Of a stretch of DNA of 41,467 nt, positions 1 through 41,467 are shown piece by piece; within the stretch, counting starts at the first letter, position 1, and each line of letters opens with the position of its first letter. The notes under the pieces were generated by a model. It saw only the letters and a program-made list of their open reading frames with translations. It ran no database searches and was not told the origin of the DNA. Both the position numbers and the translations under genes were made by a program. This DNA comes from Akkermansia muciniphila (GTDB lineage: Bacteria; Verrucomicrobiota; Verrucomicrobiia; Limisphaerales; SIAT01), in the NCBI GenBank assembly GCA_945900775.1, contig CAMDJP010000025.1, positions 1 to 41,467 on the forward strand. The letters are read 5' to 3'.

Positions 1-597
1 CGGCGCGCCGTTTGTCGCCAGCAATTTCTCCTGCGCCTCGGCGAAGCGGGTCGACAGACGCGGACAAAAATCCGGCACGGGACATCGAGTGAAGATGAAG
101 GTGAGCGCCAGCGCGCGACCTTTGAAGTCGTGCAGGGCAAAGGCGCGCCCGAGCTGATTCGTGAGCGGATAGTTCGGCAACGCGTCGCCGATCTTGAGCG
201 GCTCGACATCTCGCACCGCCCGGAAATCGCGTCGCGCTGGGGTGTTGGTTGTCGCGGAATTTGTCGTCGGCATCGAGCGGCCCGTCTTCGTCACCCGGTC
301 AATCCAGCTCTCGTACTCAGCCACGACGAATCGGAAGTGGATCTCGTCCCCTAGTTTTAGTTCCGCCAACTCCTTAGATTCCTTCACGCGAAACGGCATC
401 GACATTGCTTCCATGTAATTGGGAATCTCCTCGTGCTGGATGACCGCCGTCTTGCCGTCCGCCTTCAACTCGCGTACCACGCCGCGCACGAAGAACTCCT
501 GCGCTTTGCCCGCGCCTTTCGCAGGTTCAGCCTGCTTTTTGCCGCAGGCGCTGAATGCCACCATCAATACCATCAGTGACCGAATCCACATTTTCAT
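1..597 (-). CDS. CusF-like / SCO1-SenC copper lipoprotein (partial, runs off left edge)
   Basis: 199 codons are visible from an ATG at 597; the C-terminus lies beyond base 1. The N-terminus is a hydrophobic signal ending in FSAC (Cys18), a probable lipobox. Residues about 35-95 look like a CusF-type periplasmic copper-binding fold: His55, then Met65 and Met67 in AMSM, with CusF's tryptophan absent. Residues from about 130 start an SCO/thioredoxin-like domain, with TFIFTRC-PVPDF-CP giving Cys172 and Cys178, a CX5C spacing instead of the usual CX3C of SCO1. SCO proteins deliver copper to cytochrome oxidase or act as thiol reductases. It follows a small membrane-protein gene on the same strand by 27 bp, so the two are probably cotranscribed. 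Family assignment is firm; the oxidase role is inferred. Confidence 0.85.
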   Translation of the reverse strand, partial: MKMWIRSLMVLMVAFSACGKKQAEPAKGAGKAQEFFVRGVVRELKADGKTAVIQHEEIPNYMEAMSMPFRVKESKELAELKLGDEIHFRFVVAEYESWIDRVTKTGRSMPTTNSATTNTPARRDFRAVRDVEPLKIGDALPNYPLTNQLGRAFALHDFKGRALALTFIFTRCPVPDFCPRLSTRFAEAQEKLLATNGAP

Positions 598-624
598 AAA
601 CATCATGCGCCAGAGTTTTGTGTT

Positions 625-1020
625 CTATATTCCGGGCGGGAAAAATCGCGCTCCGTAAGTATCAGCGAGGATGACGCGGGCGCGTTCTTTCCGATCCACC
701 CAGAGCAGTGTGCCATCGGTGGTGATGGCGAGCAGACCGTGGTTTTCGTTTCCGAGCAAGTGAACCGCCAGCACGCTTTGATGATTAACGCCGGCCACGA
801 TGAACGGCTTTGTGTAGAGAAAAAGTTTTGGCGAGCCGGTTGTGGGCAACACCCCGGTCTTCAAGTAGGCCGGTCTCGCAGCGATCAGCGCCTTCGCTCC
901 CGCGAGCACGCGCTCTGTGCGAAGCGTCTGACTGTATCCGAGCGAGAGCAACAGTAGCGTCACCATCGGAACGATGACGAGCAGCAGCGTAAAAAACTGA
1001 CGGCGTTGAGGCGCGTCCAT
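625..1020 (-). CDS. Small single-pass membrane protein of unknown function
   Basis: 131 residues. A short charged N-terminus (MDAPQRRQ) is followed by one strong hydrophobic helix at about residues 9-30, then a soluble domain, probably periplasmic, with alternating hydrophobic residues typical of beta strands. I do not recognise the family. The stop lies 27 bp before the copper lipoprotein gene on the same strand, so a role in the same pathway (copper or respiratory oxidase assembly) is possible but only inferred from position. A TACAGT hexamer ends 6 nt before the ATG, with TTGTCC 16 bp further upstream, suggesting a promoter with almost no 5' leader. Confidence 0.6.
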   Translation of the reverse strand: MDAPQRRQFFTLLLVIVPMVTLLLLSLGYSQTLRTERVLAGAKALIAARPAYLKTGVLPTTGSPKLFLYTKPFIVAGVNHQSVLAVHLLGNENHGLLAITTDGTLLWVDRKERARVILADTYGARFFPPGI

Positions 1021-1026
1021 GGGCGG

Positions 1027-1054
1027 ACTGTAGCGACTCAGCGAGTTGGGACAA
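1027..1054 (-). promoter_or_regulatory. Putative promoter of the small membrane protein / SCO pair
   Basis: On the minus strand TTGTCC (1049-1054) and TACAGT (1027-1032) are separated by 16 bp. The -10-like hexamer ends 6 nt before the ATG at 1020, so transcription would begin at or next to the start codon. Each box matches consensus at 4 of 6 positions. Confidence 0.35.
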
Positions 1055-1160
1055 GCCCAACCGCGCCGATGTTCACAGATTGAGCCTCCATCATCAGCAA
1101 AGGGAACGGGCCGTGAGCAGCCTCGCTGAAAGGTACGCAGCGAGATTCCCTGCCGGTGCC

Positions 1161-1682
1161 TTAGAGAAGTTTCTTGAACCCCTCGAGGGTTAGCCCGGCG
1201 GCGCGAACGATGGCCGCCATCATGTAATTCTCCACTGGGCTAGCACGCGGTACGACCACCACGCGACCGTTCTCGTCATTCATCAGAATCAGAATGAGAT
1301 TGTTTTCTGGCTCGTTGTCTTCCAAGAAAAAGTTGTTTTCGTATCCCACCTTTTGCAGTGCCTTCACGACGCAGAGGTGGTCCAGATTTTGAAGCCCTTT
1401 CCTTCGCAGAACCTTCACGGCATGAGCGTGCATCTGGGCATCTTGGGCATCTGTCCGGTTGCAGCGTTTTCTGTCTCGTTGACTTCGCCGTATATCGTCA
1501 GGGTAGATATCAATACAGTCGAGCCACCTGTTCATAGTAGCGACGTGGTTTTCCTGGGCCTCCTCGACCGTCGCCCCATGAGAATGGCAGCCGGGAAAGT
1601 TCGGGCAACTCACGAACACGCCCTCCCTGTGCTTCAGAAAGACGACACGAAACGGTCCGTAAAACAGGGGGGAGGATTTCAT
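1161..1682 (-). CDS. HicB-like antitoxin domain joined to a degenerate HicA-like domain
   Basis: 173 residues. Residues about 10-56 match the HicB antitoxin fold: a short strand region, then SCPNFPGCHSHG and TVEEAQEN, as in the usual 'PELPGChtqG-T-eEA-eN' pattern. After a basic linker (about 57-90), residues about 103-171 resemble a HicA mRNA-interferase: VVKALQKVGYE, then GRVVVVPR, then AAIVRAAGLTLEGFKKLL, which is the typical HicA ending. The catalytic Gly-Ser-His segment between the first two blocks is missing; an acidic insertion (EDNEPENN) lies there. Normal loci encode HicA and HicB as two proteins. The product is therefore probably not an active toxin and may be a domesticated regulator. 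It lies 44 bp downstream of xylose isomerase on the same strand. HicB part fairly sure; HicA part is my reading of a pattern. Confidence 0.7.
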   Translation of the reverse strand: MKSSPLFYGPFRVVFLKHREGVFVSCPNFPGCHSHGATVEEAQENHVATMNRWLDCIDIYPDDIRRSQRDRKRCNRTDAQDAQMHAHAVKVLRRKGLQNLDHLCVVKALQKVGYENNFFLEDNEPENNLILILMNDENGRVVVVPRASPVENYMMAAIVRAAGLTLEGFKKLL

Positions 1683-1690
1683 GCACGGAA

Positions 1691-1716
1691 GGTATATTCC
1701 CTCGCCGGCAAGTCAA
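1691..1716 (-). promoter_or_regulatory. Possible promoter of the HicB/HicA-like gene
   Basis: On the minus strand TTGACT (1711-1716) precedes TATACC (1691-1696), which ends 8 nt before the ATG at 1682. The 14-bp spacer is shorter than normal, so this is tentative. It would make the gene independent of xylA, whose stop is at 1727. Confidence 0.25.
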
Positions 1717-1726
1717 CCGACCCAGC

Positions 1727-3037
1727 TCAGATGAACTCGTTGATTAAGTTTTCGAGGAACTCCTGCCGGCCGCTTTCGAGCTTCGGGTCGCCGTGCTCGA
1801 GCACGTGGGCTTCGAGTTGTGCGAAGCCGACTTTGCCTTTCTCGATGTCCTTACCGAGGCCACTGTCCCAGGTGCGATAGCGGTTCTTGACGAAGGCGTC
1901 GAGGCGCCCGTCGGCGCGGATGGCAGCAGCGATTTTGAGGCCGCGCGCGAAGGCGTCCATGCCGCCGATGTGCGCGTGAAAGAGATCCACCGGCTCGAAG
2001 CTCTCGCGACGCACCTTGGCGTCGAAGTTCACGCCGCCGGTCTTGAGACCGCCATATTTTAGGATGCTCAACATGCACTGCGTGGTGAGGTAGATGTCCG
2101 TCGGGAACTGGTCGGTGTCCCAGCCGAGCATGAGGTCGCCGGTGTTGGCGTCGATCGAGCCGAGCGCGCCCGCGGCGCCGGCGACTTCGAGCTCGTGGTG
2201 CATGGAGTGGCCCGCGAGCGTGGCGTGGTTGGTCTCAAGGTTGAGCTTGAGGTGGTCCATGAGGTCGTATTCGCGGAGGAAGTTGAGGCACGCGGCAGCA
2301 TCGGCGTCGTATTGATGCTTGGTGGGCTCTTTGGGCTTGGGCTCGATGTAGAACTGGCCCTTGAAGCCGATTTCCTTTTTGTAGGCGACGGCCATGTGCA
2401 GAAACTTAGCGAGGTGCTCGAGCTCGCGCTTCATGTTGGTGTTCCAGAGCGTGGAGTAACCTTCGCGGCCGCCCCAGAAGGTGTAGCCTTCGCCGCCGAG
2501 CTCGTGTGTAACTTCGAGGGCTTTCTTCACCTGCGCGGCTCCAAAGGCGAAGGCGTTGGCGTCGCAGCTCGTGGCCGCGCCGTGGGCGTAGCGCGGATGG
2601 GCGAAGAGTTGCGCGGTGCCCCAGAGGAGTTTTACGCCGGTCTTCTTCTGCTGCGCCTTCAGAAGCTTGGTGATGGTGTCGAGCCACTGGTTCGACTGCT
2701 TGAGGTCCTTGCCGTGCGGGGCGACATCGCGATCGTGGAACGCGTAGTAGGGCGCGCCGAGCTTCTCACAAATCTCGAAGAAGACCGGCACACGGGCCTT
2801 GGCCAAGTCCAGGCCGCTGAGACCAGCTTCCCAGGGACGGACAGCAGTGCCCCAGCCGAACATATCCGCGCCCTGACCGCACATCGTGTGCCAATACACG
2901 ACCGAGAAGCGCAGGTGGTCGCGCAGGGTCTTGCCCTCGATGACGGCGCTCGCGTCGTAGTGTTTGAAGGCGAGCGGGTTCTTGGATCGCGGACCTTCGT
3001 ATTGAATTTTTGGGATGTTCGGAAATGCGGCGGACAT
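1727..3037 (-). CDS. xylA: Xylose isomerase (EC 5.3.1.5), class II
   Basis: 436 residues, the usual class II length. It interconverts D-xylose and D-xylulose (and glucose/fructose) in the cytoplasm using two divalent metals. Visible signatures: [15 protein letters not shown] near 47-61; [13 protein letters not shown] with His101 and Asp104, the catalytic His/Asp pair in the family's usual numbering; WGGREGY; the metal-ligand segment [48 protein letters not shown]; and [13 protein letters not shown]. All metal and catalytic blocks are intact. No xylulokinase or xylose transporter gene is nearby; the upstream same-strand neighbour is a Ser/Thr kinase 101 bp away. The ATG at 3037 starts the standard N-terminus. 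Confidence 0.97.
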
Positions 3038-3063
3038 AGTTGGCGTGCGTTGGTTGTTGCGCG

Positions 3064-3095
3064 TTCCCTAGAGGGAATCACGGAAGGCTGATTCC
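3064..3095. repeat. Paired inverted repeats upstream of xylA
   Basis: Two overlapping dyads lie in the 101-bp gap between the kinase gene and xylA. One has arms TTCCC/GGGAA (3064-3068, 3073-3077) around TAGA. The other has perfect 7-bp arms GGAATCA (3074-3080) and TGATTCC (3089-3095) around 8 bp. They share the GGGAA segment, so as RNA they would be mutually exclusive. No T-run follows on the minus strand, so an operator is a better guess than a terminator. Confidence 0.35.
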
Positions 3096-3138
3096 AAAAG
3101 CAAACGCCCAGCAAGTCAAGCGGCCAGTTGCGGCCCGG

Positions 3139-3966
3139 TTAGGCGGATACCAGCCGGATACCGAGGGCGACACGGAGCTTCCCGGCCACGAGCGTCATGC
3201 TCGGCCAGCGCGCGGCGATGTCGCGTTGCAGGCATTTCATGACGATCTGCTCGACGTCCGCGGGGACGTGCTCGTTGTGTTCACGGATGGATTTGACACG
3301 GAAATTGCCGTCGAGGACGTTCCGCACGCCGTCCTCGGGCGTATCGCCAGCAAAGGGTTTGCGCTGGGTGAGCAACTCGTAGGCGACGAGGCCGAAGGCG
3401 AAGATGTCCGCGCGCTGATCAATCGGCTGGCCGCGGAGCTGCTCGGGAGCCATGTAGCCCGGCGTGCCGGAATTCTTGTCGAGCTTCTCGGGCTTCTGCG
3501 GCAAGGGCAGGGCTGTGTCAAAATCCACGATGAGCACACGACCGCCGTGAGAGACCATCACGTTCTCCGGCTTGAAATCGAGGTGCATCACACGGCTATC
3601 GTGGAGGTATTCGAGGCCATTGGCCATGGCGTAAAGAATGTCCGAGATCAGCTCACCGAGGAGCGGGTCCTCGCGCAGCATTAGCGACTTTAGGTTCGCT
3701 CCTTCGACGTACTCGAGGGCGAGGAAGGGAAACTTTTTGATTTTGCCGTGGTCGAGGTAGCGCACGATGTGCTCGTGCGGCGGCAGTTTGGCGAGGATCT
3801 CGCAGCCGCGCTTGAAGAGCTTCGGCGCGGAGGATTCCTTGAGCAGGTGTTCGTGCATCTTGCGCACGGCCACGTGATGGCCCTCCTCATCGGTGGCCAT
3901 CCACAACTCCGCCAGGCCGCCGTTATTAACCAGCTCCTGGAGGCGGTATGTTCCAAACAAACTCAT
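3139..3966 (-). CDS. Atypical Hanks-type Ser/Thr protein kinase
   Basis: 275 residues, essentially a bare kinase domain without transmembrane or sensor region. Recognisable elements: a weak glycine loop (NNGGLAEL, 14-21), a putative alphaC Glu56, the catalytic loop MHLDFKPENVM with Asp130, Lys132 and Asn135, IVDFDTA in place of DFG (148-150), GTPGYMAPEQ and the DIFAFGLVAYELL helix. Two positions are unusual. The beta3 lysine of VAIK aligns with Arg35 (VAVRK; Lys36 is adjacent), and the glycine of DFG is Asp150. HRD is also HLD. The Mg-binding and catalytic acids remain, so it may be active or a weak/pseudokinase. It lies upstream of xylA on the same strand, but a functional link is not shown. 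Confidence 0.88.
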   Translation of the reverse strand: MSLFGTYRLQELVNNGGLAELWMATDEEGHHVAVRKMHEHLLKESSAPKLFKRGCEILAKLPPHEHIVRYLDHGKIKKFPFLALEYVEGANLKSLMLREDPLLGELISDILYAMANGLEYLHDSRVMHLDFKPENVMVSHGGRVLIVDFDTALPLPQKPEKLDKNSGTPGYMAPEQLRGQPIDQRADIFAFGLVAYELLTQRKPFAGDTPEDGVRNVLDGNFRVKSIREHNEHVPADVEQIVMKCLQRDIAARWPSMTLVAGKLRVALGIRLVSA

Positions 3967-4325
3967 AAAAACGTCTCTTCAATCCAACTGTTTCCAAGTA
4001 GGGACCAGCGGGGGAAATGTCACAGTAATAGCCCTGGTCCAAGCGCCCATCTCAGACGCCTCCCCAAAAGCAGGCATTCAAGCAAAAGCAACGCCATTTG
4101 GCATCTAGCCTTCGGGTGTGGGAGTCTCTACTCGACGACGACGCGGGTTGGGTCGCAGGCCGTTCAGTTTAATGGGTTAACTGCCCTTCCTTTTCGCGAA
4201 GCTACTTCTTCCGCGAACTGGGTATAGAGAACCGCTTTTGCCGCCGCCGGTCAAGGGAAACTTGTTTACAATTGGGTGACATCTAGTTTTCGGCACCGTA
4301 ACCATCGTCGAACAGAAGGCTTGGC
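3967..4325. other. Intergenic region between the divergent kinase gene and efflux operon
   Basis: Together with the leader to 4463 this 497-bp stretch holds no credible gene on either strand; short open frames in it have no RBS, no domain and poor composition. Two small dyads are visible: CAGTT/AACTG (4165-4169, 4179-4183) and TTCGCG/CGCGAA (4193-4198, 4212-4217, 13-bp spacer), either of which could be an operator. No tRNA cloverleaf was found. Confidence 0.6.
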
Positions 4326-4354
4326 TTGACCCGAGCGCGTAAAACAGATTCAAT
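4326..4354 (+). promoter_or_regulatory. Putative sigma70-type promoter of the efflux operon
   Basis: TTGACC (4326-4331) and TTCAAT (4349-4354) with a 17-bp spacer. This would give a leader of about 100 nt before the tolC-like ATG at 4464. The -10 is weak (4 of 6). Confidence 0.35.
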
Positions 4355-4388
4355 GAGACCATCCACGCTAAGGAGTGTGATGGGTGCG

Positions 4389-4456
4389 CGCGCGTAAGGA
4401 AAATCGTGAAACATTTTCCCGCGCGACGAGTCTAACCATCTCGCCCTGCGGCGAGA
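4389..4456 (+). promoter_or_regulatory. Two-hairpin 5' leader of the efflux operon
   Basis: Hairpin A pairs CGCGCG (4389-4394) with CGCGCG (4420-4425), and GGAAAAT (4398-4404) with ATTTTCC (4413-4419). It has a TAA bulge and an 8-nt loop: 13 bp in all and no T-run after it. Hairpin B pairs TCTCGCC (4439-4445) with GGCGAGA (4450-4456) around a CTGC tetraloop: 7 bp, ending 7 nt before the ATG. The only purine-rich segment that could act as an RBS (GGCGAG) lies in hairpin B, so its folding should limit translation. Confidence 0.5.
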
Positions 4457-4463
4457 AAAACTG

Positions 4464-6146
4464 ATGCTCAAGCGTTTGCACATCCTATTGGTGCTGGTGG
4501 CGGCCGTAGGCGGCTGCTCCACCGCGCATTACCGCCAGTCGGCGGACAAGGATATCTACGGCATTCTGGCCCAGAAACAACAGCGCGTCCATGGCCAGAC
4601 CAACGCCTTCAGTATCGAAACGCCGTGGTCCAAGCGCGATCCGCACGCCATCAAGGCTGAGGAAATCATCAAGCAGCGTTTCACGGACAACGACAAGCTG
4701 CAGCTCACTTTGGAGCGGGCGTTCGGTCTCGCCGTAACCAACAGCCGCGCCTACCAGCTCCGCCGCGAGCAGCTTTACCTCTCGGCGCTCTCGCTCACGG
4801 GCACCCGGCATCAGTTCGAGTGGAAGGTCTCCTCCGCCAGCGCCGACATCGGCGTGACGCGTAGCACCGACAAGAAGGTGAACGGTACCTCCGACGCCTC
4901 GGCCACGCTCAGCAAGCTCTTCCAGACCGGCGCCTCGTTCACCGCCAGCCTCGCGAACGACCTCGCGCTCTACTTCAACGGCACGCCGAAGATTCCCAGC
5001 ATCACCCTTGCTCTCACCCAGCCGCTGCTCCGCGGTGCCGGTGCGGACATCGCCGCCGAGGCGCTCACGCAGGCCGAGCGCGACGTCATCTACGAGGTTC
5101 GCGCCTTCAGCCATTATCAAGAGACCTTCGCGACGGACATCGTCACCACCTACTATCGGCTCCTTCAGAAGAAGGCCGCCGTGCGCAACGCTTACGAGAA
5201 CTACCTGAACCTCGTCCGCGCCCGCGAACGCGCCGAGGCGCTGGCCTTCGACCGCCTCCCGGCTTTCCAGGTGGACCAGGCCCGACAGGAAGAATACAAG
5301 GCCAAGGTCGCCTACATCGCCGCCGTCGAGAGCTACCAGACTAGCCTCGATTCCTTCAAGCAAACCCTCGCCCTGCCGCTCGGCACGCCCGTCGCGCTCG
5401 ACGATCGCGCGCTCGACGAGCTCACGCAAGCTGGCCTGCTGCCGCTGCCACTCGACGAGCAGAGCGGCTTCGAAGCCGCTATCAAGCACCGGCTCGACCT
5501 GCTCAATGAGATCGACAAGTTCGAGGATTCGAAGCGCAAAATCGTCGTCGCCGCCAACCTGCTCGCCCCCAAGTTCGATCTCATCACCGACATCTCGCTG
5601 TCCGATTTGAACTACAGCAACTTCGACGTCAGCAAATATTCCGGCAATGCCGGCCTGAAGCTCGACCTGCCTTTCGACCGCCTCAGCGAGCGCAATGCTT
5701 ACCGCACCTCGCTCATCAACTTCGAGAAGCAGATTCGCGCCCTCGCCACGGCGCTCGACGGCGCACGCGACAACGTCCGGCAGGGCCTTCGCACCCTCGA
5801 TCAGACTCGCCAGAACTACCAGATTCAGCAGAACGCGCTCGAGCTGGCCAAGCGCCGCGTCGAGAGTGCCGACCTGCTCCTGCAGGCCGGCCGCGCGCAA
5901 ATCCGCGACCAGCTCGAGGCACAGCAAGCGCTCGTTGCCGCGCAGAACGCCGTCACCGCGGCCCTCGTGGATTACCACGCCGCGCGGCTGAAGATGCTCA
6001 TCGACGTCGGGGCGCTTCGCTCCGGCGGCGAGCGTTTCTGGCTCCGCGACCATCCGATTCCCGGTGGTAAACCGGTCGTTGTCCCGCCACCGGTGAACGG
6101 CGCGGAAAAGGAAGTAATCACACCAGAGAAACTTTTTGGAAACTGA
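4464..6146 (+). CDS. TolC-family outer membrane efflux lipoprotein
   Basis: 560 residues. The signal (MLKRLHILLVLVAAVGGC) ends in a plausible lipobox with Cys18, so the protein is probably lipid-anchored. The rest is long alpha-helical heptad sequence in two internally similar halves, the TolC/OEP pattern: about 80-300, with LTQPLLRGAG typical of the family, and about 330-520, with RVESADLLLQAGRAQIRD and LEAQQALVAAQNAVTAALVDYH. It should form the trimeric outer-membrane duct for the adaptor and ABC pump encoded next. Its TGA overlaps the ATG of the adaptor gene by one base (TGATG), showing translational coupling. The exported substrate is unknown. The ATG sits just after hairpin B. Confidence 0.9.
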   Translation: MLKRLHILLVLVAAVGGCSTAHYRQSADKDIYGILAQKQQRVHGQTNAFSIETPWSKRDPHAIKAEEIIKQRFTDNDKLQLTLERAFGLAVTNSRAYQLRREQLYLSALSLTGTRHQFEWKVSSASADIGVTRSTDKKVNGTSDASATLSKLFQTGASFTASLANDLALYFNGTPKIPSITLALTQPLLRGAGADIAAEALTQAERDVIYEVRAFSHYQETFATDIVTTYYRLLQKKAAVRNAYENYLNLVRARERAEALAFDRLPAFQVDQARQEEYKAKVAYIAAVESYQTSLDSFKQTLALPLGTPVALDDRALDELTQAGLLPLPLDEQSGFEAAIKHRLDLLNEIDKFEDSKRKIVVAANLLAPKFDLITDISLSDLNYSNFDVSKYSGNAGLKLDLPFDRLSERNAYRTSLINFEKQIRALATALDGARDNVRQGLRTLDQTRQNYQIQQNALELAKRRVESADLLLQAGRAQIRDQLEAQQALVAAQNAVTAALVDYHAARLKMLIDVGALRSGGERFWLRDHPIPGGKPVVVPPPVNGAEKEVITPEKLFGN

Positions 6147-7849
6147 TGAAAATTCTAAAATATCCAAAAATCCAGGCCGTCGCCATCTGCGGCGTTGCTG
6201 CCACGCTGATCTTTCTCGCCGCGCGTCCGGACAAAACCCGCACCCCGGAGACCGCCTATCACAAGGTGGAACGCCGCGATTTCCTCGTCTCCGTCATTGA
6301 GGGTGGCGCGCTGGCTGCCACCCAGGAGTTGACGGTGCTTTGCGAGATGGAAGGCACGCCGCGCATTCTCAAGATTGTCTCCGAAGGCACCACCGTGAAG
6401 AAGGGCGATTTGCTGGTGGAGCTCGATTCCTCCGGTATCAAGGAGAAGCTTGCTACTTTGGAAGTCACCGTCGAGAACGCCCGCTTCGCTCTCACCAAGG
6501 CCAAAGAGGAGCTCGACATCCAGAAGCTCCTCAACGACGCGAGTGACAAGGACGCGGAGTTGGCAGTCGAGTTCGCCCTATCTGACCTCGAGAAGTACAA
6601 GCTCGGCGACTGGCCGCAGGCCAAGCGCGTGCTGGAGGCTGACATCACCATCACCAAGGAGGAGGTGCAGCGCGCCAAGGACAAGCTCGAATGGACCGGC
6701 AAGCTCCACACCAAAGGCTATGCGACCCGTTCCGAACTTGAGGGCGACCAGCTTGCTCTGAAACGACAGGACATCGCTTTGGAGAAAGGCACTGAAGCCC
6801 TGCGCCTTTCCGAGAAATACGACTATCCGAAGAAGATCCGCCTCCTCGAGTCCGCCCACGAGCAGGCTAAGCTCGCCCTGCTCCGCATCAAGCAGCGCTC
6901 CAAGTCGCTCCTCTCCGCCGCCGAGGCGGATCTCAAGGCCCGCGAAAACACCCTCGAACTGCAGTCCACCAAGCTCGAAGAGACCAAGCTGCAGCTTCAG
7001 CTCGCGAAAATCTTCGCGCCGCAGGATGGCCTCGTGGTCTACGCGCCCGTCTCCAGCTCCCTCGGCCAGCCGATTGAAGAAGGTGCGGTCGTCCGACAGA
7101 AGCAGCCGCTCATCAAACTTCCCGACGTCTCGAAGATGATGGTCGAAATCAAGATCCATGAGTCCCACGTGCGTCAGGTCAAGCCCGGCCAACCTGCTTT
7201 CGTCACAATCGATTCGATGCCCGACAAGCAGTTCAACGGCGTCGTCAAAAAGATTGCCCCGTTGCCCGACTCGAATAGCAAGTACTACACTCCGAGCCTG
7301 AAGGTCTACGCCGCCGAGGTGTTGATTGATGAGACTCTCGCCGACTTCAAGCCGGGCGTCTCCGCCCGCGCCGAGATTGTTGTCACCAACCTCCAAAAGG
7401 TCCTCACCGTCCCTATCCAGTGTGTCACCTCGCACAAGGGCCAGCAGGTCTGCTACGTCGAGCGCGACGGCAACCCCGCCTCCGTGCCCGTCACCATCGG
7501 CTACCACAACGATAAGCTCATCGAGATTCGCAGCGGCCTCAAGGAAGGCGATCGCGTGATGCTTTCGCCGCTCACCAAGGGCGACGGCCTCGACCTCGAC
7601 AATTCCATCGTGAAGGGGGGAGAGAAAGATCCCCTCGCCAGCCATCCCTACGCCAACGGCAAGACCCTCCAGACCGAGAAGCAGGAACCTCTTGTGCCTA
7701 GCGTCACCCCTAGCAAAGGCTTCACCGAAAAAGGCCCACCCATCAAGTTCCGGCCCGAGAAATCTGAGAAGTCGCCCAAGGATCCCGGCAACGGCGAAAA
7801 AGCCACTGTTCCCGTGGCAAGCAAGAGGCCGGCCGCCGCTGGGGAATGA
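6146..7849 (+). CDS. HlyD/MacA-family periplasmic adaptor with C-terminal tail
   Basis: 567 residues, long for the family. One N-terminal transmembrane helix (about 9-26) anchors it in the inner membrane. Residues about 60-100 form the first half of a lipoyl-like domain ([15 protein letters not shown]). About 100-290 are a long coiled-coil hairpin, then the second lipoyl half ([13 protein letters not shown]) and beta-barrel/MP domains to about 490. The last 75 or so residues are Lys/Pro/Glu-rich and low in hydrophobics, probably disordered; this tail is not part of the core fold. It bridges the inner-membrane ABC permease and the TolC-like duct. The stop overlaps the ATPase start by 4 nt (ATGA). 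Confidence 0.9.
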
Positions 7850-8598
7850 AGTCGCAGCCAATCATCCAGCTGGAGGGGTTGACGAAGACCTACGACCTCG
7901 GCGAAGTGCAGGTGCACGCTCTGCGCGGCTTGAACATCACGATCGATCCCGGCAGCTACGTCGCCATCATGGGCGCCTCCGGCTCCGGTAAGTCCACCCT
8001 CCTCAACATCCTCGGCTGCCTCGACCGGCCGACCGGCGGCCGCTACTGGCTCGGTGGCGACGACGTCTCCACGCTCGAGGACGACGCGCTCTCCATCATC
8101 CGCGGCCAGCGCCTCGGTTTCATTTTTCAATCCTATAACCTCATCGACCAGCTCACTGTCGTGGAGAACATCCACGTGCCGCTCTTCTATCAGGGCCGCG
8201 ACCTCGAGCAATGCTGGGACCAGTGTGTGCAACTCGCCGGCCTCGTCGGCCTCGGTGACCGGCTTGACCATCGCCCCAAGCAGCTTTCCGGCGGGCAGCA
8301 GCAGCGCGTGGCTATCGCCCGCTCGCTCGTCAATGACCCGCTGCTGATCCTCGCCGACGAACCGACCGGCAACCTCGACTCCCAGACCGGCCGCGAGGTC
8401 CTCGAGGTGCTAGGTCGCCTCAACGCCGCCGGCAAGACCATCGTCCTCGTTACCCACGGCGAAGAGGTCGCCGCACGCGCTCACCGCGTCATCCGAATGA
8501 AGGACGGCCTCGTGGACCGCGACGAATTGAACCGCAAATCCGTGGCCGCCGCCGCACACGTCGCCACCGCACACGCCGACGCCGCGGCCGCACGATGA
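7846..8598 (+). CDS. ABC transporter ATPase, MacB/LolD type
   Basis: 250 residues. Walker [10 protein letters not shown] (43-51), Q-loop FQSYNLI, signature [15 protein letters not shown] (147-161) and Walker [15 protein letters not shown] (166-179) are all intact. The H-loop is VLVTHGEE. This is the MacB/LolD/FtsE-like branch, which powers mechanotransmission rather than classical transport through the membrane. In E. coli MacB the ATPase and permease are fused; here they are separate genes overlapping by 4 nt (ATGA) on both sides. A short Ala/His-rich tail follows the fold. Confidence 0.95.
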
Positions 8599-9893
8599 AG
8601 CCGATTATTCCCATCGCATTCGTTCGCATCGTGCAACTCGGCGTGAAGAGCCTCCTCCTTCACAAGATGCGCTCGGCGCTGACGATGCTCGGCATCATCT
8701 TCGGCGTCTGCTCCGTCATCGCCATGCTCGCTATCGGCGAAGGTGCGAGCCACGAGGCGCAGGAAGCTATCAAGAAGCTTGGCTCGAGCAACGTCATCAT
8801 CCGCAGCGTCAAGCGGACACCCGAAAACAACTCCGCCGGCCAAAGCAAACGCAGCTTCGTGGCGGAGTACGGCCTCACCTACCGCGACGCCGCGCGCCTA
8901 CAGGCGACCATTCCCGGCATCCGCCGCGTGCTCCCGCTGCGCATCATGCGCGACGATGTCCGCTTCAGTACCATCAGTCATCCCTGTCAGATCATCGGCA
9001 CCCATCCGCTCTATCCCGAGATCAACGGTCTGGATCTCCTCGCCGGACGGTTCCTCACCGAGACCGACGAGACCTACCAGAATAACATCTGCGCCATCAC
9101 CCTCAGCCTCGCCGAGAGCCTCTTCACCGGACAGAACCCGCTCGAACAGGAGGTAAAAATCGGGCCAAACTACTTCCGCGTCGTCGGCATCGTGCGCGAA
9201 CGCGGCACCGAGCAGAAGCGTCCGCAATCCGGCGCCACCGAGGGCCAGACCATCGACGCCAACGTGTACATCCCGCTCTCGTCCGCGCGCAGCCGCTTCG
9301 GTGACGTCATCTTTCGCCGCAGTGCCGGCAGCTTCGAGGCCGAGAAGGTCGAACTGCACCAGCTCACGCTCCAGTTCGAAAATCCCGACTCGGTCGAAAC
9401 CGCCGTGCCGCTCATCCAGCGCGCCCTCGAGCGCTTCCACACTCTTAAGGATTACGAGCTGGTCGTACCACTCGAGCTTCTGCGCCAAGCCGAACGCACC
9501 AAGCGCATCTTCAACGTGGTGCTCGGCTCCATCGCTGCCATCTCGCTCCTCGTTGGCGGCATCGGCATCATGAACATCATGCTCGCCACCGTCACCGAAC
9601 GGACGCGTGAGATTGGCATCCGCCGCGCCCTCGGTGCAAAAAAGCAGGACATCACTACGCAGTTCCTCGTCGAGACCGTTGTGCTCTCGGTGGGTGGCGG
9701 GTTGATCGGCGTCCTCGTCGGTGTCACCGCCCCGCTGCTGGTCGAGCAGATTGCCGGCATGAAGACCATCATCACCTGGTGGTCGGTCGTGATTGCCTTC
9801 GGAATCTCCGCGCTGGTCGGCGTGGTATTCGGTCTTTATCCCGCGCGTCGCGCAGCCGGCCTCGATCCCATCGAGGCTCTGCGTCACACCTGA
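8595..9893 (+). CDS. MacB/FtsX-like ABC permease
   Basis: 432 residues. One N-terminal transmembrane helix (about 25-50, with [19 protein letters not shown] typical of MacB_PCD) is followed by a periplasmic domain of about 240 residues and then three C-terminal helices, with the conserved [20 protein letters not shown] and [11 protein letters not shown] segments. It partners with the preceding ATPase, adaptor and TolC-like protein in a tripartite MacAB-TolC-type exporter for peptides, glycolipids or macrolides; the real substrate cannot be read from sequence. It ends 18 bp before the convergent histidine kinase gene, with no obvious terminator between. Confidence 0.93.
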
Positions 9894-9911
9894 TTCAGTT
9901 CCGCACCACGC

Positions 9912-11636
9912 TCACACCGGCAACGTGAGGCGGATGGTGGTGCCTTTCCTAGGCTTCGACTTCACTTTCACATCTCCTCGATGCGCCTCGATAATCTTGG
10001 CCACAATCGCTAGACCAAGGCCCGTGCCTTTCGCCTTCGTCGTGCTGAGCAAGGAAGTGAACGCGCGCTTCTGCTGCTCGGCGGTCATTCCCGCGCCGGT
10101 GTCGGTGAACTCAATCACGACATGCGTGGGCGCCCCCTCGCCGCGGGGCTTCTGAGCGCGGGTGGTGAGCGTGAGCCGGCCGCCGTGCGGCATGGCCTCG
10201 GCGGCGTTGAGAGTAAGATTGAGGAAAGCCTGTTCAAGCTGCATAGCGTCGCCTTTGATGCCCGGCAGGGCGGTGGCGAGGTCTCGCACCAGCTCCACCC
10301 CTTGGTGCGCGAGTTTGTGGCGCGTGAGCAGGGCGAGATCGTCGATGAGCCGGTTCAGGTCCACCGCGGCGAACTGCGGCTCGGCGGTGCGCGCGAAGGC
10401 GAGGATGCGCTCCACGATTTTGTTCAGATGATCCATTTTCTCGCCCATCAGCCGCGCGTCCTTCGTCCGCGGATCGCCTGCGGCGAACTGCAGGTCGAGC
10501 GAATGGTAGAGGAGCTTCATCACTGTGAGCGGGTTGCGGATCTCATGCGCGACCTCGGCGGCGAGCAGGCCGAGCGCGGAGAGCTTCTCGTTCCGACGTA
10601 GCTCAGCCTCGAGGTCCACGATGCGCTCGTAGAGGCGTGCCTTCTCGATGGCGATGGCGGAGAGCTCGGCGAGCGAGCCGAGGATGCCGACCTCCTCGTT
10701 GGAGAAGATGTGCGGCTGGCCGCTGTACACGGAGAGAACGCCGGTGGCGCGGTCGTTGAAGAGCAGCGGTACGGCGAGCAGTGAGACAAGTCCCGACTCT
10801 CGCGTCAGCCAAGTCTGCTGATACAGCCCCGACTCTTGCACGTTCTCGACCTGCATCGGCTTGCGCCGGCGGACGACCGTGCCGATGAGGCTCTCAGCCA
10901 CGGGGAGTGGCGGCTTGTTCAGGTAGGCTGCGTCCGCACCGTGACTGGCGCGCAGCACGAGCCATTCGTGGGTGTCATCGAGCATCTGGATCGAGGCCAT
11001 CTTCGCCTGTACCAGTGCGCTCGCTTCGCGCGTGACTACCCGCAGGGCGTCGTCCAGGTTGAGCGTGGAATTGATGGTGCGACTCACGCTGGCGAGCGAT
11101 TCGAAGAGTTGCGCACGGTGCCGCAACCGCTCGTGCCGCCACGTGTTGCGAATCACTTGAACCGCTTGCACCGCGAGGGCCTCCAGCCATTCTTGGTCCG
11201 CGGCCGTGAAAGCATCGGTGTGCGTGGAATCCACGTTCAACACGCCACGCACCTCGCCCTCGTCCAGCAGTGGGACGGCCAGCTCGGAGCGGACACCTTC
11301 GAGTGCGGGCACATAGCGCGGGTCGCTCGTGACATCGCCGACAAGAGCGGGCTTGCCGGTGCGCGCAACCCAGCCGGTGATGCCCTCGCCGACGCGGAGT
11401 TTGAGTCGCGCCCCTTCCGTCGGAAATCCGTGCGCGGCCTCGATCTCGAGAAATCCGTTCGTCGGATTGATGGTTACAATCGAACCGCTCGTCGCGCGAA
11501 CGAGCCGGACCGCCTCGTCGACCAGCAACGAAAGGGCCTCCTGCGGTTCGAGCGTCGAATGGAGCCGCTGGCTGACTTGATACAGCATCTCCAGTTGCTT
11601 GTGGCGCGCCTTCAGTTCTACCAGTTCATCGCTCAT
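9912..11636 (-). CDS. Sensor histidine kinase with two GAF domains, soluble
   Basis: 574 residues with no membrane segment. Two GAF domains (about 28-165 and 185-340) bind small ligands or chromophores in this family. A linker coiled coil leads into HisKA, with the H-box AAEVAHEIRNPL and phospho-acceptor His364. The ATPase part shows the N-box FLNLTLNAAEAM (Asn477), G1 box DTGAGM (512-517) and G2 box GTGLGLAIV (537-545). No response regulator gene is adjacent, so its partner is elsewhere. Its ATG is one base after the stop of the LptF/G gene, indicating cotranscription and probably coupled translation, which hints at a cell-envelope signal (inference). Confidence 0.93.
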   Translation of the reverse strand: MSDELVELKARHKQLEMLYQVSQRLHSTLEPQEALSLLVDEAVRLVRATSGSIVTINPTNGFLEIEAAHGFPTEGARLKLRVGEGITGWVARTGKPALVGDVTSDPRYVPALEGVRSELAVPLLDEGEVRGVLNVDSTHTDAFTAADQEWLEALAVQAVQVIRNTWRHERLRHRAQLFESLASVSRTINSTLNLDDALRVVTREASALVQAKMASIQMLDDTHEWLVLRASHGADAAYLNKPPLPVAESLIGTVVRRRKPMQVENVQESGLYQQTWLTRESGLVSLLAVPLLFNDRATGVLSVYSGQPHIFSNEEVGILGSLAELSAIAIEKARLYERIVDLEAELRRNEKLSALGLLAAEVAHEIRNPLTVMKLLYHSLDLQFAAGDPRTKDARLMGEKMDHLNKIVERILAFARTAEPQFAAVDLNRLIDDLALLTRHKLAHQGVELVRDLATALPGIKGDAMQLEQAFLNLTLNAAEAMPHGGRLTLTTRAQKPRGEGAPTHVVIEFTDTGAGMTAEQQKRAFTSLLSTTKAKGTGLGLAIVAKIIEAHRGDVKVKSKPRKGTTIRLTLPV

Positions 11637-11637
11637 C

Positions 11638-12810
11638 TCAGCGCAGTTTGTTCGTCAGCCAGATGCCAAGCCCGGCGAAGAGCGCGTTCGGCCCCCACGT
11701 GCACAGAATCGGTGGCAGCTCCGCCACCCACGGTGAGAGGCGTGTGATTGTTTCCGGCAATACCAGCCCGGTGCCAAAGGCGAGGCCGAGCTGCGTGAGA
11801 AAATAATGCACCACCATGAGAAAAATGCTCACGGCGACGCCAGCGAAGACATTGCGCCGACTGGTCAGCGCGCCGAACGGCAGCGCGATGCACACGACCA
11901 CGAGACAGGTCCACGGCTGCGCGAGCCGTCCGTGGAACTGCGTGGCCACCAGAGCATGGCGGTCGGCAGGCAGGTGCGGGTGGAAACGGCGGTAGTCCAC
12001 GAGGTCGCGCAGGTTGAACCGAAGCTGCTTGGCTGCTCGCGCAGCAGTCATCGTGCCGACTTTGATCTCCGTCTGCATCTGGCGCGGCGACTCGGTGAGC
12101 GCGGCGACAGCGAATCGGTTCGTTATGTAAATCTCCGGAATGTCCGGATCCGGCGGACGGCGGATGTGCAGGCGGACGTTGTTGAGGAACAGCCACGCGC
12201 CATTCGTCCACACCGCGCGGTCGGCCGAGAGCCAGTTAGTCGTACCGCCACCGGCGGGATATTCCACGCTCGGGCTAAGCAACTCGCCTCGCTTCATATG
12301 AAACGCTGAGGCGCGCCACCAATGGTCGGCCGATTCGTTGTGGAAGTTGACGTTAGGGATCCACTCGCCCTGCGCCGAAGCGACCGCCGCCGCGCGGGCA
12401 CCGTGACGAATGAGGATCTTCTCCGCCGCCTCGTCGGCGACAGGCCCGAGCACCTCGTTGGAGAACAACAACCCGAGGCTCAGCAGCGCGCCCACGCCAA
12501 GGTAGCCGGCGCCAATCCGCCAGAGGCCGATGCCCGCGGCGCGCATGGCGACCAGCTCGTTGTGCCGCGCGTGGTTGGTCAGCGCATACAACAACGCGAG
12601 CAGCAGGGCCATCGGCAATACCTTGGGCAACAGGTCGGGCGTCTTGAGCAGGAAATACCACGCGATGGCAGTGGCGGACATCCCGCGTTCCTGAAACATC
12701 GGCAGCTCGTTGAAGAGCTGGAAGGCGACCCAGAAAATCTGGAAGCCGGCCAAGCAATAGGCCAGCGGCACGAGCAGTTCGCGCAGGAGATAGCGGTCGA
12801 GCAGACGCAT
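11638..12810 (-). CDS. LptF/LptG family LPS-export permease (YjgP/YjgQ)
   Basis: 390 residues. It starts with MRLLDRYLLRELLVPL, the family's amphipathic N-terminal helix. Transmembrane helices lie at about 12-32, 52-75 and 98-120, then comes a periplasmic beta-jellyroll region (about 130-285) and three C-terminal helices. LptF and LptG form the inner-membrane channel that, with LptB2, extracts LPS and hands it to LptC/A. Only one member is encoded here, so the second permease and LptB must lie elsewhere; I cannot say whether it is F or G. It is first in a two-gene unit with the GAF histidine kinase. Confidence 0.88.
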   Translation of the reverse strand: MRLLDRYLLRELLVPLAYCLAGFQIFWVAFQLFNELPMFQERGMSATAIAWYFLLKTPDLLPKVLPMALLLALLYALTNHARHNELVAMRAAGIGLWRIGAGYLGVGALLSLGLLFSNEVLGPVADEAAEKILIRHGARAAAVASAQGEWIPNVNFHNESADHWWRASAFHMKRGELLSPSVEYPAGGGTTNWLSADRAVWTNGAWLFLNNVRLHIRRPPDPDIPEIYITNRFAVAALTESPRQMQTEIKVGTMTAARAAKQLRFNLRDLVDYRRFHPHLPADRHALVATQFHGRLAQPWTCLVVVCIALPFGALTSRRNVFAGVAVSIFLMVVHYFLTQLGLAFGTGLVLPETITRLSPWVAELPPILCTWGPNALFAGLGIWLTNKLR

Positions 12811-12818
12811 CCGAGCCC

Positions 12819-12848
12819 ATCGTAGCCAAGGCGCGCGGGCTGAGGCAA
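12819..12848 (-). promoter_or_regulatory. Putative promoter of the lpt permease gene
   Basis: On the minus strand TTGCCT (12843-12848) and TACGAT (12819-12824) are 18 bp apart. The -10-like box ends 8 nt before the ATG at 12810, predicting a leaderless or near-leaderless mRNA. Confidence 0.35.
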
Positions 12849-12943
12849 GCCATGCGAAGCAGGGTTGTATCGCGTTGCCGAGCCGGTTATGGTTCGCCTT
12901 CGTGCCGCACAGGCCGTGCAGCGGATTTCATCTGGCGAAATTT

Positions 12944-13987
12944 ATGTTGAACGAAGGCAGCATTCTCGAGGCGCTCAAGGGCGTGAAATATCCCGGTTAC
13001 TCCCGCGATATCGTGTCGTTCGGTCTGGTGAAGCATGCCGCCGCCGCCAACGGCGCGGTGAGCGTAGCCATCGAATTGACCACACCGAACGCCGAGTTGG
13101 CCGTCCAGATCAAGGCCTCGTGCGAGCAGGTACTGCGCACGTTGCCCGGCGTCTCGGCCGTGCATGTGGATGTGAGGGCAGCGGCTGGCGCCGCGCCGCG
13201 TTCACCCTTTGCGCAGCAGCACAAAATCCCCGGCATCGCCCGCGTGGTGGCCGTGGCCAGCGGCAAGGGCGGCGTGGGCAAGAGCACCTGTTCGGTGAAC
13301 CTCGCCTGCGCTCTCGCGCGGCTCGGCGTGCGCGTCGGCCTGCTCGACTGCGACATTTACGGCCCGAGCATTCCGCTGATGATGGGCGTACATGGCCGGC
13401 CAGGCGTGGTCGATACGCCGCAAGGGGAACGGCTCCTGCCGCTCGAGAACTACGGCGTGAAATTGATGTCGATGGGCTTCCTGCTCGATGGCGATCAGCC
13501 GGTCATCTGGCGTGGCCCCATGATTATGAAGACCATCCAGCAGTTTGTTAACCAAGTTGAATGGGGCGAACTCGACGTGCTGCTGGTGGACCTACCGCCG
13601 GGCACCGGCGACGCGCAGCTCTCTCTCTGCCAGACCGTGCCGCTCGATGGCGGCGTCATTGTGACCACGCCACAGGAGGCCTCCCTCGGCGTGGTCCGCA
13701 AAGGCATCGCGATGTTCCACAAGCTGAACGTGCCAATCCTCGGTATCGTAGAGAACATGAGTTACTTCACCGCGCCAGGCGGGCAGCGTATCGAAATCTT
13801 CGGCCACGGCGGCGGCGCGGCAGAAGCGGCGCGGCAGAACGCGCCCTTCCTCGGCGAAATCCCGCTCTTCACGGAAATCCGGGAGGGTGGCGACGAAGGC
13901 TTGCCCGTTACCGTCTCACAGCCAGACGAACCGCCGGCAAAGTGCTTCGTAAAAATTGCCACAGCCCTGCGTGAAAAACTTGCCTAA
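12944..13987 (+). CDS. Mrp/ApbC/NBP35-family P-loop ATPase (Fe-S carrier)
   Basis: 347 residues from the ATG at 12944. I prefer this start over the upstream in-frame ATG at 12875 because the MIP18-like domain begins here (GSILEALKGVKYPGYSRDIV) and the extra 23 residues are not family-like. Residues 1-80 are the MIP18/DUF59 domain; 101-347 are the ParA-like ATPase with the deviant Walker A SGKGGVGKST (106-115), DCDIYGPSIP and DLPPGTGDAQLS. The family binds and transfers Fe-S clusters. The CxxC pair often found after ENMSYF is absent (ENMSYFTAPGG), as in some relatives. It diverges from the lpt permease gene; no strong Shine-Dalgarno is visible. Confidence 0.93.
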   Translation: MLNEGSILEALKGVKYPGYSRDIVSFGLVKHAAAANGAVSVAIELTTPNAELAVQIKASCEQVLRTLPGVSAVHVDVRAAAGAAPRSPFAQQHKIPGIARVVAVASGKGGVGKSTCSVNLACALARLGVRVGLLDCDIYGPSIPLMMGVHGRPGVVDTPQGERLLPLENYGVKLMSMGFLLDGDQPVIWRGPMIMKTIQQFVNQVEWGELDVLLVDLPPGTGDAQLSLCQTVPLDGGVIVTTPQEASLGVVRKGIAMFHKLNVPILGIVENMSYFTAPGGQRIEIFGHGGGAAEAARQNAPFLGEIPLFTEIREGGDEGLPVTVSQPDEPPAKCFVKIATALREKLA

Positions 13988-14094
13988 GTCCATCCGGTTT
14001 TTGCGGGAGTCATAGTGTAACGCCTTTATCTTCGGTCATTCCAGAGGGCAAAACCAACTAATGGACCGGTGGAGCATCCAAAAAACAGAGTTGC

Positions 14095-14111
14095 CATTGG
14101 CTCAACCAATG
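14095..14111. repeat. Perfect short inverted repeat
   Basis: CATTGG (14095-14100), CTCAA, CCAATG (14106-14111), in the 158-bp gap before the small gene at 14146. It could be an operator or a weak hairpin; it overlaps a -35-like TTGCCA at 14091. Nothing else was recognised in this gap. Confidence 0.3.
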
Positions 14112-14145
14112 TTACGGTACTCTTTCGACGGAAATTGCGACGGAT

Positions 14146-14361
14146 ATGGCCATCCCAACACGAGAAACCTCGGGTGCCGATCTGCTGAAAAACTCGACCC
14201 TGTATCGCGAGTTTCAAGCCGAACGAGAGGAGATTCTGAAGCACAAGTGGATCGAATCTGAAAAGATCGGCCGCGACATCGGCTTCGAACTCGCGTTGAC
14301 GGACTGGATTGTGAGGCACCGCTCCAAGTGGCGCAAGAAACGCCAGGCCCAGCGGACCTGA
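14146..14361 (+). CDS. Small conserved-looking cytoplasmic protein, possibly DUF4032-like
   Basis: 71 residues, rich in charged and aromatic residues, with no signal or membrane segment. The core LYREFQAEREEILKHKWIES followed by EKIGRDIGFELALTDWI reads like a real, mostly helical, conserved domain, and the C-terminus is strongly basic (RHRSKWRKKRQ), so nucleic-acid or membrane-surface binding is conceivable. It recalls small PVC-group proteins I associate with the DUF4032 label, but that is from memory and uncertain. It lies between mrp and the PyrR attenuator, on the same strand as both. Only a weak RBS is visible. Confidence 0.6.
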   Translation: MAIPTRETSGADLLKNSTLYREFQAEREEILKHKWIESEKIGRDIGFELALTDWIVRHRSKWRKKRQAQRT

Positions 14362-14376
14362 GCCATTCCCGCACCC

Positions 14377-14412
14377 GTCCTTTAAGGCAATCCTGAGAGA
14401 TCGCCAAGGAAC
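14377..14412 (+). promoter_or_regulatory. PyrR-binding RNA loop (anti-antiterminator)
   Basis: The lower stem pairs TCCTT (14378-14382) with AAGGA (14406-14410). The upper stem pairs GGC (14386-14388) with GCC (14402-14404), and ATC with GAT, closing the hexaloop CTGAGA (14393-14398), which fits the PyrR loop consensus CNGNGA. The surrounding AATCCTGAGAGATC follows the known ARUCCNGNGAGGYU pattern except for two 3' positions; one of these changes U-G to the U-A pair. UMP-bound PyrR would stabilise this loop and let the downstream terminator form. Confidence 0.82.
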
Positions 14413-14417
14413 GATGA

Positions 14418-15949
<1,532 letters not shown>

Positions 15950-15962
15950 AAGGCGCGTCGCT

Positions 15963-16538
15963 TCAGAGCCTCTTGGCCAACTCCGCGGCGCTTGCGGCGA
16001 AGACTTCCTTGTGGAGCGAGCCTCCGTGGGAATCCATTGTCACCACAGCGGGAAAATTCTCCACCTGCAGCTCCCAGATCGCCTCGGGACTGCCGAACTC
16101 TTCCAGAAAATAGACAGCGCGCACCTTCTTGACGCACTCCGCCAGCACCTGTGCCGCGCCACCGATGGCGTGAAGATAAACGCAGCCGTCGGCCTTGCAG
16201 GCCGCCAGTGTTTTTTCGCCGAGACCACCTTTGCCAATCACGCCGCGCACCCCAAACTTGTGGATGATGTCGCCCTGATACGGCTCCTCGCGAATGCTCG
16301 TGGTGGGGCCGGCAGCGGTGCAACGCCACGAGCCGTCCACCTCTTTCATCATCACCGGTCCGCAATGATAAATGATGCCGTCGCGCAGATTCACCTGCGG
16401 CGGCAGCGCGCCGCCCTCGTGCAGATACTTGTGCACCGCGTCGCGTCCGGTGAAGACGATGCCCGAGATAGAGACTGGGTCACCGACCTTGAGCGAGCGG
16501 ATTTTCTGCTCGGTGATTGGAGTGGTTAGCGAAATCAT
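15963..16538 (-). CDS. Class I fumarase / tartrate dehydratase beta subunit
   Basis: 191 residues, the C-terminal 'swivelling' Fe-S hydro-lyase beta domain (TtdB/FumA C-terminal type). Visible blocks: GDPVSISGIVFTGRDAVHKYL, the YHCGPVM segment, GPTTSIRE, IGKGGLG and EEFGSPEAIWELQVENFP. With the alpha subunit encoded at 17976-18854 it makes the two-subunit form of an oxygen-sensitive [4Fe-4S] hydratase that interconverts fumarate and malate, or dehydrates L-tartrate. Sequence alone does not settle the substrate. A dicarboxylate transporter gene lies between the two subunit genes, 80 bp upstream of this one. Confidence 0.9.
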   Translation of the reverse strand: MISLTTPITEQKIRSLKVGDPVSISGIVFTGRDAVHKYLHEGGALPPQVNLRDGIIYHCGPVMMKEVDGSWRCTAAGPTTSIREEPYQGDIIHKFGVRGVIGKGGLGEKTLAACKADGCVYLHAIGGAAQVLAECVKKVRAVYFLEEFGSPEAIWELQVENFPAVVTMDSHGGSLHKEVFAASAAELAKRL

Positions 16539-16618
16539 AAACTTGGGCTTGTCGTCTTCGATTCAGAACTAGGCCAAAGCGCTCCGAGGTTCAAGCTCGT
16601 TGAATCATCGTCACACGT

Positions 16619-17950
16619 TCACGACTCCTTGGTCTCACGGATACCTCGGTCCGACGCGAGTCCCTCGGGCTCTTCCAGATGGACGGGTCGGCGCAGGTTC
16701 TCGTTCAACGTCGCCACGCTCACCTCGTTCTCCCAACGGCTGATGACGACCGTGGCGATGCCGTTGCCGATCAGGTTCGTGATTGCGCGGCATTCGCTCA
16801 TGAAGCGGTCGATGCCGACCAGCAGAGCGAGCGAGGCGATCGGAATGCTCGGCACGACGGCGAGCGTGGCTGCGAGCGTCACGAAGCCCGCGCCCGTCAC
16901 GCCGCTGGCGCCCTTGGAAGTAATCATCGCAATCAGCAGCAGGGTGAGCTGCTGCCCGAAGTCGAGCGGCGTGTTGGTGGCCTGCGCAAGAAAGACCGCG
17001 GCCATCGCCATGTAGATGTTCGTGCCGTCGAGGTTGAAGCTGTAGCCGGTCGGAATCACGAGGCCGACCGTGGACTTCGAGCAGCCGAGCCGTTGCATCT
17101 TCTCGATCATGCCGGGCAGCGCAGTCTCGGAGGAGCTTGTGCCGAGCACTAGCAACAACTCGTCCTTGATGTAAACGAGGAAGCGGAAGATGGAGAAGCC
17201 GCTCCACCACGCGATGGCCCCGAGCACGAGGACAACAAATAATCCGGCCGTGAGATAGAAGCCGCCCATCAGCTTCAAGAGAGGCGTCAGCGCGACGAGG
17301 CCGTAGCTGCCGATCGTAAAACCCATCGCACCAAACGCACCAATCGGCGCCACCTTCACCACGATATTCATCACGCCGAAGAAAACTTGTGAACCGTATT
17401 CGATGCCGTGCAAGAGCGGTTTGCCGCGTTCGCCCATGAAAGCAATCGCGAATGCGACGAGGATTGCGACGAGCAACACCTGCAAGAGATCGCCCGAGAC
17501 GAACGCATCCATGAAGGTCTTCGGGATGATGTTGAGCACGAAGTCCGTCGTGCTCAATGCCTGCGCCTTCTGGACGGTGGCGGTACCGAGAGTCGGATCG
17601 AGCCTCTTTGGATCAATGTTAAAGCCAGCCCCCGGCTTGAGCACGTTCACCACGATCAAGCCGATGGCGAGCGCCAGCGTGGAGACGACCTCGAAGTAGA
17701 AAAGCGCCTTCACACCAACACGCCCGAGCTTGCGCAAATCGCTCATCGAAGCGATACCGTGGACTACGGTGCAGAAGATGATCGGCGCAATCATCATCTT
17801 CACGAGCTTGATGAAGCCGTCGCCGAGCGGCTTCAGCGACTTGCCAAAGTCGGGGAAGAAATGGCCAACGAGAATGCCGAGCGCGACGGCGATGAGCACT
17901 TGGATATACAGGACGCGGTACCAAGGTTTTCGCACGGCGGAGGTTTGCAT
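16619..17950 (-). CDS. dctA: C4-dicarboxylate:cation symporter, DctA type
   Basis: 443 residues from the ATG at 17950; an in-frame GTG at 17968 is a less likely start because family members begin just before the first helix and AGG lies a few bases upstream of this ATG. Long near-identical blocks to enterobacterial DctA are visible: [20 protein letters not shown], the serine-rich [25 protein letters not shown] and [10 protein letters not shown], with eight helices and two re-entrant loops expected. It imports succinate, fumarate and malate (possibly aspartate) with protons or Na+. Its position between the two fumarase subunit genes implies uptake coupled to hydration. Confidence 0.93.
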
Positions 17951-17975
17951 GATGCCTGTGCGGCGCACTTAGCAC

Positions 17976-18854
17976 TTAGTAGAGCCAGCTCGTGATTTCC
18001 CCAGCGCCGCCAAGCCTCACGCCCTGCCGCCGGTAAGCCCAGCACATGTAGCTGATGCTCACGAAAAACGACGCCGGCAACCGGTTCGCCGCGGTAGCCT
18101 TCACGCCAAGCAACGTCGTCTTACCACCGAAACCCATCGGGCCGATGCCCAGCTCGTTCGCAGTCTTCAAAATGTCCTGCTCCAGCGCGTCCAGCTCCGC
18201 GTTCGGATTGCGGTCGTCGAGCTTGCGGAAAAACTGCTGCTTGCTGAACTCGTAGCCGGTCGCGCGGTCGCCACCGATGCAGACGCCGAGGATGCCCGGG
18301 CCGCAACCCTTCCCCTGCGCCTGCAGCACGGCGTCGAGGATCACCTTGCGGCAGCCGTCGAGGTCGCGGTTAGCGTGAAGCTTCTCGTTCGGCAGCGAGT
18401 ATTGCGCGCCGACATTCTCACAGCCGCCGCCCTTGAGCGCGAGGCGCACGGAAACTTCCGGCGAACGGTGCTGGTGGAAGTGGACCGTAGGCGCGCCAGG
18501 GCCGACATTCGTGCCATCGTTCTTGCCTGTGAGCGAATCCACTGAGTTCTGGCGCAGATAACCTTTCTTCGTCGCCTCCGTCACCGCCACGCGTGCCGTC
18601 TCCTCGAAATGAATCTGGTCAAAGCCGACCGGGCAATCTACGTAGAAGAGAATGCTCCCTGTGTCCTGGCAAATCGGCTGGGACTTGCGCTTCGCCAGCA
18701 CGATGTTCTGGTCGATAATCTTGAGCGCGCTCTCGGCAATCGTCCCCTTCTTCTCGTTTTCGAGCGAGCGGATGAGCGCTTGGTTCACGTCATCCGGGAG
18801 CTCCACGGACGTACGGCGGATCAGCTCGATGAGGGAATCGTTGAGCGCGTTCAT
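17976..18854 (-). CDS. Class I fumarase / tartrate dehydratase alpha subunit
   Basis: 292 residues, matching the TtdA/N-terminal class I fumarase domain. The three likely [4Fe-4S] ligands are Cys62 (SQPICQDTGS), Cys145 (KGGGCENVGAQ) and Cys192 (ILGVCIGGDR). It is first in the unit alpha-dctA-beta, with only 25 bp between its stop and the transporter ATG. Lengths (292 and 191) resemble TtdA/TtdB, but two-subunit fumarases have the same architecture, so either name is possible; the DctA-type neighbour favours a C4-dicarboxylate role. A clear TTGACA and a -10-like TACGGT precede the gene. Confidence 0.9.
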   Translation of the reverse strand: MNALNDSLIELIRRTSVELPDDVNQALIRSLENEKKGTIAESALKIIDQNIVLAKRKSQPICQDTGSILFYVDCPVGFDQIHFEETARVAVTEATKKGYLRQNSVDSLTGKNDGTNVGPGAPTVHFHQHRSPEVSVRLALKGGGCENVGAQYSLPNEKLHANRDLDGCRKVILDAVLQAQGKGCGPGILGVCIGGDRATGYEFSKQQFFRKLDDRNPNAELDALEQDILKTANELGIGPMGFGGKTTLLGVKATAANRLPASFFVSISYMCWAYRRQGVRLGGAGEITSWLY

Positions 18855-18863
18855 CTACAAGTC

Positions 18864-18893
18864 ACCGTAAACGCCCGTGGCCAAACGTGTCAA
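18864..18893 (-). promoter_or_regulatory. Putative promoter of the fumarase-dctA operon
   Basis: On the minus strand a perfect TTGACA (18888-18893) is followed after 18 bp by TACGGT (18864-18869), ending 9 nt before the ATG at 18854. The mRNA would be nearly leaderless; no Shine-Dalgarno is visible in the 9 nt. Confidence 0.45.
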
Positions 18894-18957
18894 CGAACCG
18901 CTCGTCCGGCGCGATTTCACTTTTCCGCCACTGCCGCGCCTCCTATCCTCGCCGCCT

Positions 18958-19815
18958 ATGACTGACCGCGCTCCGCTCAAGGTCGCCAAGTGGCCGTTCC
19001 TGCTCGGCGACGCCCTCTTCCTCGGGCTCGCCTACTGGATCATGCTCAAGGTGGATCCGTTCATCACCATCTGGCAGGCGGTCGCGCTCTTCCTATGCGT
19101 CGCCGCCGGCACGTGGCTCGCCGTCACGCCGTTCGTCTGGGAACACAAAGCCGCCCTCCGCCTCGCCGAATCCGAATCGCTCGCTGGCACCGTTGAGCAA
19201 ATTAAGAACCTCGAGTCCATCGCCGCGCAGATCCAGACCGCCACCGGCCAATGGCAGAGCGCCCTCGATTCCGGCAACAAAGTCCTCGAATCCGCGCAGC
19301 AGATGAACTCGCGGATGGAAGCTGAGGCCGCGGCTTTCGCCGATTTTTTCAAGCGAGCGGACGAGAAAGAGAAAAGCCACCTGCGCCTCGAGGTTGAGAA
19401 GCTCCGCCGCAGCGAGACCGACTGGCTGCAGGTCGTCGTGCGCTTGCTCGACCACGTGTACGCGCTGCAACAGGCAGGCGCGCGCTCCGGAAAAACCGAG
19501 CTGGCGGAGAATCTTTCACGCTTCCAAGCCGCCTGCCGCGACGTCACCCGCCGCGTCGGCCTCGTGCCTGTCGAGATTGCACACGGTGTGCCGTTCGACG
19601 AGAAGCACCACCAGCTTCCTGACGACGCACCAGCCAAGCCCACCGCCGGCGCGCGCATCGACGCCACGCTCGCGAGCGGCTACACCTATCAAGGCCAAGC
19701 CATCCGCTCGCCAATTGTGTCGTTACAGACTGCCGGTGAAATCACCGCAAAAGAGAAAACGGCTGCAGCCGCGACAAACGGCCCCGCCGACACCGCGCAA
19801 CCGACTCTGATTTGA
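18958..19815 (+). CDS. Membrane-anchored GrpE-like protein
   Basis: 285 residues from the ATG at 18958; an earlier in-frame start (18877) would overlap the fumarase promoter and lacks support. Two hydrophobic helices (about 13-31 and 37-60) are followed by a long coiled coil (about 65-170) and a C-terminal part that reads as the GrpE beta-wing: RVGLVPVEIAHGVPFDEKHH, then LASGYTYQGQAIRSPIVSL. GrpE is the nucleotide exchange factor of DnaK. Ordinary GrpE is soluble and about 200 residues, so this would be a membrane-tethered paralog that could recruit Hsp70 to the inner membrane. No dnaK or dnaJ is nearby. TATCCT ends 8 nt before the ATG, suggesting a leaderless transcript. Confidence 0.72.
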   Translation: MTDRAPLKVAKWPFLLGDALFLGLAYWIMLKVDPFITIWQAVALFLCVAAGTWLAVTPFVWEHKAALRLAESESLAGTVEQIKNLESIAAQIQTATGQWQSALDSGNKVLESAQQMNSRMEAEAAAFADFFKRADEKEKSHLRLEVEKLRRSETDWLQVVVRLLDHVYALQQAGARSGKTELAENLSRFQAACRDVTRRVGLVPVEIAHGVPFDEKHHQLPDDAPAKPTAGARIDATLASGYTYQGQAIRSPIVSLQTAGEITAKEKTAAAATNGPADTAQPTLI

Positions 19816-19821
19816 CGGCTC

Positions 19822-22800
19822 TTAAACCGACGTTGTTTCTCCGACGTCAAAAAAGTGAAGCCAGCGCCGCGTAACGGGGCGTCTGTAAATCTTCTCCAGC
19901 GCCGCCGCGTAGAGTTTCAGTTGCGGAGCGTAGTAGGCCTTCTTCTCCTCCAGTTCGGCGGACGTAGCGCGGTCCATCCGGTCCGTCTTAAAATCGAGCA
20001 GCCAGATTTCCTCCGACAACATCACCACGAGATCCGCTACGCCCTGCACCACGACGAAATCATCCGCTGCGCCGCCGCCGGCAGGTAAACCCAGCGCAGT
20101 CAATTCTTCCAAACCAAATCGCGCCGTAAACGGAAGCTCCCGGCGTGTCGCACCCTTCTCGGCACGAATCTGTCGGCCCACCTTTGAATCCCAGAACGTC
20201 GCTAGCGCATTCAGATCCAACACTTCTCTCTCGGCTGGTGTGAATACGTCCGCACCGCGCAGCCGATCCGCCTCGGCGCGCAACTCGCCCACGCTGCCTG
20301 TGCGGTCCAACGCCACGAATTGCTGGAATGTGTGATGTGCAGTCCCAATCTCTGCCGGAGAAAGTTTGTTCCCCGTGGTGACTTCGTTTTCTGTGAATCT
20401 GAATCGCGGTGCACGAAACTGTTGTGCCACCTCTTCGTCCTCTGCCTCCCGTAACCGCCGGCGCAGCGCGGTGACGCTCGCCTTGGCGGCCGTTTCCGTC
20501 GCCGCCTCATCGGAGTATCGCCACGCGAACCGTTCCCGCAGCACGTTCAGCGCGGCGTTCTCCACCGCGGCGTCAGAGAGGGCGGCAGGCGCCTTTGCTG
20601 GCAGCACCGGTGTCACCGCCAAACGCTCGTCGTCGGCCGTATAGATTGCCCAGCTCACGAGGTCGTTCCGATCTTCGCGCCGTGCAACACCGGCCTGCGC
20701 TTTGACCAGTTCCGGCAGCCAGAGTTTCAACCACCCAAGGTAGCTTCTCTGTTCGAGTAGTGTCACGTCATCGAGCGTCTGGATTTTCAGATTCCCATCT
20801 TTGTCCAGCGGCCGGCTCGTGTCGGTTCCGACGAGCAGCAGCGTGTCGCGTGCGCGCGTCATCGCCACGTAGAGTAGGCGCAGTTCTTCCGCGCGTAACT
20901 CGGCCTCCTCGTGACGTTTGGCAAGAGAGAAGGGCAGGCTCGGATAGCGCTGCTCAGCCTCGGGCGCCAGCACTTTCATGCAGAACTCGTACCGTTGCGA
21001 AATCAGGATGTCCTTCCGCAAATCTTGCTCGTTGAAGCTCTGGCCGATACCTGCCAGCACCACGACGGGAAACTCGAGCCCTTTGCTTTGATGGATTGTC
21101 CGCAACTCGACAGCGCCAGTCATCTCGGTTGGCGGCGCCGGCTCACGGTCTTCCTCCAGTTCGAGCTGCTGATCAATGAAGCGGAGAAAGCGGTGTAATC
21201 CCTGCCGCTGGTGGGGATCGAACCGGCGCGCCAGCGCGAGCAGTTGGCGGACATTGCCCGCGCGTGCGGTGCCGCGCGCTCCGGCGAGCAGTAGCGCCTC
21301 GTAGCCGGTCTCGTCCAGCGCCGACTCGAGGCAGGCAGAGAGCGAACCGCGCTGGACGCCGCTCCGCCAGCGCGCGTGCCGGGTGAGGAACTCGTCCACC
21401 TTCGGCCACGCGCTGTGGTCGTGAGCCGTCTCGCGATGGAATTTCCTTAGCGCTTCCCAGAAAGGCGCACGGCTCAATGTCGCACGAATCGCCGCCAGCT
21501 CATCGAGCGAGAGGCCGACGAGCGGCGAGCGGAGCACGGCTAGCAGGGGCACGTCCTGCAGCGGGTTGTCGAGCAGACGCAGCAGGTTGAGCAAATCCAT
21601 CACCTCGAGCGCCCCGTAGAAGCCGCCGCGCCGCGCGACCAGCGGGATGCCGAATTCGTGGAACACCTTCGCGTAGGTTTCGCTCTTCGCCTTGACCGAG
21701 CGCATCAGCACAACCATGTCGCCCCAGTCCACGGTCTTCAGCGTCTTGCCATTCCACACCATCCGCTTCTCGGCACGGAGTTGAATCAGGCGTTGGGCAA
21801 CAAGGCGCGCCTCCTTCTCCGTCTTCTCGAGGTCGAACACCTCCGAGGCGAGCCTGCCGCTGTTGCCATCATCACTGTCGTTTTTATCAGCGGTGGAATG
21901 CATCTCCGTCTGCTGGATGAGATGGAGTTCCACGCGCGGGTGACCATCGACATCGTTCTTCAACGACAACTCGGGATGCGTCGCGCCTCGGCCGAAGCGC
22001 AGGTGCGTCGCCTCCGGATAATCCATCCCGCCGAATACCGGCCGCATCAGCGCGGCGAAGAGGCGGTTGATGAACTTCAGCACCCCCTCGCGGCTGCGGA
22101 AGTTGTCGCTGAGCCGCAGGCACTGGCCCGCCTCGCCGCTCCACTCGTGCTCGTAGCGCCGAAAGATGCGGGGGTCGGCGAGCCGGAAGCGGTAGACGCT
22201 CTGCTTGAGGTCGCCGACGAGGAAGCGGTTCGCCTTCGCGCCTTCGCCACTGAGCAGGCGCAGGATTTCATCCTGCGCGGCGTTGATATCCTGGCATTCG
22301 TCTACGAACACATGCTCGAACTGCGCACGCCACCGCTCGCCAATCTGCGGCTGCCGCAGCAGGCGCAGGGTAAACTGCTCGATGTCGGCGAAGTCCACGC
22401 CGGCCAGCTCGCGCTTGGCACGGCTGAACTCGGCCGTGAACTCGCCAGCCAGCGTCAGCAGCACACTCATCGGCCCGCGCACGTGGCGCCAATCCTCCGC
22501 CAACGGATCGCTGCCGTCCTCCGGCAGGGCGAGTGATTGGAACTCCTCTGCTTCGCCGAAGAACTTTTTGAACGGAGCGCGCAGCTGGAGTGCCTTCTTC
22601 GCGGGCCACACGCCGCCCTTCGTCTGGTTCGCCTCGCCAATCGCTTTTAAGGCAGCCCTCATTTTCTCCGTGGTCGGCGGATTCGAAACCTCAACCAGTG
22701 CGTTGGTAAATGTGGCGTAGCAAGGTTGGCCCGTCTGTGCGGCGCGGAACCGCGGCAGCCAGAAGGCGCGCCATTCCTGAAACGCCTCCACCAACCAGTG

Positions 22801-23430
22801 CCGCCAGTGTACAGGATCCGCCTCCTTCAAGGATTCAAGCTGCTTCTGTATCCAGTCCGCGGGGTCCGGTGACGTCTGCGCGTAGCGATGGAGCCTGAGG
22901 ATCAGAGCCCTCACTTGATCATCCGAGCCGCGGCACTCGCACCGGATGAATTCGCGCACGCGCTCACTCGCCTCGCTAGCGCGGGTGTAATGCCGCTCGA
23001 GCACCGTCTCCAGCGCGGCCGCCTCGAGCGGGCGCGTCTGCGAAGCATCCAGCACCGCTACCTGCGGATCTACCCCGTCGAGGTCGTGAAAATGCTGGCG
23101 CACCAGTTGCAGACAGAAGCCGTGGAGCGTGCCGATGGGCGCAGTGTCGAGTAATGCGAGCTGCTCGGCCGCGCGTTCGGATTTGGCGGCCTCTTCCGCA
23201 GTATGGAGCTTCTCCAACTCCTCGCGAAGCCGCTGGCGCATCTCGGCTGCTGCAGCGTCTGTGAACGTGACCATCAAAATCCGGTCGAGGTCGCAGCTCT
23301 TCTCGAATACGAGTCGGAGGGCGCGCGCGACGAGCGTGGTCGTCTTGCCGGTGCCGGCGCCGGCAGAGACGAGCACATTGCCGCCAGCCTCGATCGCCGC
23401 GCGCTGCGATGGATTGGAGAAAGCGCTCAC
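19822..23430 (-). CDS. addA: AddA-type helicase-nuclease (UvrD/RecB family)
   Basis: 1202 residues from a GTG at 23430 that overlaps the addB stop by 4 nt (GTGA). Starts further upstream would lie deep in addB. Walker A SAGAGTGKT is at 22-30; other SF1A motifs follow (VDECQDIN, the DLKQSVYRFR motif, TIHQSKGLEFPVVVLAG, LLYVAMTRARDTL). The C-terminal RecB-like nuclease has GVADLV and LLDFKTDRM (Asp1146, Lys1148). With AddB it resects double-strand ends for RecA in recombinational repair, as the functional counterpart of RecBCD. It ends 6 bp from the convergent GrpE-like gene. Confidence 0.93.
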   Translation of the reverse strand: MSAFSNPSQRAAIEAGGNVLVSAGAGTGKTTTLVARALRLVFEKSCDLDRILMVTFTDAAAAEMRQRLREELEKLHTAEEAAKSERAAEQLALLDTAPIGTLHGFCLQLVRQHFHDLDGVDPQVAVLDASQTRPLEAAALETVLERHYTRASEASERVREFIRCECRGSDDQVRALILRLHRYAQTSPDPADWIQKQLESLKEADPVHWRHWLVEAFQEWRAFWLPRFRAAQTGQPCYATFTNALVEVSNPPTTEKMRAALKAIGEANQTKGGVWPAKKALQLRAPFKKFFGEAEEFQSLALPEDGSDPLAEDWRHVRGPMSVLLTLAGEFTAEFSRAKRELAGVDFADIEQFTLRLLRQPQIGERWRAQFEHVFVDECQDINAAQDEILRLLSGEGAKANRFLVGDLKQSVYRFRLADPRIFRRYEHEWSGEAGQCLRLSDNFRSREGVLKFINRLFAALMRPVFGGMDYPEATHLRFGRGATHPELSLKNDVDGHPRVELHLIQQTEMHSTADKNDSDDGNSGRLASEVFDLEKTEKEARLVAQRLIQLRAEKRMVWNGKTLKTVDWGDMVVLMRSVKAKSETYAKVFHEFGIPLVARRGGFYGALEVMDLLNLLRLLDNPLQDVPLLAVLRSPLVGLSLDELAAIRATLSRAPFWEALRKFHRETAHDHSAWPKVDEFLTRHARWRSGVQRGSLSACLESALDETGYEALLLAGARGTARAGNVRQLLALARRFDPHQRQGLHRFLRFIDQQLELEEDREPAPPTEMTGAVELRTIHQSKGLEFPVVVLAGIGQSFNEQDLRKDILISQRYEFCMKVLAPEAEQRYPSLPFSLAKRHEEAELRAEELRLLYVAMTRARDTLLLVGTDTSRPLDKDGNLKIQTLDDVTLLEQRSYLGWLKLWLPELVKAQAGVARREDRNDLVSWAIYTADDERLAVTPVLPAKAPAALSDAAVENAALNVLRERFAWRYSDEAATETAAKASVTALRRRLREAEDEEVAQQFRAPRFRFTENEVTTGNKLSPAEIGTAHHTFQQFVALDRTGSVGELRAEADRLRGADVFTPAEREVLDLNALATFWDSKVGRQIRAEKGATRRELPFTARFGLEELTALGLPAGGGAADDFVVVQGVADLVVMLSEEIWLLDFKTDRMDRATSAELEEKKAYYAPQLKLYAAALEKIYRRPVTRRWLHFFDVGETTSV

Positions 23431-26400
23431 GACTCTTCCTCGTTCTCGGCTGGCGCCGCCCCGGCGGCCGGCGCTTTCTGCAACGCCCGGTATTCGTCCA
23501 CCCACGGATCGAACCTGCAGACACCGCGAAAGTCACACCGGTGACAGGGCGTTTCAAGCGATGAGCCGCTACCAAGTTTGTAAGGCGCCACCGTGGTCTC
23601 GCCGGCAAAAATCCTCTTCCCGAGCGAGGTCAGCTGCGTACGGACCTCTTCCAGCTGCGTACGAAAAAAATCGGTCTGCACACCGTCTTGAGCACGGTTG
23701 CCGTAAAGCGCCCCTGCCTTGGTGAACTCGTATCGAAACTGGTCGCCTTTCTGGACTTCACGACTATCGAGATTACGCAGCTGGGCGATGTCGAACATCC
23801 CAGCGTGACGGTAGCCATCGAGCCGCCGAGCCTGCTGACTCGTCGGGTCAAATGCCCCGCCACGGCTCTTGGCCGAACCGCCGCTCGTCCCGCGCAGATT
23901 CACGTAGAAAATCCCGACCGGCACGATCTTCGTCGCGTGAAAATACCCCGCCGCAGCGGGGAGTTGCGCGAGCGCGGCGAGGTAGGCCGGCAACTGGAGC
24001 TGCAGCCCGTTGTGCAGCTTGTCGGCATCCAAGTTGTGCGCCCTCGATTTGTAGTCGAGCACGACGGCAAACGCCTCGCCGCTGGCCGAGTCGCGGCAGA
24101 GGTCAACGCGGTCGATCCGCCCGCGCAGGGCGAGCCGCTGTCCGTTCTCCAAATCCAGCGACCACGCCGGCAGCGAACTTTCCGGAAGGCCGAAGGCGAC
24201 CTCCACCGCCATCGGATCAAACTTATACTGGCCCATCCAGCTGACCAGCGTCTCCATCAGCCGCGCCGTGGCCGCGATGAGTACCTCCGCCATGAAACGG
24301 CCCGGCGCCGTGGCCGCAAAGCGCCCACCCGCATACATCGGTACCAGCGATTTTCCCAGTGCGTGGATGCGACTGCCAGCCTCCGCTGGTGCGATATCCC
24401 GCCAGCGTTTCTTCTCCTGCGCCAGCTCGCTATGGAAGCGGTTGAGCAGCTCGTGCTGAAAACTACCGCGTTGGCGCGAATCCACCTCGAACTCTTTCCG
24501 CTCCTGGGCACCGAGCGTGTTCGCAACGAAAAACTTAAACGGGCAGGCGGCGAAATCTTCCAGCCGGCTGACGGAGCTTCGCAGCTCGACACCATGAATG
24601 GCCTTAATCAAGTCCGGCGCCACCGGCTGCGGCTGCGTCGCTTTGGCCAATTGCGCCTGTCGCGCAAGCGCGTTGGCGAACTCCGTCTGCCTGCCGAGCT
24701 CCGTAAGCGGCCGCTCCTGCGCCTCAATCGGCGCGGCAGCGTTGCGCAACAGTTCGGGTAGCAGCTCTGATGGATGTTCGGCGTCGCGCCACGTCGTTTC
24801 GCCGGGGTATTTTTCAGGCTCGAGGCTGGGAAAAATCCGCCGCACATGCGCGAGGAAGGGCGAGGGGTTGCTCTTACGCCCTTCCACGTTGGTCTCGGCG
24901 TAGCTGAGCACGAGCCGCTCGCGGGCGCGGGTGCAGGCGATGTAGCCGTAGTAATGCTCGTGGCCGAGGCGATGACGCGCGCTCGGGCCGAGGAACACTC
25001 CATCGTCATCGAGCACCTGCCGCTCCGCCTCAGTCAGCAGCAGCGGTGCGGACGGCGGCGCAGGAAAAATCGTCTCATTCATCCCGAGCACGAGCGCGAG
25101 CTTGAGGTCGGGGTTGCGTGAGCGATCCACCGTCCCGATCAGCACCTGGTCGAGCGCCGGCGGCACGACCCCGACGCTGAGACCGGCAAGGCCAGCCTCG
25201 AGAATCGGCAGCCAGTCGCGCAGCGGCAACGGCTCGCCTAAGAAAGCTCGCTCCACATTCGCCAGCCAATCATGCATCTGCTGATAGACGGTCATGTGGA
25301 CCGACGCCGTCCTGCTTGCGGCGGTACCGCCTTCGCCCCGGCTCCATTTCTCCAGCCGCTCCGCCACGCGAAGTTTTTTCCAGAGACCGCGGATGGCCCC
25401 TGCGAGTTCCGGGCCAGTGGGCTGGCCTTTGACAGCGGCCGCAAAGGATGCGAACGGCTCGACGAGTTTCTTCCGCAGCGGCTCGAAGCGGACGGACTGA
25501 TCGGCGGCGCGCCGTTGAGACCGTTCGTTTTCCTCGGCCGGCTTCAGTGCCAGCGTTTGGAGCCACCCGACGCTGCCCTCGACGCCATACTCGAGCGCGA
25601 GATTCTCCAGCCGGTCCATTTGCTCCTCGCCGGCGGGCACGAGGCCGGTCTTGAGCGCGCCGAACCAGTCGTCGTGACGCCAGCCGTGGGCCGCGATGCG
25701 GATGGTACAGCGGGTTAATTCGGCGAGCGGGTGGTGAGCCACGGGCTCACGGCGGTCGAGGAAGAAGGGGATTCGGAAGCGCGTGAAGGCGCGTCGGAGC
25801 GCGTTATGGTAACCCTCCAGCGAACGAAGCAGCACGGCGCAATCGCGGAAGCGCCGCGTAGAATCGGCGCGGACGAACCGCAGCACCTCGCGCGCGGCGA
25901 GGGTCGCCTCGGCTTCCGGGTTCGGACAGGCGACGATGCGGAGGGTTTCCGAAGAATGGGTGTTCGCGGCCGATGCATCGCCTGCCCACGCCCTCTCGAG
26001 ATGAGCCAACGTTTCGTTGCCGGTGAAACGATGGGGGCCGGCGGCGAATTGCAGAGCCTCTACCTCTACCTTCATGCACGGCAATCGTTCCAGCGCAAGA
26101 CGGCAGCGGCGGTAGCTCTGTGCCACGACCGCCCACGTCGAGCGCCACGCCGGTTCAGTGGCCGGTTCCTGCTTCAGGCAAAAGGCGAGCGTTGCCTTCT
26201 CGCAACACGGCAAGAGCGCCACGAGCAGTTCCAGCTCTTGCGGGGTCATTTCGGCGAAGCCGTCGAGCCAGAGCCCGCCCAAACGCAATGGCGATTGGGC
26301 GGGAAGCGCACGGAGCGCTTCGCTCGCGAGGTCGAGGAGTTGGTCGGCGTCGCGCAGGGCGTGGTCTTCAAGCCACTTCTCGTAATCCTCCAGCAGCAGA

Positions 26401-26903
26401 GCGAGATCGAGCAGCTTGGCCTGGAGCTGCGGCACGCGGCCGGGCTTTGCGGCCAGCTCGCGGAGGCGGCGTGGAGGGAGCTGTGCGCGGCGCAGCTCGC
26501 GCAGGATTTGCCCAAGATGCTGCGCGAAGCCAGGCAGGCGCGCGGTGGCACGGAAGATTTTCAGCTCTTTGACCCGGCGCAGCAGCAGGGCGCGCAAGAC
26601 CATCACGCGGCCCTCGGCATCAAGTAGACGGGGCTCCGGCCGGCCGAGCGCGACGAGAACGAACGCAGCAAGGCGCTCGAAAGAAAGGATGTGCAGACGC
26701 GTGTAGCCCTCGAGCGAGCGGTCCTCGAGCAGCTGCCGCTCGAGTTGATAGGTGGACTGCTTCGGGGCGAGCAGCAGGAGCGGTGGGCCATCTGGACCCT
26801 CTGGGGCGCGCTTCAACTCATCGCGGATTTGTGCGAGGCAGGTGAAGGTCTTGCCGCTGCCGGCGGGGCCGAGGAGAAAGCGGATGGGCGACCCGTGGCT
26901 CAT
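23427..26903 (-). CDS. addB: AddB-type helicase-like nuclease with Fe-S cluster motif
   Basis: 1158 residues. Walker A GPAGSGKT lies at 12-19. The C-terminal PD-(D/E)XK nuclease contains VVLDYKSRAHNL with downstream QLQLPAYLAAL. The Fe-S staple is visible: one Cys in FAACPFKFF and three near the end in TPCHRCDFRGVCRF (1120, 1123, 1129), the pattern known from AddB. It partners with AddA encoded immediately downstream. The ATG is one base after the lpxA stop, so lpxA-addB-addA are tightly coupled. The last residues are acidic (AENEEES). Confidence 0.92.
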   Translation of the reverse strand: MSHGSPIRFLLGPAGSGKTFTCLAQIRDELKRAPEGPDGPPLLLLAPKQSTYQLERQLLEDRSLEGYTRLHILSFERLAAFVLVALGRPEPRLLDAEGRVMVLRALLLRRVKELKIFRATARLPGFAQHLGQILRELRRAQLPPRRLRELAAKPGRVPQLQAKLLDLALLLEDYEKWLEDHALRDADQLLDLASEALRALPAQSPLRLGGLWLDGFAEMTPQELELLVALLPCCEKATLAFCLKQEPATEPAWRSTWAVVAQSYRRCRLALERLPCMKVEVEALQFAAGPHRFTGNETLAHLERAWAGDASAANTHSSETLRIVACPNPEAEATLAAREVLRFVRADSTRRFRDCAVLLRSLEGYHNALRRAFTRFRIPFFLDRREPVAHHPLAELTRCTIRIAAHGWRHDDWFGALKTGLVPAGEEQMDRLENLALEYGVEGSVGWLQTLALKPAEENERSQRRAADQSVRFEPLRKKLVEPFASFAAAVKGQPTGPELAGAIRGLWKKLRVAERLEKWSRGEGGTAASRTASVHMTVYQQMHDWLANVERAFLGEPLPLRDWLPILEAGLAGLSVGVVPPALDQVLIGTVDRSRNPDLKLALVLGMNETIFPAPPSAPLLLTEAERQVLDDDGVFLGPSARHRLGHEHYYGYIACTRARERLVLSYAETNVEGRKSNPSPFLAHVRRIFPSLEPEKYPGETTWRDAEHPSELLPELLRNAAAPIEAQERPLTELGRQTEFANALARQAQLAKATQPQPVAPDLIKAIHGVELRSSVSRLEDFAACPFKFFVANTLGAQERKEFEVDSRQRGSFQHELLNRFHSELAQEKKRWRDIAPAEAGSRIHALGKSLVPMYAGGRFAATAPGRFMAEVLIAATARLMETLVSWMGQYKFDPMAVEVAFGLPESSLPAWSLDLENGQRLALRGRIDRVDLCRDSASGEAFAVVLDYKSRAHNLDADKLHNGLQLQLPAYLAALAQLPAAAGYFHATKIVPVGIFYVNLRGTSGGSAKSRGGAFDPTSQQARRLDGYRHAGMFDIAQLRNLDSREVQKGDQFRYEFTKAGALYGNRAQDGVQTDFFRTQLEEVRTQLTSLGKRIFAGETTVAPYKLGSGSSLETPCHRCDFRGVCRFDPWVDEYRALQKAPAAGAAPAENEEES

Positions 26904-26904
26904 C

Positions 26905-27705
26905 TCACTCGCCAGCCTCGGTCGAATCCTCGCGGCCGGTATCGCCGCAGATGCCGCGTTTGCTGGTGGCGATAAAATTGATTAACTGCCGGGCCGCACC
27001 GTCCGTAAACTCGCGCTCGGCCGCGTGCAGCGCCTGTCCGAGATTCAGTCCGCGCCGGAAGAGAGCGTGGTAAAGCTTCTTCAACTGCAGCCGCTGCTCG
27101 GGCATCACACCCGAACGCCGCAGACCGACGCTGTTCAGCCCGCAAAGCCGGTTCATCCCATTGCGCGCGATGCAGAAGGGCGGCAGGTCCTTGGTGATGG
27201 CCGCACCACCTTGCATCAGAGCCAGCGTACCGACGCGGCAGAACTGGTGCACAAGACAATTGCCGGAAAGAAAGACGCGGTCGCCGACCTCAACATGGCC
27301 GGCGAGGAGCGCGCCATTGGCAAGGATGACGTGGTCGCCGAGCACGGTATTGTGGCCCACGTGACTGTGGGCCATCAGCAGGTTGTGCGAGCCGATAATC
27401 GTGTCCTCCGCCAGCTTGTTCGAGCGGTGGATAGTGACGTGTTCGCGGAAGACGTTGTTCTCCCCGATGCGCAGGCGCGTCGGCGCGCCATCGTACTTCA
27501 AGTCCTGCGGCGCGTCGCCGATGACGCAGCCGGCGTGAAAGCGGTTGTTCGCGCCGATGGTCGTGTGGCCTGTGAGGTACACGTGCGGGCCAACGACACA
27601 GCCGGACCCGAGCGCGACGTTCTCATCCACCACCGCGTACGGGCCGACGACAACGGTGGGGTCGAGTTTAGCTTTCGGATGGATGACGGCAGTCGGATGA
27701 ATCAT
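26905..27705 (-). CDS. lpxA: Acyl-ACP--UDP-GlcNAc O-acyltransferase (EC 2.3.1.129)
   Basis: 266 residues from the ATG at 27705, preferred over an in-frame GTG at 27717 because the family starts MIHPTAVIHP; GGTGGAG lies just upstream. The first step of lipid A synthesis. A left-handed beta-helix of hexapeptide repeats covers about residues 2-185, and NLLMAHSHVGHN aligns with the E. coli active-site strand, placing the catalytic His at 118. The helical C-terminus follows (RRSGVMPEQRLQLKK). It shows that the organism makes LPS. It follows radC by 66 bp and precedes addB by one base; other lpx genes are not present. Confidence 0.95.
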   Translation of the reverse strand: MIHPTAVIHPKAKLDPTVVVGPYAVVDENVALGSGCVVGPHVYLTGHTTIGANNRFHAGCVIGDAPQDLKYDGAPTRLRIGENNVFREHVTIHRSNKLAEDTIIGSHNLLMAHSHVGHNTVLGDHVILANGALLAGHVEVGDRVFLSGNCLVHQFCRVGTLALMQGGAAITKDLPPFCIARNGMNRLCGLNSVGLRRSGVMPEQRLQLKKLYHALFRRGLNLGQALHAAEREFTDGAARQLINFIATSKRGICGDTGREDSTEAGE

Positions 27706-27771
27706 TTGCTCCACCACGAAATAACATGGCCGGGCGCGGATGGAAATGCGGATTTGAGCAGCCGATTTCGA

Positions 27772-28482
27772 TCAACCGTAGAAGTGCCCGAGCTCGCGCA
27801 GGGAGACGTAATCGCGCGCGCGGTCGGTGGTGCGGCGGCCGAGGATGATGTGGTCGAGCACTTCAATCTTCAGGAGTTGTCCGGCGCGTATGAGGTCGCG
27901 TGTCACTTTTATGTCCGCCTCGCTCGGCGCGGGATCACCGCTCGGATGGTTATGAGCCAGCACAATCGCGGCGGCGTTCGCGGCGATGGCGGCACGAAAG
28001 ACCTCGCGCGGATGGACGAGCAGCGTATCGAGCGTGCCCTGTGAGATGCGCTCCACGCGGATGAGACGGCGGCGGGTGTTGAGGAGCAGGATCTGGAAGG
28101 TCTCGACCTCATAGGTGCGATTCTCCTCGCGCAGCAAATCGGCGATGCTGGCGGGGTTGTCGAGCGCGGGTGATTCGGAGCGCAGCTCCGCGGCCATTCG
28201 ACGGGCGAGCGTGAAGGCCGCCTTCAACGTCACCGCCTTGTCGCGGCCAATTCCGCGCACGCGGCAAAGTTCCTCGAGCGAAGCTCGCGATAAACCATCG
28301 AGCGTCCCGAACCGCGCAATCAGTTCCCGGCCGACATCCATCGCTGAGGCACCACGCAAGCCGGTACGGAGCAGGATGGCAATCAGCTCGGTCGTGTTCA
28401 GCGCGTCGGCGCCGTGTGCGGCGAGGCGTTCGCGCGGCCGTTCACTGTTGGGAAGATCCTTGATGCGGATGCCGGTGTTCAT
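27772..28482 (-). CDS. radC: RadC-family JAB/MPN domain protein
   Basis: 236 residues from the ATG at 28482 (family-like start MNTGIRIKDLP; a GTG at 28503 is an alternative). The N-terminal UPF0758 part has RPRERLAAHGADALNTTELIA and a helix-hairpin-helix (LCRVRGIGRDKAV, 73-85). The C-terminal JAMM metal site is HNHPSGDPAPSEAD (His177, His179, Asp190). Despite its name, RadC has no established repair role. Same-strand neighbours are hflX (57 bp upstream) and lpxA. Confidence 0.95.
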   Translation of the reverse strand: MNTGIRIKDLPNSERPRERLAAHGADALNTTELIAILLRTGLRGASAMDVGRELIARFGTLDGLSRASLEELCRVRGIGRDKAVTLKAAFTLARRMAAELRSESPALDNPASIADLLREENRTYEVETFQILLLNTRRRLIRVERISQGTLDTLLVHPREVFRAAIAANAAAIVLAHNHPSGDPAPSEADIKVTRDLIRAGQLLKIEVLDHIILGRRTTDRARDYVSLRELGHFYG

Positions 28483-28539
28483 GGGAACCCGACAATGAAG
28501 CACGGGTGCAACGATTGCGCAACCGGCGGCTGGCTACCG

Positions 28540-29826
28540 TCACGCTGGTTCGCCTACGATGAACGGCGCGAACTCGGCGTGGAGATGGGGCGGCAGGCGG
28601 ACCTTGAACCGCGCGGTCTCGCCCTCGTAATTGCGCTCGACCACCTGCCCGACGGAGTGCAGGCGGGCGATGGCAGCCGAGGCGCTGTGCGGGATGGAAA
28701 GATCGAGGAACTCGCGGATAGGCCGCAGGCCGGCACCTAGCTCGCCCATCAATTCCGCAAAGCCCGCGCCGGTGCGGGCGGAGACGGCCACGGCGCGAGG
28801 ATATTGCGCGAGCCATTGGCGGACGAAGTCTTCGCTCTCGAAGCGATCGATTTTGTTGAAGACCATCAAAGTCGGTTTATCGGCGGCACCAATCTCGGCC
28901 AGCACTTTGTTCACGGCCTGAATCTGCTCGTTGGCTTGTGGATGGCTGACATCCACCACGTGCAGGAGCAAATCGGCCTCAACCACTTCCTCGAGTGTGG
29001 CTTTGAAGGCCTCCACAAGGTCGTGCGGCAGCTTGCGGATAAAACCGACAGTGTCGCTAAGCAACACATTCTGGTTGGTGGGAAGGCGCAGGCGGCGCGT
29101 GGTCGGATCGAGCGTGGCAAAGAGCTTGTCTTCGGCCTGTACAGCGGCGCCGGTGAGAGTGTTGAGCAGAGTAGACTTGCCGGCGTTGGTGTAGCCGACG
29201 ATGGAGGCGAGCGGCCACTGATGCCGCTGACGGCCGGCGCGCTGGGTTGTCCGTTGGCGGCGGACAATCTCGAGTTCGTCGCGGATCTTATCGATGCGGG
29301 TCTGCACCTTGCGCCGGTCGGTCTCGAGCTGCGTCTCACCCTCGCCGCCGATGGAGCCGGTCGCGCCGCGCTGGCGCGAAAGGTGGGTCCAGAAGCGCGT
29401 GAGCCGCGGGAGCAGATACTCGAGCTGCGCCAGCTCGACCTGGAGCTTGCCTTCGCGCGTGCGGGCGCGCTGGGCGAAAATCTCTAGAATCAGCGCGGTG
29501 CGGTCAATCACGCGGCAGCCGAAAATCTTGTCGAGGTTACGAGCCTGCGCAGGGGTCAGCTCGTCATCGAAGATGACCGTGTCCACCTCGTTCGCGCGGC
29601 AGAGCTTGGCGAACTCTTCCGCCTTCCCTGCGCCGATGAATGTGGCGGATGTCGGAGACTCGAGCCGCTGCAGACCATCGCCCACCACGACGGCCCCGGC
29701 GGTCGCGGCCAACTCAGCCAACTCATCGAGCGACTCGCGGTTCGCCCAGCTGTTGCCGTTCTTCTGCTCTAACCCGACGAGGAACGCCCGCTCGGTCTTC
29801 TTATCGTTGGCGTAGTATGCTCTCAA
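28540..29826 (-). CDS. hflX: HflX-family GTPase
   Basis: 428 residues beginning at a TTG (29826); only five sense codons separate it from the upstream in-frame stop and no ATG is suitably placed, so TTG is the best start. The N-terminal HflX domain includes TFIGAGKAEEF and DDELTPAQARNLDK. A coiled linker and the glycine-rich GSIGGEGETQLETDRR segment precede the G domain: G1 GYTNAGKST (211-219), G3 DTVGFIRKLP (258-267) and G4 NKID. HflX binds ribosomes and rescues or splits stalled 70S particles under stress. It follows miaA by 18 bp, as miaA and hflX are neighbours in many bacteria. Confidence 0.95.
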   Translation of the reverse strand: MRAYYANDKKTERAFLVGLEQKNGNSWANRESLDELAELAATAGAVVVGDGLQRLESPTSATFIGAGKAEEFAKLCRANEVDTVIFDDELTPAQARNLDKIFGCRVIDRTALILEIFAQRARTREGKLQVELAQLEYLLPRLTRFWTHLSRQRGATGSIGGEGETQLETDRRKVQTRIDKIRDELEIVRRQRTTQRAGRQRHQWPLASIVGYTNAGKSTLLNTLTGAAVQAEDKLFATLDPTTRRLRLPTNQNVLLSDTVGFIRKLPHDLVEAFKATLEEVVEADLLLHVVDVSHPQANEQIQAVNKVLAEIGAADKPTLMVFNKIDRFESEDFVRQWLAQYPRAVAVSARTGAGFAELMGELGAGLRPIREFLDLSIPHSASAAIARLHSVGQVVERNYEGETARFKVRLPPHLHAEFAPFIVGEPA

Positions 29827-29844
29827 TCTTCCATCAAAACGTTA

Positions 29845-30780
29845 TCACGCGCGACCGGCTCTGGACGACTCTTTTAGCGCGACCAGCGCTCGGGCGGCAG
29901 TCCGCTCCGCTGGTTCGGCGGCAGGAATTTCCAGTGAGTGTGCATTCATCTGCTGGCGAAACCAAGTGCGCTGGCGGCGGGCGAATTGCCAGGTCTTGGT
30001 CTTCACCAGCGCGATGGTCTCGGCCAAAGGCCGCTCACCGCGCAGCTGCTCGACGACCTGCCGGTACCCGAGGGCCTGCATCGCGGTGCGGTTCCGGTCG
30101 AGACCGCGGTCGAGAAGCCGACGCGTTTCATCCACCAAGCCGCGCCGAAACATCTCATCCACGCGCGACTCGATGCGGGCGCGGAGATCGACGGGATTGC
30201 GCTGCAAACAAAGAATGGGCACGGCGGGATGAGAGGTCCACGCGGCCCGCTGTTCGGAAAACGGTTTGCCCGTGAGGCGAACAACCTCGAGCGCACGGAT
30301 GACACGGCGCGGGTTCTGTCGGTCAATCTTCGCGAACGTGGCCGGGTCACTCTGTTCCAGCTCGCGCAGAAGTTGATCGAGCGGCACGGCCTCGAGGGCG
30401 AGGCGGAGATTTGAATCAGAAGGCGGAGCTTCACCGAGGCCCTCGAAGTAGGCCCGAAAATAGAGGCCGGTGCCGCCGCAGAAGATTGGCACTGCACCAC
30501 GTGAACGAATCTGCTCCTCAGCAACGCGGGCAAGCTGGACGAAATCGGCGACGCTGAAAGGCTCGCTCAGCTCGGCAACATCGATGAGGTGGTGCGGCGT
30601 GTGGACTCGTTCTTCTGCGGTCGGCTTGGCGGTGCCGAGATCGAGCCCGCGGTAGACCTGCATCGAGTCGACGCTGATTATTTCACCGCCGAGTTCCGAG
30701 GCGATCTGGAAAGAGACAGCGGATTTGCCGACAGCGGTTGGCCCAGCAATGAAAATGGTCGCTTTGTTCTTCGCCGGCAT
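29845..30780 (-). CDS. miaA: tRNA dimethylallyltransferase (EC 2.5.1.75)
   Basis: 311 residues. P-loop GPTAVGKS lies at 13-20, followed by the family signature SVDSMQVYRGLDLGTAKPT and PHHLIDV. FCGGTGLYFRAYFEG and the RRVIRALEV segment complete the core. It adds the dimethylallyl group to A37 of tRNAs reading UNN codons. The ATG lies 7 bp after lspA, and the gene is followed by hflX after 18 bp: the unit lspA-miaA-hflX is compact. Confidence 0.96.
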   Translation of the reverse strand: MPAKNKATIFIAGPTAVGKSAVSFQIASELGGEIISVDSMQVYRGLDLGTAKPTAEERVHTPHHLIDVAELSEPFSVADFVQLARVAEEQIRSRGAVPIFCGGTGLYFRAYFEGLGEAPPSDSNLRLALEAVPLDQLLRELEQSDPATFAKIDRQNPRRVIRALEVVRLTGKPFSEQRAAWTSHPAVPILCLQRNPVDLRARIESRVDEMFRRGLVDETRRLLDRGLDRNRTAMQALGYRQVVEQLRGERPLAETIALVKTKTWQFARRQRTWFRQQMNAHSLEIPAAEPAERTAARALVALKESSRAGRA

Positions 30781-30787
30781 AGGCGAA

Positions 30788-31324
30788 TCACTTCGCCTTC
30801 TCGACGGGCGGCGCAGCGGCCGTGTCAGTGTCTTTCACCGGCTTTCCGTTTTCCTGCCACGACATGAGGAAAAGAAGGCCAACACCGACGCAGATCGCGC
30901 TATCGGCGATGTTGAAGGCGGGAAACCCAATCTCCGTACCACTCTCACGACGACGGACATAGAAACGCAAGAAGTCGATTACGTGATCCACACGCAGACG
31001 GTCGATGAGGTTGCCGATGATGCCTCCGAATAGCAGGCCGACGGCAATCTGGCCTCGTGTGGTTTCGGTGCCGAAGTGGCGGCGATAGAGGAAAAGCGCG
31101 AGGAGCGCGGCACCGGAGATGATGGCGAGTAAAAGATTGTTGCCTTGTAAAAGACTCCAGGCAGCACCGGTGTTTCCCCAGTGGACGAATTTGAAGAAAC
31201 CTTCGAGAAGAACGTACTCCTCATGAAATGGCAGTTTCCAAGAAACAAGAAGCTTCGTCGCCTGATCGGCAGCAAGGATGCCAAGCGCGACCAAAAAAAG
31301 CCTTCGTTCGGCGTGCCAGTTCAT
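30788..31324 (-). CDS. lspA: Lipoprotein signal peptidase II (EC 3.4.23.36)
   Basis: 178 residues with four transmembrane helices (about 8-26, 63-80, 92-108, 138-156). The conserved blocks are AADQATKLLV, NTGAAWSLL, GNLIDRLRVDHVIDF and FPAFNIADSAI; Asp117 and Asp141 are the catalytic pair. It cleaves prolipoproteins such as the TolC-like and SCO-like products predicted in this window. The last 20 residues (PVKDTDTAAAPPVEKAK) are a hydrophilic tail. It follows dnaN by 14 bp. Confidence 0.96.
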   Translation of the reverse strand: MNWHAERRLFLVALGILAADQATKLLVSWKLPFHEEYVLLEGFFKFVHWGNTGAAWSLLQGNNLLLAIISGAALLALFLYRRHFGTETTRGQIAVGLLFGGIIGNLIDRLRVDHVIDFLRFYVRRRESGTEIGFPAFNIADSAICVGVGLLFLMSWQENGKPVKDTDTAAAPPVEKAK

Positions 31325-31338
31325 CCGGTCGGCCGACG

Positions 31339-32448
31339 CTAATTGATGCGCATCGGCATCAGCACGTAGAGGAACGGGCTGTTGGTTTTGAGAACACCAG
31401 GACTCATCTCGTCCCGCAGTTCGATGTAGACCTCGTCAGCGGTCAGCACTTTGAGCGGATCCATCATGTAAGAGGGATTGAAAGCGATGGTCATCTCGGG
31501 GCCCTTGTAATTGATGGCAATACTCTCGCGTCCTTCGCCGACCTCGGGCGTGTTTGCGGCAATGGTGAGGTTATTTTTGGAGAAGGTGAGTTTAACCGAG
31601 TTGGCCTTGTCGCTGGTCATCAGTTCCGCGCGGCGAAGTGCCTGATGAAGCTCTTCGCGTCCGAGCGCGATGCGTTCTTTTGTCTCGGTCGGGATGACTT
31701 GTCGATAATTGGGGTAGTTTCCCTCGACGAGCTTGGAGCAGAGAAGTAGCGGATGTCCCTTCTCGGCGGTGAGGTTGAAGGAGACTTGGTTTTCGTTCAG
31801 GCGAATTTCTACTTCCCCCTTCGCTTGGAGGAGGCGGTTCAATTCGTTCACGGCCTTGGCAGGGATGATGAATTCGGCGGCGTCTTCCTTGCTCTGCGAG
31901 ATGTCCTCCTCAACGAGCGCAAGGCGGCGTCCGTCCGTGGCCACCATCGTGAGCTTCTCCTTCTTGAGGCTGGTGAAGATGCCATTGAGAACGTAGCGCG
32001 ACTCGTCGGTGCAGATAGCGTAGGAGGTTTTTCGAAGCATCTCCTTAAGCTTCTCCTGGGGGAGCGAGAATTTGCGGTTGTCCTTGAAACGCGGCAACGG
32101 CGGAAACTCCTCCGCAGGAAGCCCGTGAATCTTGTAGTACGAGGCGCCGGCTTGCACGGAGCAGATGTTCTTGTCGTCCACCGACAACTCAATCTCCGCG
32201 ACGGGAAGCTCTCGAATGAGGCTGAAGAGACGCTTCACCGGTAGCGTGGTGGCCCCGCCCTTCTCCACCTTCGCGTCCACGGAGCAGACGACGCTCACAT
32301 CAAGATCCGTGGCGGTTAGCTCGAGACGGTTTTCCTCGGCGCGGATGAGCACGTTCGAAAGGATGGGTAAGGTACTTCGAGTACCCACGATGTTCTGGAC
32401 TGCTTGGAGTCCGTTGATGAACTGTTCCTTGGTGATGACGATCTTCAT
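31339..32448 (-). CDS. dnaN: DNA polymerase III beta sliding clamp
   Basis: 369 residues, the family length, with three similar domains (1-120, 130-245, 250-369). Recognisable parts: MKIVITKEQFINGLQAVQNIV, LPILSNVLI, FTSLKKEKLTMVATDGRRLA and the C-terminal FLYVLMPMRIN, ending in the usual MPMR(L/I). It tethers the replicative polymerase to DNA. dnaN is often beside dnaA; here the upstream gene is a cysteine desulfurase, 213 bp away, and dnaA is not in the window. Confidence 0.97.
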   Translation of the reverse strand: MKIVITKEQFINGLQAVQNIVGTRSTLPILSNVLIRAEENRLELTATDLDVSVVCSVDAKVEKGGATTLPVKRLFSLIRELPVAEIELSVDDKNICSVQAGASYYKIHGLPAEEFPPLPRFKDNRKFSLPQEKLKEMLRKTSYAICTDESRYVLNGIFTSLKKEKLTMVATDGRRLALVEEDISQSKEDAAEFIIPAKAVNELNRLLQAKGEVEIRLNENQVSFNLTAEKGHPLLLCSKLVEGNYPNYRQVIPTETKERIALGREELHQALRRAELMTSDKANSVKLTFSKNNLTIAANTPEVGEGRESIAINYKGPEMTIAFNPSYMMDPLKVLTADEVYIELRDEMSPGVLKTNSPFLYVLMPMRIN

Positions 32449-32499
32449 GGGCTTTAAGGAAAGGAAGAATGTTCTCTAGTTATCACTATTAATAAGGGC

Positions 32500-32530
32500 T
32501 TTGGATAAGGCAAACAACTGTGAGTGTCAA
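32500..32530 (-). promoter_or_regulatory. Putative dnaN promoter with overlapping DnaA-box-like site
   Basis: On the minus strand a perfect TTGACA (32525-32530), a 17-bp spacer and TATCCA (32502-32507) precede dnaN, predicting a leader of about 47 nt. TTATCCAAA (32500-32508), 8 of 9 to the DnaA box TTATCCACA, covers the -10. Another weak box-like TTATTCGAA lies at 32623-32631 on the plus strand. The rest of the 213-bp gap holds nothing I recognise. Confidence 0.45.
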
Positions 32531-32661
32531 GGGAACTGAAGGCGAAAAAACGCCAAAAGCAAGGCTCTCGAAAGAACCAAGAACTTTGCGAATAGAGGGA
32601 GGCCTTTGGGAGTAACCCTGAGTTATTCGAAGGACTGACAAACAGTTCACAGACAGGAGGC

Positions 32662-33813
32662 TCATAATTCACCACCTCGAGCACGTTTAATAACAACCGA
32701 AAGCACGGAGCAGACGGACTGTACTTCCTCGACGGTCGACTCTCGGCCGAGAGAGAGCCGCACAAGAGAATTTGCTTCATCCGCCGCACACCCAATAGCT
32801 TTGAGAACATGCGATGGCTCAAGAGATCCCGCCGAACAAGCCGAGCCGCTCGATGCGCAAACGCCTTCCAAATCGAGACCGGCAAGCAACGCGATACTAT
32901 CGCAGCCTTTGACGCTAAAGGAAACCGTGTTCGACAGGCATTCATTCCGCGGCGAGCGGATCGTTACTCCCGGAACCGCACCAACCGCCGTGCGCAGACG
33001 CTCGCGAAGTGGAGCGAGAGTCTCTTGGTTAAAGACCGGCGTACGCAAGAAAAGTTCGATGGCGGACGTCATTCCCGCGACGACGGGCAAATTCTCCGTT
33101 CCGGCGCGCAACTCATTTTCATGACCGCCGCCGAACAGAATAGGGTCGGGTAGCAGAGGCGAACGGATAAATAACGCGCCTGCACCTTTCGGGCCGTGGA
33201 ATTTGTGTGCGCAAACCGAGACGAGGTCTGCGTTGAACTGATGGATATCCACAAATGGTTCTTTGCCGAGCCATTGAGCGGCGTCGGTATGGAAAACGAC
33301 CCCCCTCTCACGACATATGGCACCCAGTTCAGCGACCGGTTGCACCGTGCCGATTTCATTGTTTGCTGCCATCACCGAAACCAGCACAGTGTCTGGTCGA
33401 AGCGCCTTCCGAAGGGCGTCTGGCGATACGCGCCCCGCTCCATCCACCGGCAGGACGGTCAGCTCAAAACCCTCCTTTTTGGAGAGATATTCACAGGGGT
33501 GAATCACAGCGTGATGTTCCACCGCCGAGGTGATGATATGGCGCCCTTTATCCCGAAAGCGCCGGGCCACCCCGAGCACAGCCAAGTTGTTACTTTCCGT
33601 GCCGCCGGAGGTAAAAATAACCTCGCTCGGTTTGCAGGCAAAAACCCGAGCGACGCGGTCGCGTGCATCATCGAGAAACGCCCGTGCACGGCGGCCAACG
33701 TGATGGATGCTCGAAGGGTTGCCGAATTCGCCCTCCAAAAACGGCAGCATGGCGGTACGCACGGCCGCGTCGAGCGGCGTGGTGGCGTTGTAATCGAAAT
33801 AAACCGTGCGCAC
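32662..33813 (-). CDS. Cysteine desulfurase, NifS/IscS-like (EC 2.8.1.7)
   Basis: 383 residues from a GTG at 33813 with a perfect AGGAGG 5 nt upstream (33819-33824). The N-terminus MRTVYFDYNATTPLD is typical. The PLP lysine is Lys204 (CAHKFHGPKGAG) and the persulfide Cys326 sits in the loop ASSGSACSAGS. It supplies sulfur for Fe-S clusters or tRNA thiolation. The Cys-loop and overall length resemble NifS/IscS rather than SufS. No iscU, sufB or mnmA gene is adjacent, so the pathway is not fixed. It is divergent from uppP with only 29 bp between start codons. Confidence 0.95.
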   Translation of the reverse strand: MRTVYFDYNATTPLDAAVRTAMLPFLEGEFGNPSSIHHVGRRARAFLDDARDRVARVFACKPSEVIFTSGGTESNNLAVLGVARRFRDKGRHIITSAVEHHAVIHPCEYLSKKEGFELTVLPVDGAGRVSPDALRKALRPDTVLVSVMAANNEIGTVQPVAELGAICRERGVVFHTDAAQWLGKEPFVDIHQFNADLVSVCAHKFHGPKGAGALFIRSPLLPDPILFGGGHENELRAGTENLPVVAGMTSAIELFLRTPVFNQETLAPLRERLRTAVGAVPGVTIRSPRNECLSNTVSFSVKGCDSIALLAGLDLEGVCASSGSACSAGSLEPSHVLKAIGCAADEANSLVRLSLGRESTVEEVQSVCSVLSVVIKRARGGEL

Positions 33814-33842
33814 ACCACCCTCCTATCTCATACTCGCCGCCG

Positions 33843-34640
33843 ATGCCAGAATGGGTTGTTGCCATCTTGTTGGGCGTAATAGAGGGCGTCACCGAATTCC
33901 TGCCTGTCAGCTCCACCGGCCACCTACTCATCGCCCAACGCTGGCTGGGTCACAAAAGCGACCTCTTCAACGTCGTCATCCAAAGCGGTGCCGTGCTTGC
34001 CGTCCTCGTGGTTTTTTCCAATCGGCTTCGCCAACTGGCCGAAACATGGCGCACACCATCTACGCGAGGCTATGTCGGAAAGCTGGTTTTTGCTTTTATT
34101 ATAACCGGTTTTGGCGGGTTAATCCTCGAAAAAGCAGGGCTGAAGCTGCCCGACAAAGTCGCCCCTGTCGCATGGGCCACGCTCATCGGCGGCGTGCTCT
34201 TCCTGCTTATTGAAAAGCGAAAGAACGCCAGCGGATCCTCGGATGCCACGGCGTCAGAAGTGACTTGGCTCATCGCCATCGCCATCGCGCTCGCTCAATT
34301 GGTGGCCGCCGCCTTTCCGGGCGCGTCACGATCCGGCGCGACTATTTTGGTCGCCCTTCTGCTCGGGCTCAGCCGGCCGCTGGCCGTCGAGTTTTCTTTC
34401 CTGCTCGGTGTTCCCACCTTGCTAGCAGCCGGCGCTTGGAAAACGTACAAGGCGCTCCGGCACGATGCGCCGCCGGCTACAGAGGAATGGGTTTTGATTC
34501 TGCTCGGCACAGTGATGTCCGCGCTCACGGCCTTTGTGGTGGTGAAGTGGCTGCTGCGGTTTGTGCAGACTCACACATTTGTCGCGTTCGGCTGGTACCG
34601 CATCGCGCTCGGAGTTTTGCTCCTGCTTTTCGTCTCTTGA
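33843..34640 (+). CDS. uppP: Undecaprenyl-diphosphate phosphatase, UppP/BacA (EC 3.6.1.27)
   Basis: 265 residues from the ATG at 33843; upstream in-frame starts lie within the divergent desulfurase gene and are not family-like. A multi-span membrane protein. The two signature blocks are GVIEGVTEFLPVSSTGHLL (11-29) and AAFPGASRSGATI (about 155-167). It recycles the lipid carrier for peptidoglycan and O-antigen and gives bacitracin tolerance. CATACT ends 8 nt before the ATG and there is no Shine-Dalgarno for this gene, so a leaderless mRNA is possible. Confidence 0.95.
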   Translation: MPEWVVAILLGVIEGVTEFLPVSSTGHLLIAQRWLGHKSDLFNVVIQSGAVLAVLVVFSNRLRQLAETWRTPSTRGYVGKLVFAFIITGFGGLILEKAGLKLPDKVAPVAWATLIGGVLFLLIEKRKNASGSSDATASEVTWLIAIAIALAQLVAAAFPGASRSGATILVALLLGLSRPLAVEFSFLLGVPTLLAAGAWKTYKALRHDAPPATEEWVLILLGTVMSALTAFVVVKWLLRFVQTHTFVAFGWYRIALGVLLLLFVS

Positions 34641-34704
34641 AAAGGCGGCGTAAAATGGCCCAACACCGTTTCAGTGCGCAGCGGCAAGCGGGAAAACAGA
34701 CCAC

Positions 34705-34724
34705 TTATCCCCGAGTTATTCACA
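34705..34724 (+). promoter_or_regulatory. DnaA box pair
   Basis: TTATTCACA (34716-34724) is a perfect match to TTATNCACA. TTATCCCCG (34705-34713), 7 of 9, begins exactly 11 bp before it in the same orientation, as in helically phased DnaA arrays. It lies in the 145-bp gap between uppP and the metallophosphoesterase gene. No AT-rich unwinding element is visible there. Confidence 0.5.
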
Positions 34725-34750
34725 ACGGGCGGCGCCTTGCGTTTCCGCGC

Positions 34751-34778
34751 TTGAGTCATCGCCGCCGACCGCTAGTCT
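34751..34778 (+). promoter_or_regulatory. Putative promoter of the metallophosphoesterase gene
   Basis: TTGAGT (34751-34756), a 16-bp spacer and TAGTCT (34773-34778), which ends 7 nt before the ATG at 34786. It predicts a leaderless transcript and lies 27 bp downstream of the DnaA box pair. Confidence 0.35.
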
Positions 34779-34785
34779 GCCGCCG

Positions 34786-36285
34786 ATGAATCGCCGCTTT
34801 TCTCTCTGGTTCGCACCGCTCGCCTTCTGTGTGGCGCTCTCAGCCCAGACCATTTTGGTGAAGCCGTATGTGCAATCGGGCCACCAACCAATATCCGGCG
34901 CGGCCGACAGCAAAGTGATCACTTGGCTCACCGATACTCAGCCGGGTCGGTTCGAGGTGGACTTCGGCGCCACGACCAATTTCGGCCGACTCACTCAGCC
35001 CATCGTCACGGCGCTCAATTTTGGCAAGGAAGGCAGCTATCTGAAATACACCGCTTACATCGGCCGATTGCCGCTGGACGGCCAGTTCCATTATCGCGTG
35101 CGTTTGGAGAACGAAGTCCTTCGCGCTGGCACCGTGGTCACGCGCAAGTCGGCGACCAACGCGGTAGAGTTCGTGGTGGTGGGCGACACGGGCGACGGCA
35201 AGGCCGACGAGCGGAAAATCGCTTTCCAGATCGGTCGTGCTGCGCCGGAGTTCGCCGTGATCGTCGGCGATATCGTTTATCCACGAGGCACGGTGAAGGA
35301 GTATCTCAAGAATTTCTGGGGCCCGTATAACAACACCATCGAAGCGAGTCCGGAAACGGGTGCGCCGGTGATGGGGACAGTGCCGTTCTACGGCGTGCTC
35401 GGTAACCACGACGTGGGCGCGTCCAATCTCGCCACCGTGCCGGATGGTTTGGGCGCGTTTTATTTCTTTCACCCGCCGCGCAATGGCCCGCCGCCGCTCC
35501 GCTCGCATCTACGCGTGCGTGGAACCGATCTGCAACTCGCCGAGTTCAAACGCGCCGCCGCGGATGCCTCTCCGCATCTCGGCTTCTACTCCTTCGATAA
35601 CGGCTCGGTGCACGGTCTCTGCCTCGATGCTAACCGCTACGTCGACTTCACCGAGCCGGCGCTCCTCGAATGGATCCGCGCCGACCTCACGCGCAGCCGC
35701 GCGCTGTGGAAGCTCGTCTTCTTCCATCACCCCGGTTTCCAAGCCACGCTCGCCCATTATCGCGAGCAGCAGACGCGGGTGCTTGCGCCGCTCTTCGAAG
35801 AGTGCGGTGTGGACATCGCCTTCGCCGGACACGTGCACAATTATCAGCGAAGCCAGCCGCTCAAGTTCAAGCCCGCGCAAGCGAAGCCCGACCGCGCAGG
35901 CGAAGTGAACGGCGTGTTCACGATCGATTCGCGCTTCGACGGCGCGACGAACACCGTGCCGCAGGGCGTGATCTACGTGGTGACCGGCGGCGGCGGCGCG
36001 GGCCTCTACAAGCCGAGCGTCGAGGAGCTGGACCCACGGTTTCAGCCGAGCGCCGAGAACTGGACCCCCTTCACCGCGAAGTACATCGCCGACCGCCACT
36101 CATTCAGCGTCGTGAAGGCCGATCCGCAAAAGCTCGTCCTGCGCCAACTCGACGAAGACGGATTCGAAGTGGACCGCATCACGATTACTAAACCGGCGCC
36201 CATCACGCCGTCGTTAAAACCTGCGACCACGAAGGCGCTACCTGCGGTTCAGGGCTTGCCCAGCGGCGCGAGATCGACCAACTGA
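34786..36285 (+). CDS. Secreted metallophosphoesterase, purple-acid-phosphatase-like
   Basis: 499 residues. A signal peptide (1-20, cleavage near ALSA-QT) is followed by a fibronectin-like/PAP N-terminal domain (about 25-125) and a calcineurin-like catalytic domain: GDTGDGK (133-139), VGDIVYPRG (160-168), GNHDVG (206-211), FFHHPGF and FAGHVHNYQRS. These supply the metal ligands Asp, Asn and His of the fold. The C-terminus is Pro/Thr/Lys-rich. It probably hydrolyses phosphomonoesters or diesters outside the inner membrane. The last 37 bp overlap the 3' end of the convergent sulfatase gene. Confidence 0.9.
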   Translation: MNRRFSLWFAPLAFCVALSAQTILVKPYVQSGHQPISGAADSKVITWLTDTQPGRFEVDFGATTNFGRLTQPIVTALNFGKEGSYLKYTAYIGRLPLDGQFHYRVRLENEVLRAGTVVTRKSATNAVEFVVVGDTGDGKADERKIAFQIGRAAPEFAVIVGDIVYPRGTVKEYLKNFWGPYNNTIEASPETGAPVMGTVPFYGVLGNHDVGASNLATVPDGLGAFYFFHPPRNGPPPLRSHLRVRGTDLQLAEFKRAAADASPHLGFYSFDNGSVHGLCLDANRYVDFTEPALLEWIRADLTRSRALWKLVFFHHPGFQATLAHYREQQTRVLAPLFEECGVDIAFAGHVHNYQRSQPLKFKPAQAKPDRAGEVNGVFTIDSRFDGATNTVPQGVIYVVTGGGGAGLYKPSVEELDPRFQPSAENWTPFTAKYIADRHSFSVVKADPQKLVLRQLDEDGFEVDRITITKPAPITPSLKPATTKALPAVQGLPSGARSTN

Positions 36286-37673
36286 CTCGGCGCGGGCTTC
36301 AATGCGGCTCTGTGTTTCTCGACGGCCTGTGTGATTTGGTTCAACACCGCTGCGTGGTTCGTCGCCACGTTGTGGACCTCGCTCGCGTCCAGCTTGAGGT
36401 TGAAGAGCAGTGGCGGCGTGTGCTCGTCATGCTTGGGCTGGCCGTAGGAAGCTTGCGTCATGAAGTGCGCCTTGAAGTCACCCGAACGCGCCGCCATCAG
36501 ACGTGTGCCGCGGTAGAAGAAGTACGCCTCGCGCTCAACCGTGCCGATGCCGAAGAGAAGCGGGCGGATGTCGAGTCCGTCAATCGCGCGATCGTTCGGC
36601 ACTTCCGCGCCCGCGAGTTTCAGGCTCGTTGTGAAAAGGTCCATCGTGCTGGCCATGGTGCGCTGGACGGTGGGTTTGATTTTGCCCGGCCACCACGCGA
36701 TGCCTGGCACACGCATCCCGCCTTCCCAGGTCGAGCCTTTCCCTTCGCGCAAGAGGCCGGCCGAGCCGCCCTGCTGGTTCATGATGAGCCACGGACCGTT
36801 GTCGCTCGTGAAGAAGACGAGCGTGTTCTCCGCGAGCTTCTCCTGACGCAACGTGTCGAGCACGCGGCCCACGCTGGCGTCGAGCTCCTCCACGACGTCG
36901 CCGTAAAGGCCGCGTGGGCTCTTGCCCAAGAAATCCTTTGAGGCGAACAACGGCGTGTGCGGGAACGTGTGGGGGAAGTAGAGGAAGAAAGGTTTCGCTT
37001 TGTTGGCCGTGATGAACTTCACGGCCTCGTCCGTGTAGCGGCGCGTGAGCGTGGTTTGCTCAGCGGGGCGCTCAATGATTTTTTCGTCGCGATAGAGCGG
37101 GGCGTTCCACCACTCGGCTTTTTGCTCAGCGAGCTTGGGCGCGGCCTTCGGCGCGAGCGGGGTGGAGTCCATGTCGTTCGAGTGCGGCAGGCCGAAGTAG
37201 AAGTCGAAGCCGTGCTTGCGCGGGTGACCGCCGGGATTGAACTGCGGCACGCCGAGATGCCACTTGCCAATGGCTCCGGTGGCGTAGCCCTTCGTCTTCA
37301 GCGCCTCGGCTAAAGTGATTTCGCTGTCGGGCAAGTTGCCGAGCGAGCGGCTGCGCAGGACGCGGAATTGGTCGTGGCACATTCCGCTACGAATCGGGTA
37401 ACGCCCCGTGAGCAACGCCGCCCGGCTCGGCGTGCAGACCTCAGCGGCGGAGTAAAACTCGGTGAAGCGCATTCCCTCCGCGGCCATGCGGTCCAAGTGC
37501 GGCGTGCGAATATTCGGATGGCCGTAGCAGCCGAGGTCGCCGTAGCCGAGGTCGTCCGCAAAGATGATGACGATGTTCGGCGGGCGCGATTCAGCGGCAG
37601 TGGCCACGACGCCGGCCAAACAAACGATAAAAAAAGCGCAGAGAAGTGGTTTGAGAAGGCGGTGTGAATTCAC
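36249..37673 (-). CDS. Secreted sulfatase, arylsulfatase A family
   Basis: 474 residues from a GTG at 37673; the signal peptide (about 1-27, ending ATAAES) fits that start. The metal site DDLGYGDLG includes Asp40 and Asp41, and the catalytic CTPSR has Cys80, which must be converted to formylglycine. GRYPIRSGM, GKWHLG and FFTSDNG complete the core. Such enzymes desulfate polysaccharides or aryl sulfates and are numerous in Verrucomicrobiota and Planctomycetota. No maturase gene is in the window. TACGAT ends 6 nt before the GTG. The gene lies 32 bp after mnmG. Confidence 0.94.
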   Translation of the reverse strand: MNSHRLLKPLLCAFFIVCLAGVVATAAESRPPNIVIIFADDLGYGDLGCYGHPNIRTPHLDRMAAEGMRFTEFYSAAEVCTPSRAALLTGRYPIRSGMCHDQFRVLRSRSLGNLPDSEITLAEALKTKGYATGAIGKWHLGVPQFNPGGHPRKHGFDFYFGLPHSNDMDSTPLAPKAAPKLAEQKAEWWNAPLYRDEKIIERPAEQTTLTRRYTDEAVKFITANKAKPFFLYFPHTFPHTPLFASKDFLGKSPRGLYGDVVEELDASVGRVLDTLRQEKLAENTLVFFTSDNGPWLIMNQQGGSAGLLREGKGSTWEGGMRVPGIAWWPGKIKPTVQRTMASTMDLFTTSLKLAGAEVPNDRAIDGLDIRPLLFGIGTVEREAYFFYRGTRLMAARSGDFKAHFMTQASYGQPKHDEHTPPLLFNLKLDASEVHNVATNHAAVLNQITQAVEKHRAALKPAPSQLVDLAPLGKP

Positions 37674-37705
37674 AGACCAATCGTAGTGGCGGACCTCTTG
37701 CAGGG

Positions 37706-39622
37706 CTAGCCGGAAAGCTTCGCGCTGCCGGTCGGGCCGCGCTTCATCGCCACCAGCACGAGGCTAATATCGGCCGGCGAAATGCCCGAGATGCGGCTGG
37801 CCTGCCCGACGGTCGCGGGGCGAATCTGGGCCAGTTTGTGGCGTGCCTCGGTACGTAGACCCGTCACACGCTCGTATTCGAGCCAGCTCGGGATCTGCTT
37901 CTCCTCCATCGAGCGCATCTTCTCGACCTCGATCTCTTGCCGGTCAATGTAGCCTGCGTATTTGATGGCGATCTCGACTTGCTGGACGATTTCTTCGCTC
38001 AACGTCTCGTTCCGTTGCGGAAGGTCTTTGTAGGAAATCTCAGGGCGCCGGAGGAGCTGTTCTAAGGAAGTCCCACCGTCACGGGTGGATTTTAGCCTAG
38101 ATATCTCATCTTCAACAAAGGCATTTTTAGACTCAAAAACAGCCATATTATCAGATGATAGCAGTCCTATATCGTTACCTTTTCTAGATAGTCGCGCGTC
38201 GGCGTTATCTTGGCGCAGGAGCAGGCGGTATTCGGCGCGGCTGGTGAACATCCGGTACGGCTCGGTGGTGCCTTTGGTCACAAGGTCGTCAATGAGCACG
38301 CCGATGTAGGCCTGATCCCGCCGCAGGACGACGGCTTCCTTTTCTTGCACGCGTCGCGCAGCATTGATGCCGGCCATCAACCCTTGAGCGCCGGCTTCTT
38401 CATAGCCTGAGGTGCCGTTGATCTGGCCGGCGAGAAAGAGGTTCCGGCACGCCTTGGCCTCGAGCGACGGGGCGAGCTGCGTCGGGAAAGCGAAATCGTA
38501 TTCCACCGCGTAGGCGGGCCGAAGAATCTCGGCGCGTTCGCAGCCGATGATGCTGCGGACCATGTCGTACTGGACCTCGAACGGCAGGCAGGTGGAGAAC
38601 CCTTGCACGTAGATTTCGTCGGTGGCGATGCCCTCGGGTTCGAGGAAGAGCTGGTGACGCTCTTTTTCGGCGAACCGGACAATCTTATCCTCGATGGAGG
38701 GACAATACCGTGGGCCGACCCCTTCGATTACGCCCGCGTACATAGGGGATTTGTGCAGGTTGGCGCGGATCAATTCAGCCGTGCGGTCGGTGGTATAAGT
38801 GACATGACAAGGAAGCTGGCCGTCGATTTGCGCCAAAATGGAACCGGGCGGGTAGACGGGTTGTCCGTTGCGCGACGCCTTTCCGCCTTGTTCCACGTGG
38901 AACAATGCGTCGTTCCAGAGGTCAGCCTTCCAATAGGTGAACCACGGCACCGGTTCGTCGCCGGATTGGGTTTCCAGCTTGGAGAAATCAATCGAGCGGC
39001 GGAGCAGGCGCGGCGGGGTGCCGGTTTTGAGGCGGCCCAACTCCAAACCGACCTCGCGCATGGAATCGGAGAGGTTCACCACCGCCGCGTCGCCGGCACG
39101 GCCACCGGGTTGTTTGTCTTGGCCGATGTGCATCAACCCGCGCAGGAAGGTGCCGGTGGTGAGAATCACCGTCTTACCACGATATTGAACACCCAGAGTC
39201 GTCTCCACGCCGGAGATCTCGCGGTCTTTGTGGACGAGCTTCGCGGCCTGGCCCTGCTGGATGTCGAGGTTCGGCTGGCGTTCGCAAATCCACTTCATCC
39301 GGAACTGGTAAGCCTTCTTGTCGCACTGCGCTCGCGGCGCCCAGACGCTTGGCCCCTTCTTGGTGTTGAGCATTCGGAACTGAAGGCCGGTCATATCGGT
39401 ACACTTACCCATCTCCCCCCCGAGCGCGTCGATTTCGCGGACGAGGTGGCCCTTGGCGAGGCCGCCAATGGCGGGGTTGCACGACATCTGGCCGATGGTG
39501 TCGGGGTTGGTCGTGAGCATTAGGGTCTCGCAACCCATCCGCGCGGCGGCCAGCGCGGCTTCGATGCCCGCGTGCCCAGCGCCCACGACGATTACGTCCC
39601 ACTCTTTTGGATAGACAAACAT
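37706..39622 (-). CDS. mnmG: tRNA uridine-5-carboxymethylaminomethyl modification enzyme MnmG (GidA)
   Basis: 638 residues from the ATG at 39622; the frame stays open upstream to 39880, but that part would cross the parS site and the pgi end and lacks family features. The FAD motif is VVGAGHAGIEAALAAARMG (12-30), then SCNPAIGGLAKGHLVREIDALGG, GTFLRGLMHIG and GYEEAGAQGLMAGINAAR. With MnmE it modifies U34 of tRNAs. Two odd features lie inside: a perfect parS (38889-38904) encoding LFHVEQ, and a roughly 100-bp AT-rich patch (38091-38190) with rare codons. mnmG is often close to oriC and parAB. Confidence 0.96.
   Translation of the reverse strand: MFVYPKEWDVIVVGAGHAGIEAALAAARMGCETLMLTTNPDTIGQMSCNPAIGGLAKGHLVREIDALGGEMGKCTDMTGLQFRMLNTKKGPSVWAPRAQCDKKAYQFRMKWICERQPNLDIQQGQAAKLVHKDREISGVETTLGVQYRGKTVILTTGTFLRGLMHIGQDKQPGGRAGDAAVVNLSDSMREVGLELGRLKTGTPPRLLRRSIDFSKLETQSGDEPVPWFTYWKADLWNDALFHVEQGGKASRNGQPVYPPGSILAQIDGQLPCHVTYTTDRTAELIRANLHKSPMYAGVIEGVGPRYCPSIEDKIVRFAEKERHQLFLEPEGIATDEIYVQGFSTCLPFEVQYDMVRSIIGCERAEILRPAYAVEYDFAFPTQLAPSLEAKACRNLFLAGQINGTSGYEEAGAQGLMAGINAARRVQEKEAVVLRRDQAYIGVLIDDLVTKGTTEPYRMFTSRAEYRLLLRQDNADARLSRKGNDIGLLSSDNMAVFESKNAFVEDEISRLKSTRDGGTSLEQLLRRPEISYKDLPQRNETLSEEIVQQVEIAIKYAGYIDRQEIEVEKMRSMEEKQIPSWLEYERVTGLRTEARHKLAQIRPATVGQASRISGISPADISLVLVAMKRGPTGSAKLSG
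38091..38190. other. AT-rich patch inside mnmG
   Basis: I count 33 G+C in these 100 bases, against clearly GC-rich flanks. Codons such as CTA, ATA, AGA, TCT and AAT, rare elsewhere in the window, are used in succession over about residues 478-510, while the reading frame and protein remain plausible. Confidence 0.7.
38889..38904. promoter_or_regulatory. parS site (ParB-binding) within mnmG
   Basis: TGTTCCACGTGGAACA, a perfect 16-bp palindrome identical to a well-known chromosomal ParB target variant. On the coding strand it specifies LFHVEQ of MnmG. Confidence 0.92.
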
Positions 39623-39681
39623 CGGCTCAACCTGTGCCGCACTGTGTAGCACCTGTGCTATTGCTGCGACAATCGAAAAGC

Positions 39682-39717
39682 AGCATCGCGGGCGCGAAAA
39701 AAGCGCGCAGTGATGCT
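39682..39717 (-). terminator. Hairpin between pgi and mnmG, possible pgi terminator
   Basis: Outer arms AGCATC (39682-39687) and GATGCT (39712-39717), inner arms GCGCG (39692-39696) and CGCGC (39704-39708), with a small internal loop. On the minus strand the structure is followed by GCTTTTCG, a short T-run. It could end pgi transcription or lie in the mnmG leader. Confidence 0.4.
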
Positions 39718-39738
39718 CCCAGAGCCCTCTTCGCGACT

Positions 39739-39754
39739 TGTTCCACGTGGAACA
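39739..39754. promoter_or_regulatory. parS site (ParB-binding) between pgi and mnmG
   Basis: A second exact copy of TGTTCCACGTGGAACA, 850 bp from the first, ending 4 bp from the pgi stop codon. Two exact copies this close make chance very unlikely. Confidence 0.93.
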
Positions 39755-39758
39755 TGGG

Positions 39759-41363
39759 TCAGGCCACGCTGTACTTCGCTGTAAATGGGGTCTTGCCGCC
39801 GGTTTTGGTAACGGCGCGCCCGTTTGCCGCGAGGTGCTCGCAGATCTTGAAGAGCGTCTCGGCCGAATCCGGCGCGCCAATGCTGACGGCTAGCTCATCG
39901 GCCGTGAAGCCTTGTCCGTGATTCGCACGCAGATGCGCAGTAGCCTTGGTTTGGAGCGAAAGGACCGTAACGGCCGCTTTCTTGCCCGCCTCGACGCCCG
40001 GCTGATGGTAGGCGTTGATGTTCACGAGGTTCGCGTAGAGTCCCACCGCTCTCTCGTAGAGGGCGATCAGCATGCCGATGGTGAAGGGCGAGACATCGCG
40101 CACGGTGAGCGTGATGGATTCACGGTCCTTCTCGTAGAGCGCCGCGCGCGTGCCCAGCAGGAACCCCGAGAGATAATCGCCCGAGGTCGTCCCCGGCTCC
40201 ACCTCGATGCCCGCCACCTCGCGGTCCTTGAGCACCTCGATGAAGGTGACGAAGAAATTGTGCACCCCTTCGCGGAGTTGCTGCACGTATGCGTGCTGGT
40301 CGGTCGAACCCTTGTTGCCGTACACTGCGAGGCCTTGGTTTACCACCACGCCATCGAGGTCTAATTCCTTGCCGATGGACTCCATGATGAGCTGTTGTAA
40401 ATACTTAGAAAATAGGAATAATCGGTCTTTATACGGCAAAACTACCATATCCTTTGAACCTTTACCGTTACCGGAATGCATCCACATCGCCGCGAGCTGC
40501 GCGGCTGGGTTGGTCTTGAACGACGGCTGACGCGTCACTTCATCGCACGCTTTGGCGCCGGCGAGCATCCCGTCGATGTCCAGCCCTTGCAATGCGGCGG
40601 GCAGCAGGCCGACCGCGCAGAGCTCGCTCGTGCGGCCGCCGACCCAATCCCACATCGGGAAGCGCCGGATCCACGCGCCTTCCACGGCCACTTTGTCCAA
40701 CTCGCTGCCGAAGCCGGTCACGGCCACCGCGTGCTGTTCGAACCGCAGCCCCGCGCGTTCGTAGGCCGCTTTCGCCTCGAGCATCCCATTGCGCGTCTCC
40801 TTCGTGCCGCCGCTCTTGGAGATGACGACCACGAGTGTCTGACCGAGGCGGCCGTCTGGGAGCGACTCGAGGTCCGCGAGCGTCTTGTCCATGCCATCCG
40901 GGTCGGTGTTGTCGAAGAAGTGGATGGCCATCTCGTCCTCGGCCGCTCGTCCGAGGGCGTGGGCGACGAACTGCGGCCCGAGCGCCGAGCCGCCGATGCC
41001 GATGATGAGCGCGTGCCGAAACGGCCCGTGCGCCCCCGCGATCGTGCCCGCGTGCACTTCTGTGGCGAAGTCCTTCACCGCCGCGAGCGTCTCCGTGATC
41101 TCCTTTTGCAGCAGCGCCGTCGGCGCGAGCGCTGGATTCCGCAGCCAGTAATGGCCGACCATCCGCTTCTCGTCTGGGTTGGCGATACCGCCCCGCTCTA
41201 GCTCCGCCATCGCGACGAAGGCCTTCTGCAGGCGCGGCTCCAGCGCTGTGAGGAAGGCGTCGTCGAAGTTCATCCGGCTGACATCCACGGCCAGGCCGAT
41301 GGAGGGAAACTCAGTGTAATACTGCTGGAAACGCTGCCAGAGCTGGGGTGGATTGTATTTCAT
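39759..41363 (-). CDS. pgi: Glucose-6-phosphate isomerase (EC 5.3.1.9)
   Basis: 534 residues. Two SIS sugar-phosphate isomerase domains: [18 protein letters not shown] and [15 protein letters not shown] in the first, and the phosphate/active-site [20 protein letters not shown] in the second. The STDQHAY variant and the overall layout recall the cyanobacterial/plastid branch more than the E. coli one. It interconverts glucose-6-P and fructose-6-P. A short AT-rich patch (40391-40470) covers the conserved [20 protein letters not shown] segment. On the minus strand AAGAGG stands just before the ATG as a likely RBS. Confidence 0.96.
40391..40470. other. AT-rich patch inside pgi
   Basis: I count 27 G+C in these 80 bases, in an otherwise GC-rich gene. 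It encodes a conserved active-site-proximal segment with consecutive low-GC codons (TTA, CTA, TTT, TCT, TAT, GTA). Confidence 0.7.
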
Positions 41364-41467
41364 AAGCCTCTTTTAGGAGGGGAAGGCTAAGCCCGACCGC
41401 GCCCGCGCGCAAAGCGAATATTATCGACGCTCAACCGCCGTCCCGCTTATGGAAGGCCAGCACGCTC
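41364..41467 (-). promoter_or_regulatory. pgi upstream region with -10-like element
   Basis: On the minus strand GATAATATT (41416-41424) is the most AT-rich point and may hold a -10; no good -35 lies at the right distance. CCTC/GAGG arms just before the ATG could form a small hairpin at the RBS. The upstream gene is outside the window. Confidence 0.25.

What the first reader, a model, noticed from the sequence alone, without database searches (positions are those of the whole stretch)
1161..1682. HicB-like antitoxin and HicA-like toxin domains in one chain, with the toxin histidine lost
The sequence shows a HicB pattern at residues 10-56 and a HicA-like C-terminal pattern at 103-171 (VVKALQKVGYE, GRVVVVPR, AIVRAAGLTLEGF). 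HicA's catalytic Gly-Ser-His is replaced by an acidic insertion. Canonical hicAB encodes two proteins. A covalent antitoxin-dead-toxin fusion could be a domesticated DNA-binding or RNA-binding regulator; that role is inference.
Basis: partly seen in the sequence, partly recalled or inferred. Interest (0 to 1): 0.62.

Follow-up and report, generated by a model that had tools for sequence, protein, structure and literature searches.

The report
Fused, toxin-dead HicB–HicA relic
A bacterial antitoxin gene and its toxin gene, normally separate neighbours, have merged here into one reading frame whose toxin half has lost its catalytic histidine; such fusions are already known, and this one looks most like a fast-decaying leftover of a mobile toxin-antitoxin pair.

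Summary
Window 1161-1682 (-) is one 173-codon frame with a HicB domain (residues ~10-57) and a HicA-fold domain (~98-173). Both halves match the adjacent two-gene hicB-hicA pairs of Verrucomicrobiota, at 45-54% identity to the closest group. AlphaFold2 plus Foldseek puts the C-terminal half on a HicA-fold structure (1whz, TMt 0.83) and the N-terminal half on HicB structures. The catalytic His, present in 79 of 81 scorable relatives, is replaced by a longer acidic stretch. HicBA fusions are not new: Gerdes 2024 (PMC10865869) defines them as Class 12. What differs here is the dead toxin half and the isolation: no other open full-length fusion of this subtype appeared among the Verrucomicrobiota sampled, both congeners lack the gene at the xylA site, and its end branch is about 19 times the median. 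Linker and acidic insertion share a 21-nt repeat found nowhere else in the genome. Best reading: an acquired hicBA module that fused, lost its toxin activity and evolves under relaxed constraint (probable relic). A retained antitoxin-like or decoy role is possible. The "domesticated DNA/RNA-binding regulator" idea has no positive support.

The parts
1161..1682 (-). Fused hicB-hicA open reading frame, 173 aa
1512..1655 (-). HicB-like antitoxin domain, residues 10-57 (partial RNase-H fold: three strands and a helix)
   Evidence: Pfam PF15919; 45-52% identity to nearest HicB; fold match 2dsy, 6g1c, 6g26
1392..1511 (-). Linker, residues 58-97, about 18 residues longer than the hicB tail plus hicA start of the nearest pairs; weak codon bias (third-position GC 0.47 over residues 61-100)
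   Evidence: low model confidence at 73-94
1164..1391 (-). HicA-fold domain without the catalytic His, residues 98-173 (helix, three strands, two helices)
   Evidence: 45-54% identity to nearest HicA; fold match 1whz, TMt 0.83
1299..1340 (-). Acidic stretch NNFFLEDNEPENNL (residues 115-128) in place of the catalytic G.H segment
1302..1322 (-). Copy 1 of a 21-nt direct repeat, inside the acidic stretch
   Evidence: 19 of 21 identical to copy 2; only these two places in the genome at up to 3 mismatches
1466..1486 (-). Copy 2 of the 21-nt repeat, inside the linker, in another reading frame
1062..1716 (.). 655-base segment absent from the same site in congener G002
   Evidence: blastn of flanks, 79% and 86% identity, with about 20 bases in its place

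Best explanation
A two-gene hicB-hicA toxin-antitoxin pair of a subtype common in Verrucomicrobiota (the layout of Gerdes Class 2: hicB first, small HicB without a DNA-binding domain) came to lie downstream of xylA in this lineage. In most pairs of this subtype hicB and hicA lie in one frame separated by a single stop codon, so loss of that stop together with local insertions at the junction merged them into one frame (Class 12 layout). An insertion replaced the catalytic G.H stretch of HicA, so the C-terminal half should no longer cleave RNA. With the toxin dead there is no addiction pressure, and the frame evolves under relaxed constraint: if translated at all, the protein is most likely inert, or weakly antitoxin-like at best. 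Shown: both domain homologies, the single open frame, the missing His, the absence from congeners, the long branch, the shared repeat. Inferred: that it was gained rather than lost twice, that RNase activity is gone, and that no function is selected.
For: Homology of both halves to hicB-hicA pairs; stop codon between the two genes in the related pairs and none here; His present in 79 of 81 scorable relatives and absent here; end branch 2.49 against a median of 0.13; at sites invariant in the nearest group, codon positions 1 and 2 have changed alike (16 of 81 and 28 of 97), without the usual sparing of position 2; weak codon bias in the linker; 21-nt repeat shared by the two non-homologous stretches; empty site in G002 and, with a contig starting at the xylA end, in G001; hicA genes with stops or a lost His also occur among relatives, so toxin loss is recurrent in this subtype.
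Against: The frame is open over 173 codons with several in-frame insertions relative to the nearest pairs. In a rough neutral simulation the 114 core codons stayed free of stops in only 12-16% of runs. The hydrophobic pattern of the HicA fold is kept and the codon-position composition of the two domains is gene-like. Third positions changed more often than first and second in all comparisons.
Confidence: 0.6

Rival explanations
1. A retained, functional dead-toxin fusion: the HicB half still binds or neutralises related HicA toxins and the dead HicA half serves as structural partner or decoy (an anti-addiction protein).
For: Open frame, in-frame indels, predicted folds of both halves kept. Gerdes 2024 argues that some Class 12 fusions are under selection (PMC10865869). 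Related hicBA pairs are frequent in the class (162 of 384 genomes at E<=1e-6), so there would be toxins to neutralise.
Against: No relative with the same fusion, very long branch, no sparing of codon position 2, absent in both congeners. The one other hicBA pair seen in this genome is of a distant subtype (26% identity over the HicB stretch).
Confidence: 0.25
2. A working fused toxin-antitoxin: HicA activity is retained through other residues and the HicB half controls it in cis, as in CapRel-type fused systems.
For: Domain order and sizes match Class 12 HicBA, for which a CapRel-like mechanism has been proposed (PMC10865869).
Against: The catalytic His and the basic stretch around it are gone.
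Confidence: 0.04
3. A domesticated DNA- or RNA-binding regulator.
For: Position 44 bases downstream of xylA on the same strand would allow co-transcription. The HicA fold resembles double-stranded-RNA-binding domains.
Against: No DNA-binding domain found. The stretch that carries basic residues and His in active relatives is acidic. Congeners have the same xylA neighbourhood without it.
Confidence: 0.06
4. Assembly or sequencing error that joins two genes.
For: The genome is a 74-contig draft, 91% complete, and no second allele was available.
Against: The missing catalytic stretch, the longer linker and about 50% divergence along the whole frame cannot come from a few base errors; no other frame holds an intact hicA.
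Confidence: 0.03

Closest known systems
Class 12 fused HicBA (Gerdes 2024, mBio, PMC10865869)
   Same: One gene encoding a small HicB domain followed by a HicA domain; similar total size; probably derived from Class 2 pairs
   Different: The toxin half lacks the catalytic His and has an acidic insertion; longer linker; the class's member list was not available for a direct comparison
Class 2 two-gene hicBA pairs of Verrucomicrobiota (nearest: L102, L103, L109, L110, L114)
   Same: Gene order, both domains, 45-54% identity
   Different: Those are two genes separated by a stop codon, and their HicA keeps the G.H motif
Synechocystis Slr1999 (PMC4963859)
   Same: HicA and HicB domains in one protein, read by its authors as the fusion of a two-gene operon without fused homologues elsewhere
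   Different: Sequence not compared here; no loss of the toxin site was noted in the passages read
CapRel and EzeT fused toxin-antitoxins (as described in PMC10865869)
   Same: Toxin and antitoxin in one chain
   Different: Unrelated toxin domains, which are active

Membership tests
Class 12 fused HicBA | Single open frame: small HicB domain, then HicA domain | tested here: met
Class 12 fused HicBA | HicB domain without a DNA-binding domain | tested here: met
   No HTH or RHH match; none in the model, whose linker is of low confidence
Class 12 fused HicBA | Clusters with other Class 12 sequences | not tested
HicA toxin (PF07927) | Helix-strand-strand-strand-helix fold | tested here: met
   Model and 1whz match; the alignment steers the model, and the fold without alignment is of low confidence but similar in order
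HicA toxin (PF07927) | Profile score at or above the curated cut-off | tested here: not met
   12.9 bits against 27
HicA toxin (PF07927) | Catalytic His in the G.H motif | tested here: not met
   Present in 79 of 81 scorable relatives, absent here
HicA toxin (PF07927) | RNase activity and toxicity | not testable with these tools
   Needs an expression test
HicB-like antitoxin (PF15919) | Profile score at or above the curated cut-off | tested here: not met
   22.8 bits against 27
HicB-like antitoxin (PF15919) | HicB fold and the conserved CP-x-x-x-GC-x-S signature | tested here: met
   CPNFPGCHS at residues 26-34; fold matches 2dsy, 6g1c
HicB-like antitoxin (PF15919) | Neutralises a HicA toxin | not testable with these tools
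   Needs a rescue test

The most novel reading that the evidence does not exclude
A toxin-dead HicB-HicA fusion kept by selection as an anti-addiction protein: the HicB half neutralises incoming HicA toxins while the acidified, dead HicA half stabilises it in cis.
Probability: 0.15. Interest if true: 0.6.

Novelty: new variant of a known kind. Interest (0 to 1): 0.3.

Why it matters
If it is kept by selection, it is a toxin-antitoxin module turned into a single harmless protein. If it is a relic, it shows how a hicBA pair, whose two genes often sit in one frame a single stop codon apart, can fuse and lose its toxin. Either way it warns against counting every fused HicBA frame as a working toxin-antitoxin system.

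Tried and rejected
A tandem copy of the first HicA helix (AVKVLRRKG and VVKALQKVG, 51-nt shift) was considered and dropped: alignment with the nearest pairs explains the stretch before VVKALQK as the ordinary hicA start region, and that repeat does not stand out against shuffles. A frame-shifted remnant of the hicA start in the linker (MPKMP in another frame): a shifted alignment wins only at a frameshift penalty of 15 or less; against 200 shuffles its gain has p about 0.045, while no shuffle reached its total score; left open. A possible second open fusion, G511:C44, turned out to be a HicB-like domain with a different tail, downstream of an intact hicA. Searches with this protein alone found no relatives in genome contigs or viral contigs and only two weak HicB hits in plasmids. 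Rfam and promoter scans of the region found nothing, and one terminator-like site is at chance level. PADLOC has no match.

Full report
What is there. Window 1161-1682 on the minus strand is a single 173-codon frame whose ATG lies 44 bases after the stop of a xylose isomerase gene on the same strand. Pfam gives a sub-threshold HicB match (PF15919, 1.1e-4) and, for the C-terminal half alone, a weak HicA match (PF07927, 0.12).

Relatives make the case. A search of 388 genomes of the phylum with the protein itself found two-gene hicB-hicA loci whose products match its two halves (loci read). A profile from such pairs was then run through 384 genomes of the class with stops read through: among the listed matches, those that cover the whole profile carry one or two in-frame stops, and the window gene alone has none (phylum sample). 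A scan of the named genome collection found 478 relatives and kept 80 loci; 50 were translated, and the pairs show a stop after hicB, usually directly before the hicA start, with a few pairs shifted in frame. A profile built without the window protein fits the window frame over positions 3-136 of 136. 'No other fusion' therefore means none in these samples.

Nearest group. Five pairs from Verrucomicrobiota records (L102, L103, L109, L110, L114) are 45-52% identical in the HicB half and 45-54% in the HicA half. The tree places the window protein with them (support 91/90), but on an end branch of 2.49 changes per column against a median of 0.13, so the placement is unsure.

Structure. With 22 relatives in the alignment, AlphaFold2 gives strand-strand-strand-helix for the N-terminal half and helix-strand-strand-strand-helix-helix for the C-terminal half, with low confidence at 73-94 (mean pLDDT 69.8). 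Foldseek matches the model to 1whz (TMt 0.83, rmsd 1.8, E 4e-3), which I recall as a HicA-like Thermus protein, and to HicB structures 2dsy, 6g1c and 6g26. No hit passes E 1e-3, and the relatives steer the model. Folded alone, without relatives, the C-terminal half is poorly predicted (pLDDT 48) but shows a similar order of helices and strands.

The toxin site. The His of the G.H motif is present in 79 of 81 scorable rows from 79 loci. In the window the segment RQGKH of the relatives is replaced by a longer stretch rich in Asp, Glu and Asn. That His is the catalytic residue is established knowledge of HicA; loss of activity here is inferred, not tested.

How it arose. In the related pairs hicB and hicA are mostly in one frame with a stop codon between them, so fusion needs little change. 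The window gene also has an eight- to nine-residue N-terminal extension, a longer linker and insertions in the HicA half. Linker and acidic stretch share a 21-nt repeat (19 of 21; 1302-1322 and 1466-1486, read in different frames) that occurs nowhere else in the genome at up to 3 mismatches. A match that good was reached in 0 of 1000 codon shuffles and 1 of 500 dinucleotide shuffles. The repeat had been noticed before this null was run, so the figure is somewhat flattering. A local duplication into one of the two places is the simplest reading (inference).

The site. In congener G002 the flanks align at 79% and 86% identity, with about 20 bases in place of window 1062-1716. In congener G001 the next gene starts 90 bases after the xylA stop, with no room for hicBA. 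One gain, or two losses; gain is favoured by parsimony on three genomes only.

Relic or retained. For relaxed constraint: the long branch, change at codon position 2 as frequent as at position 1, the weak codon bias of the linker, no conserved fused relative. For retention: the open frame, in-frame indels, the kept hydrophobic pattern, more change at third positions. I put the relic reading at 0.6.

Known or new. Gerdes 2024 (PMC10865869) describes fused HicBA as Class 12, suggests some are under selection and compares them with CapRel. A fused protein was noted in Synechocystis in 2016 (PMC4963859). A word search of the Gerdes paper for 'inactive' and 'catalytic histidine' found neither. Hence: a toxin-dead variant of a known layout, of modest interest.

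Noticed in passing
L002 1471-1877 (G000:C2, around 15106-15512): The same genome has a separate hicB gene followed by a hicA-like frame with an intact GSHH motif, of a distant subtype.
   Followed up: partly
L084, L101, L103, L108, L122, L146: Several related hicA genes have an in-frame stop (L084, L101, L103, L146) or a lost His (L108 Gln, L122 Pro), so loss of the toxin seems recurrent in this subtype; sequencing error in draft genomes is not excluded.
   Followed up: partly
L106, L118, L134, L135, L138, L140, L141, L143, L145, L148, L149, L150, L156: The same hicBA subtype occurs in Cyanobium and Synechococcus-type cyanobacteria at 58-69% identity (best segment) to a Verrucomicrobiota pair, which suggests transfer between phyla.
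   Followed up: no
window 625-1020 (-): A 131-aa frame with no Pfam match is conserved next to xylA in both congeners.
   Followed up: no
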